Source of the DNA: Sulfurospirillum diekertiae
GTDB lineage: Bacteria; Campylobacterota; Campylobacteria; Campylobacterales; Sulfurospirillaceae
NCBI RefSeq assembly: GCF_002309535.1
Contig: NZ_CP023275.1
Location: 2,418,001 to 2,482,000 of the forward strand
Direction: 5' to 3'
Length of the DNA stretch: 64,000 nt
Within the stretch, counting starts at the first letter, position 1; every line of letters starts with the position of its first letter. Position numbers and translations under genes: made by a program. Below the pieces are notes generated by a model. The model worked only from the letters and a program-made list of their open reading frames with translations, was not told where the DNA came from and made no database searches. This document shows, one piece after another, positions 1 to 64,000 of this stretch.

Positions 1-900
1 GCAGTCAAAGATTTTGAACTGGTCAATGCACCACTGACCTTTTTTGATAAACACCGTAAATTTATTGATGCTGTTTTTTTAATCTCTCCTTTTCTGCTCT
101 TTCTCATTTTAGGTCTTATCCACAATATTTACATGCGCGTACGCAGTGAAAAAGAGCTCAAAGCCATTGAACTCCAAAAAAACAAACATCAGCAATTCAT
201 CATTCAACAATCTAAATTAGCCGAAATTGGTGAAGTTTTTTCTTCCATTGCCCACCAATGGAAAAATCCACTGGTAGAGATTGCCACCCTTACGCAAGAG
301 CATTTTTATAACTATGAAGATGAAGGAGATGAGCAAAGTAACCAGTATGTGCATGACATTATGGTGCAAGTACGTTATATGACAGATACCATCAATGACT
401 TTCAAAAATTTATCATGCCCTCATCCACGAAAACCGTCTTTGATGTGAGTGAAGCCATTGATACTATGCTCAAAATCATCAATCACAATATCAAGTATAA
501 CTATATTGATGTGAGCATCGATATAAGCCATGCAACCAATCTCATGGTCAGTGGCTATAAAAATGAGTTTATGCAAACCCTGCTCAATGTGGTGAACAAT
601 GCCAAAGATCAGATCAAAGAAAGCAGAGATGCCAAGCATATTCAACGAGGTTCTATTCGTATTATCATCTACAATCACGCAAAAAATGTTATTATTGAAA
701 TCCATGACAATGCAGGGGGTATTCCCATTGAATGTATTGCAAATGTTTTTGATGCCTACTTTACCACCAAAGATCATGGACATGGCATCGGACTTTATAT
801 GTCAAAGCTCATTATTGAAGATAAAATGGGCGGAAGAATTCAAGCAAGTAATGCAGATGATGGCGCTTGCTTTACAATTACCTTAGGAAACGCAACATGA
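1..900 (+). CDS. Sensor histidine kinase, C-terminal part (5' end outside window)
   Basis: The frame is open from the first base, so this is the last 299 residues of a longer membrane sensor kinase. A hydrophobic segment (about residues 23-44, FIDAVFLISPFLLFLILGLI) precedes a short coiled linker. The phospho-acceptor motif follows (SSIAHQWKNPL, about residues 82-92), then the N box (NVVNNAKDQI), the G1 box (DNAGGIP) and the G2 box (GHGIGLYMSK) of a HATPase_c domain. The AHQWKNPL variant of the H box is common in Campylobacterota kinases. The stop overlaps the start of the next gene (ATGA), which makes an operon with the response regulator. The signal sensed cannot be told because the sensor domain lies outside the window. 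Confidence 0.93.
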   Translation, partial: AVKDFELVNAPLTFFDKHRKFIDAVFLISPFLLFLILGLIHNIYMRVRSEKELKAIELQKNKHQQFIIQQSKLAEIGEVFSSIAHQWKNPLVEIATLTQEHFYNYEDEGDEQSNQYVHDIMVQVRYMTDTINDFQKFIMPSSTKTVFDVSEAIDTMLKIINHNIKYNYIDVSIDISHATNLMVSGYKNEFMQTLLNVVNNAKDQIKESRDAKHIQRGSIRIIIYNHAKNVIIEIHDNAGGIPIECIANVFDAYFTTKDHGHGIGLYMSKLIIEDKMGGRIQASNADDGACFTITLGNAT

Positions 901-1544
901 AAATACTGGTTCTTGAAGATAACGAACGCCTTGCCAATGTCATCAAAAGTGTCCTGATTAAAGAAGGCTATCATGTCGATCTTTTTCTGGATGGTGAAAA
1001 AGCATTGGATGCACTCAACAATGGCTATCACTGCTTTATCTTAGATATTAATGTCCCTTCCATCGATGGACTCTCTATCTTAGAGACGGTGCGTATCTAC
1101 CATAAAGAGATTCCTGCCATCATCATGAGTTCGAACCACGATCTGGAGAAAATACAAGCTTCTTACGAGATCGGCTGTGATGATTACCTCAAAAAACCTT
1201 TCTTTATCTACGAATTGGTACAGAAGGTGAAAAAACTCTGTCACAAACCCTCTTCTACGATCGCTTTATGGATCGGATATACCTATGACTATGTCAATCA
1301 TCGCTTGTTTGATCCAAACAATGAAGAGATAAAATTGGCTAAAAAAGAGGGGAAATTTTTAGACCTTTTCATCAAAGACAGGCACCGTGTCATTACATTT
1401 AGCGAACTGGAAGAGTATGTCTGGGAAGGGGAAGAGACGAGTATCCTTAACATGCGAGCTCTCATTAAACGGTTACGCAGAAAATTACCTGATGGAGCAA
1501 TAGAGATGATTAAAGAGGTTGGATACAGGCTAGGAGAATTGTAA
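897..1544 (+). CDS. OmpR/PhoB-type response regulator
   Basis: 215 residues. The start is the ATG overlapping the kinase stop; a longer upstream reading would run through the kinase 3' end. The receiver domain (about 1-118) has the acidic pair LEDNE, the phospho-acceptor in CFILDINVP (Asp near residue 51) and the KKP switch lysine. The C-terminal winged helix (about 130-215) ends in the typical IEMIKEVGYRLGEL. It is the partner of the overlapping kinase. It closely resembles the second regulator at 15879-16550, and the two flank the urea operon. The target genes are unknown; control of the adjacent urea operon is only an inference. Confidence 0.93.
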   Translation: MKILVLEDNERLANVIKSVLIKEGYHVDLFLDGEKALDALNNGYHCFILDINVPSIDGLSILETVRIYHKEIPAIIMSSNHDLEKIQASYEIGCDDYLKKPFFIYELVQKVKKLCHKPSSTIALWIGYTYDYVNHRLFDPNNEEIKLAKKEGKFLDLFIKDRHRVITFSELEEYVWEGEETSILNMRALIKRLRRKLPDGAIEMIKEVGYRLGEL

Positions 1545-1613
1545 ACTTTCAACCATTGTTTAAGCTTGATGACCCCATGCACATATAGTATAGTAAACCC
1601 TGTATCCAGAACC
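1517..1613. repeat. Long-range inverted repeat between regulator 3' end and ureG 3' end
   Basis: GGTT-GGATACAGG (1517-1529, inside the regulator 3' end) is complementary to CCTGTATCC-ag-AACC (1599-1613), just before the ureG stop at 1616. The two arms enclose about 70 nt between convergent genes. No T-tract follows, so it is not a classic terminator; a 3'-end or antisense role is possible, and so is coincidence. Confidence 0.4.
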
Positions 1614-1615
1614 CA

Positions 1616-2206
1616 TCACATGAGCGCTTCAATCCACATCACAAGTTTTTGGAAGCTTTCAGGTTCTTTATTGGACAAAAAGAGTGCTGGTTTATTTTTA
1701 CGATTTTCACTGACATCCGTATGCATTTGAGCCATATCGACCCCTACGTAAGGCGCTAAATCCGTTTTATTGACCACCAAAAGGTCACTGAAAAGCAGCC
1801 CTGCCCCTTTTTTGCGAGGAATATCCCCGCCTTGTGCAACATCTATCACATACATGTAATAATCAATCAACTCATACGAAAACGTTGCTGAAAGATTATC
1901 CCCGCCACTTTCAACAAAAAGAATGTCTAAAGGAAATTCCTTTTGAAGTGCTTCACAAGCTTTTTGATTCATAGAAATATCATCACGAATTGCCGTATGC
2001 GGGCAGCCGCCTGTTTCAACCCCAATGATACGTTCACTTCCAATATCGAGCTTTCCTTTTAAGTAATTCGCATCTTCCATCGTATAAATATCATTGGTCA
2101 CAATGCCAATCGAATAGTTCGTTTTCAATAAGTTAGTGAGTGTTTCGATGATGGAAGTCTTGCCACTTCCAACAGGCCCTGCTACACCGATTTTAATGGT
2201 AGCCAT
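1616..2206 (-). CDS. ureG: Urease accessory GTPase UreG
   Basis: 196 residues, normal for UreG. It is the SIMIBI-class GTPase that couples GTP hydrolysis to nickel delivery into apo-urease. The P-loop GPVGSGKTS is at residues 10-18, the Ni-binding CPH motif at 68-70 (GGCPHTAIRDD), ESGGDNL follows, and NKTDL is the guanine specificity motif. It is the last gene of the urea block, 10 nt after ureF. It acts in the cytoplasm with UreF, UreD and UreE. Confidence 0.97.
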   Translation of the reverse strand: MATIKIGVAGPVGSGKTSIIETLTNLLKTNYSIGIVTNDIYTMEDANYLKGKLDIGSERIIGVETGGCPHTAIRDDISMNQKACEALQKEFPLDILFVESGGDNLSATFSYELIDYYMYVIDVAQGGDIPRKKGAGLLFSDLLVVNKTDLAPYVGVDMAQMHTDVSENRKNKPALFLSNKEPESFQKLVMWIEALM

Positions 2207-2216
2207 ACGTTCTCCT

Positions 2217-2891
2217 TCATGTCATAAAAAGCTTAGGTTCACACACACGATGTTGATAAATAGTTTGTTCAAATAATGGGTTAAAATTGCCCATCGTTGG
2301 AAAATGATGCTTTATTGCATCCAACAAAAAGTTATCCAACTCAAACAAAATTTCTTGAATATCCGAGGGCTTAATACGACTAATCTTTACAGCGCACATC
2401 GCAATTCCCATAAGATTTTTTTTGGCCCACATGACCAAAAACAACGCTTTATCCATCCCCAATTCAAAAGCATACGTCGATAATACCGCCAATTCATTAC
2501 CAACAGCATACTGCATTTTAATTGCATGAAAATAATCCTTGACTATGGCATGATGCGGTAAGGCTTCAATATGCTTGAGATAATTACTGCCAATGTCATG
2601 CGAAGCTTGAGCAAAGGCATCGCTGAACATTGCTGAAAATTGGTAATCCAATCGTATCAGCACTTTAAGATTATGCGCCAAGAGATTTTGATAACACTGT
2701 GCCACGAAAGGAAATTCACATTGCCTATATTGATCAACAATGTGATTTTCAAGATACTGCTTTAAACTCTCTTTATCGTGCACCATTCCTGAAACAACGT
2801 GGGATTCCAGTCCAAATGAGTGCACAAATGAACCTGACGGGAAAGCACTATCGAGTACCTGCATGAAACGAGCGATGGCTTCAATGGGCAT
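2217..2891 (-). CDS. ureF: Urease accessory protein UreF
   Basis: 224 residues from the ATG at 2891, which lies inside the 3' end of ureE and has GGAAAAG upstream. A GTG five codons earlier (2906) is an alternative start. It is an all-helical protein with the family signature DSAFPSGSFVHSFGLE near the N-terminus and VMWAKKNLMGIAMCAVKISRI in the C-terminal half. UreF bridges UreD-urease and UreG and gates nickel insertion. The overlap with ureE suggests coupled translation. Confidence 0.93.
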   Translation of the reverse strand: MPIEAIARFMQVLDSAFPSGSFVHSFGLESHVVSGMVHDKESLKQYLENHIVDQYRQCEFPFVAQCYQNLLAHNLKVLIRLDYQFSAMFSDAFAQASHDIGSNYLKHIEALPHHAIVKDYFHAIKMQYAVGNELAVLSTYAFELGMDKALFLVMWAKKNLMGIAMCAVKISRIKPSDIQEILFELDNFLLDAIKHHFPTMGNFNPLFEQTIYQHRVCEPKLFMT

Positions 2892-3315
2892 GATGTGCTT
2901 TTCCACTGGGTTGAAAAAAATCGTGAATCAACTGCACATGAATACCCTGCTTTTCTTTGATACTTTCAATCAAAGGGTGCAAAGCAACATCGTTGAGCAC
3001 CATGATCGTCAAAGGCATGATACAAATGGGCTGATGGCGATTTCCTATTTCATACGCGATATTTGCAAACGAGATGGCATCATCAAATCTCATCTGAATC
3101 ACCTCATCCTTTCCTTTTTGAACACAAATACGGTACCCATCTTCACACACCAAAAGATCATTGGCATGAAGATGGGAAGCACTGACTTTGAGGATAAATT
3201 CCACGCCTTTGTCACTTACTGCGGAGAGATGTGGCTTTTGCATATCGAACCAACCAAGAACGACAGCATCATCCGCTTCGCCTTCGTGCATAATGTGCGT
3301 TACTTTCTTAATCAT
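2881..3315 (-). CDS. ureE: Urease nickel metallochaperone UreE
   Basis: 144 residues, with an N-terminal peptide-binding-like half and a C-terminal metal-binding half (about 75-144). It ends in a short histidine tail (AHHAH), far shorter than the His-rich tail of Klebsiella UreE, so nickel would bind mainly at the conserved interface site. It lies 14 nt after ureC and overlaps ureF. The protein is divergent; family assignment leans on position between ureC and ureF as well as on motifs such as HLHANDLLVCEDG. Confidence 0.88.
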   Translation of the reverse strand: MIKKVTHIMHEGEADDAVVLGWFDMQKPHLSAVSDKGVEFILKVSASHLHANDLLVCEDGYRICVQKGKDEVIQMRFDDAISFANIAYEIGNRHQPICIMPLTIMVLNDVALHPLIESIKEKQGIHVQLIHDFFQPSGKAHHAH

Positions 3316-3329
3316 CTATATCTATGCTC

Positions 3330-5033
3330 CTAAAAGAGAAAATAGCGTTGAGTCATCGGCAAATGCGTCATCGCCTTAGAATGAATGATGTTTCCATTCA
3401 CACGCACTTCATAGGTCTCTGGATTGACATGAATATCACCCACAAAATCATTGAGTTTCATAGATTTTTTACTTAAATTTCGCGTGTTTTTAACCGCAAC
3501 CAAACGCTTAGCAATATGCAATTTTTCCGCTAAATGATTTGTAATGGCCGCTTGAGAAGTAAAGATCACACTGATTTGACTGGGAGCCTTACCCAAAGAG
3601 CCAAACATTGGCCGATAAAAATTAGGTTCGGGCGTAGGAATGGAAGCATTGGAGTCACCCATCATACTCAGCGCAATAAAACCACCTTTTAAAATCATTG
3701 TGGGCTTTACGCCAAATAAGGCACGATCCCATAGAACTAAATCTGCCATTTTCCCCACCTCAACACTGCCAACAAGTGTATCAATACCACATGCAACAGC
3801 TGGATTGATGGTGTATTTGGCGATATAGCGTTTAATGCGAAAATTATCGTTTCGCGCCGTGTCTTCTTCTAAGGAACCTCGTTGTGTCTTCATACTGTGT
3901 GCAACTTGCCATGTACGCATAATAACCTCGCCGACTCTTCCCATCGCTTGCGAATCTGAACTTGTCATAGAAATTGCCCCAATATCGTGTAAAACATCCT
4001 CTGCTGCAATGGTATTGCCTCGAATCCGCGATTCGGCAAAGCTCACGTCTTCTGGGATTTTTGCACTCAGATGATGGCATACCATTAACATATCCAAATG
4101 CTCTTCAATCGTGTTTTTGGTATACGGTAAGGTCGGATTGGTAGAGGAAGGCAAAATGCTCTCTAAACCCGCTACTTTCATAATGTCAGGAGCATGCCCT
4201 CCACCTGCACCTTCAGAATGAAAAGTATGAATTGTACGCCCTTTAAAGGCATTAATCGTATCATCCACAAAACCTGATTCATTGAGCGTATCGGTATGAA
4301 TGGCTACTTGAACATCCATATCATCGGCAACCTGTAAGCATGTGTCAATGGCGTGTGGTGTAGTACCCCAATCTTCATGGAGTTTTAAACCCATTGCACC
4401 CCCTTCAATTTGGCTCTTAAGCGCTTCGTAACTGCTGGAGTTTCCTTTGCCCATAAACCCAAAGTTAAGTGGTAAATCATCCACCGATGCAATCATCTTC
4501 GCCAGATTCCACTCCCCCGGTGTGCAAGTAGTGGCATTGGTTCCTGTATTGGGTCCCGTACCGCCACCAATCATCGTTGTGATGCCACTGGCAAGTGCTT
4601 CATGAATTTGCCCCGGTGAGATAAAATGGATATGTGAATCAATGCCCCCTGCGGTAATAATTTTGCCCTCCGCCGATAAAATCTCCGTATGCGCTCCTAT
4701 TTCCAAGCCTTCGGTAATACCATCGCAATTATTGGGATTGCCACTTTTGCCAATAGCGCAAATAAGCCCTTCTTTGATGCCAATATCGGCTTTATAAATA
4801 CCTGTATAATCCATAATAATTGCATTGGTAATAATCAAATCCGCACTGGCTATGGCCGTAGGCGACTGGCTCATCCCATCTCGAATTGTCTTTCCACCAC
4901 CAAATTTACTCTCTTCGCCGTAAACCGTATAATCTTTTTCAATCTCTGCGATTAAATCTGTATCCGCCAAACGAAATCGGTCATTACATGTAGGCCCATA
5001 CATTGATGCATATTTTGCTTTGGACAGTTTCAT
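3330..5033 (-). CDS. ureC: Urease alpha (catalytic) subunit
   Basis: 567 residues, full length; this is the subunit called UreB in Helicobacter. Numbering matches the Klebsiella enzyme: H134 and H136 (IDSHIHF), the carbamylated K217 (GLKLHEDWG), H219, H246 (IHTDTL), H272 (HTFHSEG), flap C319 (MLMVCHHL) and D360 (SSDSQAMGR). All dinuclear nickel ligands and catalytic residues are present, so the enzyme should be active. It hydrolyses urea to ammonia and carbamate in the cytoplasm. Its ATG overlaps the stop of the fused small subunit by 4 nt, implying coupled synthesis of the two structural subunits. Confidence 0.98.
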
Positions 5034-5716
5034 GCCTTACTCCCTAAAAAGACGTTTAAGCGTTGCATTGCAATTTCTTTGGTTTTGAGATCATCCAAAT
5101 ATCCTTCAACCAAACCATTAAATCCGCTGATATACCGTTTTCCACCATACGGAATTAAACTCACCTCTTTAATGGAGCCTGGCTCAAAGCGAACCGAAGT
5201 TCCTGAGGGAATATTGAGTCTACACCCATATGCAGAGACTCTTTCAAACGATAATGCACGATTAACTTCAAAAAAATGATAGTGTGAGCCCACTTGAATG
5301 GGTCTGTCTCCCTCATTTTTAACCTCCAGAACATGGGCTTCTTTACCTTTGTTGAGTTCGATATCGCCTTCATCAATCAAATATTCTCCTGGTAAGCCCG
5401 TCGTTGAAGCATCTATAGCGATGGGTTGATGCACGGTGACAAGCTTTGTGCCATCATTAAAGGTCGCTTCGGTTTGCACCATTTCCATCATAGAAGCGAC
5501 TCCTTCCATGACATCTGTATGGCTTAAAATATGCCGTGCACTGACCATAAGCTCCGCCACACTTTTACCTTCTCTCGCACCCTCTAAAATGAAGGCGCTA
5601 ATGATCGCCACAGCCTCTGGAAAATTAAGTTTGAGTCCTTTTGCTTTTCGCTCCCACGCTAATTGTGAAGCAGTGTAAATCATCAATTTTTCTTGTTCAC
5701 GATATGTTAAAAACAC
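5030..5716 (-). CDS. ureA: Urease fused gamma-beta subunit (Helicobacter-type UreA)
   Basis: 228 residues carrying two normally separate subunits. The gamma part is about residues 1-105 ([25 protein letters not shown]...). The beta part is about 125-228 ([31 protein letters not shown]). This fusion is the arrangement known from Helicobacter and other Campylobacterota. It forms the scaffold of the urease trimer with the 567-residue alpha subunit, whose gene overlaps by 4 nt. The ATG has an AAAGGAG-like site upstream. Confidence 0.96.
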
Positions 5717-5728
5717 TGTTTTTCTCCT

Positions 5729-6481
5729 TTACCATTTGCCAAGATGAAACTTAGCTTTTTGATTGATTGTACGATAAATTTGCCATGCCTGCGTCACCTT
5801 TTTTTTCACTTCCACCATGCTTGAACCTGAAAAAAGTCCTAAAAGCATTTGACGATTTTGGGTATAGCCAAAGCAGCCAAGTTGTGCATCAAAACAGTTC
5901 TTTGCATACGCTTCCAAATGAGCACATTTAACATACACTTTGGCAAAAATCATCTGGGAAGCATGATGGCGTATCAGATACGATTTTATGACTTCCTTGC
6001 TTAAATCAAATGCTTCGTGGTACTCTAAAACACCTTCAATACTAAAACGATTGCGTATCACCATACGTTCAAAATCATACGCTTCGAAGCTTCTACCATG
6101 GGTTAAAATATCGCTGTAAAAGAAGTCAGAATTTTTGGAAGCTTTTACATGTAAACATTGAATGAGCTTGGCACCTTGAAACAAAATCATCTCGTCATTC
6201 ATATATTCAAGATTGGAGGAGACTAAATCAAGCTGAATCGCATGAATACCAAATTGCCCCTGCGGAGAAGGATAGACTTTCGTTGCCGATTCACTGGCCA
6301 CAATACAGCTCGATTGTTGCAGTGAGAAATGAGTTTTAATACGATCCTTAGGGAAAATGCCTTCACCGATAGAAAGCAACTTTACATAGTTTTCCCCTTC
6401 ATTGAAATGAAAATACCGTGAAGGCAATGTTAGCTTTTGAAGATCAAATCGGTTATGATCAAACGTAATGCTAACACTCAT
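5729..6481 (-). CDS. ureD: Urease accessory protein UreD/UreH
   Basis: 250 residues. UreD family proteins hold apo-urease in the complex with UreF and UreG and form part of the nickel tunnel. Family features seen are the region ATKVYPSPQGQFG (the conserved KvY in UreD) and the C-terminal LGCFGYTQNRQMLLGLFSG. It lies directly after urtE (2 nt gap) and before the structural genes. Codons near 6144-6155 contain one full TTTACATGTAAA palindrome, read as part of CLHVKASK. Confidence 0.92.
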   Translation of the reverse strand: MSVSITFDHNRFDLQKLTLPSRYFHFNEGENYVKLLSIGEGIFPKDRIKTHFSLQQSSCIVASESATKVYPSPQGQFGIHAIQLDLVSSNLEYMNDEMILFQGAKLIQCLHVKASKNSDFFYSDILTHGRSFEAYDFERMVIRNRFSIEGVLEYHEAFDLSKEVIKSYLIRHHASQMIFAKVYVKCAHLEAYAKNCFDAQLGCFGYTQNRQMLLGLFSGSSMVEVKKKVTQAWQIYRTINQKAKFHLGKW

Positions 6482-6483
6482 GG

Positions 6484-7179
6484 CTAAACAGAGAGATACT
6501 GGGTTACGGTGGTATCGTTTAGGTCAGCCATCTCACCGTGGGCAACCAAAGTGCCACGCTCTAAAATATTAAAATGATCACCATATTTTCGCGCAAACGG
6601 TAATTTTTGCTCAATCAGCATGATCGTGAGTTTCTCTTCATGCGTTAAATAGTGAATTACGCCCCCTATTTGTTGAACGATATTGGGTTGAATTCCTTCC
6701 GATGGCTCATCCAAAATTAAAAGTTTGGGTTCAAGACACAATGCACGAGCAATGGCTAATTGCTGCTGTTGCCCGCCTGACAAATCGCCACCTTTTCGCT
6801 TCAGCATCTCTTTAAGCACAGGAAAGAGTTCGTAAATTTTCTCTGGTACCTTACGCAATTTATTGCGATTGCCAAGCAATCCAATGTCAAGATTTTCTTT
6901 CACACTCAACTGCGGGAAAATTTCTCTGCCTTGCGGCACATAGCCGATGCCCAACCCAGCTCTCTTATCAGCTCCCAATTTGGAGATGTCAGATCCTTCA
7001 TAATAAATTGCACCCTCCCTGAGAGGCAAAAGTCCCATAATGACTTTGGCAAGTGTCGTTTTACCTACACCATTTCTTCCCATAATGCAGGTACATCTTG
7101 AGGGGGATATTTCAAAACTCAGTCCTCTTAAAGTATGGCTTTGTCCGTAATATTGATGGATATTTTCCAAACGTATCAT
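6484..7179 (-). CDS. urtE: Urea ABC transporter ATP-binding protein UrtE
   Basis: 231 residues from the ATG at 7179, one base after the urtD stop and preceded by AGGTGA; a GTG at 7188 is also possible. The Walker A motif is GRNGVGKTT, the signature LSGGQQQQLAIARA and Walker B LLILDEPSEGI. LivF-like branched-chain/urea family members carry the EGIQPNIVQQI stretch seen here. It forms the ATPase pair of the urea importer with UrtD. Its position between transporter and urease genes supports urea as substrate. Confidence 0.95.
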   Translation of the reverse strand: MIRLENIHQYYGQSHTLRGLSFEISPSRCTCIMGRNGVGKTTLAKVIMGLLPLREGAIYYEGSDISKLGADKRAGLGIGYVPQGREIFPQLSVKENLDIGLLGNRNKLRKVPEKIYELFPVLKEMLKRKGGDLSGGQQQQLAIARALCLEPKLLILDEPSEGIQPNIVQQIGGVIHYLTHEEKLTIMLIEQKLPFARKYGDHFNILERGTLVAHGEMADLNDTTVTQYLSV

Positions 7180-7180
7180 C

Positions 7181-7969
7181 TCATTCACCTAAATAGACTT
7201 TGCGAACTTTTTCGTTCTCTTGGATCATTTTCATTGGACCTTCTGCTAAAACGGAACCTTCATGCAAGACGGTCACTTTTTTAGCAATTTTTCGAATGAA
7301 CTCCATATCATGTTCTACCACAACCACACTGTGCTCTTTGGCCAAATCAGTCAATATTTCCCCTGTTTTTTCCACTTCGCCAGGCGTCATACCCGCAACC
7401 GGCTCATCCACCAACAACAATTTAGGACTTTGCATCAAAAGCATTCCGATTTCCAACCACTGCTTTTGTCCGTGCGATAAAATCCCAGCAGGGGTATGAT
7501 ACAACGCTTGCAAACCAATCAGTTCCATTGTTTTTTCAATCGATATTTTCTCTTCAGGTTGTAATGTAGCAAAGAGTGTTTTAAAAAAACGTTTATCGGC
7601 TTTCATCGCCAATTCTAAATTCTCAAAGACGGTGTGATACTCAAATACTGTTGGCTTTTGAAATTTGCGCCCGATACCGAGTTGCGCAATGGAAGGTTCA
7701 TCCATTTCACGTAAATTAGTGATCTGTCCAAAGATGACTTGCCCTTCATCGGGCTTTGTTTTACCCGTGATTACATCCATCATAGTTGATTTACCAGCAC
7801 CATTGGCTCCGATAATACAGCGCAACTCTTGGTATTCTATCGTCAAAGACAACGCATTGAGGGCTTTAAAACCATCAAAACTGACCGTAACATTGTCTAA
7901 ATATAAAATACGATCGCCCTTTTTAAATGTCTCAGGATCATCGTATGTGTGAGGTTTAAGCACGTGCAT
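7181..7969 (-). CDS. urtD: Urea ABC transporter ATP-binding protein UrtD
   Basis: 262 residues from the ATG at 7969, which has a perfect AAAGGAG ribosome site and overlaps the urtC stop by 14 nt. A longer frame reaching back to 8131 would lie in the urtC coding region and is rejected. Walker A is GANGAGKSTMMD, the LivG-like H/Q region FQKPTVFEYHTVFENLELA, the signature LSHGQKQWLEIGMLL and Walker B LLLVDEPVAGM. The LSHGQKQWLEIGM sequence is typical of UrtD. It pairs with UrtE. Confidence 0.95.
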   Translation of the reverse strand: MHVLKPHTYDDPETFKKGDRILYLDNVTVSFDGFKALNALSLTIEYQELRCIIGANGAGKSTMMDVITGKTKPDEGQVIFGQITNLREMDEPSIAQLGIGRKFQKPTVFEYHTVFENLELAMKADKRFFKTLFATLQPEEKISIEKTMELIGLQALYHTPAGILSHGQKQWLEIGMLLMQSPKLLLVDEPVAGMTPGEVEKTGEILTDLAKEHSVVVVEHDMEFIRKIAKKVTVLHEGSVLAEGPMKMIQENEKVRKVYLGE

Positions 7970-9080
7970 AGAGTTCTCCTTTACCTTTGAGCCTGAGCTT
8001 ATGTAACAGGCCAATGACACCTTTAGGCAAAAAGAGTGTGACAAACACAAACAACCCGCCAAGGGCATAGAGCCATACCTCAGGAAGTGCGGAGGTGAAA
8101 TAGGTACTAGCATAATTGACAATAAATGCACCTAAAATCGCACCATAAAGTGTACCACGCCCTCCAATGGCTACCCAAATGACAATTTCAATGGAAAAAA
8201 GTGGCGAAAACACACCCGGATTGATAATACCAACTTGTGGTACATAAAGAGCTCCCGCCACTCCTGCAAGCATTGAGGAAACAACAAAAATAAACAATTT
8301 GTATTGCTCCACCCTATAGCCTAAAAAGCGAACGCGACTCTCTTCATCTCGAATCGCTAAACACACACGCCCCAGTTTGGAGTGGATAATATACTGACAG
8401 AGGCTATACCCTAACACCAAAGCGATTAACGAAATCACTAAAAGTACGACGCGTGTTACATCACTTTGAAGGTCAAAACCTAAAATATCTTTAAAATCCG
8501 TCAAACCATTATTGCCACCAAAGCCCATATCATTTCTAAAAAATGCCAACATCAAGGCATACGTTAAAGCTTGCGTGATGATAGAAAGGTAAACCCCTGT
8601 CACGCGTGATCGAAACGCTAACCAACCAAAGAAAAATGCCAGTAATCCAGGGACTAATACCACCATAATGAGCATAACTCCAAAATGGTCAAAGCCATGC
8701 CAAAACCATGGGAGTTCTTTTAAGTTCATAAACACCATAAAATCGGGAAGCTCTGGATTGCCATAAACGCCTCTATCGCCAATTTGACGCATCAAATACA
8801 TTCCCATTGCGTAACCACCCAGTGAGAAAAAAGCCCCATGTCCGAGGCTTAAAATTCCCAAATAGCCCCATACTAAATCTAAGGCTAATGCCAAAAGAGC
8901 AAAAGAGAGATATTTACCAAGCAGCGTCACTGTGTATGTTGACATGTAAAAAAAAGACCCTTTAGGCAGTGCTAAATTGGCAAAAGCCACATAAAGAACA
9001 ACCAAACTTAAAAGGATCAATAAGGTTTGTCCACCTTTATCGTATTCAAATATACGTAAGAGAATCGGTTTTCGTTTCAT
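7956..9080 (-). CDS. urtC: Urea ABC transporter permease UrtC
   Basis: 374 residues with about ten predicted membrane segments and the LivM-type permease pattern. The stretch LALDLVWGYLGILSLGHGAFFSLGGYAMGMYLMRQ is characteristic of UrtC/LivM, and FGGNNGLTDFKDILGFDL is typical for UrtC. It lies 3 nt after urtB and overlaps urtD. It forms the inner-membrane channel for urea together with UrtB. Confidence 0.95.
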   Translation of the reverse strand: MKRKPILLRIFEYDKGGQTLLILLSLVVLYVAFANLALPKGSFFYMSTYTVTLLGKYLSFALLALALDLVWGYLGILSLGHGAFFSLGGYAMGMYLMRQIGDRGVYGNPELPDFMVFMNLKELPWFWHGFDHFGVMLIMVVLVPGLLAFFFGWLAFRSRVTGVYLSIITQALTYALMLAFFRNDMGFGGNNGLTDFKDILGFDLQSDVTRVVLLVISLIALVLGYSLCQYIIHSKLGRVCLAIRDEESRVRFLGYRVEQYKLFIFVVSSMLAGVAGALYVPQVGIINPGVFSPLFSIEIVIWVAIGGRGTLYGAILGAFIVNYASTYFTSALPEVWLYALGGLFVFVTLFLPKGVIGLLHKLRLKGKGELYARA

Positions 9081-9083
9081 CGT

Positions 9084-10685
9084 TTAATCCTGTGCATCTC
9101 GGCCTCTTTGAGGGAAAAGCCCTCGAGGTCGTTTTTGTATAAAAAGAATGATGAAGATCAAAATGATCACTTTCGCTAACACCGCACCTGCAACAGGTTC
9201 AATAAACTTATTAATCTCACCGAGTGTCATCGCACCAATCAAGGTTCCCCATAGATTTCCAACACCACCAAAGACAACGACCATGAATGAATCCACGATA
9301 TACGCTTGCCCTAAATTAGGACCAACATTGGTTAATTGACTGAGTGCAACTCCTGCAATACCCGCAATACCCGAACCTAGACCAAAGGTTAGCGCATCAA
9401 TCCACCCCGTTTTGATTCCCATGGCTTGAGCCATGCGTCTATTTTGCGTTACCGCACGTACTTTTAGCCCTAACGATGTTTTATTAAGGAGTGCTAAAAT
9501 ACCACCAAAAACGATTAAAGAGAAAACAACAATATACAAACGATTGTAAGTTAACGATAAGGCGTTATTGATTTCTAACGTTCCACTCATCCATTGGGGC
9601 GTTTTAACCTCTTGATTGAGAGGAGAATAGACACTTCTCACCACTTGTTGTAAAATGAGGCTAATACCAAATGTAGCTAAAAGTGTTTCAAGTGGCCTTC
9701 CATAAAGATGACGAATCACTAAACGCTCAATAATAATGCCTACAAGACCGCTTACACAAAAGGCAAGTGGAATCGCTAATAAAACAGAATATTCAATAGC
9801 TTGAGGCATCATTTGTTGCAACGTATAAGTAGTATAGGCGCCTAGCATCATCATCTCACCATGCGCCATATTGATGACTTTCATAACACCAAAGGTAATA
9901 GCCAAACCAATGGCAGCTAGCAATAAAACCGAACCGAGACTTAAGCCAAAAAACGCTTTTTCTATCCATGCGTAAACGGATCTACTCTGCTCAATAGATG
10001 TAACAGATTTTGCGGCTAATGCTTTAAGATTTCCATCTTCACTTGCTACTATAAAGGCATTTAAAGCCTGTAAAGCCTCCGAAGATAATGCATCATTAAG
10101 TGCAGTAATCGCCTGCTGTTTCACTTCATCAGATCCAAATTTGACCTTCAAAATCCAATCCGTTTCTTGTAGAACTTTACGTACTGCACTCTCTTTTTCA
10201 ACAGCGAGTGCTCTGGTAACGAGTTCTATGTTATCTTCGCTTGTATTTTTGAGAATATCTTTAGCCGATTGCAAACGAACAGAAGTTTTTTTAGAAAAAA
10301 GATTGAGTTCGGCAAGTTTACTGCGAACAACACTTCTTAATTTATTATTGATTTTAATCTTTTGAAAGGATGCTTTTGGCTGTGCTTCTAAAAGTTGATT
10401 TGTCTCTACATTTTTACATTCGAGACTATCCTCTTTTTCGCGCACAACTGCAACGATTTGTCCCAAATCAGCTGTCACATACAAATCACCGTTTAACAAT
10501 GCTGTAAGAAGGGTTGATAGCCTTTCATCATCACTGTATGATTGGCTCAAATGATCGATGACACTCTCTTTTTGTGTAAAGCTATTCGATGTTAACGCAA
10601 GGATATCTTCATGAAAATCACTTGCATTCAGCGGTGAAACCAATAAGAAATAAAAAAGAATAATGCTTACCCATACTGTTTTCAT
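9084..10685 (-). CDS. urtB: Urea ABC transporter permease UrtB with long periplasmic N-terminal domain
   Basis: 533 residues. A signal peptide (about 1-22) is followed by roughly 210 soluble, helix-rich residues with HEAT-like character (about 25-230), then the LivH-type permease (about 240-525) with AIGLAITFGVMKVINMAHGEMMMLGAYTTY. The extended form is known in many UrtB proteins; the extra domain's role is not established. The EAA-like loop GIKTGWIDALTFGLGSGIAGIAGVAL contacts the ATPases. It follows urtA by about 50 nt. Confidence 0.94.
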   Translation of the reverse strand: MKTVWVSIILFYFLLVSPLNASDFHEDILALTSNSFTQKESVIDHLSQSYSDDERLSTLLTALLNGDLYVTADLGQIVAVVREKEDSLECKNVETNQLLEAQPKASFQKIKINNKLRSVVRSKLAELNLFSKKTSVRLQSAKDILKNTSEDNIELVTRALAVEKESAVRKVLQETDWILKVKFGSDEVKQQAITALNDALSSEALQALNAFIVASEDGNLKALAAKSVTSIEQSRSVYAWIEKAFFGLSLGSVLLLAAIGLAITFGVMKVINMAHGEMMMLGAYTTYTLQQMMPQAIEYSVLLAIPLAFCVSGLVGIIIERLVIRHLYGRPLETLLATFGISLILQQVVRSVYSPLNQEVKTPQWMSGTLEINNALSLTYNRLYIVVFSLIVFGGILALLNKTSLGLKVRAVTQNRRMAQAMGIKTGWIDALTFGLGSGIAGIAGVALSQLTNVGPNLGQAYIVDSFMVVVFGGVGNLWGTLIGAMTLGEINKFIEPVAGAVLAKVIILIFIILFIQKRPRGLFPQRGRDAQD

Positions 10686-10735
10686 GTGCGCCTCATATCG
10701 TCAATACGGAGGGAAACTCCCTCCGTAAAAGACCA

Positions 10736-12016
10736 TTAATAATTTTGTCCGGAACATTTACCGGTTTTAACATTGTAATTACCGCAATGAAGTGGAGATC
10801 TCCAATCCGCGATAAGATCTTTACTTCCGGGAAGAAAATCGCTCCATGCATCACCCACAACGGTGTCAGGTGTTTTCCAAACGGTTTCAAATTGACCATT
10901 TTCTTGAATTTCACCAATTAAAACAGGTTTGGTTAAGTGATGGTTTGGCATCATCGTAGCATAACCACCAGTGAGGTTGGGTACTGTGATACCGATCATT
11001 GCATCAAGGACAGCATCGGTTTTGGTTGTACCTGCTTTTTCCACTGCTTTAACCCACATATTAAACCCAATATACGTTGCTTCCATTGGATCGTTAGTCA
11101 CACGTTTATCGTTTTTGATATATTTTTTCCACGTAGAAATGAATTGTTTATTGATAGGCGTATCGACACTTTGGAAATAGTTCCAAGCAGCCAAATGTCC
11201 GACTAATGGTTTTGTATCTATGCCTGAAAGTTCTTCTTCGCCTACAGAAAATGCTATGACAGGGATATTTTCAGCACTGATGCCTTGGTTAGAGAGTTCT
11301 TTGTAAAAAGGAACGTTTGCATCACCATTGATAGTTGAAACAACGGCTGTTTTTTTGCCCGTTGAACCAAATTTCTTGATATCACTTACGATACTTTGCC
11401 AGTCAGAATGACTAAACGGTGTATAGTTGATCATAATATCTTCATCTTTTACGCCTTTAGATTTAAGGTATGCTTGTAAAATTTTGTTGGTTGTTCGTGG
11501 ATAAACATAGTCTGTTCCAGCCAATACCCAACGTTTTACGCCCATATCTTTCATCAAATAATCCACAGCAGGAATCGCTTGTTGATTAGGTGCAGCCCCT
11601 GTGTAAAATACGTTTTTAGAAGACTCTTCACCCTCATATTGAACAGGGTAAAACAAAATGCCATTTAGCTCTTCCACAACAGGAAGCACAGATTTACGAG
11701 AAACGGATGTCCAGCAGCCAAAGGTAACATCGACTTTGTCTTTGGTTAAAAGTCCACGCATTTTTTCAGCAAACAGTGGCCAGTTTGAAGCAGGATCAAC
11801 GACAACAGGCTCTAGCTTTTTACCTAATACGCCACCTTTTTTATTTTGCTCCTCAATGAGCATTAAAACCGTGTCTTTCAGTGTTGTCTCTGAGATGGCC
11901 ATGGTTCCTGATAGTGAGTGTAAAACACCAACTTTAATCGTATCTGCCGCTTGTGCCATATATCCCATACCAATGATGGCGGCGATGGATATACTTTTAA
12001 CAATACTCTTAAGCAT
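10736..12016 (-). CDS. urtA: Urea ABC transporter substrate-binding protein UrtA
   Basis: 426 residues with a Sec signal peptide (cleavage about after AQA-A, residue 23). The mature part is a type I periplasmic binding fold. Conserved UrtA stretches include VGVLHSLSGTMAISE, GCWTSVSRKSVLPVVE, LFYPVQYEGEE and the C-terminal GDAWSDFLPGSKDLIADW. It is the first gene of the eleven-gene urea block and has its own promoter-like region upstream. Confidence 0.97.
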   Translation of the reverse strand: MLKSIVKSISIAAIIGMGYMAQAADTIKVGVLHSLSGTMAISETTLKDTVLMLIEEQNKKGGVLGKKLEPVVVDPASNWPLFAEKMRGLLTKDKVDVTFGCWTSVSRKSVLPVVEELNGILFYPVQYEGEESSKNVFYTGAAPNQQAIPAVDYLMKDMGVKRWVLAGTDYVYPRTTNKILQAYLKSKGVKDEDIMINYTPFSHSDWQSIVSDIKKFGSTGKKTAVVSTINGDANVPFYKELSNQGISAENIPVIAFSVGEEELSGIDTKPLVGHLAAWNYFQSVDTPINKQFISTWKKYIKNDKRVTNDPMEATYIGFNMWVKAVEKAGTTKTDAVLDAMIGITVPNLTGGYATMMPNHHLTKPVLIGEIQENGQFETVWKTPDTVVGDAWSDFLPGSKDLIADWRSPLHCGNYNVKTGKCSGQNY

Positions 12017-12043
12017 TTTGCCTCCTTATAATTTTCAAAAACA

Positions 12044-12074
12044 ATTATAAAAAAGAAGTGTTGCGCAAGTGTTG
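12044..12074 (-). promoter_or_regulatory. urtA promoter with 11-bp-spaced direct repeats
   Basis: On the minus strand a TATAAT -10 box lies at 12049-12044, 27 nt upstream of the urtA start codon. Just upstream, AAGTGTTG occurs twice (plus-strand coordinates 12056-12063 and 12067-12074), with an 11-nt period, where a -35 box would sit. An 11-bp tandem repeat replacing a -35 element is the usual layout of sites for OmpR/PhoB-type activators. That reading is an inference. Confidence 0.5.
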
Positions 12075-12115
12075 TTTTTTCTCTTTCAGAAAGAGTGTGA
12101 ATGTTTATTTTTTAA

Positions 12116-14749
12116 TCATTGGCAGATTTTAGCGATTTTACCAAAATCAAAACGCTCCAATGCTTCTTGAATTTTTTGCGTAAATTCCTCACTTAGCGTA
12201 TGCTGAGCAAGAAGCGTTTGAATCATCTCTCCATCCAACCTCATGGAAGCATCCACAAACTGTTTTAAGAGGAGAGGATCAAGACTTGGTTGTACATCTT
12301 CGTTTACATGTAAAGGTTTAGACTCTTGTGATGCGTACACCACCGTAAGATGGAGTGCATTGGCCAGTTTTGTCACTAAAGCGTATTCATCAATCGGTTT
12401 TTGTAAAAAGTCATGTGCTCCAACGCTTAGGGCTTCTTGCTTATCTTCCGAAAAAACATGGGCGGAGACAATGATAATAGGAATATGCTTGGTTACAGCA
12501 GAGACTTTCAGACGCTTTGTGGCTTCTAATCCATCGAGTTTTGGCATCAAGATATCCATAAAAATCAAATCAACGGAATGCAAAGTAGCCTGTTCTATTG
12601 CTTCCAAGCCATCACTTGCTTCTAAAAGATTAAAAGAAAATGGCTCTAAAATTTGACGAATAAGAAAGCGGTTTTGAGGCATATCATCAACGATCAAAAT
12701 TGTTTTTTGAGTATCACTGATAAGCGCTTGAATCGGTTGTTCTTTTACATGTAACGTTGGCTCTTCTAAAGGAATCTCGCCGTCAACCCAAAAACGAAAC
12801 GTGCTTCCCTTCCCAAACGTACTTTCAAGCTCGATACTGCCTCCCATACGTTCAACCAACTCTTTGGTAATGGCAAGCCCCAATCCTGTTCCACTTTTAC
12901 TGTACTTATCCGATTCAATTTGTTCGAATGGTTTGAAGATACTCTTTGTATATTTTTCGTCGATTCCAATACCTGTATCGCGTACAAAAATCTTTAATTG
13001 GTTCTGTGAAAAGTTTACATGTAAAAGAATAGAGCCATCTTCTGTGAACTTAACTGCATTACCCAAAAGGTTGATAATAATCTGCCTTAGCCTTTGTTCA
13101 TCACAGATAATCCAACGAGGAACGCTCGGATCAAGTTCAATCTGAAATGCCAACCCTTTATCCTCACAACGGCTTTGAAACATCTGTTGAATCGTTGCAA
13201 TGCTTTGATAAAAATCAAAGGTCGTTGGTTTAATATAAATCTTCCCCGCTTCAATTTTAGAGAGTTCTAAAATTTCATTAATGAGTTCTAGCAGATGTTT
13301 TCCACTGTTTTCAATAATCATGGCATTCTCTTTTTCCACGGCACGAAGATGTGAAGACTGACATAGCAGTGTCGCAAAACCCAAAATTGCATTAAGCGGT
13401 GTGCGTAGCTCATGGCTCATATTTGCTAAGAAAACCGATTTGGAGTGATTGGCAGCTTTGGCTTCTTCGGTGGCTTTTTTCAGGGTTTCTTCGTAGCGTT
13501 TGCGCTCTGTTATGTCGCTAAAAACAACAACCGCACCTTCAATGTAGCCTTTTTTATTTAACATCGGCGTACTCACATAATCAATAGGGAAAAACACACC
13601 CTCTTTTGTTGCAAACTGCATATCAGCTATTTTTTCAAGCATCATACGCTGCGTATAGGTAGATTTTTGATTCATTTTTTCAGAATCAGTCATTTCATAA
13701 AGGTATTTTCCAATTAACGTTTCTTGATGCTCATAGCCTAAAAGGCTACACCCCATAGGATTGATAAATTCAATACGCCCTTTTGCATCCAACCCAAAGA
13801 TACCTTCTGCTGCCAAATCTAAAAGTGATTTATTTTTCTGCTCGCTTTCGATGAGTTTCATAGCATTATCTTTAAATATGGTCATCGTATCGATCATCTC
13901 TCCCACTTCATCATGATTTTTATATGTGGGTATAACCGTATCCATATCGTTTTTTGCCAATTGTAGCATTGCGTTTTTAAGTGTCTCTAAGGGATCAATG
14001 ATGCGCGATAAAATAATAGTGAATGAAAAAAGAACTAAAACAATTAACGCAATAATGACAAAACTGACATAAGTTTCTAATTTTTTAACCCGCTCATGTG
14101 CCTCTAAAATTCGTGCTTTTGTCCGTTTTTCAAACGCTTCTAAAAAATGATCAATCGGCTTCATAATCATTATTTTAGCTTTGTGGTATTCATCCGAATG
14201 CATAATGCTACGAGCCAAGGCAGGATCAGGTTCTTTGTGCACGGTATAGTTGCCATCTTTATCTTCAAAAATGCCCACAAGTGCATTCATCGCTTTTGTT
14301 TCAAGATAGGTTAACTGGTCTGATTTAGCTTTTGAATCATAGAGTAAATCTAACTCTTTTTGTTCAAAACCCGCTTCTTTCATCAATGTTTTAAGGGATA
14401 TCGCATTACCATCAAACACAGGTTCGCTACCATCTAATGTATAAAAATCCCAGAAAATACGATTGTAGTTTTTAGGCCTCGGTATTAAGCCATCACGAAT
14501 ATCCAAAATTGTTTGAAATTGCTTTTTAAACATCATTTTACCCGTCACGATATAGGTGCGAGCAACGCGCGTTAAATCATCGGAACTTTGACGTAATTCA
14601 TTGGCAAGTACAAAAGATTTATGTTGCATTTTGTAAGCAGATTCGAGTTGCAGAATAGCTTGATTGTAATCATTGATAATAAAAACAACAAAACAAAGGA
14701 ACAACGTATTGATGAAGAAGAGAACAATAAAAAGCTTTTTGAGTTTCAT
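12116..14749 (-). CDS. Hybrid sensor histidine kinase (HAMP-PAS-HisKA-HATPase-REC)
   Basis: 877 residues. The membrane segments are about 6-25 and 227-248, enclosing a periplasmic sensor of about 200 residues rich in helices. Then come HAMP (about 249-300), PAS (about 305-415), HisKA with SHELRTPL (His446), HATPase_c (NLLGNAVKF, DTGIGI, TGLGLAITKE, about 550-660) and a receiver (about 683-800) with Asp732 in MDILMPK. The tail (801-877) lacks an obvious Hpt histidine motif. It is divergent from the REC-kinase gene that follows. Three TTACATGTAA copies fall in its coding sequence, at linkers reading LHVN or LHVK. Confidence 0.93.
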   Translation of the reverse strand: MKLKKLFIVLFFINTLFLCFVVFIINDYNQAILQLESAYKMQHKSFVLANELRQSSDDLTRVARTYIVTGKMMFKKQFQTILDIRDGLIPRPKNYNRIFWDFYTLDGSEPVFDGNAISLKTLMKEAGFEQKELDLLYDSKAKSDQLTYLETKAMNALVGIFEDKDGNYTVHKEPDPALARSIMHSDEYHKAKIMIMKPIDHFLEAFEKRTKARILEAHERVKKLETYVSFVIIALIVLVLFSFTIILSRIIDPLETLKNAMLQLAKNDMDTVIPTYKNHDEVGEMIDTMTIFKDNAMKLIESEQKNKSLLDLAAEGIFGLDAKGRIEFINPMGCSLLGYEHQETLIGKYLYEMTDSEKMNQKSTYTQRMMLEKIADMQFATKEGVFFPIDYVSTPMLNKKGYIEGAVVVFSDITERKRYEETLKKATEEAKAANHSKSVFLANMSHELRTPLNAILGFATLLCQSSHLRAVEKENAMIIENSGKHLLELINEILELSKIEAGKIYIKPTTFDFYQSIATIQQMFQSRCEDKGLAFQIELDPSVPRWIICDEQRLRQIIINLLGNAVKFTEDGSILLHVNFSQNQLKIFVRDTGIGIDEKYTKSIFKPFEQIESDKYSKSGTGLGLAITKELVERMGGSIELESTFGKGSTFRFWVDGEIPLEEPTLHVKEQPIQALISDTQKTILIVDDMPQNRFLIRQILEPFSFNLLEASDGLEAIEQATLHSVDLIFMDILMPKLDGLEATKRLKVSAVTKHIPIIIVSAHVFSEDKQEALSVGAHDFLQKPIDEYALVTKLANALHLTVVYASQESKPLHVNEDVQPSLDPLLLKQFVDASMRLDGEMIQTLLAQHTLSEEFTQKIQEALERFDFGKIAKICQ

Positions 14750-14758
14750 CGTTTAACC

Positions 14759-14784
14759 TTGAATTCATGTAAATGACTTATAAT
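14759..14784 (+). promoter_or_regulatory. Promoter-like sequence before the REC-kinase gene
   Basis: TTGAAT (14759-14764) and a perfect TATAAT (14779-14784) lie between the divergent kinase genes. The spacing of 14 nt is short, but -35 boxes are weakly conserved in Campylobacterota. Transcription from here would start near 14791, after the ATG at 14773 and before the one at 14818, which supports the later start codon. Confidence 0.45.
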
Positions 14785-14817
14785 AACCAAATCCTAATCC
14801 AAAAAGCACCCATTATC

Positions 14818-15879
14818 ATGGATAAAAAATATACAATTTTAATTATTGATGATCAACCCGAAAATCTCCACTATTTACGGCGTATTCTTATCCAAGAGGG
14901 ATACGACATCAAAGCCACTTCGGATGGTTACATGGCGATAGAAGCAACCAAATGGAATATCCCTGATCTTATTTTACTTGATATTAAAATGCCCATCATT
15001 GATGGCTTTTCTGTTTGCAAACTGCTCAAAAAGAATCAGCTCCTCGAAGAAATTCCTGTCATCTTTATCAGTGCCTTGGATAATATGGAGTATAAAATAC
15101 ATGCCTTTGAAGAAGGGGGTGTTGATTATATCACCAAACCCTTTGAACCTAAAGAAGTTTTAGCACGCGTTAAAACACAATTGCAAATTCATCAAAATAA
15201 ATTAATGATTAAAAAGCTTTTGCAGCACCAAGATATTTTTATCAAAAAAATTATGCACGAGATCAACACACCTTTAAGTATTATTTCACTGAATAGTGAT
15301 GCTCTAGAAAGAGTTTTAGGAGAAAGAGATGAACTCAATGCTATCAAAGCATCCACCAAAACGCTTTCATCTATTTACAGTGACCTTTCGTATTTAGTAA
15401 AAAAAGAGTCACGCCACTATGAAACAAAAGAGATTTTCGTGCTTCCTTTTTTGGCATCTCGCATTAGCTTCTTCAATGAAATAGCTCGTATCAAAAATGT
15501 ACATATCAACTTTGAATATTCCAATGAATTCACAATCATCATCAATGAATATGAGTTAGAGCGTATTATTGATAACACACTTTCCAATGCCATTAAATAT
15601 TCTAAACCTAATCAAAGCATTGATGTTTTTATGGGAGACTATGAACAAAAGCAAATTATAAAAATTCAAGACCATGGTATGGGAATTGAAGAGGGAGTTG
15701 ATATTTTTATGCCTTTTTATCAGCAATCCATTGCCAATATTGGTTTAGGACTTGGCTTAACTATCGTCAAAGAAATTTGCAATAAATACGCAATTACAAT
15801 TGATGTGTCAAGTCAAAAAAATAATGGCACGACCTTTTTATATGATGTGAGTGTACTAAGTCAGAAAGTGAACAATTAA
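14818..15879 (+). CDS. Response regulator receiver fused to histidine kinase
   Basis: 353 residues from the ATG at 14818 (MDKKYTILIIDDQPENLHYLRRIL). An in-frame ATG 15 codons earlier exists, but a TATAAT lies just after it. The N-terminal receiver (about 1-120) has the phospho-acceptor in DLILLDIKMP and the switch KPF. The kinase half has an H box in KKIMHEINTPLSII, an N box NTLSNAIKYS, G1 DHGMGIEEG and G2 GLGLGLTIVKE. No membrane segment is visible, so it is cytosolic. It likely takes phosphate from a partner such as the divergent hybrid kinase and passes it to the regulator gene that overlaps its stop. Confidence 0.9.
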   Translation: MDKKYTILIIDDQPENLHYLRRILIQEGYDIKATSDGYMAIEATKWNIPDLILLDIKMPIIDGFSVCKLLKKNQLLEEIPVIFISALDNMEYKIHAFEEGGVDYITKPFEPKEVLARVKTQLQIHQNKLMIKKLLQHQDIFIKKIMHEINTPLSIISLNSDALERVLGERDELNAIKASTKTLSSIYSDLSYLVKKESRHYETKEIFVLPFLASRISFFNEIARIKNVHINFEYSNEFTIIINEYELERIIDNTLSNAIKYSKPNQSIDVFMGDYEQKQIIKIQDHGMGIEEGVDIFMPFYQQSIANIGLGLGLTIVKEICNKYAITIDVSSQKNNGTTFLYDVSVLSQKVNN

Positions 15880-16550
15880 TGAAACTTCTTTTACTTGAAG
15901 ATGATGTAGCACTGAATAAAATCATCAAACAACTCTTGGAACAGCAAAATTATGTAGTAGAAAATTTTTTAGATGGATATAGCGCTTTAGACAAAATTAT
16001 CCATAGTAGTTATGATATCTATATTTTAGACATTAATGTGCCAGGATTTGATGGTCTTCAAATGCTCGAATTTATCCGCAATCAACACCAATCCCTTCCT
16101 GTAATTATCATCAGTGCATTTTCAGATATTGACAACATCAAAAAAGCCTATGATTTAGGGTGTAATGACTATCTGAAAAAACCTTTCACCATTGAAGAAC
16201 TGCTTGTACGCATTCGCTACCTTATTAAACAACGTTATCCAACACAAAGCACCTCTACCGTAATACTATTTGGCAATGGTTTTGGCTTTGATGTTGAAAA
16301 ACAACAACTTCTCAAAGCTGATCATGAAATCACATTGACCTATAAGGAAAAATTGCTGCTAGCCTTGTTGATCCAACATCTTAATCAAACAGTATCCATT
16401 CAGACTATCCGTGAGTATGTTTGGGATGGCAAAGAGTTGGAAGCCGTTTCTATTCGCTCAATTATTTTCAAATTGCAACAAAAACTTTCTAATGGTATGA
16501 TTGTTAATGTCAGAAGTGTAGGCTATAAGCTTATTTCAATGCAGTACTGA
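15879..16550 (+). CDS. OmpR/PhoB-type response regulator
   Basis: 223 residues. The ATG overlaps the last base of the upstream stop codon, so the two genes are translationally linked. The receiver has LEDDVAL, Asp in IYILDINVPGFDG and LKKPFT. The C-terminal winged helix ends in MIVNVRSVGYKLISM. It shares the strings LDINVP, GC-DYLKKPF and a matching C-terminus with the regulator at 897-1544, so the two are paralogues flanking the urea operon. Confidence 0.93.
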   Translation: MKLLLLEDDVALNKIIKQLLEQQNYVVENFLDGYSALDKIIHSSYDIYILDINVPGFDGLQMLEFIRNQHQSLPVIIISAFSDIDNIKKAYDLGCNDYLKKPFTIEELLVRIRYLIKQRYPTQSTSTVILFGNGFGFDVEKQQLLKADHEITLTYKEKLLLALLIQHLNQTVSIQTIREYVWDGKELEAVSIRSIIFKLQQKLSNGMIVNVRSVGYKLISMQY

Positions 16551-16556
16551 GATGCA

Positions 16557-17177
16557 TTATGATGGGTCGCGGTAATAAAGCTTCGTTTTGTCTTTCTGGT
16601 AAAAGTTATACAGTTTTTGAAACTCTTTATAAACTTTAGCGGAGTACGGATTGTCATCAATCTTGCCATTATACGCATTAATGGCATCTTTATTGTTTTT
16701 ATGTCTTATAAAACAGGTCGCTAAGATGTACGCACCCACTTGAATGTTGGTATTTGGATCGAAGAGATCATATAACGAGATATTGGCTTTATCAAGCAGT
16801 GGCTTATGAATGGAGTTAATCTGCATGATACCCATATCAAAACGCGGGTAGTTATGGGTGTAGAGAAAATGCACCACCATCTTGAATTGTTCTTTGTTTT
16901 TGCTCTTGATCGCAATGACTTGCGAATACATCTTGCTCTCAATCCCTTTTTGTCTTAAAAAAGTACTGAGTTCTTGCGCTTGCTGTGGAGTCATTTTATT
17001 GGCGCTAAAGGCTACCACGTAGCGATCAAGGTCACTTTCGACTTTGGCGATGGAGTATAAAAGACGGGGTTCAATGCCGTAAATTTGCCCCACTTTTACC
17101 CAAATATTTTCGCCCGTATTGGGCTGTGCCGCCCATAAAAAAAGAGGAAAAAGGGTTAGTACAATCATGCGTAACAT
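16557..17177 (-). CDS. Exported lytic transglycosylase-like protein (SLT family) with internal insertion
   Basis: 206 residues with a signal peptide (about 1-17, ending FLWAA). The catalytic glutamate motif is SIAKVESDLD (Glu near residue 47), and the downstream SLT motif GIMQINSIH is near residue 116. In ordinary SLT enzymes these two are about 20-25 residues apart. Here about 65 residues separate them, containing a helix-strand stretch (MTPQQAQELSTFLRQKG...). The product would cleave peptidoglycan in the periplasm, as in conjugation- or flagellum-associated SLTs. It is convergent with the regulator gene at 16550. Confidence 0.85.
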   Translation of the reverse strand: MLRMIVLTLFPLFLWAAQPNTGENIWVKVGQIYGIEPRLLYSIAKVESDLDRYVVAFSANKMTPQQAQELSTFLRQKGIESKMYSQVIAIKSKNKEQFKMVVHFLYTHNYPRFDMGIMQINSIHKPLLDKANISLYDLFDPNTNIQVGAYILATCFIRHKNNKDAINAYNGKIDDNPYSAKVYKEFQKLYNFYQKDKTKLYYRDPS

Positions 17178-17405
17178 TTTAAGCCTCCTCTTTTTCTAAA
17201 GTTTGTTTCATTATAAATGAAGCAAACTTTATTCTCTATAAAGACTCTTTTCTTGCGCCATTGGCACTATTTTGAACCTGTGTGACGCACATCAAACACA
17301 TTTGATTTTGTAGATTTTTATCTATTTCGTTAAGGTAGTATTTAAAAAATATTAATTTTGATCCTATAGACTACGGTTAAGAAAAAAATCAAAAAAGGTG
17401 ATAAT

Positions 17406-18353
17406 GTGGAAAACACACTTCAAGCCATCAAACAAGAGATTAAAAAGGTGATCGTTGGACAAGAAGAACTTGTGGATGCCATGCTCATAGGTCTACTCAG
17501 TGGTGGGCATATTTTGGTCGAAAGTGTACCGGGGCTTGCCAAAACGACAGCGATTAATGCGCTCTCAAAAGCACTAGGACTGGATTTTAAACGGGTGCAA
17601 TTTACGCCTGATTTATTACCCGCCGATGTCATCGGAACGGAAATTTACGATCAAAAAAACGGCGATTTTAAAATCAAGCATGGCCCTATTTTTACCAATC
17701 TTCTCTTAGCCGATGAGATTAATCGAGCCCCTGCGAAAGTACAGTCCGCCCTTTTGGAAGCGATGCAAGAGAAACAAGTGACCATCGGCGATGAGAGTTT
17801 TACCCTCTCGCTTCCTTTTTTAGTCATGGCAACGCAAAATCCGCTCGAACACGAAGGCACATACCGTTTACCTGAAGCACAACTGGATCGTTTTTTGATG
17901 AAAATCATCGTAGGCTATAACAGTTTTGAAGAAGAGATGGAAGTGGTCAATCGTGTCGTACAGCGAGGCTTTGAGAGCATTGTCAAAGTGGCCGATGCTC
18001 AAGATATATTGCGTCTGCAACAACAACTCTCTTCCATACACATTGATGAAGCGTTGCAAAAGTACATGCTTCAGATCATCTTTGCCACGCGCTCGCCTAA
18101 AGCGTATGGTCTGGACTCCTTAGAAGCGTACATTCATTTTGGGGCGAGCCCTAGAGCCTCGATTGATCTGCTTAAAGCCTCTAAAGCGTTAGCACTGATT
18201 CGTGGCAAAGATTATGTCTCTCCGTATGATGTGGCAGAGGTGGTATCTGGGGTATTACGTCACCGCATTATCTTAAATTACCAAGCTGAAGCAGAAGATA
18301 TCAGCGTGGATTTTATCATCAAAAAAATCATGCAGACGATCAAAGTACCGTAA
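17406..18353 (+). CDS. MoxR-family AAA+ ATPase
   Basis: 315 residues from a GTG preceded by AAGGTGAT. Walker A-like ESVPGLAKTT is at about 38-47, Walker B LLLADEINRAPAKVQSALLEAMQEKQV at about 99-125, sensor 1 ATQNPLEHEGTY and a C-terminal lid domain. MoxR proteins are chaperone-like ATPases for vWA-domain partners. It heads the seven-gene run with DUF58, two vWA proteins, a TPR protein and BatD, which is the typical MoxR/Bat arrangement. Confidence 0.95.
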   Translation: MENTLQAIKQEIKKVIVGQEELVDAMLIGLLSGGHILVESVPGLAKTTAINALSKALGLDFKRVQFTPDLLPADVIGTEIYDQKNGDFKIKHGPIFTNLLLADEINRAPAKVQSALLEAMQEKQVTIGDESFTLSLPFLVMATQNPLEHEGTYRLPEAQLDRFLMKIIVGYNSFEEEMEVVNRVVQRGFESIVKVADAQDILRLQQQLSSIHIDEALQKYMLQIIFATRSPKAYGLDSLEAYIHFGASPRASIDLLKASKALALIRGKDYVSPYDVAEVVSGVLRHRIILNYQAEAEDISVDFIIKKIMQTIKVP

Positions 18354-18360
18354 AGGTATC

Positions 18361-19191
18361 ATGATGCAGACTCAAAAAGCCATCTTGGTTAAAACCAAGC
18401 GGAAGATTTTCGCACTCCACACAGGCAATCACCCCTCCATCTTTGAATCACGGGGGATTGATTTTAGAGAGATCAAAGAGTATACCTTTGGCGATGAAAT
18501 ACGCAAAATCAACTGGAAAGTGACCGCACGCGAGCAAAGTCCTTATGTCAACCGCTTCAATGAAGAGCGCGCTTTAAATGTATTGGTCGTTTTTTTAGTG
18601 AGCGGAAGCATCTACTTTGGAACGCAAAAGCTCAAACAAGAGAGTATGGCAGAAGTGCTATCCGCCCTCTGCTTTGCTACGCTCAATCAAGGCGATTACT
18701 TAAGTACGCTCTTTTTTAGTGATAAAGAGGAGTTTTTTCATGCCCCCACGAAACAAACGGGTGCATTGGAGCGTTTGGTGGATGCGGCACTCACGCTCAA
18801 TCCACTCTCCAAAACCGTGGACTACACAGCGCTTAATCATTACATCATGAACCGCATCAAACGCAAATCGCTCATGTTTGTCATTGGTGATTTTTACGGC
18901 GATGTGGATTTGAGCGCGTTGACAGCCCGCAATGAAGTTTATGCCATTATGGTGCGCGACCATTTTGAAGAGCTTCCCAAATTGCAGGGTGAGCACACGC
19001 TCATCGACCCCAATACGATGCGCCAGAGCTCTTTTTCGCTGAGTGGTTCACAGCTCAAGGCTTACGCCAAAAAGATGGAAGAGCAAGACGCTCGAACCAT
19101 CGCGCATTTTAAAAAACATAAAATCAAACACACCAAACTCTATACGGATGAAGAGCCGTATGAGAAGTTGTTTGAACTTTTTAGGGGTTAA
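18361..19191 (+). CDS. DUF58 domain protein
   Basis: 276 residues. The signature DUF58 region is RGIDFREIKEYTFGDEIRKINWKVTAREQSPYVNRFNEERAL (about residues 35-75). The C-terminal half resembles a degenerate vWA fold (LMFVIGDFYGD). It starts 7 nt after moxR, with two adjacent ATGs. DUF58 proteins regularly accompany MoxR ATPases; their biochemical role is unsettled. Confidence 0.92.
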   Translation: MMQTQKAILVKTKRKIFALHTGNHPSIFESRGIDFREIKEYTFGDEIRKINWKVTAREQSPYVNRFNEERALNVLVVFLVSGSIYFGTQKLKQESMAEVLSALCFATLNQGDYLSTLFFSDKEEFFHAPTKQTGALERLVDAALTLNPLSKTVDYTALNHYIMNRIKRKSLMFVIGDFYGDVDLSALTARNEVYAIMVRDHFEELPKLQGEHTLIDPNTMRQSSFSLSGSQLKAYAKKMEEQDARTIAHFKKHKIKHTKLYTDEEPYEKLFELFRG

Positions 19192-19192
19192 G

Positions 19193-19579
19193 ATGGAGCA
19201 ATTACGTGATATTAAAGGCTTGGTTGAAATTCCTTTTCCCACGCTTTGGCTCATCATCGCCGCTCTTACCTTGGTGTGCCTTCTAGCTCTTGGAGCATCT
19301 CTTTGGTACCGTTCCCATCAGCGCAAAAAAGCGCACAGTGTGAGAGCAAAAGCACTGATCGCTTTAAAACAGATGGACTTTAGCGATGCTAAAGCAGCAG
19401 CATACTGTTTTACCCACAATGGATACCTAGTGCTTGGTGAAAACACTTTACATGTAAAGAATTTTGAGGCGATTATTCAAGATTTGGAAGCATATAAATT
19501 TAAAAAAGAAGTCCCTTCGTTGGATGAAGCAATGATTAAGCGTATGCAAGCGTTTATAAGTGAGGTTTCTCATGTTTAG
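19193..19579 (+). CDS. Small membrane-anchored protein of the Bat operon (DUF4381-like)
   Basis: 128 residues from the ATG at 19193, which overlaps the upstream stop; the longer frame from 19043 lies inside the DUF58 gene and is rejected. One membrane segment (about 18-40, LWLIIAALTLVCLLALGASLWY) is followed by a basic stretch and a small cytoplasmic helical domain. Size, topology and position match DUF4381-type proteins between DUF58 and the first vWA gene in such operons, but sequence recognition is weak. A full TTTACATGTAAA lies at 19447-19458 (reading LHVKNF). Confidence 0.8.
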   Translation: MEQLRDIKGLVEIPFPTLWLIIAALTLVCLLALGASLWYRSHQRKKAHSVRAKALIALKQMDFSDAKAAAYCFTHNGYLVLGENTLHVKNFEAIIQDLEAYKFKKEVPSLDEAMIKRMQAFISEVSHV

Positions 19580-20453
19580 TTTTGAATACCCTTACGCATT
19601 TGCGCTTTTACTCCTCTTTTTCGCTGGTTTCAAGTGGTTTAAGATGCGAAGCTCCATTTTGATTTTCCCCAATCTACCGCTGCTCCAACAAATTGAGCAC
19701 AAAGGTGGTTATGCAAGGCTTATCAGCAAATACCTAGCTATTTTTGCACTCATTACCGCCCTTGCTTCGCCTGTTATTAAAGATGAAACCATCCTTCAGC
19801 ACGGCAAAGGGTATGAGCTCTCTTTGATTTTAGATGTGAGCGGTTCGATGCACGAGAGCAATAAAATGGGCATTGTCAAATCCATCGTTCAAGAGTTCAT
19901 CGAAGCACGCAAAGACGATAAACTAGCCCTCAGTGTCTTTGGCGATTTTGCCTACGTGGCGGTACCATTGACCTTTGATAAACACAGTTTGCTTGACCTG
20001 CTCAGTCGCCTTGATGCAGGTGTTGCGGGGGTGCATCAAACCGCACTGTACGAAGCGCTTTATCTCAGCAGTAACATCTTTAAAACCTCGACCTCTAAAA
20101 ATAAAATTGCGATTTTACTCACTGACGGTATGGACAATGCTGACACAATTCCCATTGATGTAGCGATTCACACGGCGCAAAAATACCACATCAAAGTCTA
20201 CACCATAGGCGTTGGAGGCTCAGGTGATTACAATCCAACGGTCTTGCAAACCATCGCCAAAGAGACGGGCGGCATCTTTTTTGAAGCCAATTCCAAACAA
20301 CGCTTGGAGGAGATTTACCATCAAATTGACAGCTTAGAAAAAAGTGAAATTACCGCCGACAAGTACGTCAAAAAAGAGTACTTTTTTCAGTATTTTCTCA
20401 TAGGAGCCCTTGTGTTTATGGGACTTTATATGATACTTTCCAACAAGGAGTAA
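19572..20453 (+). CDS. vWA-domain membrane protein, BatA-like
   Basis: 293 residues from the ATG at 19572 with GAGGT upstream. Membrane segments are near 8-25 and 50-70, and there is one at the C-terminus (about 268-286). The vWA domain (about 85-255) has the MIDAS motif DVSGSMHES and LTDGMDNAD. BatA/BatB pairs in the inner membrane are linked to envelope stress and aerotolerance in Bacteroides and spirochaetes; that function has not been shown here. It overlaps the preceding gene by 8 nt. Confidence 0.93.
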   Translation: MFSFEYPYAFALLLLFFAGFKWFKMRSSILIFPNLPLLQQIEHKGGYARLISKYLAIFALITALASPVIKDETILQHGKGYELSLILDVSGSMHESNKMGIVKSIVQEFIEARKDDKLALSVFGDFAYVAVPLTFDKHSLLDLLSRLDAGVAGVHQTALYEALYLSSNIFKTSTSKNKIAILLTDGMDNADTIPIDVAIHTAQKYHIKVYTIGVGGSGDYNPTVLQTIAKETGGIFFEANSKQRLEEIYHQIDSLEKSEITADKYVKKEYFFQYFLIGALVFMGLYMILSNKE

Positions 20454-20456
20454 GGT

Positions 20457-21425
20457 GTGGAATTTTTAAATCCAGAAGCTTTTTGGGCACTCTTAGCACT
20501 GCTACCCTTCAGTTATTTTCTCACCCGACGTAGCAGCAGCCTAGAGTCACTCTTTGCCCCTGAAATCTTTGCCAAAATTAGCTTTTCACGCCAAAGTATT
20601 TCGAGGCGTTCGCGCAATGTGCTGATGCTTTTGGCGATGAGTTTTGTCATTATCGCTCTTGCTCGCCCCGTCCTCAAGGAAGGCGAAATCACCGTCGATA
20701 CCACGTCAATAGATGTCGTTGTGGGCTTTGACCTCTCCGCCTCCATGTTCAGCGATGATGTTTACCCCAGCCGCTTTGCGCTCGCTCAGCAAAAATTTGA
20801 TGATCTTTTAAATGTCTTTCCTGAAGCCAATGTCGCGGTGATCGGTTTTAGTTCACAAGGCTTTTTGGTCGCTCCACTCAGCAGGGACTTTCACACTTTG
20901 CGCTTTTTGGTCGAACACATGAATGCCCGCTCGGTATCGCAAAAAGGAACCAACATCCTCTCAGCCCTTCAAAGTGCGGAAAACTTGATGAAAGAGAGCA
21001 CACACAAAGCGTTGATTTTACTCACTGATGGTGGCGATACAGAGACATTTGACAAAGAGATCGCCTATGCAAAAACGCACGGCATTAAAGTCTATGTGTA
21101 CGCCATCGGTACGGAAAAAGGCGGCGCGATTAAGGGTGAGAATGGAATGCTCACCGATTCCAAAGGCAATGTTGTCATCACGCACCTCAACGAGTCGATC
21201 AAACAGTTAGCACTTCAAAGCGATGGAGCCTACTTGCGCTACTCGTTGCGCCATGATGACATCAAAGCGATGGTGGAGGATATTCGCTCTAAATTTAAAA
21301 GCCATACCCGTAAAAGCGACACGATTCATGCCTATCAAGAGCTTTTTTATTACCCCTTAATGCTCGGTATTTTGCTTCTTTTACTGAGCCTGATTTCCTT
21401 GCCACAAAGGAGAGTTCATGGTTAA
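20457..21425 (+). CDS. vWA-domain membrane protein, BatB-like
   Basis: 322 residues from a GTG with AAGGAG at good spacing, 3 nt after the batA-like stop. The topology is membrane-vWA-membrane: segments near 10-25 and 58-76, and a last one near 298-315. The MIDAS motif is FDLSASMFSDD, with LTDGGDTE downstream. It is a probable hetero-partner of the preceding vWA protein. Confidence 0.93.
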   Translation: MEFLNPEAFWALLALLPFSYFLTRRSSSLESLFAPEIFAKISFSRQSISRRSRNVLMLLAMSFVIIALARPVLKEGEITVDTTSIDVVVGFDLSASMFSDDVYPSRFALAQQKFDDLLNVFPEANVAVIGFSSQGFLVAPLSRDFHTLRFLVEHMNARSVSQKGTNILSALQSAENLMKESTHKALILLTDGGDTETFDKEIAYAKTHGIKVYVYAIGTEKGGAIKGENGMLTDSKGNVVITHLNESIKQLALQSDGAYLRYSLRHDDIKAMVEDIRSKFKSHTRKSDTIHAYQELFYYPLMLGILLLLLSLISLPQRRVHG

Positions 21426-22266
21426 ATCACTCTTGTTACTTGTCTGCTTGATGGGCATTACGCAAGCAGGGTTACTGGATTTTTGGAATGCAAGTAAAGC
21501 CAAAGAAGCTTATACCAAAGGCGATTATCCAAAGGCGACATCTCTTTACCAAAGTCTAGATCAAACCAACGATAATGCCGCCTACAATTTAGGCAATGCC
21601 TATTACAAAGAAAAAGCCTACGACAAAGCTTTAGAGGCGTATCAGCATGTTAAAGATCCAAAACTTTTGCCTCAAACCTTACATAACATGGGCAATAGCT
21701 ACGCACAATTACACCAAAATGATCAAGCCATCAAAGCGTACGAATCAGCGCTCAAGCTCAAAGAGGATAAAGACACACGGTTCAATTTGGAGCTCTTAAA
21801 AAAAGAGCAACAAAAACAAGACCAAAAACAGAATAATTCATCTGAAAACAATCAGAAAAAAGACAACCAACAAAAATCCTCGTCCAAAGAACAACCAAAA
21901 GACAGCAATACCTCTCAAAATTCAAGCAATTCTGAACCGCAACAAAGCGACAAACCTTCTCAAAATGAGCCAAAGAATGCTCAAGATGCCAACGCGTCGG
22001 CGCAACAGCAACAGAGCACACCTTCCAAACCTGAAGAGAAGCCTTCGTCTGACACACACGATGCACAAAAGCACGATGTGCCAAAAGAAGACGACACGAA
22101 GGGTGAACAACAGGCGCAAGCGGCTCAAACAGATGATGCTCATGCACCTATTAGCAACCATGAAGAACACCAATGGGACAAAATACTCAATCAAAGAGGG
22201 GTCAATACGTTGATGTTGCCGCTAAGCAACAAAGGAGAAAAAGATGATACTTCAAAACCTTGGTAA
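21418..22266 (+). CDS. TPR lipoprotein-like/periplasmic protein, BatC-like
   Basis: 282 residues, start overlapping the previous stop, with AAAGGAG upstream. A signal sequence (about 1-17) is followed by two or three TPR units (about 25-115: AYNLGNAYYKEKAYDKALEAYQ, LHNMGNSYAQLHQNDQAIKAYESAL). A long low-complexity tail rich in Q, N, S, K and D (about 125-245) and a short ordered end follow. The TPRs probably assemble the Bat proteins, and the tail looks intrinsically disordered. Confidence 0.9.
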   Translation: MVKSLLLLVCLMGITQAGLLDFWNASKAKEAYTKGDYPKATSLYQSLDQTNDNAAYNLGNAYYKEKAYDKALEAYQHVKDPKLLPQTLHNMGNSYAQLHQNDQAIKAYESALKLKEDKDTRFNLELLKKEQQKQDQKQNNSSENNQKKDNQQKSSSKEQPKDSNTSQNSSNSEPQQSDKPSQNEPKNAQDANASAQQQQSTPSKPEEKPSSDTHDAQKHDVPKEDDTKGEQQAQAAQTDDAHAPISNHEEHQWDKILNQRGVNTLMLPLSNKGEKDDTSKPW

Positions 22267-23773
22267 GATGGCGCTTCTTTGCGTCTGCTTCGGTGCTTCA
22301 CTTTTCGCAGACGCTTCCATTCGCGTCGATAAAATGGCATTGTATCCAGGCGATACCGTGACCTTTACCCTGAATGCAGAAGGAAGTGATGTCACCTTCC
22401 CTAGCATCAGTTCGGTTGATGAGTTTCCCATTTTGGGCACATCCAGTGCCAACAGCATTCAGATGATCAATGGAAACACAACTCGAAATATTTCACGCAG
22501 TTACACCTTTTCGCCAACGCACGATGTGACCATTCCTGCCTTTTCCGTTACCATAGCAGGCAAAGCGTACACCACAGAGCCTCAAAAAATCACCGTTTTA
22601 ACCCCCAAAGCCAGCAAGTCGGGTGAGCCTTTTGTGCTAGAGCTCAAAGCCAATAAAAAGAGTGCATATGTCGGTGAGCCGATTAAGCTTAGCATGGTTT
22701 TCAAACAACAAGTGGGTGCTAAAGCCGATAAAGTCGAAGTGAGCGAGCTTTCACTCAAAGATTTTTGGGTTAAAAAAGAAGAGACATTGCATCAAAATGT
22801 CGAAGGCGAGTATGTCACCAAACAGTATGATTACGTGCTGTTTCCTAAAAAAGCAGGCGACATTGAGATTCCTGCCATCTTCTCGCGTGTCGGTACGGCT
22901 GTCAAATCAGACATGGGAGGTGGTGGACTGGATAGCTTTTTCAATGATTCACTGTTCGCCCCCATGCAAATCAAATGGAAACAGGTTTTCTCCAACGCGT
23001 TACATGTAAATGTAAAACCCTTGCCTGCCAACATCTATCTTTATGGTGACTTTTCCATCGAAGCGAGTGTGGATAAAACGTCCATCGAGCCCAATAAACC
23101 CATCAGCCTGATTCTTCACATTAAGGGCAAAGGAAACATCGACGACATCGCCCAGTTCAATCCTTCTATCAACGATGTCGCCATTTATGCCGATGCACCC
23201 AAAGTAGATGCTTCTTTAAACAAAGAGGATTATGAAGGCGAATTTAGCGAGCATATTGCCTTGGTGTCCGATAAAGATTTCACGATTCCCTCGTTTGAAC
23301 TCTCTTACTTTGATGCCAAAACGCATACCGTAGTCACCCAAAAAACCAAAGAAATCCCCATTCACATCATCGGTGCAGTGATAAAAAGTGCGCCTACGTT
23401 AGAGAAAAACAAAAGCAGCGAACCAATGGCGGAACACACAACGTCTGATGAGCCGAAAAAACCCTTTTCTATTAAACCGTACATGAATGCTATTTATGGC
23501 ATATTGGGCATTCTTTTCATTCTAGCCTTTGGCATATGGTTCGCTCAAACCAAAAAAGCGCACCCAATTTCACAAACACATGCTTTAGCATCCGCGATTG
23601 ATAAAGCCAAAAGTGATAAAGCCTTGTTCGATCTCTTGCTTCCTTATGCTAAAAAAGATGCGTTGATTGCGGAGATTTTAGCTAAACTCGAAGCCAATCT
23701 TTACGGTGGCGCACAGAACATTATCGACAAAAAAGAGCTCAAACGGTTAGTGGAAGAAAGAGCGATTGGGTAA
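22244..23773 (+). CDS. batD: BatD-family protein
   Basis: 509 residues with a signal peptide (about 1-25, ending SLFA), starting inside the 3' end of the TPR gene behind AAAGGAG. The N-terminal beta-rich domains show the BatD pattern IRVDKMALYPGDTVTFTLNAEG and a second domain VGEPIKLSMVFKQQ. One membrane helix near 413-432 leads to a small cytoplasmic helical tail. It completes the operon moxR-DUF58-small-batA-batB-TPR-batD. Confidence 0.9.
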   Translation: MILQNLGKMALLCVCFGASLFADASIRVDKMALYPGDTVTFTLNAEGSDVTFPSISSVDEFPILGTSSANSIQMINGNTTRNISRSYTFSPTHDVTIPAFSVTIAGKAYTTEPQKITVLTPKASKSGEPFVLELKANKKSAYVGEPIKLSMVFKQQVGAKADKVEVSELSLKDFWVKKEETLHQNVEGEYVTKQYDYVLFPKKAGDIEIPAIFSRVGTAVKSDMGGGGLDSFFNDSLFAPMQIKWKQVFSNALHVNVKPLPANIYLYGDFSIEASVDKTSIEPNKPISLILHIKGKGNIDDIAQFNPSINDVAIYADAPKVDASLNKEDYEGEFSEHIALVSDKDFTIPSFELSYFDAKTHTVVTQKTKEIPIHIIGAVIKSAPTLEKNKSSEPMAEHTTSDEPKKPFSIKPYMNAIYGILGILFILAFGIWFAQTKKAHPISQTHALASAIDKAKSDKALFDLLLPYAKKDALIAEILAKLEANLYGGAQNIIDKKELKRLVEERAIG

Positions 23774-23796
23774 AATTTTGAAGTTAAAATCGTTGC

Positions 23797-23822
23797 AAAT
23801 ATCTTTACATGTAAAGATATTT
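23797..23822. repeat. 26-nt perfect palindrome built on TTTACATGTAAA
   Basis: A perfect inverted repeat without a loop, centred between 23809 and 23810, extends the 12-nt palindrome (23804-23815) by seven bases on each side. It lies between batD and the TSUP gene. T-rich sequence follows on the plus strand, so it could act as a weak terminator, or as the longest member of the dispersed palindrome family. Confidence 0.85.
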
Positions 23823-23844
23823 TGAGTGGCTTGGTAAATTTTTG

Positions 23845-23850
23845 TATAAT
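23845..23850 (+). promoter_or_regulatory. -10 box TATAAT (extended TTTGTATAAT) for the TSUP gene
   Basis: The hexamer sits 31 nt before the TTG start of the permease gene, with AAGGAG at 23863-23868 in between. The transcript leader would be only about 20 nt. Confidence 0.55.
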
Positions 23851-23875
23851 TTTTTAATGATCAAGGAGCTACACA

Positions 23876-24589
23876 TTGATAAATGACTTTATTTTGGGGT
23901 TGATCACTTTTCTCACATCCGTCCTTACGGGTGCGGTAGGAATGGGTGGTGGATTATTATTGATCGCTATTCTTCCATCCTTTTTACCACTCAACGCGCT
24001 TATCCCCGTTCATGGACTAACGCAAATATCGAGCAATGTATCACGAGCTTATTTTGGGCATAAAGATATTCAGTACAGTGTTGTCCCAAAATTCTTGATT
24101 GGTTCACTTATTGGTGTTGGCATCTTTGCTTTTTTACTCAATCTTATTACGATCAACTATATCCCATTATTCATTGGAACGTATATCTTGTTATCTTTAT
24201 GGTCGCAAACCTTTAATGAGAAAATAAAAAAATATGAAAGCTACTACGTCATTGGATTTTTTCAATCAGGACTTTCTGTTGTTGTCGGCACAACGGGTCC
24301 ACTTGCCATAACAAAACTCCTAAAAGAGTTTGAAGATAATGATAAAGTCGTTGCAACCTCCGCGGTACTTATGAGCATTACGCATATTTTAAAAGCACTT
24401 GTCTATCTCAATTTTGGATTTATCTTTGCTGACTATCTTGGGATGATTTTCTTTATGATTACCTGCTCTATTTTAGGCTCATACGTAGGTACAAAATTGA
24501 GGAATAAGATCGATGGTAAAAAATTATTCTTTGCATTGAGAATAGTGCTCTCTATTATGGCTCTCAAATCAGTCCTATCAATTTTTTAA
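23876..24589 (+). CDS. TSUP-family (TauE/SafE) membrane permease
   Basis: 237 residues from a TTG start, chosen because AAGGAG lies 7 nt upstream. About eight membrane segments are visible. The N-terminal motif FLTSVLTGAVGMGGGLLLIAILPSFLPL matches the first TSUP repeat. The second repeat has QSGLSVVVGTTGPLAI. TSUP proteins export or import sulfite, sulfonates or related anions; the substrate here is unknown. It is a single-gene unit. Confidence 0.9.
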   Translation: MINDFILGLITFLTSVLTGAVGMGGGLLLIAILPSFLPLNALIPVHGLTQISSNVSRAYFGHKDIQYSVVPKFLIGSLIGVGIFAFLLNLITINYIPLFIGTYILLSLWSQTFNEKIKKYESYYVIGFFQSGLSVVVGTTGPLAITKLLKEFEDNDKVVATSAVLMSITHILKALVYLNFGFIFADYLGMIFFMITCSILGSYVGTKLRNKIDGKKLFFALRIVLSIMALKSVLSIF

Positions 24590-24664
24590 TAAAGTTTTGC
24601 AAAGCTCTTCTTATTGCAAAGCCTACGCTATGCTGCTGTGGCGCTCAATCTAGCCTCTTTTGAG

Positions 24665-24704
24665 GCAAAAAGGCTTCTTATAAAACGGTAAGAAGCCTTT
24701 TTGC
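24665..24704 (+). terminator. Rho-independent terminator after the TSUP gene
   Basis: A perfect 16-bp stem (24665-24680 with 24689-24704) has an 8-nt loop and T-runs at the 3' arm (AAGCCTTTTT). The A-run on the 5' arm means it could also work from the minus strand. Confidence 0.85.
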
Positions 24705-24864
24705 ATGTTAATCTCTTATCTTTAAAAAAGCTGAAAGAGCGTAGCCTTTCACTACACTATACATCAATATTTCTTGTTTAGAATCTTTAAATTTTTGATT
24801 TTAGTATGCAGAAAATTAGGAGTTGAGGAAAGGGGGTATTTACCCATTTTGATCTGTTTTGAAA

Positions 24865-24878
24865 CTTTACATGTAAAG
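24865..24878. repeat. TTTACATGTAAA palindrome copy (14-nt perfect)
   Basis: CTTTACATGTAAAG in the gap before the amino-acid binding protein gene; a member of the dispersed family. Confidence 0.9.
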
Positions 24879-24955
24879 AAAGTTAAAAGTCTACCCCTAA
24901 CCGATACCTAAGAAAATTCTTAATACAATAGAGAAATTTCTTAAAAGGAAAGACG

Positions 24956-25741
24956 ATGTTTAAACACCTTATTAACGTTCTCATTGGACTCAGTCTTTTT
25001 ACAACCCTTGTAAATTCAGCGGAAAGACCACTCATCGTTGGCATGGAGTTGCAGTACCCTCCTTTTGAGATGAGTGATAAAGATGGAACGCCTAGTGGCG
25101 TAAGTGTCGATTTGGCAAAGGCTCTGGGAAAATACCTCGGACGCGAAGTCACAATCGAAAATATCGCGTGGGATGGGTTGATTCCTTCGTTGAAAACTGG
25201 GAAAATTGACCTTATCATCTCTTCAATGACGATCACGGATGAGCGCCAAAAGACGATCGATTTTTCGATTCCTTACGCGCAATCCAACTTGGCGATTTTA
25301 ACCAACAAAACAAGCGGTGTGAAGAGTATAGAAGACCTAAACCAAAAGGGTAAAAAGATTGCTGTGAAAAAAGGTACAACGGGGCATCTTTATGCAAACC
25401 AATACCTCAAAAATGCCGAACTTTTAGTCTTTGACAAAGAAAATGCCGCAGTTTTAGAAGTGATCCAAGGCAAAGCGGATGGTTTTTTGTATGACCAGCT
25501 AACGATCTATAAAAACTGGGCTAATCATAAAGAGACAACCGTTGCACTGTTAAAACCGTTTCAAGAAAAGCCTGAGTATTGGGGTGTCGCCATCAAAAAA
25601 GGGAATGATGCACTCAAAGAGCAAGTCAATGCGTTTATCAAGCAAGCCAAAAATGACGGCACGTTTGATGCGCTATCGAAAAAGTATCTCACAGAGGCTA
25701 GAGCGACGTTCGATGCGCTTGGGATTCCATTTTTCTTTTAA
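24956..25741 (+). CDS. Amino-acid ABC transporter substrate-binding protein (SBP family 3)
   Basis: 261 residues with a signal peptide (about 1-21, ending VNSA). The SBP_bac_3 pattern is clear: GMELQYPPFEMSDKDGTPSGVSVDLAKALGKYLGRE, then IDLIISSMTITDERQKTIDFSIPY. It delivers a polar amino acid to the membrane permease encoded next. The ribosome site is AAAGGAA. The stop TAA is directly in frame with the permease coding region, with no frame break between them. Confidence 0.93.
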   Translation: MFKHLINVLIGLSLFTTLVNSAERPLIVGMELQYPPFEMSDKDGTPSGVSVDLAKALGKYLGREVTIENIAWDGLIPSLKTGKIDLIISSMTITDERQKTIDFSIPYAQSNLAILTNKTSGVKSIEDLNQKGKKIAVKKGTTGHLYANQYLKNAELLVFDKENAAVLEVIQGKADGFLYDQLTIYKNWANHKETTVALLKPFQEKPEYWGVAIKKGNDALKEQVNAFIKQAKNDGTFDALSKKYLTEARATFDALGIPFFF

Positions 25742-25752
25742 GGCAAAACCAT

Positions 25753-25764
25753 TTTACATGTAAA
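25753..25764. repeat. TTTACATGTAAA palindrome copy at the binding protein/permease junction
   Basis: It starts 12 nt after the binding protein stop, exactly where a start codon for the permease would be expected. A member of the dispersed palindrome family. Confidence 0.9.
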
Positions 25765-25837
25765 CGATTTTTTCATCCAAGAGATTGACCAAAAAGAGAA
25801 TGTAAAAAAAAATAAGAGCGTTTATGCCTTTAACTTT

Positions 25838-26545
25838 TTGGTTCTTTCTTGCATCATCATCGCTGTCTGTTATGGTATGTTTAGCTCGGTCTCCTATGAG
25901 TTTCATTGGGAAAGCGTCTACGCGTACAAACAAAAGTTTATTGATGGCTTTTTCATGACGATCGTTATCTCCTTTTTTGCCTTGATTTTAAGTCTTTTCA
26001 TTGGAGTTTTTTTTGCGTATGGACAAAATTCTAAAGTGATTCTTTTGCGGTTTTTTTCGCGGTTTTATATCGAGCTTATCAGAGGAACACCACTTTTGGT
26101 GCAAATTTTGATCTTTTTCTATGTCTTTGCCAACAATCTTGGCTTTAACAATCGCTATATCGTTGGAACGGTGATTCTCGCAATGTTTTCAGGTGCTTAT
26201 GTGAGTGAGATTATACGAGCAGGCATCCAAAGTATTCACAAAAGTCAGTACGAATCGGCTCAATCCCTTGGCTTTACCCCGTTTCAAACCTACCGTTATA
26301 TCATTTTTCCCCAAGCGTACAAACGCATCATCCCTCCGCTTACGGGGCAATTCGCCTCCATCATCAAAGACTCATCCTTGCTTTCGATCATCTCGATCAG
26401 TGAGTTTACTATGAATGCCCAAGAGGTCAACGCTTATACTTTTTCAACCTTAGAGAGTTACATACCCCTAGCCATTGGGTATTTGATGCTCACCTACCCT
26501 ATCTCATTTTGGGCAAAAAAGCTTGAAGAGCGGATGAAAGACTAA
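25838..26545 (+). CDS. Amino-acid ABC transporter permease (HisM/GlnP type), start uncertain
   Basis: 235 residues from the first usual start, a TTG without a ribosome site that lies inside the first membrane helix. The frame is open back to the upstream TAA and looks coding (IQEIDQKENVKKNKSVYAFNF), but contains no ATG, GTG or earlier TTG. An ATT at 25751 has AAGG seven bases before it. The permease motif EIIRAGIQSIHKSQYESAQSLGF (EAA loop) and DSSLLSIISISEFT are intact. No ATPase gene adjoins, so the importer must borrow one. It could be a split fusion protein. Confidence 0.85.
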   Translation: MVLSCIIIAVCYGMFSSVSYEFHWESVYAYKQKFIDGFFMTIVISFFALILSLFIGVFFAYGQNSKVILLRFFSRFYIELIRGTPLLVQILIFFYVFANNLGFNNRYIVGTVILAMFSGAYVSEIIRAGIQSIHKSQYESAQSLGFTPFQTYRYIIFPQAYKRIIPPLTGQFASIIKDSSLLSIISISEFTMNAQEVNAYTFSTLESYIPLAIGYLMLTYPISFWAKKLEERMKD

Positions 26546-26558
26546 TCGGTTTTAAATC

Positions 26559-26570
26559 TTTACATGTAAC
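26559..26570. repeat. TTACATGTAA core copy (11 of 12)
   Basis: TTTACATGTAAC, 14 nt after the permease stop; a member of the dispersed family. Confidence 0.85.
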
Positions 26571-26622
26571 GTGAAAGCGAGTAAGAAAAGTAGCCTTGCG
26601 CCACTTTTCTTGCTTTACTTTT

Positions 26623-27441
26623 TTACCAAGAATCGCTACTGGAATCACTCATGCTATCACCCGAAGAACTATCATCCCATGAAGCACTATCGTTAATGCC
26701 AAAGTCATTGTCTCCAAAATCAGAAGAAGACGGTTGTGGGGTAGTGTCCACGGGGGGCGCAGTATGGGTTCCTACGTTGGGCGTTGAGGCGTTGTTATTG
26801 GCAAAATGGTTAAACAACGCTTCACCTGCAGCCACGCCAACGCCTGCGGCAAGTCCTGTCGCCAATCCTGAAGCGATGCCACTTCCCATTCCTCCACCTT
26901 GTGGACTGGAAGGATTCATAGGAGCATTGTTAGGATAGGACGCAGTAGGAGGTGTTCCACCGTTCAAGCCATTGTTGGAAGATGTAGACTTTCGGCTAAA
27001 CGCTGATCGAATAAGGAAAACAAAGACAAGTGCACCTCCCCCAAAGAGCAATGCGGTTGTCCATGGAAAAGGTTTAGTGGAAGAAGATGCGCTTTGATGC
27101 TCATTAGAGAGAGTCTTAGGAGCACCCAAGAGTCCTAGCTTATCTTTAAGCGTTTGAATCGCTTGTGGTTTGGCAAATGGCAATCCTGGCTCTAACTGCT
27201 CAGCAACGCTAAGTTCAGAACGCGCTTGCGTAATTTGACCTTGGGCTGAGAGTATTTCAGCATTGACAAAGTGCGCTTTAGCGCTTTGCGGATGTGCTTT
27301 TAAAACCTCTTCAACCATTGTGTGTGCTTCACTGAGTTTACCCGCTTGCGCTGCTTCGTAAACTTGGTGTATCGTAGGCTCTGCATGTGCGACACTCACC
27401 ACGAAAATGAGAACCGTTAAAAATCCAAATATTTTTTTCAC
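26623..27441 (-). CDS. TPR-repeat membrane protein with Gly/Ser-rich tail
   Basis: 272 residues. A signal peptide or anchor (about 1-20, ending AHA) is followed by two TPR-like units (about 25-95: AAQAGKLSEAHTMVEEVLKAHPQSAKAHFVNAEILSAQGQ). A membrane helix lies near 129-145. A Gly/Pro/Asn-rich stretch contains a hydrophobic Gly-rich segment (GGGMGSGIASGLATGLAAGVGVAAGEALF). The end is an acidic, Ser-rich tail (DSASWDDSSSGDSMSDSSSDSW). Similar tails occur in proteins annotated as 'tetratricopeptide repeat protein' in Proteobacteria; the function is unknown. Confidence 0.85.
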   Translation of the reverse strand: MKKIFGFLTVLIFVVSVAHAEPTIHQVYEAAQAGKLSEAHTMVEEVLKAHPQSAKAHFVNAEILSAQGQITQARSELSVAEQLEPGLPFAKPQAIQTLKDKLGLLGAPKTLSNEHQSASSSTKPFPWTTALLFGGGALVFVFLIRSAFSRKSTSSNNGLNGGTPPTASYPNNAPMNPSSPQGGGMGSGIASGLATGLAAGVGVAAGEALFNHFANNNASTPNVGTHTAPPVDTTPQPSSSDFGDNDFGINDSASWDDSSSGDSMSDSSSDSW

Positions 27442-27534
27442 GACAACATTCCTTTAGAGGATAATATAATAGTGAAATAGTAACGCAATAGTTTTAATAG
27501 CGATTAAATAGACTTTTACGCATATCTCTATGGC

Positions 27535-30027
27535 TTAAAGTTCTTTTGTTTTAGGCGTTCCGAACGCTTTAAACGTTATCAGCAATAACGGTGAGAGCAA
27601 GAGATCGGCAACAATGGCAACAAAGATTGTAGCGACAGTCAAAAGTCCAAATACAATGGTTGGAACAAAGTTGGATGTCACCAAAACCATAAACCCTATC
27701 ACGGTTACGCCAGCGCAATAATACATAGGATTACCAACACTTGCATGCGATCTCACCATTGAGGCAACATAATCACCATCTTTTTTAAGTTCAGCTCTAA
27801 ATCGCAGATAATAATAAACGGTATTGTTCATCGCCATATCAAAAGCAATGGCAGCAATGGTGATATTCATAATGTCCAGAGGTATTTTAAAGACACCCAT
27901 AATTCCAAATACGATGCCAATAGGAATAATATTGACAACAATCGCAATAAGCCCTATTTTAACAGATCTAAATAAAAATAAGAACATCAATCCTAGTATA
28001 GATATGGTTTCACCCACGGTTAAAATCTGAGTTTGATAGAGGGATTGGAGCATATTATTGTATAAAACCATCATTCCCACAATATCAAAATCACTCTCTT
28101 TCAAGCCAATTTCTTTTTCCAATCCTGCTCTTATGGTATTGATTAACTCTTCGCGCCTGAGATCTTTTGAAGAATCTTTGATACGTATGATAAATCGTGC
28201 TTCATCGTTTTCAATGTTAATATACGAATCTAAAAGCATATTTTTATCTTCCTCGGGAAGTGCTTTATAAAGAATTCCCAGTTCAAAGCTGTCCAACCCT
28301 TGCCCGTTTTTAATGATTTTCCCAACCCTTAAGAGTGTTGCAAGCGATGATACATTTCCAACATTATTCATGCTTTCAAGAAATGTTTGAATTTTTAATA
28401 TTTCTTCCATCTTTTGGTCGGTAAACCAGTATTGCGCTTCACCGCTTTGTTTGTTAAACTCTTCTTCAAAACTATCAAGTACGCTAGGATCTGAACTTTT
28501 ATCCAGCGTTACCTGTTTTTTAGGAAATCTTACGACCACTTCAAGGGGTGTTGTCCCCCCTAAGTTTTCATCAATTTTTTTCATACCTTGGTAGATTTCT
28601 GTTTTATCTCTAAAATAATTAATCATACTGTTTTCAACGACAAGCTGTGTTGTTCCAACGATACTAAAAATGACAACAGCAAGAGAACCCAGATAAATTG
28701 TTTTCGGATACGCTTTAACGGCATTGGCACACGCCAATGTTAATTTAGTAAATTTGTCATATGTTAAGACAGGAGCTTTTTTCTTCAAAGCCATCAACAT
28801 TGCAGGTGAAAATATAATGGCAAAAAGGAAAGAGATACACGATGCCACGGCCATCATCCATCCAAAATTCATAACCGGAAGGATGCCACTGCTGATAAGC
28901 GACATATACGCAACGATTGAGCTACATACAACAAACGACATCGGTAAAACCATTTTTCCCATCGTAATGGCAATGATCTCTTTTTGCGATAACTCAGGAT
29001 TTTTGATGTAGTTTTCACGGTAATTGGAGACAAGGTGAATGGACAAAGAGATCGCCATAATAAGCTGCATGGAGACAAAATTGGAAGAAATAACGGTGAC
29101 TTCTAATCCAAAAAGGGTGTAGAGTCCCGCCGTTATCACAACCGCAGAAAATGCCACCGTAACAGGGATCAATACATACCGTAACTGTCTAAAAATGATC
29201 CAAAGCACTAAGATCATAATGAGAATGACCGAGATACCATACGTTTTAATGTCATCTTTGACAAAGCTAATCATGTCATCCGCAACCATCATAACGCCGC
29301 CTAAAAAGAGCTGCCCGCTATCTTTATGCATATCGATAATATCTCTCACCTCTTTAATCACGCTATGCGATTTGTCCTTGACGACCTCTCTATACTCTTT
29401 AAACTCTTTTTGAATGTGTTTAAGTTGAAGAGATTCCTCTTTGGTGAGTTTTTCTACTTTTTGTTTATCCAGAAGCGCATTGCGAGCTTTGACAAACTCC
29501 ATGTATTTTGTATCATCTTTTAAATTGATCAGAATGCCCGTTGTTTTAAAATCCGCACTGACAAGATTGTTTTTATAAATAGGACTGGTTGTAAACTCCT
29601 CTTGCACCATGGTCTTGTTAATATCTTTGCTTTCAAGCGTTCGTATGTCATCAATAAACTCTTTGATAGACCGAGGTGGACTCTCAAGCAGCGGAACATC
29701 CAAAATGCTCACGACACTTTTCACGCTATCCACTTTTAAAAGTGCTTCTTTAAGACTTCTGATCGTATTGAGACTCTTCTCAGAAAGCATAGGATCATTG
29801 GGTGAAAAGGAGATGACAAGATAGTCCGAACTGGTATAGCGTTTGTGAATCTCTCTGGTAAGTTGAAGGTCTTTATCGTTTTCAAGGAGCAATGTTTCAG
29901 CGGAGGCATCTACACTGAGATGTACCGCAAAATACCCAAGGAACAGTGTCACTAAAAGCAGGATTGATAAAACGATTTTATGATTTTTGGTTATAAAGTC
30001 CGAATACATTTCTACATATTTTTCCAC
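27535..30027 (-). CDS. RND-superfamily/MMPL-type exporter
   Basis: 830 residues. Two halves each have one membrane helix, a large periplasmic loop and a five-helix bundle. Helix 1 is near 17-35. The first bundle is about 260-415 (LIMILVLWIIFRQLRYVLIPVTVAFSAVVITAGLYTLFG), and the second half begins near 440. The family is the 'predicted exporter of the RND superfamily' (MMPL), related to hopanoid or lipid transporters; no periplasmic adaptor or outer-membrane partner gene is adjacent. The substrate cannot be predicted. Confidence 0.9.
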   Translation of the reverse strand: MEKYVEMYSDFITKNHKIVLSILLLVTLFLGYFAVHLSVDASAETLLLENDKDLQLTREIHKRYTSSDYLVISFSPNDPMLSEKSLNTIRSLKEALLKVDSVKSVVSILDVPLLESPPRSIKEFIDDIRTLESKDINKTMVQEEFTTSPIYKNNLVSADFKTTGILINLKDDTKYMEFVKARNALLDKQKVEKLTKEESLQLKHIQKEFKEYREVVKDKSHSVIKEVRDIIDMHKDSGQLFLGGVMMVADDMISFVKDDIKTYGISVILIMILVLWIIFRQLRYVLIPVTVAFSAVVITAGLYTLFGLEVTVISSNFVSMQLIMAISLSIHLVSNYRENYIKNPELSQKEIIAITMGKMVLPMSFVVCSSIVAYMSLISSGILPVMNFGWMMAVASCISFLFAIIFSPAMLMALKKKAPVLTYDKFTKLTLACANAVKAYPKTIYLGSLAVVIFSIVGTTQLVVENSMINYFRDKTEIYQGMKKIDENLGGTTPLEVVVRFPKKQVTLDKSSDPSVLDSFEEEFNKQSGEAQYWFTDQKMEEILKIQTFLESMNNVGNVSSLATLLRVGKIIKNGQGLDSFELGILYKALPEEDKNMLLDSYINIENDEARFIIRIKDSSKDLRREELINTIRAGLEKEIGLKESDFDIVGMMVLYNNMLQSLYQTQILTVGETISILGLMFLFLFRSVKIGLIAIVVNIIPIGIVFGIMGVFKIPLDIMNITIAAIAFDMAMNNTVYYYLRFRAELKKDGDYVASMVRSHASVGNPMYYCAGVTVIGFMVLVTSNFVPTIVFGLLTVATIFVAIVADLLLSPLLLITFKAFGTPKTKEL

Positions 30028-30267
30028 GAAAATTTTCCATTCAATTTTAATTTTTCAAGCGTTTTGTTGGATAATTTAGAATAACTACCATTGAGTCTGC
30101 AGTATCGTTGCTTTTTCTCTCAAACATTTCGCTATTTTATTTGTTGAATTATATCTTTTTTCAAACACATTTCCTTAATTATGGTTTGACAAAGCACCAA
30201 ATACAAGCATATCAATCCCCTATAAAGCTCTTTTTTACTTTGACTTCGTTAGAATAATTCACCTTTT

Positions 30268-30367
30268 GCGGGGGTATGTGACTCTGGTGTGCACCACGGC
30301 CTTCAAAGCCGATTGGGTGGGCGGTTGACCGTCTGCTGGTAGGTTCGATTCCTACACCCTCTCGCCA
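30268..30367 (+). tRNA. selC: tRNA-Sec (anticodon TCA)
   Basis: A 100-nt tRNA with encoded CCA. The anticodon loop CTTCAAA (TCA at 30303-30305) is closed by CGGC/GCCG. The long extra arm (about 30312-30337) and the T arm GTAGG-TTCGATT-CCTAC are clear. The 8-bp acceptor stem GCGGGGGT/ACCCTCTC has one mismatch at the second pair and one G-T wobble, which is the only oddity. It decodes UGA as selenocysteine, as needed by fdhA in this window. Confidence 0.93.
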
Positions 30368-30411
30368 ACTCTCAAACACTACACAACTTTACGACACTAC
30401 AATGGAACATT

Positions 30412-30627
30412 ATGGGCGAAGAAAACAAAAAGAAGCCCTCATCAAAACCCTCAGTGGCACGGTTCAACTTAAAAGCTGAGCTCATTGAAAAATTTATTAA
30501 CGACCATTTAATGCAATTAGATGACACAGATGCGATAGAAAGTGCATTTGAAAGCTTTTGGGATGCCGAGAAAAAGAAGCCTATGAGTCTTTTTACATTT
30601 AAAAAAAACCTTAAATACATACTTTGA
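30412..30627 (+). CDS. Small hypothetical protein next to selC
   Basis: 71 residues, highly charged, predicted helical and soluble (KAELIEKFINDHLMQLDDTDAIESAFESFWDAEKKKPMSLFTFKKNLKYIL). It starts 44 nt after the tRNA CCA end, with a GGA-containing stretch upstream. It has the amphipathic pattern of a type I restriction or DUF-type accessory domain, but I do not recognise it. Co-transcription with selC is possible from the spacing. Confidence 0.6.
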   Translation: MGEENKKKPSSKPSVARFNLKAELIEKFINDHLMQLDDTDAIESAFESFWDAEKKKPMSLFTFKKNLKYIL

Positions 30628-30865
30628 CCATAGGTTATTACCTCCACTTTTAACACTATTTCACCTTCTACTATTTTTGTGAGTAGCTTCATTTCTTATG
30701 AGACTGGCAAAGATACTATTGCTTTTGTTACAAATACAGAAAAATTTATTCCTATATATATTTAATTTTTAATATTAATATTAAAAATTTATAAAAGTCA
30801 TTTTCACGTCGTTTTCATCTGTTAAATTAAGGAGCATTTAAATAAAACTTTAAAAGGAGAAACGT

Positions 30866-32083
30866 ATGAGACTAGCTAAACTTAGCTTGGTGGCTATCGT
30901 AGTTGCTGGACTTGCATCGAGTGCATTTGCAGCTTCAACAACATTGGAGGACGCATTTAAAAATGGTAAAGTAAGTGGTGAGTTTAGAGCTTACTATTTT
31001 AGTAAAACTGACAGTGCGGGCAACAATAGAGAAGATCTTTTCACGACAGGTATTTTGCTTAACTATAAAACAGATACATTATATGGTTTGGGTGCTAATT
31101 TTACAGCGCAAGGTAACGCTTCACCATTTGCTACGGATGCGGACAAAGTCAGATTTAATAGCGATGAATACGGCACGGGCGCTGTTCTTTCAGAAGCATA
31201 TCTTTCATATACCCTCGGCAAAACAACTGCTCAAATTGGCCGTATGTTTATCGATACACCTCTTGTAAGCAGTAGTGGTTCAAGAATGACGAAAGAAGCA
31301 TTTGAAGGTGTTACTGTCGTAAATACAGACCTACCAAATACAACATTAATTGCTGGTTATGTTCAAAAATTCCAATCTAGAACCGATGGTAAGGGTAATG
31401 TTGGTAAATTTACAAAATCATTTGCAACAGGTTCTGCGGATGCTGTTGATCTTGACAATGGTGCTTATACCTTAGTAGTTATCAACAAATCAATTCCTGG
31501 ATTAACATTAACAGGTGCTTACGCCTATGCAGATGTCGAAGATGTAGATGGTATCCATTTAGGATATGTTGAAGCATTGTATACAGGTAAAGCAGGTGAT
31601 TTTGGGTATACCCTTGCTGCTCAAGACTATTACAATAGCTTCAAAAATGCCGCAGGATTTGCAGATGATTCAATCAATGCATATGGTCTTAAAGCAGGTT
31701 TGAGTTTTAAAGGTCTAAATGGTTATGTAGCATACTCTAAAACGAGCAATGACGATGTAGCTAGCGGTAATATTATTTCTGGATTAGGGAATGGTGCTGA
31801 CTTACTTTATACCGATCCTGTTTTCTCTACTCCAGGATATCAAAAAAATACCGATACGTATGCTGTTGATTTAAATTACGACATTACAGCGGCAGCAAAT
31901 GTTGGTGCCCGTTATGTAGAGTCTGATTTCAATGACAATACAAAAGGTTCATACACCTCTCTTTACGCTTCTTACAAATTTGACGGTGCTTTGAAAAACT
32001 TCAAATTAGGTGCTGAGTTTGAGTCTAAAGGTAAAGACAAAGATGGTGATCAGTTGAGATTTAAAGCCAACTACAAATTCTAA
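30866..32083 (+). CDS. Outer-membrane porin (OprD-like, Campylobacterota major porin)
   Basis: 405 residues with a signal peptide (about 1-22, ending SAFA-A) and a ribosome site AAAGGAG. The mature chain alternates short beta strands, begins TTLEDAFKNGKVSGEFRAYYFSKTD and ends in a phenylalanine (FKANYKF), as outer-membrane barrels do. The N-terminal motif FKNGKVSGEFR-YYF is typical of the OprD-like porins in this phylum. Codon use looks like a highly expressed gene. It is a monocistronic unit with its own terminator. Confidence 0.92.
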   Translation: MRLAKLSLVAIVVAGLASSAFAASTTLEDAFKNGKVSGEFRAYYFSKTDSAGNNREDLFTTGILLNYKTDTLYGLGANFTAQGNASPFATDADKVRFNSDEYGTGAVLSEAYLSYTLGKTTAQIGRMFIDTPLVSSSGSRMTKEAFEGVTVVNTDLPNTTLIAGYVQKFQSRTDGKGNVGKFTKSFATGSADAVDLDNGAYTLVVINKSIPGLTLTGAYAYADVEDVDGIHLGYVEALYTGKAGDFGYTLAAQDYYNSFKNAAGFADDSINAYGLKAGLSFKGLNGYVAYSKTSNDDVASGNIISGLGNGADLLYTDPVFSTPGYQKNTDTYAVDLNYDITAAANVGARYVESDFNDNTKGSYTSLYASYKFDGALKNFKLGAEFESKGKDKDGDQLRFKANYKF

Positions 32084-32098
32084 TTTTTTCTTTCTTAG

Positions 32099-32128
32099 CC
32101 CACTTCATTTTGAAGTGGGTTCCTTTTT
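32099..32128 (+). terminator. Rho-independent terminator of the porin gene
   Basis: The 9-bp stem CCCACTTCA/TGAAGTGGG (32099-32107 with 32111-32119) has a 3-nt loop, followed by TTCCTTTTT. It is placed 16 nt after the stop. Confidence 0.9.
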
Positions 32129-32146
32129 AAATAGTCTATTCATGAT

Positions 32147-33448
32147 TTATTCTTTTTCATTTTCTTGTTTCTCAGCCCCACTCCTTATAATATCTATACC
32201 GTACTTATCACGTAGTTTGGTCAGTTTCTCAGACAACCGTTTTGACTTCTCGTCCTCCTCTACATGTAAAAGGGAAAAGGTCTTGGTTTGTGAAGGCGTG
32301 ATGAAGTTTGAAAGCGCCAAGCCTAGATGCAAAATTCCATAATGGGGGTGAGTGTCAAGTGATGAAAACATCTGAACAACCCACTCACGGTACAAACCCT
32401 CGCTAAAAGAGCGATCAAGCGTTTGGGAGCTTTTAGATGAAATGCCATTTTCATAACGCAGATATAAATAATAAGTCGTTGGGTGCAAATCCAGCTTCGC
32501 AATCGTATAAGAGAGATGACGTGAGAGAATAATTGCACGGCGCAACACCTCATCACGGTTATGAATGACATGAAAATTGCGCGAAATGCCGATGGAACGA
32601 CGATCTCGCTTGGTCACCACGGGATCATTATCAACCCCGCTGATGCGCGCAAGCAAGTCTTTACCGATGGTGCCCCACGCGGAAACAAGCTTATGATGCT
32701 CCAACACCTCGCCCAAAGTTGCAATACCATAGCTTTCAAACTTTTTCTGAAGCACCCGCCCGATGCCAGGAAAGGTTGCAATGGGCATCAAAGAGATAAA
32801 CGAAGCGATCTCATGTTGAGGAACTAACGTCAGTCCATAGGGTTTGCGAAAATCTGTCGCAAGTTTTGCGATCCACTTGGAACTTGAGGCTCCAATAGAA
32901 ATGGGCAGATCAAATTTCTCTAAAATCTCTTTTTGCAAGGATGCAATAAAAGCGTGCGTTGCTTCCTCTTTCACCCATCCCCTTAAATCGCCCCAAAACT
33001 CATCAATGCTGTACTGCTCCAAGATGGGGATTTTGGTCTGTAAAAAAGCTTTGAGTTTGGTGGAAAGCAGTTGATAAAAAAGATGGTCACTAGGTACAAT
33101 GAGAAGCTTCGGGCACATCACCAGTGCATCACGAAGCGAAGTGCCTGTTTTGATGCCGTACTTTTTGGCTTCGTAACTCTTCGCAATCACAATCCCATGA
33201 ACACGCCCTTTTTCATCCATAAACTCGCTTTTCCACGCCTCTTTATCGAAGCTTGAAAATGTTTTTTTATGTTGAATGAGTCCATTGAAACCACCCACGG
33301 ACTCGGTCATGACGCTTTCACTATCAAGCGTACTAAAGATTTTAGCATCACTACTTTTGCACACAACAACTGGCTTACCTTTCAAAAAAGGTGTCCTCGT
33401 TCGTTCAGCAGAGACAAAAAAACAGTCCAAATCCAGATGAATAATCAC
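32147..33448 (-). CDS. Y-family DNA polymerase (DinB/UmuC-like)
   Basis: 433 residues. The catalytic motifs are LDLDCFFVSAER (N-terminus, metal-binding Asp) and EQYSIDEFWGDL (SIDE). A helix-hairpin-helix region follows (ATFPGIGRVLQKKFESYGIATLGEV). Relative to standard DinB, about 50 extra residues (about 33-80, ending DEKGRVHG) separate the PVVVC strand from the AKSYEAKKYGIKTG motif. The protein performs translesion synthesis. No processivity-clamp motif was confirmed at the C-terminus. Confidence 0.9.
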   Translation of the reverse strand: MIIHLDLDCFFVSAERTRTPFLKGKPVVVCKSSDAKIFSTLDSESVMTESVGGFNGLIQHKKTFSSFDKEAWKSEFMDEKGRVHGIVIAKSYEAKKYGIKTGTSLRDALVMCPKLLIVPSDHLFYQLLSTKLKAFLQTKIPILEQYSIDEFWGDLRGWVKEEATHAFIASLQKEILEKFDLPISIGASSSKWIAKLATDFRKPYGLTLVPQHEIASFISLMPIATFPGIGRVLQKKFESYGIATLGEVLEHHKLVSAWGTIGKDLLARISGVDNDPVVTKRDRRSIGISRNFHVIHNRDEVLRRAIILSRHLSYTIAKLDLHPTTYYLYLRYENGISSKSSQTLDRSFSEGLYREWVVQMFSSLDTHPHYGILHLGLALSNFITPSQTKTFSLLHVEEDEKSKRLSEKLTKLRDKYGIDIIRSGAEKQENEKE

Positions 33449-33458
33449 GCAAAACCTT

Positions 33459-33470
33459 TTTACATGTAAA
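33459..33470. repeat. TTTACATGTAAA palindrome copy
   Basis: It lies 10 nt upstream of the polymerase start codon on the minus strand, where a ribosome site would be; a member of the dispersed family. Confidence 0.9.
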
Positions 33471-33596
33471 GATAAAAACAGTATAGACGAATTTCAAAAA
33501 AAGCTTCAAAAATATTTCTATATGAAATCTTTTACTGAGTCAACGTAGCCACAAAATTTTTCATCTCTTGTCACCCATTTATTTAAAAAATTTAGC

Positions 33597-33602
33597 TACA
33601 AT
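33597..33602 (+). promoter_or_regulatory. Candidate -10 box (TACAAT) of the mgtA leader
   Basis: Transcription would begin near 33609, directly before the first leader stem at 33615. No clear -35 is visible, as is common in this phylum. Confidence 0.45.
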
Positions 33603-33614
33603 TCTACGCAAATA

Positions 33615-33772
33615 AAACCACCTAAAAAGAAAGGAGCAGTCATGGACGATCACCCGAGTTCTCGTAAAGTCTGCTCCTTTGTAGGTGGTTTGTTTTTGCC
33701 CTGCACAAAACTTTAAATCAGCCGACTCTAAGCCCTAAACCACCTTCTTAACATTATAAGAAGGAATGAGCT
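33615..33772 (+). promoter_or_regulatory. Structured mgtA leader: double-stem hairpin, alternative pairing and RBS-masking hairpin
   Basis: Stem 1 pairs AAACCACCTA (33615-33624) with TAGGTGGTTT (33682-33691). Stem 2 pairs AAAGGAGCAG (33630-33639) with CTGCTCCTTT (33671-33680). A T-rich run (33689-33696) follows, so the unit resembles an intrinsic terminator. A second copy of AAACCACCT (33737-33745) could pair instead with 33683-33691. That copy overlaps the hairpin CCTTCTTA/TAAGAAGG (33743-33750 with 33757-33764), which buries the mgtA ribosome site (AAGGA, 33761-33765). All pairings are read directly; the switching mechanism is inference. Confidence 0.7.
33642..33716 (+). CDS. 24-residue leader peptide upstream of mgtA
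   Basis: The ATG has a near-ideal AAAGGAG five nt upstream. The peptide begins MDDHPSSRK and has two cysteines and a hydrophobic middle (VGGLFLP). Its ribosome site is the 5' arm of stem 2, and its codons cover the 3' arms of both leader stems, so translation and leader folding exclude each other. An acidic-proline start recalls MgtL of enterobacteria (MEPDP...), where such residues destabilise ribosomes at low Mg2+. Homology is not claimed. Confidence 0.55.
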   Translation: MDDHPSSRKVCSFVGGLFLPCTKL

Positions 33773-36487
33773 ATGTTCAAATATGACTATTTTTTTCACA
33801 CCTTGGTGCCTGCATTTTTGCCAAAAAACTTTAAAGCATCCAAGCAAAATATCGCCAGTACACAGTCTAGCACCCACAAACTCAAAGAACTTGCAACCTG
33901 CTCCAAAGAGGAGCTCTTTGAAAAGCTTGGTAGCTCTGAAAAAGGGTTAAGCAAGCATGAGGCGCACAAACATCTTTTAAAATTTGGGGCGAATATCATT
34001 TCGGAAAACAAAAAAGCCAACCCTTTGCTGGTTATTTTTGAAAATATTAAAAATCCATTGACACTCATGCTTATCGTTCTTGCCAGTGTTTCATTTTACA
34101 TGGACGATGTACGAACCGCTGTTGTCGTAGGAGGCATGACGCTTCTGAGTGTTGCGCTCTCTTCCATGCAAGAATTTCGTTCCAGCAAAGCGGCTGAAAA
34201 ACTCAGCAGTATGGTCTCATCAACAGCAACGGTACTCAGGCAAAATGATGAACCCAGTTCAGATGAAATCACTACCCAATCCAATCATAAAATCCATGAA
34301 TCTCACTCTCAAACCATTGAAATAGCCATCAAAAAGATTGTACCTGGCGACATTGTCCATCTGAGTGCAGGTGACATCATCCCCGCCGATCTGAGAATCA
34401 TCAGCTCCAAAGATCTCTTTTTAAATCAAGCCTCACTGACAGGTGAAGCGATGCCTGTGGAAAAAGTTGCCATCAATGAACCGCATGAAATTGAATCCAT
34501 GATAAGCGCACATAATATCTGTTTTATGGGTTCCAGTATTGAGAGTGGAACAGCGATTGGCGTTGTGTGTACCACAGGAAAAGAGACCTATCTTGGCTCC
34601 ATTGCCAAAGTGATTGAGAGTGCGGCGGAACCAACAAGCTTTGATATAGGCATCAAAAAGTTTACATGGTTGATGCTTCGATTTATGTTTATAATGGTGC
34701 CGGTGGTGATGCTGGTCAATGGCTTTTTAAAACATGATTGGATGGGTGCCTTTTTATTTGGACTCTCTGTTGCCGTGGGGCTTGCTCCTGAAATGCTACC
34801 GATGATCGTCACAGTCAATTTAAGCAAAGGTGCCTTTGCACTCTCAAAGCAAAAAGTCATTGTTAAAAAGCTCAGTGCCATTCAAAATTTTGGAGCAATG
34901 GATATTTTATGCACCGATAAAACAGGCACACTTACCCAAGATAAAATTATCCTCGAACAACATGTCAACGTCAATGGCGAGAAATGTAACCATGTTTTAG
35001 AATTAGCCTACTTAAACAGTTTCCATCAAACCGGCTTAAAAAACCTTCTAGACGTCGCTGTTTTGGAGCACTCTGAAATCGAGGGATTGGCAGTTAATGA
35101 ATTTCCCAATAAAGTAGATGAAATTCCTTTTGATTTTAACCGCAAACGAATGTCCGTTGTGGTTGGTAAAACCGACAATTCACATCTTCTCATCACCAAG
35201 GGTGCTGTCGAAGAGATGGTTAAAGTCTGCACACATGTTGAAAAAAATGGTGAGATTTTACCACTGGATACTACGATGTACAGTGATATTTTTAATCTGG
35301 TTAATGAATACAACAATGATGGTTTTAGGGTTATTGCCGTCGCCTACAAAAACATACCCAATTCTCAACAAGCCTATGCAATCCAAGATGAATCCCAAAT
35401 GATTTTGGCAGGGTTTATGTCCTTTCTTGACCCTCCCAAAGAGAGTGCAAAAAAAGCAATCAAAATGTTAAATGAGTACGGCGTCAGCGTTAAAGTTCTC
35501 ACCGGTGACAATGAACGTGTCACGACAAAAATCTGTAAAGATGTGGGGTTGGAAATTACTGCTATTTACCAAGGAGCTGACATTGATGCGATGAATGAAG
35601 AGGAGCTCAAACTTGCTGTTGAAAAAGCCAATGTTTTTACCAAACTCTCCCCTGATAATAAAGCACGCATTGTCAGTGCCCTCAGACAAAATGGTCACAC
35701 CGTTGGGTTTATGGGCGATGGGATCAATGATGCCCCTGCCCTTAAACTCGCTGACGTGGGTATCTCGGTCGATACCGCCGTAGATATTGCCAAAGAGACC
35801 GCTGACATCATCTTACTGGAGCGCAGCCTACTTGTGTTAGAACAAGGTGTCTTGTTGGGGAGAAAAGTGTTTGCGAATATCATCAAGTACATCAAGATGG
35901 GATCAAGTTCAAATTACGGGAATATGTTTAGCGTGGTAGGAGCCAGTGCCATTTTGCCTTTCATTCCCATGCACCCGATTCAAATCGTCACCAATAACTT
36001 TTTATACGATCTCTCTCAATCCACAACGCCAACCGATCATGTGGATGATGAACTGATCAAAAAACCAAAAAAATGGGATATTGCCGATATTAAAAACTTT
36101 ATGCTGATCGTTGGACCTACAAGTTCAGTGTTTGATTACATTACGTTTGGTGTGATGATTTATGTGTTTGATGCGTGGCATAATGAAGCACTGTTCCAAA
36201 CAGGATGGTTTGTTGAGTCTCTCATCTCACAAACACTGATTGTACACATTATTCGAACTGATAAAATTCCATTTTTTCAAAGTACCGCAAGTTTGCCGGT
36301 TATCTTGATGACGGCGAGCATTATGTGTTTAGGAATTTGGTTGCCTTTTTCTCCGTTTGCCTCATCCTTAGGACTGGTTGCCTTACCTACGGAATACTGG
36401 AGTATCTTAGTGGTGATGATGATAGGGTATATCTTTTTAACGCAAAGTGTTAAAATGTACTACATCAAGAAATTTGCTAGAATTTAA
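33773..36487 (+). CDS. mgtA: Magnesium-translocating P-type ATPase (P3B, MgtA type)
   Basis: 904 residues, normal for the family. The actuator motif is LTGEAMPVEK, the phosphorylation site DKTGTLTQ (Asp near residue 382), and the nucleotide-domain hinge MGDGINDAPAL. The membrane motif PEMLPMIVTVNLSKGA is diagnostic for MgtA/MgtB ATPases. About ten membrane segments are visible. It imports Mg2+ down its gradient with ATP hydrolysis. Its start codon lies 8 nt after an AAGGA box masked in a hairpin, behind the leader peptide, so control by Mg2+ or translation status is likely. Confidence 0.96.
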   Translation: MFKYDYFFHTLVPAFLPKNFKASKQNIASTQSSTHKLKELATCSKEELFEKLGSSEKGLSKHEAHKHLLKFGANIISENKKANPLLVIFENIKNPLTLMLIVLASVSFYMDDVRTAVVVGGMTLLSVALSSMQEFRSSKAAEKLSSMVSSTATVLRQNDEPSSDEITTQSNHKIHESHSQTIEIAIKKIVPGDIVHLSAGDIIPADLRIISSKDLFLNQASLTGEAMPVEKVAINEPHEIESMISAHNICFMGSSIESGTAIGVVCTTGKETYLGSIAKVIESAAEPTSFDIGIKKFTWLMLRFMFIMVPVVMLVNGFLKHDWMGAFLFGLSVAVGLAPEMLPMIVTVNLSKGAFALSKQKVIVKKLSAIQNFGAMDILCTDKTGTLTQDKIILEQHVNVNGEKCNHVLELAYLNSFHQTGLKNLLDVAVLEHSEIEGLAVNEFPNKVDEIPFDFNRKRMSVVVGKTDNSHLLITKGAVEEMVKVCTHVEKNGEILPLDTTMYSDIFNLVNEYNNDGFRVIAVAYKNIPNSQQAYAIQDESQMILAGFMSFLDPPKESAKKAIKMLNEYGVSVKVLTGDNERVTTKICKDVGLEITAIYQGADIDAMNEEELKLAVEKANVFTKLSPDNKARIVSALRQNGHTVGFMGDGINDAPALKLADVGISVDTAVDIAKETADIILLERSLLVLEQGVLLGRKVFANIIKYIKMGSSSNYGNMFSVVGASAILPFIPMHPIQIVTNNFLYDLSQSTTPTDHVDDELIKKPKKWDIADIKNFMLIVGPTSSVFDYITFGVMIYVFDAWHNEALFQTGWFVESLISQTLIVHIIRTDKIPFFQSTASLPVILMTASIMCLGIWLPFSPFASSLGLVALPTEYWSILVVMMIGYIFLTQSVKMYYIKKFARI

Positions 36488-36510
36488 AACAAAGCGTATA
36501 GGAGTCTGTC

Positions 36511-37425
36511 TTGGGAAATTTTACGGAAGAAATGGGGATGGAAGAAGAGAGTACAGCAAAGACCAAAAGAGCTGTTAACAAAAGTATTTGGGTCAGTGCT
36601 TTTGTCAATCTCTGTTTATCTATTTGCCAAGTTATTATTGGTATTGTATCAGGTTCACAGGGTTTGATTGCTGATGGTATTCACTCTTTATCAGATCTAG
36701 GCGCTGACTTTGTCGCCCTTGTGGCGGCATGGAAAAGTCAAAAAAAGGCAGATACACATTACCATTACGGTTATAAACGCTATGAAAACTTAGCTTCTAT
36801 GATTTTAGGTGGATTGCTTTTAGTGGTAGGCATTGGCATGGTCTGGTCGGCAGTGCATAAGCTCCAAACGCCAGAATCTATTCCAACGGTGCATCTAATA
36901 GCACTTTGGACGGCACTGGGTTCACTCATGGCAAAAGAGTTGCTCTTCCGCTATATGTTAGCGGTTGCCCAAAAAGTGAAATCCAGTATGTTGATTGCCA
37001 ACGCTTGGCATGCAAGATCGGACGCGGCATCGTCTTTGGTTGTCGCCATTGGTATTGTTGGAAACCTTGCAGGTTTTCCTATTCTTGATCCTATCGCGGC
37101 TTTAATCGTTGGATTTGTTGTGAGTAAAATGGGATGGAAATTTTTATGGGATGCCACACAAGATTTGTTAGATAAATCCATCAGCGAAGATCAAGTAGAC
37201 GCTATTGCTGCCGAAATTGCTGCAACACCCGGTGTCATTGGATTTCATCAGTTAAAAACACGCAAAGCAGGTGATTTGATTTTGGCTGATGTCCATTTGG
37301 ATATTGATGGTTCCATTACCGTAACAGAAGGTCACATCATAGCCAAAGCTGTCAAAGCCAATGTTATGTCCAAACATCCAGTGCTTTATATTATGATCCA
37401 TGTGGATCCAGTATTGAAAAAATGA
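36511..37425 (+). CDS. Cation diffusion facilitator family transporter
   Basis: 304 residues from a TTG with AGGAG well placed; the ATG seven codons later has a poorer site. Six membrane segments are predicted. The CDF metal site HSLSDLGADF in helix II and HARSDAASS in helix V show the HxxxD and DxxxD-type ligands. A cytoplasmic C-terminal domain follows (GVIGFHQLKTRKAGDLILADVHLDIDG). It exports a divalent ion (Zn, Fe, Mn or Co) by proton exchange. It lies 23 nt after mgtA and is possibly co-transcribed. Confidence 0.93.
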   Translation: MGNFTEEMGMEEESTAKTKRAVNKSIWVSAFVNLCLSICQVIIGIVSGSQGLIADGIHSLSDLGADFVALVAAWKSQKKADTHYHYGYKRYENLASMILGGLLLVVGIGMVWSAVHKLQTPESIPTVHLIALWTALGSLMAKELLFRYMLAVAQKVKSSMLIANAWHARSDAASSLVVAIGIVGNLAGFPILDPIAALIVGFVVSKMGWKFLWDATQDLLDKSISEDQVDAIAAEIAATPGVIGFHQLKTRKAGDLILADVHLDIDGSITVTEGHIIAKAVKANVMSKHPVLYIMIHVDPVLKK

Positions 37426-37572
37426 ATGTCAAAAAGCAATAAAGTGATCAAGTTTTTCTCATTGACTTTTTATTTACAAAAGGTTAATCACACGTTTAAT
37501 CTATTCTCCTATACTTTCATTACCAAGTCAATAACCTCCTTTTTGTGAAACACTCAATCATTTTAAAAGATG

Positions 37573-37596
37573 CGCTCAGATTGCCCGGTCTGAGCG
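37573..37596. repeat. Strong isolated hairpin between the CDF and yccF genes
   Basis: CGCTCAGA (37573-37580) pairs with TCTGAGCG (37589-37596) over an 8-nt loop. The plus-strand continuation is C/T-rich (about 37597-37620) without a clean T-run. On the minus strand the same region could encode a 35-residue peptide (ATG at 37627) with strong purine-rich ribosome-site-like boxes at both ends. It is either a terminator for the CDF gene or part of a small RNA; undecided. Confidence 0.45.
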
Positions 37597-37698
37597 TTAC
37601 TCTTTGCCCTCCTTCTTTTTCCAGCATTTCACCCTTTGTAATCAAAATCAACCTTACTTTTAAGTAGAATACGACACTCAATCTGTTAAGGAAGTAGT

Positions 37699-38160
37699 AT
37701 GCGTTCAATTGGCAACTTTTTATGGTTTATTTTAGGTGGCGTTTTTATGGGACTGTGCTGGTGGATTGTAGGCGTGTTGGCTTTTATCACCATCATTGGC
37801 ATCCCGTGGGCAAAAGCCTGTTTTATCATCGGTCAATTTACTTTTTTCCCTTTTGGTAAAGAAGCCATCAGTCGTAAAGAGCTCCTGCACAAAGACGATA
37901 TTGGAACCAGTACCTTTGGAACTATCGGCAACATTCTTTGGTTTCTCTTTGCAGGCATTTGGCTCGCTCTTGGTCATGTTTTCTCTGCGATTGCATGTTT
38001 TGCCTCGATTATTGGTATTCCTTTTGGCATCCAACACCTCAAACTTGCCGCTATCTCACTTTTTCCCATTGGTCAAACCATTGTTGATAAAGAGGTTGCA
38101 GCAGCCGCTCGAAATTTTAATGCAGAACAAACAGCCGCTTCCATGCGACACAAGAATTAA
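37699..38160 (+). CDS. yccF: YccF-family inner membrane protein
   Basis: 153 residues, with two copies of the YccF repeat (MRSIGNFLWFILGGVFMGLCWWIVGVLAFITIIGIPWAKACFIIGQFTFFPFGKE and IGNILWFLFAGIWLALGHVFSAIACFASIIGIPFGIQHLKL). Four membrane helices are expected. The ribosome site is AAGGAAG. The function of the family is unknown; a 12-nt gap links it to the DedA-type gene. Confidence 0.93.
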   Translation: MRSIGNFLWFILGGVFMGLCWWIVGVLAFITIIGIPWAKACFIIGQFTFFPFGKEAISRKELLHKDDIGTSTFGTIGNILWFLFAGIWLALGHVFSAIACFASIIGIPFGIQHLKLAAISLFPIGQTIVDKEVAAAARNFNAEQTAASMRHKN

Positions 38161-38172
38161 ATTAGGTAGATT

Positions 38173-38760
38173 ATGGAAGACTTTTTTATCTCAAGCATGC
38201 GAGAGTATGGGTATATTATTCTTTTTTTCTGGAGTATTTTAGAAGGTGAAAGCGGTCTGGTGATGGCTGGACTTTTTACCCATACAGGTGACATGCAACT
38301 TTTTACCGCTATTTTTGTAGCAGGTCTGGGTGGCTTTGCAGGAGATCAGATCTATTTTTACATTGGAAGATTTAACAAAAGCTATGTGCATCGCACACTC
38401 AAAAAACAACGACGTAAATTTGCACTGGCACATCTCCTGCTTAAAAAACATGGCTGGCCGATCATTTTTTTACAGCGTTATTTGTATGGGCTTCGCACGA
38501 TCATCCCCATCGCCATAGGACTGACTGGATATAGCGCTAAAAAATATGCTGTGATTAATCTGTTTGCGGCATGGTGTTGGGCAGCATTGATTATTATCCC
38601 CGTGTGGTACTTCGGAAATGAAATTTTAGGTGTCATCAAATGGGCAAAAGGACACTGGTACTATGCACTGCCGCTTGTGGGCACACTCATTGGTGTGGCA
38701 TACTACTACATCCATACGATTACCGAAAAAACATTAAAAGCCAAAGTAGATCAAAAGTAG
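38173..38760 (+). CDS. DedA-family membrane protein
   Basis: 195 residues. The family motif appears as an exposed ESGLVMAGLF near the N-terminus, GGFAGDQIYFYIGR, and the re-entrant FLQRYLYGLRTIIPIAIGLTGYS (F-x-R-x3-G-x-R). DedA proteins include undecaprenyl-phosphate and phospholipid flippases or scramblases and affect envelope integrity. It probably forms an operon with yccF and the next gene. Confidence 0.92.
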   Translation: MEDFFISSMREYGYIILFFWSILEGESGLVMAGLFTHTGDMQLFTAIFVAGLGGFAGDQIYFYIGRFNKSYVHRTLKKQRRKFALAHLLLKKHGWPIIFLQRYLYGLRTIIPIAIGLTGYSAKKYAVINLFAAWCWAALIIIPVWYFGNEILGVIKWAKGHWYYALPLVGTLIGVAYYYIHTITEKTLKAKVDQK

Positions 38761-38814
38761 TATTTTTTTTGATAAAATACGCGCGCATTTTTAGATTTTA
38801 GAAGAGGATACACT

Positions 38815-39393
38815 ATGGAAAGTAATGCCATTGAAGAACATTTAAAACAAGTCGAGGAAGCTCTAGCAGAAGTCGAACACAAAGAAGAAGAGGCAGAAGG
38901 TTGGCTTTCGTATATTTCGCTGAGTACCGCTATTATCGCTATTGTTACAGCCCTAGTTGGTTTGTATGAATCACAAATTACATCGAAAACAATCCTCACC
39001 AAAAACGAAGCGGTACTGTACCAAAGTCAAGCCTCTGATCAGTGGAATTTTTACCAAGCTAAAAGTGTGAAAGCGCATATTTACACAGTCAACGCTGAGA
39101 TCTACCCTGATAAAGCGGAAGATTTTAAGAAAAAAGTAGCGGTTTATAAAAAAGAGCAAGAAGAGATTAAAGCCGAAGCAGAGCGTATTGAAGGACTGAA
39201 AGAATTGCGTAATGAGCAGAGTGATCACTACTATCACATCCACCACATTTTAAGCTTTGCGATTACCTTTTTACAAATTTCTATTGCGCTTGCCTCTATT
39301 TCAGCACTCACCCGCAATAAAAAGTTTTGGTTAGGTTCTTTAGTGTTAAGTGGTATTGGAGCCATTATCGCAGGCTACTGCCTTGTTCTTTAA
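38815..39393 (+). CDS. DUF4337-family membrane protein
   Basis: 192 residues with an acidic, coiled-coil N-terminus (MESNAIEEHLKQVEEALAEVEHKEEEAEGWLSYI) and membrane helices near 33-53, 143-160 and 170-190. The middle is a charged helix (AEDFKKKVAVYKKEQEEIKAEAERIEGL). The pattern matches DUF4337. The function is unknown. The ribosome site is GAGGA. Its end overlaps the start of the next gene. Confidence 0.85.
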   Translation: MESNAIEEHLKQVEEALAEVEHKEEEAEGWLSYISLSTAIIAIVTALVGLYESQITSKTILTKNEAVLYQSQASDQWNFYQAKSVKAHIYTVNAEIYPDKAEDFKKKVAVYKKEQEEIKAEAERIEGLKELRNEQSDHYYHIHHILSFAITFLQISIALASISALTRNKKFWLGSLVLSGIGAIIAGYCLVL

Positions 39394-40366
39394 AAAAAGT
39401 TTTCTCGCGCGCCTTTTTCTCTACGTTTTTGTATGCCACGCTGCCCTCTTTGGAGAGCAGTATGGCGCCATCGAAATAGGAGGGAAAGGTGTTAAGGCCT
39501 ATGTGATCGAGCTAGATAATAATCTTACCAAGATCAACTATCGAAACGCTCTTAACACCGCTCCTCAAAGTGGTATAACAGAACATCGCATAATGACACC
39601 AGAGATGATAGATCATGTTAGCTCTGACATTGTCATACTTAAAAATACACTTCAACATGACCAAAACATATCTGAACAGAACATCTTTATTATCGCTAGC
39701 AGTGCTATCCATAAAATCAAAAACAGACCCGCGCTAGAAGCCAAAGTCAAAAAAATGACGCATCATGCTCTGTATTTTATCGATGAAAAAGAGGAGAGCA
39801 CGTTTGCTTTTTACGGTTCTGTTCCTAAAGCACAATGGCTTAACGCTTCCATGATCGATATCGGCGGAGGGAACACAAAAGTAGCTTGGATGGATGCACA
39901 AAATGTCATTGATTTTTTTGAAATTCCCCTCGGAACGGTTTCGTTAACCCAACAAGCAGACTTACGTGACACCAATACTTCCTTTGAAGCAAAATGTGTC
40001 AGTGTGATTCAAAATGAGCTCTCAACACTTCAAACAACTCACACAAAAGAGGCACTCTACGCCAGTGGTGGTATTTTTTGGGCAACAGCCTATTTGAAAA
40101 CCAATGGTCATTTAGAGTCGTTTGTTCGTTTAGAAAAAGCGGATTTTGAGAAAGTTATCGCCCTTTTTTCACAGGAAGAGCGAAAAGAGTGTAGCGAAGC
40201 GAGTGCGCAATGCTTTTTGTTAGGCTACTATGGTGCTAAGAACTTGGTTGCGGGAGCTTTATTGGCAAAAGAGACGATTGATGCAATGAATTTTTTTGAT
40301 CAAAAAGTCTATTTTGCAAAAGACGGTGCATGGGTCATTGGTTGGCTTTTAGTCCACACCCAATAA
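39383..40366 (+). CDS. Exported Ppx/GppA-like phosphatase family protein
   Basis: 327 residues from the TTG at 39383, chosen because it yields a classic signal peptide (FFKKSFLARLFLYVFVCHAALFG); the first start in this frame is a GTG at 39350. The ASKHA fold appears as IGGKGVKAYVIEL (phosphate 1) and MIDIGGGNTKVAWMD (phosphate 2), with ASGG downstream. Ppx/GppA enzymes are normally cytosolic exopolyphosphatases or pppGpp phosphatases, so export is unusual. It overlaps the DUF4337 gene by 11 nt. Confidence 0.78.
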   Translation: MFFKKSFLARLFLYVFVCHAALFGEQYGAIEIGGKGVKAYVIELDNNLTKINYRNALNTAPQSGITEHRIMTPEMIDHVSSDIVILKNTLQHDQNISEQNIFIIASSAIHKIKNRPALEAKVKKMTHHALYFIDEKEESTFAFYGSVPKAQWLNASMIDIGGGNTKVAWMDAQNVIDFFEIPLGTVSLTQQADLRDTNTSFEAKCVSVIQNELSTLQTTHTKEALYASGGIFWATAYLKTNGHLESFVRLEKADFEKVIALFSQEERKECSEASAQCFLLGYYGAKNLVAGALLAKETIDAMNFFDQKVYFAKDGAWVIGWLLVHTQ

Positions 40367-40368
40367 TC

Positions 40369-40719
40369 TCACACCACTTTTTTTAAAAAGGCACTTCCAC
40401 ATTTAGGACAATTCCCATCCCACTCTAATAAATGATGTCCATGACACTTCTGACAACTGGGTTTATGCAAAAGTTTTGGAACAAGAGAGGAAGGATTGTG
40501 CGTATGCTTTTTAAAAGCAAATTGTTTTACATGTAACCATATAACCTTGAATGCTTGAATCAAAAATCGTTTGGGATGTGGTTTTTCTTGGAGATGTCTG
40601 CAATCAAGGCAGACCATCCATTTTTTCTGCAAACGAATATGTCGATGCGTTCGTGCGAGTGTAATATGCTCTGTTTCGTAACTACAAAGAGGGCATAAGA
40701 GATAATGCTTGGCTTCCAT
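40369..40719 (-). CDS. Double zinc-ribbon protein, unknown function
   Basis: 116 residues from the ATG at 40719, with AAAGGA five nt upstream; an in-frame start at 40767 lacks a ribosome site. It has two pairs of Cys motifs: CPLC...CLDC near residues 9-44 and CQKC...CPKC near 90-110, with a basic, His-rich centre. This looks like two treble-clef or rubredoxin-like zinc ribbons. I recognise no specific family. A TTACATGTAA core lies at 40527-40536. Confidence 0.72.
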   Translation of the reverse strand: MEAKHYLLCPLCSYETEHITLARTHRHIRLQKKWMVCLDCRHLQEKPHPKRFLIQAFKVIWLHVKQFAFKKHTHNPSSLVPKLLHKPSCQKCHGHHLLEWDGNCPKCGSAFLKKVV

Positions 40720-40857
40720 AAAGTATCCTTTACAAGCGATCCCTGCTTTTGCGATATAATGTATCACATATTAACTCAAGCATTTTAAGTTCCAGATTAA
40801 TTTTAACTCAAATGGAAATTTGCCGATATAGAGTTAGCTCTTGATAAGGAGTAGATA

Positions 40858-41046
40858 ATGGACGCACTCAATAGTAGCATCCCGTCAAGCACAGAAATTT
40901 ATGCGATGAAGCAAGCAATGAAGGTTCAAGAACAGATGGTTTCAAAAATGTTGGAATCTCTGCCTCAACCAACAGACACTGCATCAGCGCAAGTCTCTGG
41001 GCTGGCATCAGAGGGTATTGGGTCAAACCTTGATCTCAAGGCGTAA
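40858..41046 (+). CDS. Small YjfB-like putative motility protein
   Basis: 62 residues: an N-terminal helix (SSTEIYAMKQAMKVQEQMVSKMLESL), then a Pro/Ser/Ala-rich tail. Size and the helix pattern resemble the 'putative motility protein' YjfB family, but the evidence is modest. The ribosome site is AAGGAG. It is a single-gene unit closed by a strong terminator. Confidence 0.75.
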   Translation: MDALNSSIPSSTEIYAMKQAMKVQEQMVSKMLESLPQPTDTASAQVSGLASEGIGSNLDLKA

Positions 41047-41055
41047 CCCAAAGCT

Positions 41056-41079
41056 GAGATAACCCTTTTGGGTTATCTC
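41056..41079. terminator. Hairpin terminator between convergent genes
   Basis: Perfect 10-bp stem GAGATAACCC/GGGTTATCTC with loop TTTT. It serves the small motility gene and perhaps selD from the other side (selD ends at 41087). Confidence 0.8.
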
Positions 41080-41085
41080 CATTTC

Positions 41086-41097
41086 TTTACATGTAAA
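41086..41097. repeat. TTTACATGTAAA palindrome copy at the selD stop
   Basis: The palindrome supplies the last codons and stop of selD (...LYM-stop); a member of the dispersed family. Confidence 0.9.
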
Positions 41098-42118
41098 GGA
41101 GTGGGTTTTCACCCAAAGGTAAAATTTCCGCAATAATCGCACTATAGGTGAGCCCTTCATCGTGAAGGTGTTTCAAAAGTTTTGGTGCATCATGTTGAGA
41201 CACCGCCATCAAAAGTCCGCCAGAAGTTTGAGCATCGTACAAGATGATCTCATCTTTGTGAGGCACTTTGGCGTATACTTTAGAACTTAAATAACTTTTG
41301 TTCGTATATGCTCCTGCTGGAATAATACCCATGTCTGCCATTCCTCTAGCTTCGTCTAAGATCGGAATATTTTTAAGCTCAAAAGCAATCGTCACGCGGT
41401 TAAAACTCATCTCATAGCTGTGTCCAAAAAGTCCAAAACCTGTCACATCGGTACACGCACTCACATCATATTGGCGCATAATGCGTGAGGCTTTATGGTT
41501 AAGGGTTGCTAGGATAGAAGCAACCTTTTCAACCACTTTAGCTTCGAGCATATCTGCTTTAATTGCTGTCGTTAAAATGCCCATTCCCAAAGGTTTCGTT
41601 AAAATCAGCACATCACCAATGCGAGGCGTGTTGTTTCGATAAATCTTTTTAGGATGAACAAAACCCGTCACACTCATACCATAGGTCATCTCAGGTGCTT
41701 CGATGGTATGCCCACCAATGATGATACCGCCACACTCGACAACTTTACTTTGTCCACCCTCTAAAATTTCTTTCAAAATAGAGCGTGGCTGATGACAGCC
41801 ATCAAATCCGACAATGTTCATAGCCGTAGCCACTTCGCCACCCATGGCAAAGACATCGCTCAGAGAGTTTGCCGCTGCAATCTGTCCGTACACATAAGGG
41901 TCATCCACCACAGGAGTGATGATATCAACCGTTTGTACGAGTGCGCGTTCTTCATCGAGATAATAAACACTCGCATCGTCACTGGTATCCATACCGACCA
42001 AAATATTCTCATGCGTGCAGGAAAGACCGCCTATGGCTTCTGTGAGGTCTCCCGGACCCAGCTTGGCAGCGCAACCAGCAGCTTTGACATATTTGGTCAA
42101 TTTTGCTTCGTTATTCAT
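41087..42118 (-). CDS. selD: Selenophosphate synthase
   Basis: 343 residues. The active-site loop AAGCAAKLGPGDL carries Cys (TGC) where many SelD proteins have selenocysteine, followed by the catalytic Lys. The ATP and metal ligands lie in GMDTSDDASVYYL and VDIITPVVDDPY. The GGHT motif reads IIIGGHTIEAPEM, and the C-terminal AIRS domain has DVTGFGLFGH. It makes selenophosphate from selenide and ATP for SelA-dependent Sec-tRNA synthesis. It lies downstream of yedF on the same strand. Confidence 0.97.
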   Translation of the reverse strand: MNNEAKLTKYVKAAGCAAKLGPGDLTEAIGGLSCTHENILVGMDTSDDASVYYLDEERALVQTVDIITPVVDDPYVYGQIAAANSLSDVFAMGGEVATAMNIVGFDGCHQPRSILKEILEGGQSKVVECGGIIIGGHTIEAPEMTYGMSVTGFVHPKKIYRNNTPRIGDVLILTKPLGMGILTTAIKADMLEAKVVEKVASILATLNHKASRIMRQYDVSACTDVTGFGLFGHSYEMSFNRVTIAFELKNIPILDEARGMADMGIIPAGAYTNKSYLSSKVYAKVPHKDEIILYDAQTSGGLLMAVSQHDAPKLLKHLHDEGLTYSAIIAEILPLGENPLLYM

Positions 42119-42135
42119 TTAGTACCTTAATTTCA

Positions 42136-42164
42136 ACTTCTTGACCATGAAATGATCAAGAAGT
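42136..42164. repeat. Hairpin between yedF and selD
   Basis: ACTTCTTGA (42136-42144) pairs with TCAAGAAGT (42156-42164); after one mismatch CAT/ATG continues the stem to a GAA loop. It lies just upstream of the selD start on the minus strand, so it may be a 5' regulatory hairpin or a partial terminator after yedF. Confidence 0.55.
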
Positions 42165-42232
42165 AGTGTGAGCCTTCGCTCGAGAAAACCCAGTGTTAAC
42201 GTAGTTTGAAAAGCTTTGCTTTGAAAGCGTTA

Positions 42233-42823
42233 TTATAATGATATTGTGCCATCTCCACCAAAAAGCATCTCAATCGTACCAAAAGCATTACCGATTTTAC
42301 CCACTTTGAGTTTGTCGCTCACACCAAAAAATTCTAAACAAACACCGCAAGAATAAATCTCAACGCCTTTAGCTTCAAGCGCTTTGAGCACTTCCATAAT
42401 CGGTGCGCTCTCATCTGCCGTCGTTAAAAGAACGGCTTGATTGACACAGACAATGTGACGAGGCAGTTTAGGAAGTTCTAATGTTGACTTTAAAAAGCCT
42501 ACGATCAGTTTTGCACCCAGTTCGCCCTCACCGACTTTATCGCTTTTAAGGAACAAGGTTTTGTCTAAAAACTTCTCATCTTTAGCATCAGCCACAACAT
42601 TACATGTAAAGCCTTTGACGATCGTAATCAGACTTTTACCCTCCGCCAAATCTTGCACTCTTACATCAAATCCGCCATTTTGTGCAAAACGAGTCACGTT
42701 TTCTTTGGAAGCTAAAGAATTGACGATAACCTCTAATACAGAGTCATTTGGGAGTGTTTCCAACGCTTTTTTGGTTTGTAAAACGGGCTCTGGACATGCC
42801 AAGCCACTACAATCTATTTTCAT
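42233..42823 (-). CDS. yedF: Selenium metabolism protein YedF (TusA-DsrE fusion)
   Basis: 196 residues. The N-terminal TusA-like domain (MKIDCSGLACPEPVLQTKKALE, CPxP motif) is about 1-70. The C-terminal DsrE-like domain (about 90-196) has conserved cysteines in EIYSCGVCLEFFG. YedF is regularly found beside selD and is proposed to carry selenium or to be a redox protein in selenium delivery; the exact role is not established. A TTACATGTAA core lies inside the gene at 42600-42609. Confidence 0.94.
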   Translation of the reverse strand: MKIDCSGLACPEPVLQTKKALETLPNDSVLEVIVNSLASKENVTRFAQNGGFDVRVQDLAEGKSLITIVKGFTCNVVADAKDEKFLDKTLFLKSDKVGEGELGAKLIVGFLKSTLELPKLPRHIVCVNQAVLLTTADESAPIMEVLKALEAKGVEIYSCGVCLEFFGVSDKLKVGKIGNAFGTIEMLFGGDGTISL

Positions 42824-42904
42824 GATTTTCTCCAGTAAGTATAATTAAGTTAGTCTAAACCTTAGACCTAAAAAAAAAGAGGGAAGAGAGAATAAAATCC
42901 TCTC

Positions 42905-43093
42905 TTATTTTGCATTCATTATTTTTTCAATCCACGCACTTGCTTTTTCTACACTGTCAAATTTTTGACTTTTTGCCACTTGATTTTGACCTTCGTAAAA
43001 ACGAACACGAATACCATCTTGCACCTCATCAATTTTGATGCGTGTAATACGATCGGCATTGAGGTAAACTCTATCGTTTAGTTTAACAAACAT
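42905..43093 (-). CDS. Small hypothetical protein
   Basis: 62 residues: a beta-rich N-terminus (MFVKLNDRVYLNADRITRIKIDEVQDGIRVRFYEGQNQ) and a C-terminal helix (SVEKASAWIEKIMNAK). It resembles short 'LytTR/PH-like beta' or DUF2187-like folds, but I do not recognise it. The ribosome site is AAAGGAG. It is upstream of yedF on the same strand, separated by 81 nt. Confidence 0.7.
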   Translation of the reverse strand: MFVKLNDRVYLNADRITRIKIDEVQDGIRVRFYEGQNQVAKSQKFDSVEKASAWIEKIMNAK

Positions 43094-43215
43094 TGTAAAC
43101 TCCTTTATCTTTATTGGCTTTATTCTAGCACGATTTTGGTAAATTATGAATTTAGGAAATTGTTTTGTGTTATACTTTAGAATGTGAATATTTTTACAAT
43201 GAAAAGGTCACAATT

Positions 43216-43998
43216 ATGGCACATGTATTTTGGATCTTTTTGATAGCTTTAACATCAACATCTATACTCAGTGCAGATGTGCTCTCAACGATTTTTGAAA
43301 CAAAAAAAATACGTGTTTGCATCTGGCCAGAGTATTACGGCATCTCTTATATCAATCCGCGAACACAAGAGCTCACGGGCATTGATATTGATTTAGCAAA
43401 AGAGTTTGCCAAAGATTTGGGTGTCAGTGTAGAGTTTAAATCCAGCTCATTTGCGACACTCATTCAAGATATTAACACACATTATTGCGATATAGCTATG
43501 TTTGCCATTGGCCATACGGAAGAGCGAAAAAAATACCTTACCCTTACAACACCTCATCTTGCAAGTGATGTCTATGCGATTGCCGCCAAAAGTAATCGCC
43601 GTATTCAAACATGGGACGACATCGATAAAGAAGGTGTTGTCGTTGCGGTTGCCAAGGGAACGTATCATGTGAAACTCATGCAAGATTACCTTAAAAATGC
43701 CAAACTGCTGATTGTCGATTCTCTTCATGCAAGAGAACAAGAGGTTGAAGCAGGACGTGCTGATGTTTTTATGAGTGACTACCCTTTTGGTATTTATATG
43801 CTTGAGGAACAAGAGTGGGCAAAGCTAATCAAACCGACTAAACCATTTCACATCACCCCTTATGGTTGGGCAATGGCACAAAATGAGCCTTCCTTTGAGC
43901 AAAGAGTTGAAGCCTTTATTAAGGCTATCAAACAGGATGGCAGGCTGTTAAGTGCTTCAAAGCGCCACCATTTAGAACCTATTGTTGTGTCCGAGTAA
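43216..43998 (+). CDS. Periplasmic solute-binding protein, family 3 (possibly a sensor partner)
   Basis: 260 residues from the ATG at 43216 with AAAGGT upstream; the longer frame has no signal peptide. The signal peptide is about residues 1-20 (ILSA). SBP_bac_3 motifs are VCIWPEYYGISYINPRTQELTGIDIDLAKEFAKDLG and CDIAMFAIGHTEERKKYLTLTTPH. No permease or ATPase is adjacent. The next gene, 4 nt downstream, is a membrane GGDEF protein, which suggests ligand sensing. Confidence 0.87.
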   Translation: MAHVFWIFLIALTSTSILSADVLSTIFETKKIRVCIWPEYYGISYINPRTQELTGIDIDLAKEFAKDLGVSVEFKSSSFATLIQDINTHYCDIAMFAIGHTEERKKYLTLTTPHLASDVYAIAAKSNRRIQTWDDIDKEGVVVAVAKGTYHVKLMQDYLKNAKLLIVDSLHAREQEVEAGRADVFMSDYPFGIYMLEEQEWAKLIKPTKPFHITPYGWAMAQNEPSFEQRVEAFIKAIKQDGRLLSASKRHHLEPIVVSE

Positions 43999-44002
43999 TT
44001 CG

Positions 44003-46249
44003 ATGAAGCAGTTTTTATTAGAGGAGAGAAATGTCACTCGGTATATTATCGCAGCGATTGTCATTTTTGCGATGATTATTGGGTTTATCATTATGGCACT
44101 CTCTAGTTTACGCCAAGAAGCCATCCAAACACATCGTCATATTGCCAATCTTCATGCCTACACAATTGAAGAACATTTTTCTCAAATCCTTCAACATGCG
44201 AGTATAACAATAGATCGTATCCCACTTTTAAGTAATGAATCAATTTCCGAGGTTGCTCTTGCCCCTGTTTTTACTGAACTTTTGCATAATGCTCCCTATT
44301 TACGCTCACTCTCTCTTTTAAATGACGAAGGTGTTATCGTAGCAAGTTCTCATGAACTTAATATTGGCAAGAAAGTATCCATAGACAATTTTTTGCCTAT
44401 TCCTTTTGGAGAAACACCCTTACTACGCATCGGTGTTCCATGGTCTGGAAGAGATTTTGATAATGCCCATTCGAGTAGTATTGAAAAACCTATACCTTCT
44501 TCAGAAATAACCTTTTTACCCCTACTCAAAAAAGTTTTTTTCGAAGACACGCTGTATTACGTTATCGCTAACATCAATATTGATTATCTTACCAATCGCT
44601 ATACAAATACCCTACCCACAGATCAAGGCACTGTCTCTTTGTGGAGACTAGATGGCACTCTTTTAGTCTCAACCAATCCACAATTTTACCTTGGATCTTC
44701 ACACTACAACATGAACCATCTGCAACACGTCAACGAGGACTTTTTTACCCATCTACAAAAGGAAACCCATACTCTTTTAGATGTTTTTCGTCTCGCCAAA
44801 GTTTTTCCTTTTATTGTAGAAATTCAAACGAATGAAGCCAATACCCTTGGTTATTGGGATAAAGAACGTCAAAAGATACTAAGTATCATCACGCTTCTCA
44901 TTACCCTTACAGGGGTACTGACATTGGCATTGATTGTGCGTTATTACAATGAAAACAGCCGCCAAAGAGAACAACTCTCCTATGAAAAACAATTCCGCAT
45001 TGCTATGGAAGCAACACAAACAGGTCTTTGGACATGGAATTTAAAGACAAATCAAGTCACGTGGGATCCACAATGTTTTTTACTCCTTGGCTATCAGCCC
45101 AACTCTTTTGAAACGCCATGGGATAAAATCTATGAATTAACCTATCCTGATGATGCGAATGATATGCTATCTTCGATTCAAGATCAGATTCTTGCCCAAT
45201 CAATCTTTTTGATTGAACGCCGAATGAAAGCGGCTTCTGGTGAGTGGGTCTGGATACAAGTAAGAGGTAAAGTCATTGAATTTTCAGAGCTAAATGAACC
45301 TTTACTGCTTACAGGTGTTTACATCAACATTGATACGCAGAAGAAAGTTGAGCAACTCCATCTTTCAGCCGTTGCGTTTGAAACGCAAGAGGCTATTCTT
45401 ATCACCGATGTTCATGAAAAGATTTTAAAAGTCAATGAAGCTTTTACACGCATTACAGGCTATAGCGACAATGAGATCCTTGGAGAAACACCCCGAATTC
45501 TTCATTCAGGCTATCACGATAAAGCTTTTTATCAAGTGATGTGGAAAGCATTACTTGAAGAAGGTTTTTGGCAAGGTGAACTTTGGAATAAGCGAAAAAA
45601 TGGCGAAATTTATGCAGAATTTATTACCATTACCGCTATTCGCAATGATCAAGGTACCATCACCCACTTTATCGCCAATTTTAACGATATAACCACCAAT
45701 AAAGTAGAACAACTGAAAATTCAAGAACTGGCTTACTATGATCCTCTAACCCGTCTGGCAAACCGTCGCTTGCTAGAAGAATCTTTGCACAAAACCTTAA
45801 AACACTGTCTTTATGAGAACCATTTGGGAGCATTGCTTTTTATTGATTTGGATTATTTCAAAGAGCTCAATGATACCTTTGGGCACGATGCAGGAGATAT
45901 GCTTCTGATTCAAACGGCAGCACGCCTTAAAGAGACAATCCGAGAGAGTGATCTTGTAGCACGCCTTGGCGGTGATGAGTTTATTGTCTTACTCAAAGAT
46001 ATTGGTAAACAACACGGTAGCGCTAATCATCTGACAGAAAATATTGCCCATAAAATTCTCTCACTTTTATGTCAGCCTTATGCTCTGGCCCATGGAAATT
46101 ATCAACTGGGAGCAAGTATTGGATGTACTATTTTTGGAAATGATCCTAAAAAAGACAGTACTATGCTTCTCAAAGAGGCTGATCTTGCCATGTACCAAGC
46201 TAAAGAAAAAGGGCGCAATCAGGTTTGCTTTTATGAGACCTCTTCTTAA
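44003..46249 (+). CDS. Membrane diguanylate cyclase with PAS domains
   Basis: 748 residues from the ATG at 44003; the TTG seven codons earlier is less likely. The first membrane helix is about 14-36. A periplasmic dCache-like domain (about 40-300) follows, then a second helix near 300-322. PAS/PAC units lie about 335-455 and 460-575. A GGDEF domain (about 590-745) has the intact active site ARLGGDEFIVLL near residue 655. It makes cyclic di-GMP in response to a periplasmic signal. No EAL domain is present. Confidence 0.92.
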   Translation: MKQFLLEERNVTRYIIAAIVIFAMIIGFIIMALSSLRQEAIQTHRHIANLHAYTIEEHFSQILQHASITIDRIPLLSNESISEVALAPVFTELLHNAPYLRSLSLLNDEGVIVASSHELNIGKKVSIDNFLPIPFGETPLLRIGVPWSGRDFDNAHSSSIEKPIPSSEITFLPLLKKVFFEDTLYYVIANINIDYLTNRYTNTLPTDQGTVSLWRLDGTLLVSTNPQFYLGSSHYNMNHLQHVNEDFFTHLQKETHTLLDVFRLAKVFPFIVEIQTNEANTLGYWDKERQKILSIITLLITLTGVLTLALIVRYYNENSRQREQLSYEKQFRIAMEATQTGLWTWNLKTNQVTWDPQCFLLLGYQPNSFETPWDKIYELTYPDDANDMLSSIQDQILAQSIFLIERRMKAASGEWVWIQVRGKVIEFSELNEPLLLTGVYINIDTQKKVEQLHLSAVAFETQEAILITDVHEKILKVNEAFTRITGYSDNEILGETPRILHSGYHDKAFYQVMWKALLEEGFWQGELWNKRKNGEIYAEFITITAIRNDQGTITHFIANFNDITTNKVEQLKIQELAYYDPLTRLANRRLLEESLHKTLKHCLYENHLGALLFIDLDYFKELNDTFGHDAGDMLLIQTAARLKETIRESDLVARLGGDEFIVLLKDIGKQHGSANHLTENIAHKILSLLCQPYALAHGNYQLGASIGCTIFGNDPKKDSTMLLKEADLAMYQAKEKGRNQVCFYETSS

Positions 46250-46274
46250 CCATATTTTTTAACGCTTCAATAAG

Positions 46275-46303
46275 TTTGCATATGCAATAATTGCATATGC
46301 AAA
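46275..46303. promoter_or_regulatory. Candidate MarR operator (29-nt near-perfect palindrome)
   Basis: TTTGCATATGCAA (46275-46287), TAA, TTGCATATGCAAA (46291-46303): two palindromic half-elements that together are mirror-symmetric. It lies 16 nt before the marR ATG, the usual place for an autoregulatory MarR site. Confidence 0.75.
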
Positions 46304-46318
46304 TATTTGGAGTATCTT

Positions 46319-46732
46319 ATGAAAGAAACACTCAACAATACGGTTGGCTTTAGAGTTGCACGCGCCGCCAACCATATTAACCAAACCATCAATACCCTTT
46401 TAAGTGAATATGGCATTGCACCTGAACAGAGGATTTTACTTGAAATTCTTACCTCATGTGAAAAAGTTAACCAAACAACATTAGCAACACTTTTAAATAA
46501 AAGTAACACAACCATCAGCCGAACGCTGGATTCACTGGAAAAAAAAGAGTTGATTGTTAAAAAATCGGTTGAAGGCGATAAGCGTGCCAATGTCATTGCT
46601 GTAACGCCACAAGGTCAAGCACTTTTAGAAAAAACGGAAGCCTGTGTAATGGCATTTCGAAATACTTTAGCCCAAAAGCTGACTGATGAAGAGCGAAAAA
46701 CACTCTTCATGCTTCTTGAAAAACTCTCTTAA
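46319..46732 (+). CDS. MarR-family transcriptional regulator
   Basis: 137 residues from the ATG at 46319 with GGAG upstream. The winged helix (about 35-105) has the recognition region NQTTLATLLNKSNTTISRTLDSLEKKELIVKKSVEGDKRANVIAVTPQG. The terminal helices form the dimer interface. It is followed by an MFS exporter gene after 8 nt, so it probably represses the pair through the palindrome upstream. The ligand is unknown. Confidence 0.94.
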   Translation: MKETLNNTVGFRVARAANHINQTINTLLSEYGIAPEQRILLEILTSCEKVNQTTLATLLNKSNTTISRTLDSLEKKELIVKKSVEGDKRANVIAVTPQGQALLEKTEACVMAFRNTLAQKLTDEERKTLFMLLEKLS

Positions 46733-46740
46733 GGCCTTTT

Positions 46741-47892
46741 ATGAGTCATATACACAGCAATAATCTCGCACAAAAAGTCACTGTTTTTGCAACTTTTCTC
46801 GCATTTATGGGCATGGGTGTGGTTGATCCCATCCTTCCTGACATCGCACACCATCTTGGGGCAACCAGCTGGCAAGTCGAACTTCTGTTTACAACGTACA
46901 TTTTTATGATGGCACTGATTATGATTCCTGCGGGAATGCTTGCCAGTAAATTGGGGGACAAACGCGTCATGGCTTTGGGACTTGCCATTGTCGCAATTTC
47001 TGCCCTTTTGTGCGCAACGGCGCAAAATATCTCAATGTTAGCGCTTTTTCGAGCTGGCTGGGGATACGGTAATGCTCACTTTTTTGCAACCGCGCTCATT
47101 CTTTTAATTGCACTCTCCAGCGATCACCACAAAGCCATTGGTTTGTTTGAAGGTTCCATCGGATTTGGTATCGCAGCAGGTCCTCTTTTGGGAGGCTTTG
47201 TTGGTCAATACTCCTGGCGCTACCCTTTTTTAGTCACGGGTGCTTTAACCGTTGTCGCTTTTTTATTAGTGGTTATTTTTGTTAAAAATCCCAAAGAGAA
47301 AAAATCTCATAAACCCGCTGGCATCCAAGAGCTTAAAGCCTTATTTCACGATGCAAAATTCGTCAAAATTTCATTAGCAGCGATGCTCTATTACTATGGT
47401 TTTTTTGTGGTACTTGCGTATTCGCCCTTGGTGATTCAGATGACGCCTATTGAGATTGGACTCCTCTTTTTTGGATGGGGATTTGCACTGGCACTTGGTT
47501 CGGTGGTGCTGAGTACACAGCTTGAACGAAAGTGGAAAGCCAAAGAGATCATTCCTGTTGTTTTGGCTCTTTTTGCCATAGTTTTGATAGCAATGATGTC
47601 CGTGAGTTCGCTAACGTTCATGGCAATTTTCATCATTTTAAGCGGTTTACTTTCAGGAATCAATAACTCTTTACTCACGACATACGTTATGGAATCGCAC
47701 TTTGAGCGCAATATTATCTCAGGTGGTTATAATTTTTTACGCTGGATGGGTGCGGCTATCGCGCCCATTGCATCAGGGTTTATCGGCGAAACAGTGGGGC
47801 TTAAAATTCCTTATCTTGTCGCTGCCTGTTTATCGCTTATGGCATTAGCGCTTATTGTTCACACCAATAAAAAATACCCAAAAGCACACTAA
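46741..47892 (+). CDS. MFS drug-efflux-like transporter
   Basis: 383 residues, about twelve membrane helices. Helix 2-3 loop GMLASKLGDKRVMALG matches the MFS motif A. Motif C-like GFGIAAGPLLGGFVG lies in helix 5, as in drug/H+ antiporters of the 12-TMS group (DHA1). It is in an operon with the MarR regulator, which supports an efflux role. The substrate is unknown. Confidence 0.92.
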   Translation: MSHIHSNNLAQKVTVFATFLAFMGMGVVDPILPDIAHHLGATSWQVELLFTTYIFMMALIMIPAGMLASKLGDKRVMALGLAIVAISALLCATAQNISMLALFRAGWGYGNAHFFATALILLIALSSDHHKAIGLFEGSIGFGIAAGPLLGGFVGQYSWRYPFLVTGALTVVAFLLVVIFVKNPKEKKSHKPAGIQELKALFHDAKFVKISLAAMLYYYGFFVVLAYSPLVIQMTPIEIGLLFFGWGFALALGSVVLSTQLERKWKAKEIIPVVLALFAIVLIAMMSVSSLTFMAIFIILSGLLSGINNSLLTTYVMESHFERNIISGGYNFLRWMGAAIAPIASGFIGETVGLKIPYLVAACLSLMALALIVHTNKKYPKAH

Positions 47893-48029
47893 TCGTACAT
47901 GTGCCATTGTGTGATATTGATATGAATAAGCAAGGGTAATTTTCATCAAAAAAGCGGATCAAAAATTGCTTTTCGTTGGTAGGTTCTTGCTTCTGCAGGA
48001 GTTTTCATGCATCCAAAAGGAAATGCACT

Positions 48030-48653
48030 ATGAAAGTCTATGGAATCGTGTTAGCATGTATCACAACCACTTTGTTAGCGGATCTTGCCTATTTTGATCG
48101 TGATGTCAATAGTACACAACTGGAACAATGCAAAGCCTTTTTCACAAAAGAGAAAGATATTAAAACGATTCATCTGCTCAATGCTCAAACGCTAGAGTTT
48201 AAAGATGAATATCTGGGCGATGACCCTGAGTACAAAACACTCCTCTACACGCTCAAAGGCTGTTTTTTCAAAGAGAAATATCTTATCTACAGTGATTTTA
48301 TGCCCGATAGCGAAGCCTATTATGCCCTTGATTTACGCGATGGTAAGGGAATAAGACTCGATGGAATGCCGTATCTTAACCCTACTCAAAACTATTTTGC
48401 AACCGAAGCAGAAGAGTCCCACCGCATCACTGTTTACACCTTTAAAGAAGATCGCATTGTTAAAGTTTTCACCCATAAATTTCATGCGCAGTGTGTTACT
48501 CAGCACACGGCATGGTTAGATGATCATTCACTCCGTTTTGAACTTGAATGTGATGGACTCTTTGATGAAGATACCAATACAACCAAAGAAAACACCATAG
48601 AGACATTCAAACTGATCCAAAAAGATTCAAAATGGGAGATCATACAACCCTAA
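48030..48653 (+). CDS. Exported hypothetical protein
   Basis: 207 residues from the ATG at 48030 (AAGGAA upstream); the earlier in-frame start lacks a ribosome site. A signal peptide (about 1-17, ending LLA) precedes a beta-rich, acidic body (DEYLGDDPEYKTLLYTLKGCFF..., FNAQCVTQH-like Cys regions). Four cysteines in the mature chain could form disulfides. I do not recognise the family. Confidence 0.75.
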   Translation: MKVYGIVLACITTTLLADLAYFDRDVNSTQLEQCKAFFTKEKDIKTIHLLNAQTLEFKDEYLGDDPEYKTLLYTLKGCFFKEKYLIYSDFMPDSEAYYALDLRDGKGIRLDGMPYLNPTQNYFATEAEESHRITVYTFKEDRIVKVFTHKFHAQCVTQHTAWLDDHSLRFELECDGLFDEDTNTTKENTIETFKLIQKDSKWEIIQP

Positions 48654-48701
48654 GCCTTAGTTCAAAAGGACGCTCATCTCTCACAACAGTATTAAAAACA
48701 C

Positions 48702-49739
48702 TTACGCCTCTTTGGAAGGCACGTTAATTGCCGATTTGGCAAAACTCACATACACATTTTGAGAAGGGTAAAAGTGGTAACGCTTAAAGTATTCAAAGCT
48801 CTCCACACACTCTAAGAGATGATTGCCGATGACAATTTTGAGTGAAATCTCATTGGTTTTGGTGACATGCAACACATCACGTATGATGCCTGTCAAATAG
48901 ACCGTATCATCTTTACATGTAAAAGGTTCAATCGAGACTGAAATATCACGTGGGTTAATCGCCACACCTCGTTTTTCGCCGATACGATAGCTTTTTGGTA
49001 ATGACATACTTTGACTTCCATCAAAGTCAAAAAAGCGCTCATCCCCACTTTCACGCCATTTACCGACGATGAGATTGGTTGTTGAAAAATCCATCAAACG
49101 TCCAAAATGAAGCCCAACTTTACGTGTAGCAATTTCATTGAGCCACAAAAGATCATGACTGGCAATGACAATGGTAGTTCCCCACACTTGATTGGCATGT
49201 AAAATAGCATCGGTAAATTGTGGAACACCGCTGTAATCAAGACTATTGGTTGGTTCATCAAGTAAAAGCATCTTTGGATGAAGGACGAGTCGTGAAGCCA
49301 ATGCCACACGTTGAGTCTCTCCACTGGAAAGTTCATGCCATGCCCTATGTAAAAATTTTTTAGGCAAAAGTCCAACTAACTCTAACGCTTCATTCATTCG
49401 CTCTGGTGCATCTTCAAGGGTTCCTCTGATTTTGAGTCCAAAGAGAAGATTCTCTCGTACACTACGTTTGAGTAGGTAAGGTTCCGGCAATAAAATACCA
49501 ATTTCGCGCTTGAGGGACAAAGGGATGGAACTCGCATCAAAACCACGATAACAAAGCGTGCCACTTTGTGCTGCTTCTAAAAAGGCAAGGTGGCGTAAAA
49601 GCGTACTTTTGCCACTACCATTTGAACCTACGAGTCCTAAAATTTCACCTTCATATACCTGTAATGTTTGAATGTCCAAAACAGGCTTTTCACCATACAA
49701 CGTTCGTAAATTTTTAAGTTCATACATGACCGTATTCAT
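48702..49739 (-). CDS. tupC: Tungstate/molybdate ABC transporter ATP-binding protein
   Basis: 345 residues, about 100 longer than minimal TupC. The ATPase (about 1-235) has Walker A GSNGSGKST, the signature LSSGETQRVALASRL and Walker B MLLLDEPTNSLD. The C-terminal extension (about 255-345) has a beta-rich pattern (KRGVAINPRDISVSIEPF, VYLTGIIRDVLHVTKTNEISLKIVIGNHLLE) that looks like a TOBE/MOP-type oxyanion-binding domain. It overlaps tupB by 4 nt. A full TTTACATGTAAA lies at 48912-48923. Confidence 0.9.
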   Translation of the reverse strand: MNTVMYELKNLRTLYGEKPVLDIQTLQVYEGEILGLVGSNGSGKSTLLRHLAFLEAAQSGTLCYRGFDASSIPLSLKREIGILLPEPYLLKRSVRENLLFGLKIRGTLEDAPERMNEALELVGLLPKKFLHRAWHELSSGETQRVALASRLVLHPKMLLLDEPTNSLDYSGVPQFTDAILHANQVWGTTIVIASHDLLWLNEIATRKVGLHFGRLMDFSTTNLIVGKWRESGDERFFDFDGSQSMSLPKSYRIGEKRGVAINPRDISVSIEPFTCKDDTVYLTGIIRDVLHVTKTNEISLKIVIGNHLLECVESFEYFKRYHFYPSQNVYVSFAKSAINVPSKEA

Positions 49740-50437
49740 ACAACGATTCTCGCGCGTTTTTTCAAAAAGAAGAGCATAAAATTAAGCGAAAAAGCGATGC
49801 TCATCAATACCAATCCAAGTGAAATACCCATGGCAAATTCGCCTTTGTTAGTTTCTAATGAGATCGCCGTGGTAATGGTACGGGTAAACCACTTGATATT
49901 CCCGCCAATCATCATTGCTATGCCCACTTCTGCTACCACACGACCATATGCAGCAACAGCAACGGCGATCAATGCATGACGAAGCTCCCAAACAACGCTT
50001 CGAATCATCTGTGCCATCGTTAATCCAAAGGAGGCAAGTGTGAGGTAAAGTTTTTTCTCCATTCCTTCAACAGCCGTAGCACTCAATGAGACAATAATCG
50101 GCAATGCCAAAAGTGTTTGCCCAATCACAATGCCCGGTAAGGTGTAAAGCAGTTCATAGCTTCCAAATGGTCCACGGTTAGAGATAAACGCGTAAACAAT
50201 CAGACCTACCACTACCGTTGGAATGGCAAGAAGGGTGTCGGAAAGAAGCTTGAAAAATTTTCGCCCAGGAAATTGAAAAAAGCCCAAACAGAACCCTAAT
50301 GGCAACCCAATAACAATGCTAAAAATAATAGAAAGAGTTGAACTTTTTAGCGTCACATCAACCGCCGAGATCGTTTCAGGATCAAGGTTAACAAGTAACC
50401 AAAAAGCTTCTTTTAAGCCCGATAAAATAAAATCCAA
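49736..50437 (-). CDS. tupB: Tungstate ABC transporter permease
   Basis: 233 residues, about five to six membrane helices. The permease signature AAYGRVVAEVGIAMMIGGNIKWFTRTITTAISLETNKGEFAMGISLG is characteristic of TupB. It is divergent from tupA across 85 nt. Confidence 0.92.
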   Translation of the reverse strand: MDFILSGLKEAFWLLVNLDPETISAVDVTLKSSTLSIIFSIVIGLPLGFCLGFFQFPGRKFFKLLSDTLLAIPTVVVGLIVYAFISNRGPFGSYELLYTLPGIVIGQTLLALPIIVSLSATAVEGMEKKLYLTLASFGLTMAQMIRSVVWELRHALIAVAVAAYGRVVAEVGIAMMIGGNIKWFTRTITTAISLETNKGEFAMGISLGLVLMSIAFSLNFMLFFLKKRARIVV

Positions 50438-50522
50438 AATTATCCCTACTTTTACATGTAATTTAAAAAAAGATACGCTACACTACAAACATGCTAAATA
50501 AACATATTCGGAGGATTATTCA
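50438..50522. promoter_or_regulatory. Divergent tupBC/tupA promoter region
   Basis: 85 nt between divergent operons. It contains a TTACATGTAA core (50452-50461) next to the tupB start and GGAGG before tupA. Metal control by the nearby ModE-like protein is expected here by analogy, but no classical ModE box is visible. Confidence 0.4.
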
Positions 50523-51362
50523 ATGTTTTCAGTAAAGAACCGCTTAAAAGGGAAAGTGCTTTTCTCGCTTCTTGCCCTCAGTTCGCTACTCTGTGCGGCT
50601 GACCTTAAAATGGCAACAACCACGAGTACAGGTGACACTGGTCTTTTAGATGTCCTTGTTCCTAAATATAAAGCCGACACAGGTGTTGATCTTAAATGGG
50701 TCGCCGTTGGAACGGGTAACGCTTTAAAACTAGGTGAGAACTGCGATGTTAGTGTACTTTTTGTCCACTCTCCTTCATCTGAAAAAACATACATGGAAAA
50801 AGGATTTGGCGTTGAGCGAACCCCTGTCATGTACAATGACTTTGTTGTTATTGGCACACCTGACATGAAAGCCAAATTTGCGGGTAAAAGTATTTCAGAA
50901 GTGTTCAAAATTATTGAAACGGAAAAGATTAAATTCGTCAGTCGTGGTGATAAATCAGGAACACATGATAAAGAAAAAGGTGTTTGGAAAGATGCTTTAG
51001 GTCATACACCTGAAAAACAACCATGGTATCTTGAAGCGGGGCAAGGCATGATCGCTACGATCAACATCGCAGCAGAACAAAAAGGTGTTACGTTAACAGA
51101 TCGTGGAACTTACATCAAATACGAAGCAAATTATAAAGGTAACCCACCTTTGGTTATCGTTTATGAAGGTGCTGATGCACTTAAAAATTTCTACTCCGTC
51201 ATTGCCGTTAACCCAAAAAGATGTGCCAATACCGACTATAAAGGCGCTCTACAATTTATAGAGTGGGTCACATCTGACAAAATTCAAACAGAAATCGCCA
51301 ACTTTAAACTGATGGATAAACAACTCTTCTATCCAGACTTTAAAACTCGCGCCAAGAACTAA
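50523..51362 (+). CDS. tupA: Tungstate-binding periplasmic protein
   Basis: 279 residues with a signal peptide (about 1-23, ending LLCAA). The mature part begins DLKMATTTSTGDTGLLDVLVPKYKADTGVDLKWVAVGTGNALKLGENCDVSVLFVHSPS. The TTTSTxxxGLL and ALxxGxxxDxxVLxVH motifs mark TupA proteins and bind the oxyanion. It supplies tungstate (or molybdate) for the formate dehydrogenase cofactor. Confidence 0.95.
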   Translation: MFSVKNRLKGKVLFSLLALSSLLCAADLKMATTTSTGDTGLLDVLVPKYKADTGVDLKWVAVGTGNALKLGENCDVSVLFVHSPSSEKTYMEKGFGVERTPVMYNDFVVIGTPDMKAKFAGKSISEVFKIIETEKIKFVSRGDKSGTHDKEKGVWKDALGHTPEKQPWYLEAGQGMIATINIAAEQKGVTLTDRGTYIKYEANYKGNPPLVIVYEGADALKNFYSVIAVNPKRCANTDYKGALQFIEWVTSDKIQTEIANFKLMDKQLFYPDFKTRAKN

Positions 51363-51368
51363 TCGTAA

Positions 51369-51390
51369 GGTTGCCCTTTACAGGGCAACC
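51369..51390 (+). terminator. Hairpin after tupA
   Basis: 9-bp perfect stem GGTTGCCCT/AGGGCAACC with a 4-nt loop, 6 nt after the stop. The T-run is missing, so efficiency is uncertain. Confidence 0.6.
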
Positions 51391-51486
51391 TATATGAACT
51401 TAAAAGAACGCTAAGACTTAACCCTAAATCCTAATACACATGAAATATTACATAATCTTCATAGCACCAAAATAGCTTACTACAAT

Positions 51487-52224
51487 TTAGTCTTCAAACT
51501 CTTTTTTATTCCTCGGCTTTAGAAATAACTCTTTAAAACGTTCATTGGCATAGGTTTCAATCTCCGCTTGAAGCTTTCGGTAATTGTCCATAAATTCACG
51601 TGCTACAGGAGTAAGCGTTGTTCCTGCATCTTCGCCACCCCCTTGCTTGGTTTGAACCATGGTGTCGTTAATATTTTTTTGCAAGATTTTGATGTGTGTC
51701 CATGCTTTTTTATAATTCATACCGATCTTTTCAGAAGCTTTAGAGATAGACCCCTCTTGCTCAATCAGCTCTAAGATTTCTGTTTTACCCTTGCCAAAAA
51801 GCAATTCACCCTCAGCATTTTCGATCCATGTTTTGGTTTTGACATACAAACGTGGACGTGCTTTTTCTTTAAAACATCCTAATTCACAAAATGTTACATC
51901 GTAGTTTTTTTCTTTCAATGTGCCACGAATTTTTTTAAGTCCAATACCAGCTGCCGCAGCGCGTGCAGCTTTACATGTAACACGATTCTTTTCATCTAAC
52001 AGTGGCGTGAGGCGATTCTCTGCCTCTGCGTCGTAGATACCGCCTTCAAGTTTCCCAAACTGTCCTAGTTCACAAGAGTCGATGCGTATATCCATTGCTT
52101 TGGCACATGCACCCACTTCGAGGGTAGAACACTTTAGTTTTGCTGCGATTTTAAAGCCATCGGTGCAGTCTAGTTTGCCTTTTTCATTCAAATATTTTTT
52201 GATCAGTTCTTCCATCTCAGACAT
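51487..52224 (-). CDS. ModE-like winged-helix regulator with duplicated N-terminal domain
   Basis: 245 residues. The C-terminal part (about 145-240) is a ModE-type HTH: GKTEILELIEQEGSISKASEKIGMNYKKAWTHIKILQKN, with GGGEDAGTTLTPVAREFMDNY. The N-terminal part holds two related units of about 50 residues (about 12-60 and 76-125), each with an L-x-EK start, an inner Cys and CELG-F-K at the end. There is no MOP domain. It lies between tupA and fdhD and 3 nt after fdhD, so it probably links Mo/W or formate status to this region. Confidence 0.87.
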   Translation of the reverse strand: MSEMEELIKKYLNEKGKLDCTDGFKIAAKLKCSTLEVGACAKAMDIRIDSCELGQFGKLEGGIYDAEAENRLTPLLDEKNRVTCKAARAAAAGIGLKKIRGTLKEKNYDVTFCELGCFKEKARPRLYVKTKTWIENAEGELLFGKGKTEILELIEQEGSISKASEKIGMNYKKAWTHIKILQKNINDTMVQTKQGGGEDAGTTLTPVAREFMDNYRKLQAEIETYANERFKELFLKPRNKKEFED

Positions 52225-52227
52225 TTT

Positions 52228-53016
52228 CTACTCCTCAACGATAATTCGCTGTGGATTACGGTAAACATTCATCGTATCACCCCTAACAAATCCAATGAGC
52301 GTTAATCCAAATTTCTCAGCAATCATAAGCCCTAAACACGTTGAAGCCGTACGCGATGCCAAAATAGGAATTTGGTGCATGACGGCTTTGGCAACCATCT
52401 CGGAAGAGAGTCTACCGCTCACCATCAAAAAGGCATTACGCACATCAACACCTGCTATCTGCGCTTTTCCAACCACTTTATCAATCGTATTGTGCTGCGC
52501 GATATCTTCGCCAATGAAATATGTATGTGCATCAGTAAAAAGCTTCGCAGTATGTACGCACCCTGTTTGTTCGTACAAAGGACACTCGGTGTAAAACTGT
52601 CCCATCTCTTTACAAAGAAGATCCGCACGGAGTGTAAAATCACTTTTTATGACTTTCGCTTCAATCGCTTCGGGATCAATGTTGGCAGTCATACTTCTTC
52701 CACATCCACTGATAACAACACCTTCGGCATTCAATTTTTTAATATTAGCTACATTGACTTTAGCTTCGATGTGCACCTGCATACCATCATTGAGGAGTTT
52801 GAGTGAAGTGACATCACTAAATTTTTCGATGATATTTTCACTCATCAAATAACCGATGGCAAGGGCTTCTTGATCAACCGGTGTGGCCATAACCGCACCC
52901 ACTTTTTCGCCATTGACATAAATTTCTAACTTGATTTCACGAACAAGTATATCGTCTCGCTCAAACTTCTCTTTGCCCTTAATTTTAGTAATCTTGGTTG
53001 AATAAACTGGCTCCAT
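52228..53016 (-). CDS. fdhD: Formate dehydrogenase sulfurtransferase FdhD
   Basis: 262 residues. FdhD passes sulfur from IscS to the Mo/W-bis-MGD cofactor of formate dehydrogenase. Seen are the motif MATPVDQEALAIGYLMSENII, the catalytic loop VISGCGRSMTANID and the C-terminal SGRLSSEMVAKAVMHQIPILASRTASTCLGLMIAEKFGLTLIGFVRGDTMNVY. The usual CxxC is reduced to a single Cys (second position Ser). It is followed by the ModE-like gene. Confidence 0.95.
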   Translation of the reverse strand: MEPVYSTKITKIKGKEKFERDDILVREIKLEIYVNGEKVGAVMATPVDQEALAIGYLMSENIIEKFSDVTSLKLLNDGMQVHIEAKVNVANIKKLNAEGVVISGCGRSMTANIDPEAIEAKVIKSDFTLRADLLCKEMGQFYTECPLYEQTGCVHTAKLFTDAHTYFIGEDIAQHNTIDKVVGKAQIAGVDVRNAFLMVSGRLSSEMVAKAVMHQIPILASRTASTCLGLMIAEKFGLTLIGFVRGDTMNVYRNPQRIIVEE

Positions 53017-53095
53017 ACCTTCCCCTTAACGTGCTTGTTTCGCATATTGTAGCACTAAAAAATAAATAAAGAGCAAGAGATTTTACGCTCTTGCT

Positions 53096-53109
53096 CTTTA
53101 CATGTAAAG
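53096..53109. repeat. TTTACATGTAAA palindrome copy (14-nt perfect)
   Basis: CTTTACATGTAAAG in the fdhC-fdhD gap; a member of the dispersed family. Confidence 0.9.
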
Positions 53110-53157
53110 CACGCACTTACTCTGCCTCGCAAGAGGCAAGCTTCAGTGACCTAGTGT

Positions 53158-53197
53158 TTAACGTAGCTTTTCAAGCTTGGCTTGTAAAGCGTGTCAA
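53158..53197 (-). repeat. Intercistronic repeat, copy 2 (after fdhC)
   Basis: About 40 nt starting a few bases after the fdhC stop. On the minus strand it contains AAGCTTGAAAAGCTACGTTA and aligns with the segment after the yedF stop (about 42191-42230), with roughly three quarters identical by eye. Confidence 0.5.
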
Positions 53198-53198
53198 A

Positions 53199-54098
53199 TT
53201 AAAACTTACCCTGATCTCTCAGTTTCTTATACCATGTACTATGAAGAATCTTGACTTCTTCTTCTTCAACATACCCAGTAATAATACTATGCACTGCTCC
53301 TTTAATAGCAAACATGGACATATACACATGGGTGATAAACATTGCAACGATTGCAAAGCCCATCACATTATGAATAATAGCTGCTGCTCTAAGTAAGTCT
53401 ATTTGGGACAGACCTGTGAGATCATGCAACATTTGCATTTTAAAGTCTAGGAAGAACATCATAGCTCCACTTAAGATCATGGTAATACCACCAAGTATTG
53501 CTACCCAGTACCACATCTTTTGACCGGCATTAAATTTACCTGCCAAGATTGGTTTTTTCTCTTTGGAGAGGTAGCCTCCTAGGATCATAAACCATTTAAT
53601 ATCATCCATATTAAAGAGGGCTTCTTTTAACCACATCAGAGCCATAGGAATGACCACAATGGTAAAAGGTATGGTAAAGATACCGTGAAGGTTTTTTGCC
53701 ATTCTTACAAAGGTTCCTCCCCCAAAGAAGTCACCGAATACGATGATGAATCCTGTTGGGATGATGACCAAGAAGCTGATAGCGGCTACTTGGTGGATAA
53801 TTCTATTATAGAGGTTAAAGGCGTAGTATTTCTTATCACTGTGTGGAAATACTTTTGGGCCTATAATCTTATAATGGATAAAGAAGGCTAAAGGAACTCC
53901 GATTAAGACGCCTAGGAAGATCCATGCAAAGTATTGATGCTGTAGCATGGTGAACAAGGGTCCTAAGTGGGTACTTCCCTCTTTTCCGTATCCTAAGATA
54001 TTTTGTATGCGCATCTCACCCCAGATTTGGCTTTCAGTGGCGTATGCCACTGTTGCCAAACTCAGAGCTGCAATGATCATGCTTATGTACTTTCTCAT
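53199..54098 (-). CDS. fdhC: Formate dehydrogenase cytochrome b subunit
   Basis: 299 residues from the ATG at 54098 with AAAGGAG six nt upstream; the ATG at 54113 precedes that site. A signal peptide (about 1-20, ending AYA) is followed by four membrane helices. His residues in HKIIGPK..., NRIIHQVAAISF, NLHGIFT and IIHNVMGFAIVAMFITHVYM fit haem b ligands of the FdnI/FdoI family. It anchors the periplasmic FdhAB and passes electrons from formate to the menaquinone pool. Confidence 0.95.
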   Translation of the reverse strand: MRKYISMIIAALSLATVAYATESQIWGEMRIQNILGYGKEGSTHLGPLFTMLQHQYFAWIFLGVLIGVPLAFFIHYKIIGPKVFPHSDKKYYAFNLYNRIIHQVAAISFLVIIPTGFIIVFGDFFGGGTFVRMAKNLHGIFTIPFTIVVIPMALMWLKEALFNMDDIKWFMILGGYLSKEKKPILAGKFNAGQKMWYWVAILGGITMILSGAMMFFLDFKMQMLHDLTGLSQIDLLRAAAIIHNVMGFAIVAMFITHVYMSMFAIKGAVHSIITGYVEEEEVKILHSTWYKKLRDQGKF

Positions 54099-54109
54099 TG
54101 CTGCTCCTT

Positions 54110-54715
54110 TCATTGGTTTTTATAAGCCTTGTCCCATCCATAAGGAGAGTTTGCGCCTTTTCCACCACGAGCCATCACGCGCGCTCTGTAAACGTTCGAT
54201 ACGGATTCAGCATCACCGACAAGAAGCGCTTTTGTGGAACACATTGCTGCGCACACAGGCACTTTTCCCTCAGCGATACGGTTTTGACCGTAAAGTTCTC
54301 GCTCATGAACCGAATTCGTCTCTAAAGGACCACCGGCACACATGGTACATTTATCCATTGCCCCTTTAGCGCCAAAAGCGCCATCTCGTGGGAATTGTGG
54401 AGCACCAAATGGGCAAGCGTAAAGACAATAGCCACAACCGATACATTTATCTTTATCATGAAGCACGATGCCGTCTTCTCTGATATAGAAACAATCCACA
54501 GGACACACTTGTTGACAAGGTGCGTCGGTACAGTGCATACAAGCAATCGAAGTTGAGAACTCTTTACCTGGGATGCCTTCATTGATCGTCACAACTTTAC
54601 GTCTACTGATGCCTACAGGGAGTTCATGCGCTTCGGCACATGCTACGCTACACCCATCACACTCGATACATCTGCTCTCATCGCAGTAAAATTTCATTCT
54701 TGCGTATTCCATCAT
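54110..54715 (-). CDS. fdhB: Formate dehydrogenase iron-sulfur subunit
   Basis: 201 residues. There are four [4Fe-4S] motifs: CIECDGCSVAC, CMHCTDAPCQQVCPVDC, CIGCGYCLYACPFGAPQFP and CTMCAGG...CAAMC. It has no Tat signal, so it is probably exported as a hitchhiker with FdhA. The start uses one of two adjacent ATGs after GGGGGT. It overlaps the upstream part of fdhC by a few bases and follows fdhA by 7 nt. Confidence 0.96.
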   Translation of the reverse strand: MMEYARMKFYCDESRCIECDGCSVACAEAHELPVGISRRKVVTINEGIPGKEFSTSIACMHCTDAPCQQVCPVDCFYIREDGIVLHDKDKCIGCGYCLYACPFGAPQFPRDGAFGAKGAMDKCTMCAGGPLETNSVHERELYGQNRIAEGKVPVCAAMCSTKALLVGDAESVSNVYRARVMARGGKGANSPYGWDKAYKNQ

Positions 54716-54722
54716 CTACCCC

Positions 54723-57584
54723 CTACGCTTTTTCGATGCGACACAAGCCGCCCTTAGTTTCAGGAATCTGAGTAATGATGTCGTAACCGTAGTTCGTAAC
54801 GGTATTGACACTCTCGCCGCTTGCATAAGGCTTCGTTCCTGCTGGGAAATTACCCGTTCTATCTGTTCCTTGGAAGTAACCTGCAAAGTGGAATGGCATA
54901 AAGACCATATCGGGAAGTACGCTATGAGAATACTTCGCTTTCACTTTAATTTTGGTACCTTCAGGTGAGTGTACCCACATCATTCCACCGTTTCTAATGC
55001 CATGTTTGAGCGCTAAATCTGGGTGAATATCACAGAACATCTCAGGTGTTAATGCCGCGATGTACTTAGATGCACGGTTTTCAATACCCGCACCGTTCAT
55101 CGTGACTAAACGTCCTGTTACCATGTTAATTGGGAACTCTTTTGAATAGTCTTTTGCATTTTGGATAGAAGCGTACTTCGTCATAACACGGAAGTGGTTT
55201 GCTTTATCTGCATACGCTGGGTATTTTGCAACCAAATCTTGTCTTGGTGAGTGGAGTGGTTCTCTGTGCATTGGGATATGATCCGGGAAGTTCCAAACAA
55301 TCGCACGCGCTTTTGCGTTACCGTACGGTGAAAGACCAACTTCAAGCGCCAATTCAATTAACTTGCCAGTAGAACATACTTTCCAGTTTGCACCACACGC
55401 TACTTTTTCTTCTTCTGTCAATGGACGACCAAGGAGTTTCTCAATATTCGCTTTTGTAACTTCTTCGTATCCAGTTTCAATGCTAGAACCCTTAGGTGCT
55501 GAACTTTTTTCTGCCAAGAGATTAACACCGTCTTTTTCCAAGCCAAAGTTATTTCTAAAGCCCATACCACCATCTTTAACAGCGATGCTGGTATCGTAAA
55601 GGTTTGGCGAACCGCCGTGTTTTGTTGTCCAGCAAGGCCATGGTAACCCATAGTACTCACCTTTCATTGGTCCAAAACCTGCACCGCTGACTTCATCAAA
55701 CATATGCCAGTTATCGGTATGCTTTTTAATACGCTCTGCTGTCCAACCTACTAAACCAATGGTTCGAATGGTACGTGCAATTTCATTGGTTGCATCTTCT
55801 GGCCACTGGAACGTTGTTTTACCAGGAATTGGCTCAAGTACACCTGTTTTAGGATTGATTTGCATTAACATGGTTTTAGTGTATTGCTCGTAGAAGCCTA
55901 AATGTTTTGCTAAAGCAAACATAATTTCTTGATCCGGTTTGCTCTCATACATAGGCTCAACAACTTTGTATCTCCACTGTGCACTTCTGTTGGTTGCAAC
56001 ACAATAACCACTGGTCTCAAACTGAGTTGCTGCAGGGAGAATAAAGACGTTGTCTTTTTTATCGGTTAAAATAGCCGCTTCGTTGACAAACGGGTCTGCA
56101 AGAACTAACAAATCAAGATTGTCTAAGCCTTCTTTAATTTTTGCTTGTTGTGCAACAGAAGTAATACCGTTACCCATAACAATCAATGCTTTGAGGTGTG
56201 TGCCTGCATTTTCGATTTTTTCATCGGATTTTACATTTTGAACACCAGCCCACCATCTTGCAAGTGAGAAACCAGTTTTTGTCATCCATGTTGCGTCTTT
56301 GAATTGCTTGACAAGGTAATCGTATTCAACGCCCCACATACGAGCAAAGTATTTCCATGAACCTTCTGCTAATCCATAATAGCCTGGAAGTGAATCAGAG
56401 AGACATCCCATATCGGTAGCACCTTGAACGTTATCGTGTCCACGTAAGATGTTTGTACCACCCCCTGCTACACCCATGTTACCAAGAGCTAACTGGAGAA
56501 TTGGAGCCATACGCGTATTGGAAGTACCAATTGAGTGTTGTGTAAGACCCATAGCCCAAATCAATGAACCAGGACGATTTTTTGCATAGATATTAGTGAT
56601 TTGAATGAGTTTTTCAGCTGGAACGCCTGTAACATCTGCTACAACTTCTGGTGTCCACTTTTTAGCTTCTTCACGAATTTTATCCATACCAAATACACGG
56701 TCATCTATATACTTTTTATCTTCCCAACCATTTGCAAAAATGATGTTAAGCATACCGTACATAAACGGAATATCTGTACCGGGGCGAATTTGTGCATAGA
56801 TATCAGCTTTAGCAGCTGTTTTGGTAAATCGTGGATCAATAACGATAATTTGTGTATTGTTGCGCTCTTTTGCTTTCAATAAATGTTGGAAACCTACAGG
56901 GTGATTAACCGCAGGGTTAGATCCGAAAATAATAATTGCTTTTGACTTTTGCATATCTCCAAGAGAGTTTGTCATAGCACCGTATCCAAATGTATTCGCC
57001 ACACCGGCGACTGTGGAAGAGTGTCAGATTCTAGCTTGGTGATCTGTGTTATTTGTCCCAAAGAATGCAGCGAACTTTCTAAAATAGTACGCTTGCTCAT
57101 TGCTCATCTTAGCAGAACCTAAGAATTGAACAGAATCAGGACCATCTTTTTTCTTAAGGTCTGCTAATTTGGTTGCAATGCGGTTAAGCGCATCTTCCCA
57201 AGAGAGACGTTTCCACTGACCATTTTCTTTGACCATTGGGTATTTGAGGCGTACTTCAGATCTGACCATATCGATCATATCAGCACCCTTACAGCAGTGT
57301 CCGCCAAGGCTGATTGGGTGGTCTTGAGCAACTTCTTGACGAACCCATACGCCATTTTGAACTTCTGCAATCACACCACACCCTACGGAACAGGATGTAC
57401 AGATAGTTTTAACTTTTTTACTTCCAGGAAAGGGATTTTTAACCTCTTCCTCTGTTGCGGCTCGTGTCACATTCTCACCAGCAAACCCTGAAGTAGCGCC
57501 AAATACGCTAGCAACGGCTGCCATTTTGAGGAATGACCTTCGACCTACGGTCGTTGTTAGAGCACGTTCGGTTGTTTTTTCCAT
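54723..57584 (-). CDS. fdhA: Formate dehydrogenase catalytic subunit, selenoprotein (in-frame TGA = Sec187)
   Basis: One gene of 953 codons interrupted by TGA at 57026-57024, which conventional ORF calling splits in two. The region around it reads HQARI-U-HSSTVAGVANTFGYGAM, the exact context of the catalytic Sec in FdnG/FdhF (ARV-U-H). A Tat signal (RRSFLK, about residues 16-21) and a [4Fe-4S] motif CTSCSVGCG...CCKG (about 61-100) precede it. MopB folds and a C-terminal molydopterin-binding domain (LVTGRLVTMNGAGIENRASKY) follow. It oxidises formate to CO2 in the periplasm with a bis-MGD Mo or W cofactor. Confidence 0.97.
56999..57026 (-). promoter_or_regulatory. Sec codon and candidate SECIS hairpin in fdhA
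   Basis: After TGA (57026-57024) the message can form CCACA (57016-57012)/TGTGG (57003-56999) around an 8-nt loop starting GTC, seven nt downstream. Position and size fit bacterial SECIS elements bound by SelB; the fold was found by eye only. Confidence 0.6.
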
Positions 57585-57602
57585 AACGCTATGCCTCCTC
57601 TT

Positions 57603-57800
57603 TTATAGGGCAGATTTGTAATAATCTTCCCATGCTTGTGTTTTCTTGTACGTAATCTCTTTCTTTTTAGATTTACCTACAACAACGCCATTTGAACCTT
57701 TTGAACTAGAAGAACTTGCTTGTGCACCCACTACACCAACGGCAGCGACAGCACCCACAAGTGCAGCTTTTGCGACAAAGCCACGTCTGCTCTCATTCAT
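57603..57800 (-). CDS. Small Tat-signal protein of the formate dehydrogenase operon
   Basis: 65 residues. MNESRRGFVAKAALVGAVAAVGVVGAQAS is a twin-arginine signal. The mature part is short, Ser/Gly-rich then basic and aromatic (KKKEITYKKTQAWEDYYKSAL). Such small Tat proteins sit directly upstream of fdhA in many Campylobacterota and other bacteria; they may form a small extra subunit or an assembly factor. The role is unproven. It lies 18 nt before fdhA. Confidence 0.87.
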   Translation of the reverse strand: MNESRRGFVAKAALVGAVAAVGVVGAQASSSSSKGSNGVVVGKSKKKEITYKKTQAWEDYYKSAL

Positions 57801-57884
57801 ACAATGCTCCTTGTATACATTAATCCCTTTTGCAAGAGATTGCTCAAAAAAATCACCATTTTCTTGAGCAACCTCTTTAGGTTA

Positions 57885-58628
57885 CTAGCGTAGGGTACGC
57901 TCTACTTTTGCTTCCAGCCCTGCCATCTTTTTAGCTTTATTTTCCGCTCTTCGTCTTGCTTCTGCCCCTGAAATCACTTCGACAGGTTTTTGAACTCTAA
58001 CTTTTTCTTTAAGAGGTGGTTTTGCCACTTCAAAATACATACGCTCAAACGCCATAAATGCGTTAAGCACAATCGCAATGGATTGGTAAGCTTTGGACAT
58101 TGGATGTTCATAAACGTTGATAATAAACTCATCCATAAAAGGGTTTATAACTTCCGTAAAAAGGCAATGTTGGATGTTTTCATACTCTTTTCCACCATGC
58201 ATAATGAGCTCAATGAGTTCATGCATAAAGGTAAAGATAAATCCAACACTGTCTTCATTCTCTTTGAAATTAGCTTCATCGCGTCTGATTTTGGTTTTGG
58301 CTAAGAAATTTTTAACAGCTACGCGTTGATGTCCACTCTCAACACCTTCATCGTAATAGGAAGCGGTATTGCGAACGACTTTGTAGGCGGGATTATGGAA
58401 GACATCATCGTACTCTTGAATCAGTGCATTTTGACCTTTTTCAGTTAAAAATGCTTTAATTTCTTTGAGTGCTTCTGCTGAATTTTCATCAATAGGATTT
58501 TCAATCATTACATCAAGTGCTTCTGAAACACCTTTGTAACGATCCAAACTTGTTGTAAAAACAAATATTTTGCTCAAGAAGCCATAGTAGAGTGAGCGGG
58601 CTTTATTAACAGATTCTTTATTTATCAC
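57885..58628 (-). CDS. TorD-family molybdoenzyme chaperone
   Basis: 247 residues from the GTG at 58628 with GAGGA seven nt upstream; an ATG at 58643 is the alternative. It is an all-helical TorD/DmsD-type protein: RSLYYGFLSKIFVFTTSLDRY at the N-terminus and the family core EYDDVFHNPAYKVVRNTASYYDEG. The basic C-terminal tail (RRRAENKAKKMAGLEAKVERTLR) is extended. It probably binds the Tat signal of FdhA during cofactor loading. It is the first gene of the fdh operon. Confidence 0.9.
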   Translation of the reverse strand: MINKESVNKARSLYYGFLSKIFVFTTSLDRYKGVSEALDVMIENPIDENSAEALKEIKAFLTEKGQNALIQEYDDVFHNPAYKVVRNTASYYDEGVESGHQRVAVKNFLAKTKIRRDEANFKENEDSVGFIFTFMHELIELIMHGGKEYENIQHCLFTEVINPFMDEFIINVYEHPMSKAYQSIAIVLNAFMAFERMYFEVAKPPLKEKVRVQKPVEVISGAEARRRAENKAKKMAGLEAKVERTLR

Positions 58629-58761
58629 GGCTTTGTTCCTCATTTCTTAAAGTCAACAAAAGTAGACCGATATAGTCTGAATTCATTGAAATAGATAAAA
58701 AAGCTCGAAAACAAGGGAAAACACGGTATCTTTATAGAAACAAAACCCTCTTTTTACGATG

Positions 58762-58811
58762 CGTTATATAATTTTAGTAAACAACTGTTTACCGATTTCT
58801 AGTAAATTTAC
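58762..58811 (-). promoter_or_regulatory. Candidate fdh operon promoter and operator
   Basis: GTAAAC-AACT-GTTTAC (58777-58792) and GTAAATTTAC (58802-58811) are two palindromes sharing the GTAAA/TTTAC arms. On the minus strand a TATATAA-type -10 box follows at about 58762-58769, roughly 135 nt before the first start codon. Confidence 0.5.
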
Positions 58812-58928
58812 CACAGATTTGCTTAGGTGAAAATGGTAAAAAAAGAGTAGTTTAAAAACTTAAAAGTAACTTAAATATGTAAATTAAGCATATTACTTGG
58901 AGGGTTATAGCAGCGGAGGAAAGTATAG

Positions 58929-58956
58929 TTCAGAGAACATTAAAGCTCTCTGAACT
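58929..58956. terminator. Hairpin downstream of the TonB receptor gene
   Basis: 9-bp stem GTTCAGAGA/TCTCTGAAC with a 10-nt loop. There is no T-run on the minus strand; TGTTTT follows on the plus strand. Confidence 0.55.
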
Positions 58957-58959
58957 GTT

Positions 58960-58971
58960 TTACATGTAAAG
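58960..58971. repeat. TTTACATGTAAA palindrome copy
   Basis: Eight nt beyond the TonB receptor stop; a member of the dispersed family. Confidence 0.9.
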
Positions 58972-58978
58972 ATTAATT

Positions 58979-60976
58979 TTAGAAGCTATAGCGCGCATTA
59001 GCATAGTAACTTCGACCTTCTTGAGGATAGCCGTAGCTATAGAAGTAGTCTTTATCAAAGATATTTTTGACACCAACGGCGAGTTCAAGTGCTTTGACTG
59101 GGCGATAAGCAACTTTCAAATCCATTAAGAAAAAATCTTTGGTTTGATAATCGCCATATCGGTAATCATTGCTAACATAGCGCTCACTCTCATAACGTAC
59201 CTGAGGAATAATATCGACCATGGCGATTGGAGAATATTTTAAACGTCCTGCAAAACTATGTTTTGGAATATCAGTCACATAGGGATTTGCAGGATTGTCT
59301 TTAATATCTGCATCAATATAAGTATACGATACACTACTGCTTATGTACTCATCCCAAAAAGAGTCTAAAGAGACTTCAACGCCTTTATGCTCTTCTTTCC
59401 CTATATTTTGACTTTGCTTGCATTTACCGCCTGTACAAACGCCTACAACATCTGGAACATTCACAGAAGCGATATAATCATCCGATTCGGATAAGAAAAG
59501 AGCTACATGCGCCACGTGTGTATCCGTTACTTTTTGGTCAATACCCACTTCATAATTAATAGATCGTTCCGCTTTTAAATCGGGATTGGGAACATATGTA
59601 CCCAGTTTAGTTGAATATCTATCTTTTAATGTAGGCATATTGCTTTTTTTAGCAATACTTCCATAAAGGGTCGTCGCATCACTTAGCTTATAGTAGAGTG
59701 CTGTTTCTGGATTGAACGCATCCGTATCATACTTTGGGAACTCTTTAATGGTTGTGCCACTGCGATATTCTGCTTTATCAATTTTATTCTCATCATAAGA
59801 GGCGCCCGTAACCCATGTAATTTGATCAGTCACTTTTAATGAATATTCTAATCCATAAGAAGTTGTTGTCCCTTCAGCTTTAATATCTTGCCCTGGTGAA
59901 GCGGAATCAATATCTTTATGATAATCTTTTTTTTGCGTAACCGATAATTTTAACATTTGGGCTTCTGTTAACTTAAAATCTAGCTCAGCATTACCACCTA
60001 ATGTATAATCATTATACTCCGTTACTTCCGTTATTTTAGAACTTGTTGAAGGTAAATTATTGTACCAATTTATCTTATTATAAAACTCATCTCTGTACCA
60101 ACGTGTCTTTAACATAATTGCATCATTGAGTGCTGTTTTTGTCAAGAAATAATAACTGGTTTTGTCCCAATCTGGCCAATACCAATGTCTATTTGTTGCC
60201 ATAGCAACTGGTGCCGTTATATCACTAGCAAAATACGGTTGCCCTTTTTCTCCACGTTGTGCAATATAATTAAAAGCATATTCGTCCGTATCGTTAGGCG
60301 TATAACCAACTTTAATATTTATTTTTCGATCTTGGGAATCTGAGTTTTCTCGTTTGCCACCATTTTCATACCCGTTGGCAGTATAATCATTTGATAATTT
60401 AAAATAATCTCTTTCGTAGTTTGAAACTGAGATTAACCCATAATATTTCCCTTGATTGGTTCCCATGGTTAAATACTCTTCTTGCCCATTACCGCTAAAA
60501 ACACCCGCACCCACTTCGCCTTCAAACTCTTTTGTTGGTTTTTTGGTAATCAGGTTAACAGCTCCACCCATTGTATTTGCCCCATACATTGGAGAAACAT
60601 AGCCTTTTGATACATCAATTTCATCAATATCATAGGTTGTAAAACGACTTAAATCTGTTGTTTTATCATATGGTACATAAACGGGAATACCATCAACATA
60701 GATAGGTACACGACTTTGATTAAAGCCTCGGATACGAATACCCGTATCGTTTCTAGCACCTGTTTGTTGAATATACGTACCGGGAATACTTTCCAATGCT
60801 TGAGCAACTGTTTTACTCTCTGTATCTTTTATTGTTTGTGCATCGACAAATTCTGTCGTCTGATTTGCACTAATATCTTTTGATTCACTCACTTCAATTT
60901 TTCCAAGCTCAAATGTCTCACCCATTAACACGGACGCTGTGATCAATGAAAGAGCCAAACCAACGTTGTATTTCAT
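58979..60976 (-). CDS. TonB-dependent outer-membrane receptor
   Basis: 665 residues from the ATG at 60976 with AAAGGAG; the longer frame back to 61237 overlaps the ATPase gene and is rejected. A signal peptide (about 1-20, ending MGE) and a TonB box-like segment (about 26-32, GKIEVSES) come first. The plug domain (about 40-145) has AQALESIPGTYIQQTGARNDTGIRIRGFNQSRVPIYVDGIPV. A 22-strand barrel ends in ANARYSF. A CTGGKC loop is present in the barrel. It follows a FecCD-type importer; the ligand is unknown. Confidence 0.94.
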   Translation of the reverse strand: MKYNVGLALSLITASVLMGETFELGKIEVSESKDISANQTTEFVDAQTIKDTESKTVAQALESIPGTYIQQTGARNDTGIRIRGFNQSRVPIYVDGIPVYVPYDKTTDLSRFTTYDIDEIDVSKGYVSPMYGANTMGGAVNLITKKPTKEFEGEVGAGVFSGNGQEEYLTMGTNQGKYYGLISVSNYERDYFKLSNDYTANGYENGGKRENSDSQDRKINIKVGYTPNDTDEYAFNYIAQRGEKGQPYFASDITAPVAMATNRHWYWPDWDKTSYYFLTKTALNDAIMLKTRWYRDEFYNKINWYNNLPSTSSKITEVTEYNDYTLGGNAELDFKLTEAQMLKLSVTQKKDYHKDIDSASPGQDIKAEGTTTSYGLEYSLKVTDQITWVTGASYDENKIDKAEYRSGTTIKEFPKYDTDAFNPETALYYKLSDATTLYGSIAKKSNMPTLKDRYSTKLGTYVPNPDLKAERSINYEVGIDQKVTDTHVAHVALFLSESDDYIASVNVPDVVGVCTGGKCKQSQNIGKEEHKGVEVSLDSFWDEYISSSVSYTYIDADIKDNPANPYVTDIPKHSFAGRLKYSPIAMVDIIPQVRYESERYVSNDYRYGDYQTKDFFLMDLKVAYRPVKALELAVGVKNIFDKDYFYSYGYPQEGRSYYANARYSF

Positions 60977-61067
60977 ATTTTCTCCTTTTAAATGTCTACC
61001 AAACATAGTATTTAATTTTATATAACGATAAAGATGCTTAACCCGAAAAAGCCCAACCAACCATCTC

Positions 61068-61853
61068 CTAATGATTCGTGTGAATAAACGAAGGGATACA
61101 CACAGGATAACCACACGATGTCTGTTTAAGCTCAATATTGGTATGGTAAAGTTCATTGATGAGCTCTTGTGTAATTGTTTTACATGTAAGCCCATGCGCC
61201 AAAACGTGACCATCTTTAAGCGCATAGGTATAGCCACCGAGCATTAAAGCATGTTCCGGAAAATGGGTTGATTTTAAGAAGGTGTAGCCTTCCTTAGAGA
61301 GATTCATAATGGTTTCTAAAAGACGGAGCTGATTGCCGTAATCCAGCCCAGAAACCGGCTCATCCATCACCAAAATCTTTGCACCTTGTGCTAAAGAACG
61401 TGCAATTAAAACCAACTGTTTTTCTCCACCACTCAATGTTTGGAACGTACGTTTTTCCAAATGCAAAATCCCCAACCGCTCCATCGCCTCACGTGCCAAG
61501 TGTATGTCAGCTTGACTTGGCTTTTTAAACCATGTCTCAAAAGCAATGCGCCCCATAAGCACAATATCAAGCGCAAAAAAGGCAAACGCCACTTGTGTAC
61601 TTTGCGGCACATAGCTTACATGTAAAGCGCGCTCTTTGATGGAATAGCTCTGTAACGTTTTGCCTTTTAAGATCACTTCACCACTTTTAGGCGTTAAAAG
61701 TCCTAAAAAGAGTTTCATCAATGTACTTTTTCCTGTGCCATTGGGACCTAAAAGCGAGACGATACTGCCTTCTTCAATGCGAAGGTCAACCCCTTGTAAA
61801 ATAGGCTTGTCATTGTAAGAAAAAAAGATATTTTCCGCTTGGTAAAAACTCAT
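61068..61853 (-). CDS. FecE/BtuD-type ABC transporter ATP-binding protein
   Basis: 261 residues. Walker A is GPNGTGKSTLMK, the signature LSGGEKQLVLIARSLAQGA and Walker B ILVMDEPVSGLD. The stretch HVSYVPQSTQVAFAFFALDIVLMGR is typical of iron-siderophore/B12 importers. It starts inside the end of the permease gene (4-nt overlap). Two TTACATGTAA cores lie in the coding region (61180 and 61616). Confidence 0.93.
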   Translation of the reverse strand: MSFYQAENIFFSYNDKPILQGVDLRIEEGSIVSLLGPNGTGKSTLMKLFLGLLTPKSGEVILKGKTLQSYSIKERALHVSYVPQSTQVAFAFFALDIVLMGRIAFETWFKKPSQADIHLAREAMERLGILHLEKRTFQTLSGGEKQLVLIARSLAQGAKILVMDEPVSGLDYGNQLRLLETIMNLSKEGYTFLKSTHFPEHALMLGGYTYALKDGHVLAHGLTCKTITQELINELYHTNIELKQTSCGYPVCIPSFIHTNH

Positions 61854-62866
61854 GCAAATCCTTTTTTCGCATTTTTAAGCGCAAAAATAAAAATGGGAAT
61901 ACCAATCAGCGATGTCGCAATACCAATGGGAATTTCAACACTCATAGACGTACGGCACAATGTATCAACGATCACTAAAAATGTCGCACCCAAAAGCGCA
62001 CACATCGGAAGTAAAACGCGGTTATCGGCACCGACTAAAAAACGTGCAATATGCGGAATGATGAGCCCTACCCAACCAATCATACCCGCAACGACTACCG
62101 TGAGCGTACTCAAAAGAGTTGCCAATAAAATCGCACTGTTACGCACCCATGCCACCCGTATACCCAGCGCTTTAGCGTCATCGTCGCCAAGGCTTAAAAC
62201 GTTAAGGTATTTACCCATTAATGAAAGTACAATCGTGCTCAGAATCAGAGGCATTGCAACACTCGAGAGTGTTTTCATATCGACCGCACTGAAAGAACCC
62301 ATCAGCCAATAAACAATAGTCGGAAGTTTATTGTAAGGATCGGCAACATATTTCACTGTAGAAAGTAGTGCAGAAAAAAGAGAGCTAGAAATAACACCGC
62401 CTAAGACTAATAGAATCGTCTGTGAGCCACTCCTACCGTAAATCTTTGCCACGCCAAGCGCCACTAAAACCGCTACAAAACCAAAGGTAAACGAGAAGAG
62501 TTGTACCCCAAGCCAGCTATTGGAAATCATAATGCCAAGAGCGGCACCAAACGAAGCACCCGCTAACACGCCCAAAATTCCAGGTGAAACCAGAGGATTC
62601 ACAAACATCGCTTGAAATGCTCCACCTGAAACCGAGAGGGCTGCTCCCACAAGAACAACGGCTAAAATACGTGGTAAACGTATGTCAAAAACGATATTTG
62701 AAAGGAGTGCTACTTCATGGGGTGCTGTTCCAATGGTAAAAAATTTCCATAAAAGAAGTTGTCCTAATGTCCTAAGGTCAATCTCATAACGTCCCAAAGC
62801 CAAAGAGATAAGCAAACTTGCACCTAGCGCCACAATTATCATGCTAAAAAGAAGCGAGTTTTTCAT
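61850..62866 (-). CDS. FecCD-family ABC transporter permease
   Basis: 338 residues with nine to ten membrane helices. FecCD motifs are ALGRYEIDLRTLGQLLLW, RLPRILAVVLVGAALSVSGGAFQAMFVNPLVSPGILGV and the coupling region GWVGLIIPHIARFLVGADNRVLLP. It probably works as a homodimer since only one permease gene is present. It overlaps both neighbours by 4 nt. Confidence 0.95.
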   Translation of the reverse strand: MKNSLLFSMIIVALGASLLISLALGRYEIDLRTLGQLLLWKFFTIGTAPHEVALLSNIVFDIRLPRILAVVLVGAALSVSGGAFQAMFVNPLVSPGILGVLAGASFGAALGIMISNSWLGVQLFSFTFGFVAVLVALGVAKIYGRSGSQTILLVLGGVISSSLFSALLSTVKYVADPYNKLPTIVYWLMGSFSAVDMKTLSSVAMPLILSTIVLSLMGKYLNVLSLGDDDAKALGIRVAWVRNSAILLATLLSTLTVVVAGMIGWVGLIIPHIARFLVGADNRVLLPMCALLGATFLVIVDTLCRTSMSVEIPIGIATSLIGIPIFIFALKNAKKGFA

Positions 62867-63879
62867 ACACGCCCCAAAATGTGATGAAGCTGCGTGTCGT
62901 TTAGATCAATGTTTAAAAAGAGTTTGTAAAATTCACGCATCTCTTGCGTAAATTGCTCTGAATTTGGCGTAGTATAAAGGATATGTGTCAACCATTTGAC
63001 TCCTAAAAGACGCATAAATGATGGTGGTCGGTCGATCCAGTTAAACGGCACTTTGGGCACTAAATAAACCCTACCCTCACGAACCGCTTTGATAGAATTC
63101 CACCTCGCATCGCTTTTAACTTTTTCCACAAATTCTCGCTCTTGCGCCACAATGACATCAGGGTTATACAAAATCACCTGTTCTAAAGAGACTTTTTCAA
63201 GCCCCATACCACTTTTAGTAGTGCATAAATGAGGGTTGATACCCCCTGCAAATTTGATCGCTTCATAATGAAATGACTGGTCACACTCCGTAGAAAGTCC
63301 ATCCGCACCCTCAGCATAGTAAACAACAGGGCGTTTAGATGCATTGGCTTTCACGATTTCTTTGGTATGTTCAAGTGCTTTCGTTGCATAGTCTGAGAGA
63401 ATCTTTGCTCGTTGCTCTCTGCCTAAAACCTCACCAAAAAAGAGATAGGCTTTCGGTAAACTCTCAACACTTTCAAGATCAACATCAATGCTTGGAATTT
63501 TGCTACTCTCAAAGAGATACTGTGCTAGTTGACTGGAAGCATCGTTATTCCATAAAAAGACAACATCGGGATGCAAGGAGAGCAAGGTTTCACGGTTCAT
63601 GCTGTTCCCTCCCCCTTGAAGACCTCCTACAACGGGAAGCGCCATGAAGCGAGGATCGAGCATGTTGGAAGACTCATTATTGCCCCGTGCATGGTTAAAG
63701 TTAAGCCCAACAATCAGTGAAGCATCAATCGTATAGATCATGTAAGTTGATGGCGGTGATGTACCAAATACCTTGGTAATAACATCAGGAATTTCAACTT
63801 TCTTACCACCCATATCAACTATTTCACGCGCACTAAGGCTTAAGAGTAAACACAAAAGGACGCAGACTATTTTTTTCAT
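62863..63879 (-). CDS. Periplasmic binding protein of the FecCD importer
   Basis: 338 residues with a signal peptide (about 1-17). It is a type III binding fold with a long central helix (VESLPKAYLFFGEVLGREQRAKILSDYATKALEHTKE). Motifs are LLSLHPDVVFLWNN, LEQVILYNPDVIVAQ and VPFNWIDRPPSFMRLLGVKWL, the last common in binding proteins for metal chelates and oxyanions. The substrate could be a ferric siderophore, cobalamin, nickel chelate or molybdate. The start overlaps the stop of the partial gene upstream (ATGA). Confidence 0.9.
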   Translation of the reverse strand: MKKIVCVLLCLLLSLSAREIVDMGGKKVEIPDVITKVFGTSPPSTYMIYTIDASLIVGLNFNHARGNNESSNMLDPRFMALPVVGGLQGGGNSMNRETLLSLHPDVVFLWNNDASSQLAQYLFESSKIPSIDVDLESVESLPKAYLFFGEVLGREQRAKILSDYATKALEHTKEIVKANASKRPVVYYAEGADGLSTECDQSFHYEAIKFAGGINPHLCTTKSGMGLEKVSLEQVILYNPDVIVAQEREFVEKVKSDARWNSIKAVREGRVYLVPKVPFNWIDRPPSFMRLLGVKWLTHILYTTPNSEQFTQEMREFYKLFLNIDLNDTQLHHILGRV

Positions 63880-63998
63880 ACCAATTCCTTTTTTTCATCG
63901 CAATAAGGACGTACGACTTCATTGAATGTTCGTAAAAGCGTTATATTTTCAAAAAGATCAACACCGAGTGGTTTCAATGTTATCGTGACATGATCTAA
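63876..63998 (-). CDS. C-terminal 40 residues of an unidentified protein (5' end outside window)
   Basis: The frame is open from the window edge to a TGA overlapping the binding-protein start. It reads LDHVTITLKPLGVDLFENITLLRTFNEVVRPYCDEKKELV. The overlap indicates an operon with the importer. Forty residues are not enough to name it. Confidence 0.7.
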   Translation of the reverse strand, partial: LDHVTITLKPLGVDLFENITLLRTFNEVVRPYCDEKKELV

Positions 63999-64000
63999 AC

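Follow-up and report, generated by a model that had tools for sequence, protein, structure and literature searches.

The magnesium pump gene mgtA of Sulfurospirillum diekertiae is preceded by a small foldable RNA that carries a tiny open reading frame (ORF) and is a real leader of this gene. By analogy with enterobacterial systems, this leader probably switches the pump on at low magnesium, and we consider it fairly probable that it acts as a Mg2+-responsive translational attenuator, run by the leader peptide and working like mgtQ of Salmonella. This reading is preferred because of two precedents: the ribosome drop-off at the acidic-proline start of MgtL, and the competition in mgtQ between one pairing (2:3) and two others (1:2 and 3:4). 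The leader was found in the window, which is the whole 64,000-nucleotide stretch of DNA that was analysed, and all positions given below refer to its plus strand unless otherwise indicated. For the model, the leader can be divided into four putative regions: region 1 (33615-33639), which contains the Shine-Dalgarno (SD) sequence of the leader ORF, region 2 (33671-33691), inside the ORF, region 3 (33737-33745), and region 4, the SD sequence of mgtA. A direct reading of the sequence between 33301 and 34200 bore out all the elements and coordinates given in an initial annotation of this DNA.

The mgtA gene (33773-36487) encodes a 904-residue Mg2+-importing P-type ATPase of the MgtA/MgtB type, which matches the profiles TIGR01524 (1133 bits, with an equivalog cut-off of 610.75) and NF011702 (1138 bits). 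The genome contains two CorA-family genes outside the window (G000:C1:1910001-1910864 and 1577973-1578515); mgtA thus probably serves as a further route of Mg2+ uptake, which fits with tight, inducible control. A cation diffusion facilitator gene (36488-37425) begins about 24 bases past mgtA, and such a gene is also found 3' of mgtA in genome G012, discussed below. It is probably co-transcribed with mgtA and may be under the control of the mgtA leader. From the sequence, an extended -10-like promoter element, TAGCTACAAT, is predicted at 33593-33602, which would place the transcript start near 33608-33610, immediately 5' of region 1. Promoter-like elements with a similar spacing to region 1 exist in two relatives, L004 (GATAGAAT) and G012 (TAGATAGAAT). 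Three further features of the window were recorded in passing. On the minus strand, a sigma-70-like site (10/12, 33780-33753) that may be a chance occurrence overlaps the mgtA SD hairpin; a match (96 bits) to the Rfam family of the 5' ureB sRNA (RF02514), a family known from Helicobacter, lies at 4598-4886 (+); and a selenocysteine tRNA (RF01852) is located at 30268-30363 (+), downstream of where an MMPL-family exporter gene starts and ahead of a small ORF.

The leader ORF (33642-33716) has 24 codons, with the translation MDDHPSSRKVCSFVGGLFLPCTKL*. It begins with MDDHPSSRK, and its ribosome site AAAGGAG (33630-33636) ends 5 nt ahead of the ATG. When the whole 2.8 Mb genome was searched for AAGG followed after 4-11 nt by ATG-GAN-GAN-NNN-CC, which corresponds to an M[D/E][D/E]xP start, the single match was at this leader. 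Pro5 is the sole proline in the N-terminal part of the peptide. In G012, codons 1-13 of the leader differ from those of the window at four places, all of them synonymous, while the last eleven codons contain four amino-acid changes. That the N-terminal codons changed only synonymously and the C-terminal ones did not suggests that the N-terminal part of the peptide is under selection.

The minimum free energy fold of the leader (-49.8 kcal/mol) consists precisely of two nested helices and a 3' hairpin. The inner helix of 10 bp has as its 5' arm AAAGGAGCAG (33630-33639), which includes the leader SD, and as its 3' arm CTGCTCCTTT (33671-33680), in which CTCCTTT (33674-33680) locks that SD. The outer helix joins AAACCACCT of region 1 (33615-33623) to AGGTGGTTT of region 2 (33683-33691), the switch strand within the ORF, and past it comes a T-rich tail (33692-33697), possibly a lineage-specific intrinsic terminator. 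These are exactly the nested stems, the locked leader SD and the mgtA ribosome-site hairpin that the initial annotation had described. The fold is far more stable than expected, with z = -4.6 and none of 200 shuffles as stable (z = -4.4 in a separate computation). The duplex between the 5' untranslated region and the ORF was stronger than that in 1000/1000 shuffles both in the window and in L004; in G012, p was 0.07-0.14.

The mgtA SD, AAGGAA (33761-33766), is sequestered in the fold by hairpin 3:4 (33743-33764), formed by CCTTCTTA and TAAGAAGG. Region 3 (33737-33745) is a second copy of AAACCACCT and thus an alternative partner of region 2, and the three bases at its 3' end make up the outer arm of hairpin 3:4. 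The presence of two identical partners for AGGTGGTTT, as originally noted, withstood scrutiny: an exact 9-mer occurring twice together with its reverse complement was found in 0/3000 dinucleotide shuffles (0.27% for an 8-mer and 3.5% for a 7-mer). Pairings 1:2 and 3:4 are compatible with each other, while 2:3 excludes both.

Close relatives of this mgtA are rare. We searched for the gene in the family, the class, two further families and a plasmid collection, and found it in 5/44 genomes of the family, 7/397 of the class and 4/228 of another family; when about 85,000 species were scanned, two further relatives emerged, at 82% and about 81% identity. The sequence of L005 (Sulfuricurvum) ends 58 bases before mgtA, and it was left out of the leader comparison. 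The support for the architecture comes from three independent leaders: that of the window, shared with two near-identical genomes, that of G012, which is partly eroded, and that of L004, a Sulfurimonadaceae MAG with an MgtA 82% identical to that of the window. Among 399 genomes of the order, a search with the layout pattern returned just the three near-identical genomes and two matches in unrelated-looking sequence.

The L004 leader, whose fold is also significantly stable (z = -3.4), is the most informative of these. Its peptide, MDEYPSITVDLLFGGKKYT, starts with MDEYPS, has the start M-D-[D/E]-[H/Y]-P-S in common with that of the window and, like it, contains a Gly-Gly specified by GGTGG. The leader start is locked here too, by a different sequence: a 17-position hairpin of CCACCAAATGAAAGGTC with GACCTGTTATTTGGTGG, with one mismatch, in which the SD is paired as AAAGGTC/GACCT. 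Region 1 is kept as CCACCAAAT, and a second CCACC stands immediately before the mgtA hairpin (CCTTCT...AGAAGG), overlapping the mgtA anti-Shine-Dalgarno sequence. When the 5' arms were swapped, the L004 ORF reached -26.7 kcal/mol with its own arm and -11.1 kcal/mol with that of the window; the reverse swap was less telling (-26.6 kcal/mol for the window ORF with the L004 arm, against -34.9 kcal/mol for the native combination). Alifold counts for 1:2 were left out, since MAFFT aligns two parts of L004, region 1 and the SD hairpin, in the wrong place.

In G012, mgtA is a tandem duplicate (L016, G012:C5:18779-24417), and the leader is carried by the copy that is 92% identical to the mgtA of the window. 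The fold of this leader is unremarkable (z = -0.9), and CCACC of region 1 has become CCTCA. The claim that relatives keep both pairings thus holds for L004, but in G012 the first partner is mutated. The GGTGG of region 2 is unchanged in 5/5 leaders, and hairpin 3:4 recurs in both L004 and G012. It is also found, as CCTTC/GAAGG, before the upstream mgtA copy of G012 (78% identical to that of the window), which has no leader; the two copies of this genome may therefore respond differently. This leaderless copy and the leaderless mgtA of genome G288 also lack CCACC beside the SD. The predicted conservation of the leader start was found in both relatives, as MD[D/E]xPS with a leader ORF in L004 and as the first 13 residues in G012. 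The recurrence of leader ORF, start, pairings and ribosome-site hairpin in the diverged L004 likewise strengthens the earlier impression of a translation-coupled element.

For the 2:3 pairing, the comparison with L004 reveals two compensatory pairs, with GGTGGCA/TGCCACC in L004 and GGTGGTT/AACCACC in the window. Across the alignment, 2/9 pairs are altered on both sides, and 91.7% of cells are paired, compared to 25-58% when the partners are slid against each other; in G012 the pairing is perfect over 8 pairs. As the two compensatory pairs stem from one divergence, they constitute modest evidence for 2:3. The L004 ORF reaches -14.0 kcal/mol with its own region 3 and -9.1 kcal/mol with that of the window, while the window ORF pairs about equally with the L004 3' region and its own, so this swap test is one-sided. 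The energy of the 2:3 duplex alone is unexceptional against shuffles (p 0.06-0.22).

The initial annotation had also proposed that region 2 chooses between its two partners. The pairing potential and the compensatory 2:3 pairs speak for this, but by computation a change to the second partner is slightly unfavourable. As long as the leader is untranslated, the fold leaves the second AAACCACCT without any pairing to AGGTGGTTT (P about 0), and a choice would therefore arise only when the 5' partner is unavailable. We computed partition functions in which the ribosome was modelled as blocking. Without a ribosome, the leaders of the window and of L004 both form 1:2 and 3:4 in full. With only the footprint of a ribosome at codons 2-5 masked, 1:2 is still able to form around it. 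Removing the 5' part from the computation allows 2:3 to form, but leaves it 1.3-2.2 kcal/mol weaker than the ensemble dominated by 3:4 at 37 C, and at 28 C the deficit of a forced 2:3 is 2.1-2.6 kcal/mol. Even with 2:3 forced, the GG of the mgtA SD is just 14-29% unpaired. Since 2:3 is computed to be weaker than 3:4, the anti-sequestor would have to win kinetically; it could do so by virtue of the order of transcription, region 3 being synthesised about 20 nt ahead of the mgtA SD.

In the mechanism that we propose, the leader would exist in two states: 1:2 together with 3:4, in which mgtA is off, and 2:3, in which mgtA is on. With enough Mg2+, when ribosomes would pass quickly, or with no ribosome at all, 1:2 would shut the leader start and 3:4 the mgtA SD. 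At low Mg2+, newly initiated ribosomes would stall or drop off at the acidic-proline start (MDDHP in the window, MDEYP in L004). Such ribosomes would occupy region 1 while RNA polymerase transcribes region 3, allowing region 2 to pair with it. This would pull the CC(U) off the GG that it covers in the mgtA SD, and the mgtA ribosome site would open. The leader elements, their conservation and their capacity to pair are present in the sequences compared; that the ORF is translated, that ribosomes are destabilised on it, and that Mg2+ is the signal, we infer by analogy.

Several other explanations of the same elements deserve consideration. The 1:2 hairpin followed by TTTGTTTTTG could constitute an intrinsic terminator, blocked by a ribosome at the leader start, with the mgtA SD hairpin being secondary. 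The window hairpin is very stable and is followed by a T-rich run, and leader-peptide attenuators of this type have been proposed for leu, trp and met genes of Campylobacter jejuni (PMC3847290). However, the inner stem encloses a loop of about 30 nt, the T run is absent in L004, which has CAAAAAATATAC instead, and is shortened to TTTGTTTGTG in G012, and a terminator scan was negative at the 1:2 hairpin. A terminator is therefore unsupported as the ancestral read-out, contrary to the initial description of a terminator-like hairpin, and we consider a transcription attenuator unlikely. Rather less likely still is Rho-dependent termination as in Salmonella mgtA, where full translation of the leader would expose the C-rich stretch at about 33700-33742 and drop-off would hide it via 2:3. 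This is the closest regulatory logic described for a Mg2+ P-type ATPase (PMC11282234, PMC11552253), the segment ATCAGCCGACTCTAAGCCCTAAACCACC is indeed C-rich and G-poor, and such termination could operate alongside the translational switch; yet a conserved rut-like stretch is not evident in L004, whereas the ribosome-site hairpin is conserved.

It is also conceivable that the ORF is incidental or non-regulatory, and that the RNA itself senses Mg2+ as a riboswitch, or that the 5' hairpin merely stabilises the mRNA, given that it is long, stable and near the inferred transcript start. We regard this as improbable: codons 1-13 are conserved with synonymous changes only in G012, L004 keeps MD[D/E]xPS and the SD despite a different RNA sequence, and no Rfam riboswitch match was found. 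As for a classical attenuator that senses charged tRNA (His, Pro, Ser or Cys), short leader ORFs are typical of that class, but the gene downstream encodes an ion pump, and the leader peptide has no run of a single amino acid, only M-D-[D/E]-[H/Y]-P-S being common to the window and L004, which makes this explanation very improbable.

The Rfam searches separate the leader from the Mg2+ elements known so far. The E. coli mgtA leader (L034), included as a positive control, matched the covariance model RF01056 (Magnesium-II) at 125.8 bits, while in the same search no RF01056 match was found in the window leader or its relatives; the leader is therefore not the enterobacterial Mg element. With the gathering threshold and with E up to 5, Rfam returned for the leader only a minus-strand match far below the gathering score, which we took as chance. 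The M-box (ykoK) riboswitch also controls Mg2+ transporter genes, and, in keeping with the initial annotation, no match to it was found in the window leader. An inspection of more distant mgtA leaders (G009, G417, G447 and records from proteobacteria) turned up a ribosome site with a convincing acidic-proline ORF only in the enterobacterial MgtL controls; Paraburkholderia has one GTG candidate leader ORF (MRPEPGLLGARS), 526 bases upstream of mgtA. Since, of the proteobacterial mgtA genes that we inspected, only those of enterobacteria have convincing MgtL-type ORFs, the leader is likely to have a separate origin, although the sample is small, and it is plausible that the leader evolved independently of the enterobacterial one. 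The mgtA tree does not resolve the number of leader gains or losses. It is possible, and we suggest it tentatively, that a Campylobacterota lineage evolved, independently of Enterobacterales, both an acidic-proline ribosome-instability sensor of Mg2+ and a translational anti-sequestor whose single switch strand has two identical partners to choose from.

In the literature consulted, destabilisation of ribosomes by an acidic-proline peptide as a means of sensing Mg2+ is confined to enterobacteria such as Salmonella and E. coli. If our reading is true, it would argue that the unstable ribosome serves generally as a sensor of Mg2+ and has been recruited to this role repeatedly in evolution, since the same peptide feature and a three-way pairing would stand before a Mg2+ pump in another phylum, on an unrelated RNA. 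It would also extend the short list of leader peptides proposed in Campylobacterota to the control of Mg2+. At under 170 nt, the element would offer a clean test bed for the idea of sensing by ribosome instability. Our searches of the open-access literature turned up no Mg2+ leader described for Campylobacterota, the only leader peptides found for the phylum being those of amino-acid genes (PMC3847290). The leader was initially judged to look undescribed, and this holds for the leader itself, but a closely similar way of working has been published for Salmonella mgtQ (PMC8092293).

Within the phylum, the nearest known systems are LeuL, TrpL and MetL of C. jejuni, leader peptides proposed for amino-acid biosynthesis genes (PMC3847290). 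They share with the present leader a short ORF; unlike it, they have several codons for the sensed amino acid, precede biosynthesis genes and are proposed to act by transcription termination. The resemblance to MgtL is closer. The acidic-proline start of MgtL (EPDP) destabilises E. coli ribosomes at low Mg2+, leading to drop-off (PMC11282234, PMC11552253). In both MgtL/RF01056 and the leader described here, an acidic-proline peptide (MDDHP in the window and MDEYP in L004, against MEPDP, or MDPDP in Klebsiella) with an SD precedes mgtA, a stem (stem A in RF01056) sequesters the leader SD, and downstream stems are mutually exclusive. The defining feature of MgtL is its alternating prolines at codons 3, 5, 7 and 9 (PMC6460261), whereas the window leader has one early proline instead of four, and it has a ribosome-site hairpin where the read-out of Salmonella MgtL is Rho-dependent termination.

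The closest parallel is mgtQ of Salmonella (Asp2, Pro4, Glu5), which opens the mgtB ribosome site through 2:3 as opposed to 1:2/3:4, with a translation-only read-out (PMC8092293). Switches of the mgtQ type need the acidic codons, and the effect is countered by L31. The mgtQ ORF has 8 codons inside the mgtC-mgtB operon, as opposed to 24 codons in our case, close to where the transcript is inferred to begin, and its region 1 lies inside the ORF, while here region 1 is upstream of it and the SD of the leader ORF is itself locked by 1:2. In mgtQ, 2:3 is more stable than 3:4 (-16.4 versus -12.26 kcal/mol; PMC8092293), unlike in the window leader, where it is computed to be less stable. The two leaders belong to different phyla and are likened by layout, not by sequence homology. 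In each, a short ORF whose early codons include acidic residues and a proline stands ahead of a gene for a Mg2+ P-type ATPase, 1:2 together with 3:4 and 2:3 are mutually exclusive, and 3:4 occludes the ribosome site of the transporter gene, which would make the read-out translational in the window leader as it is in mgtQ.
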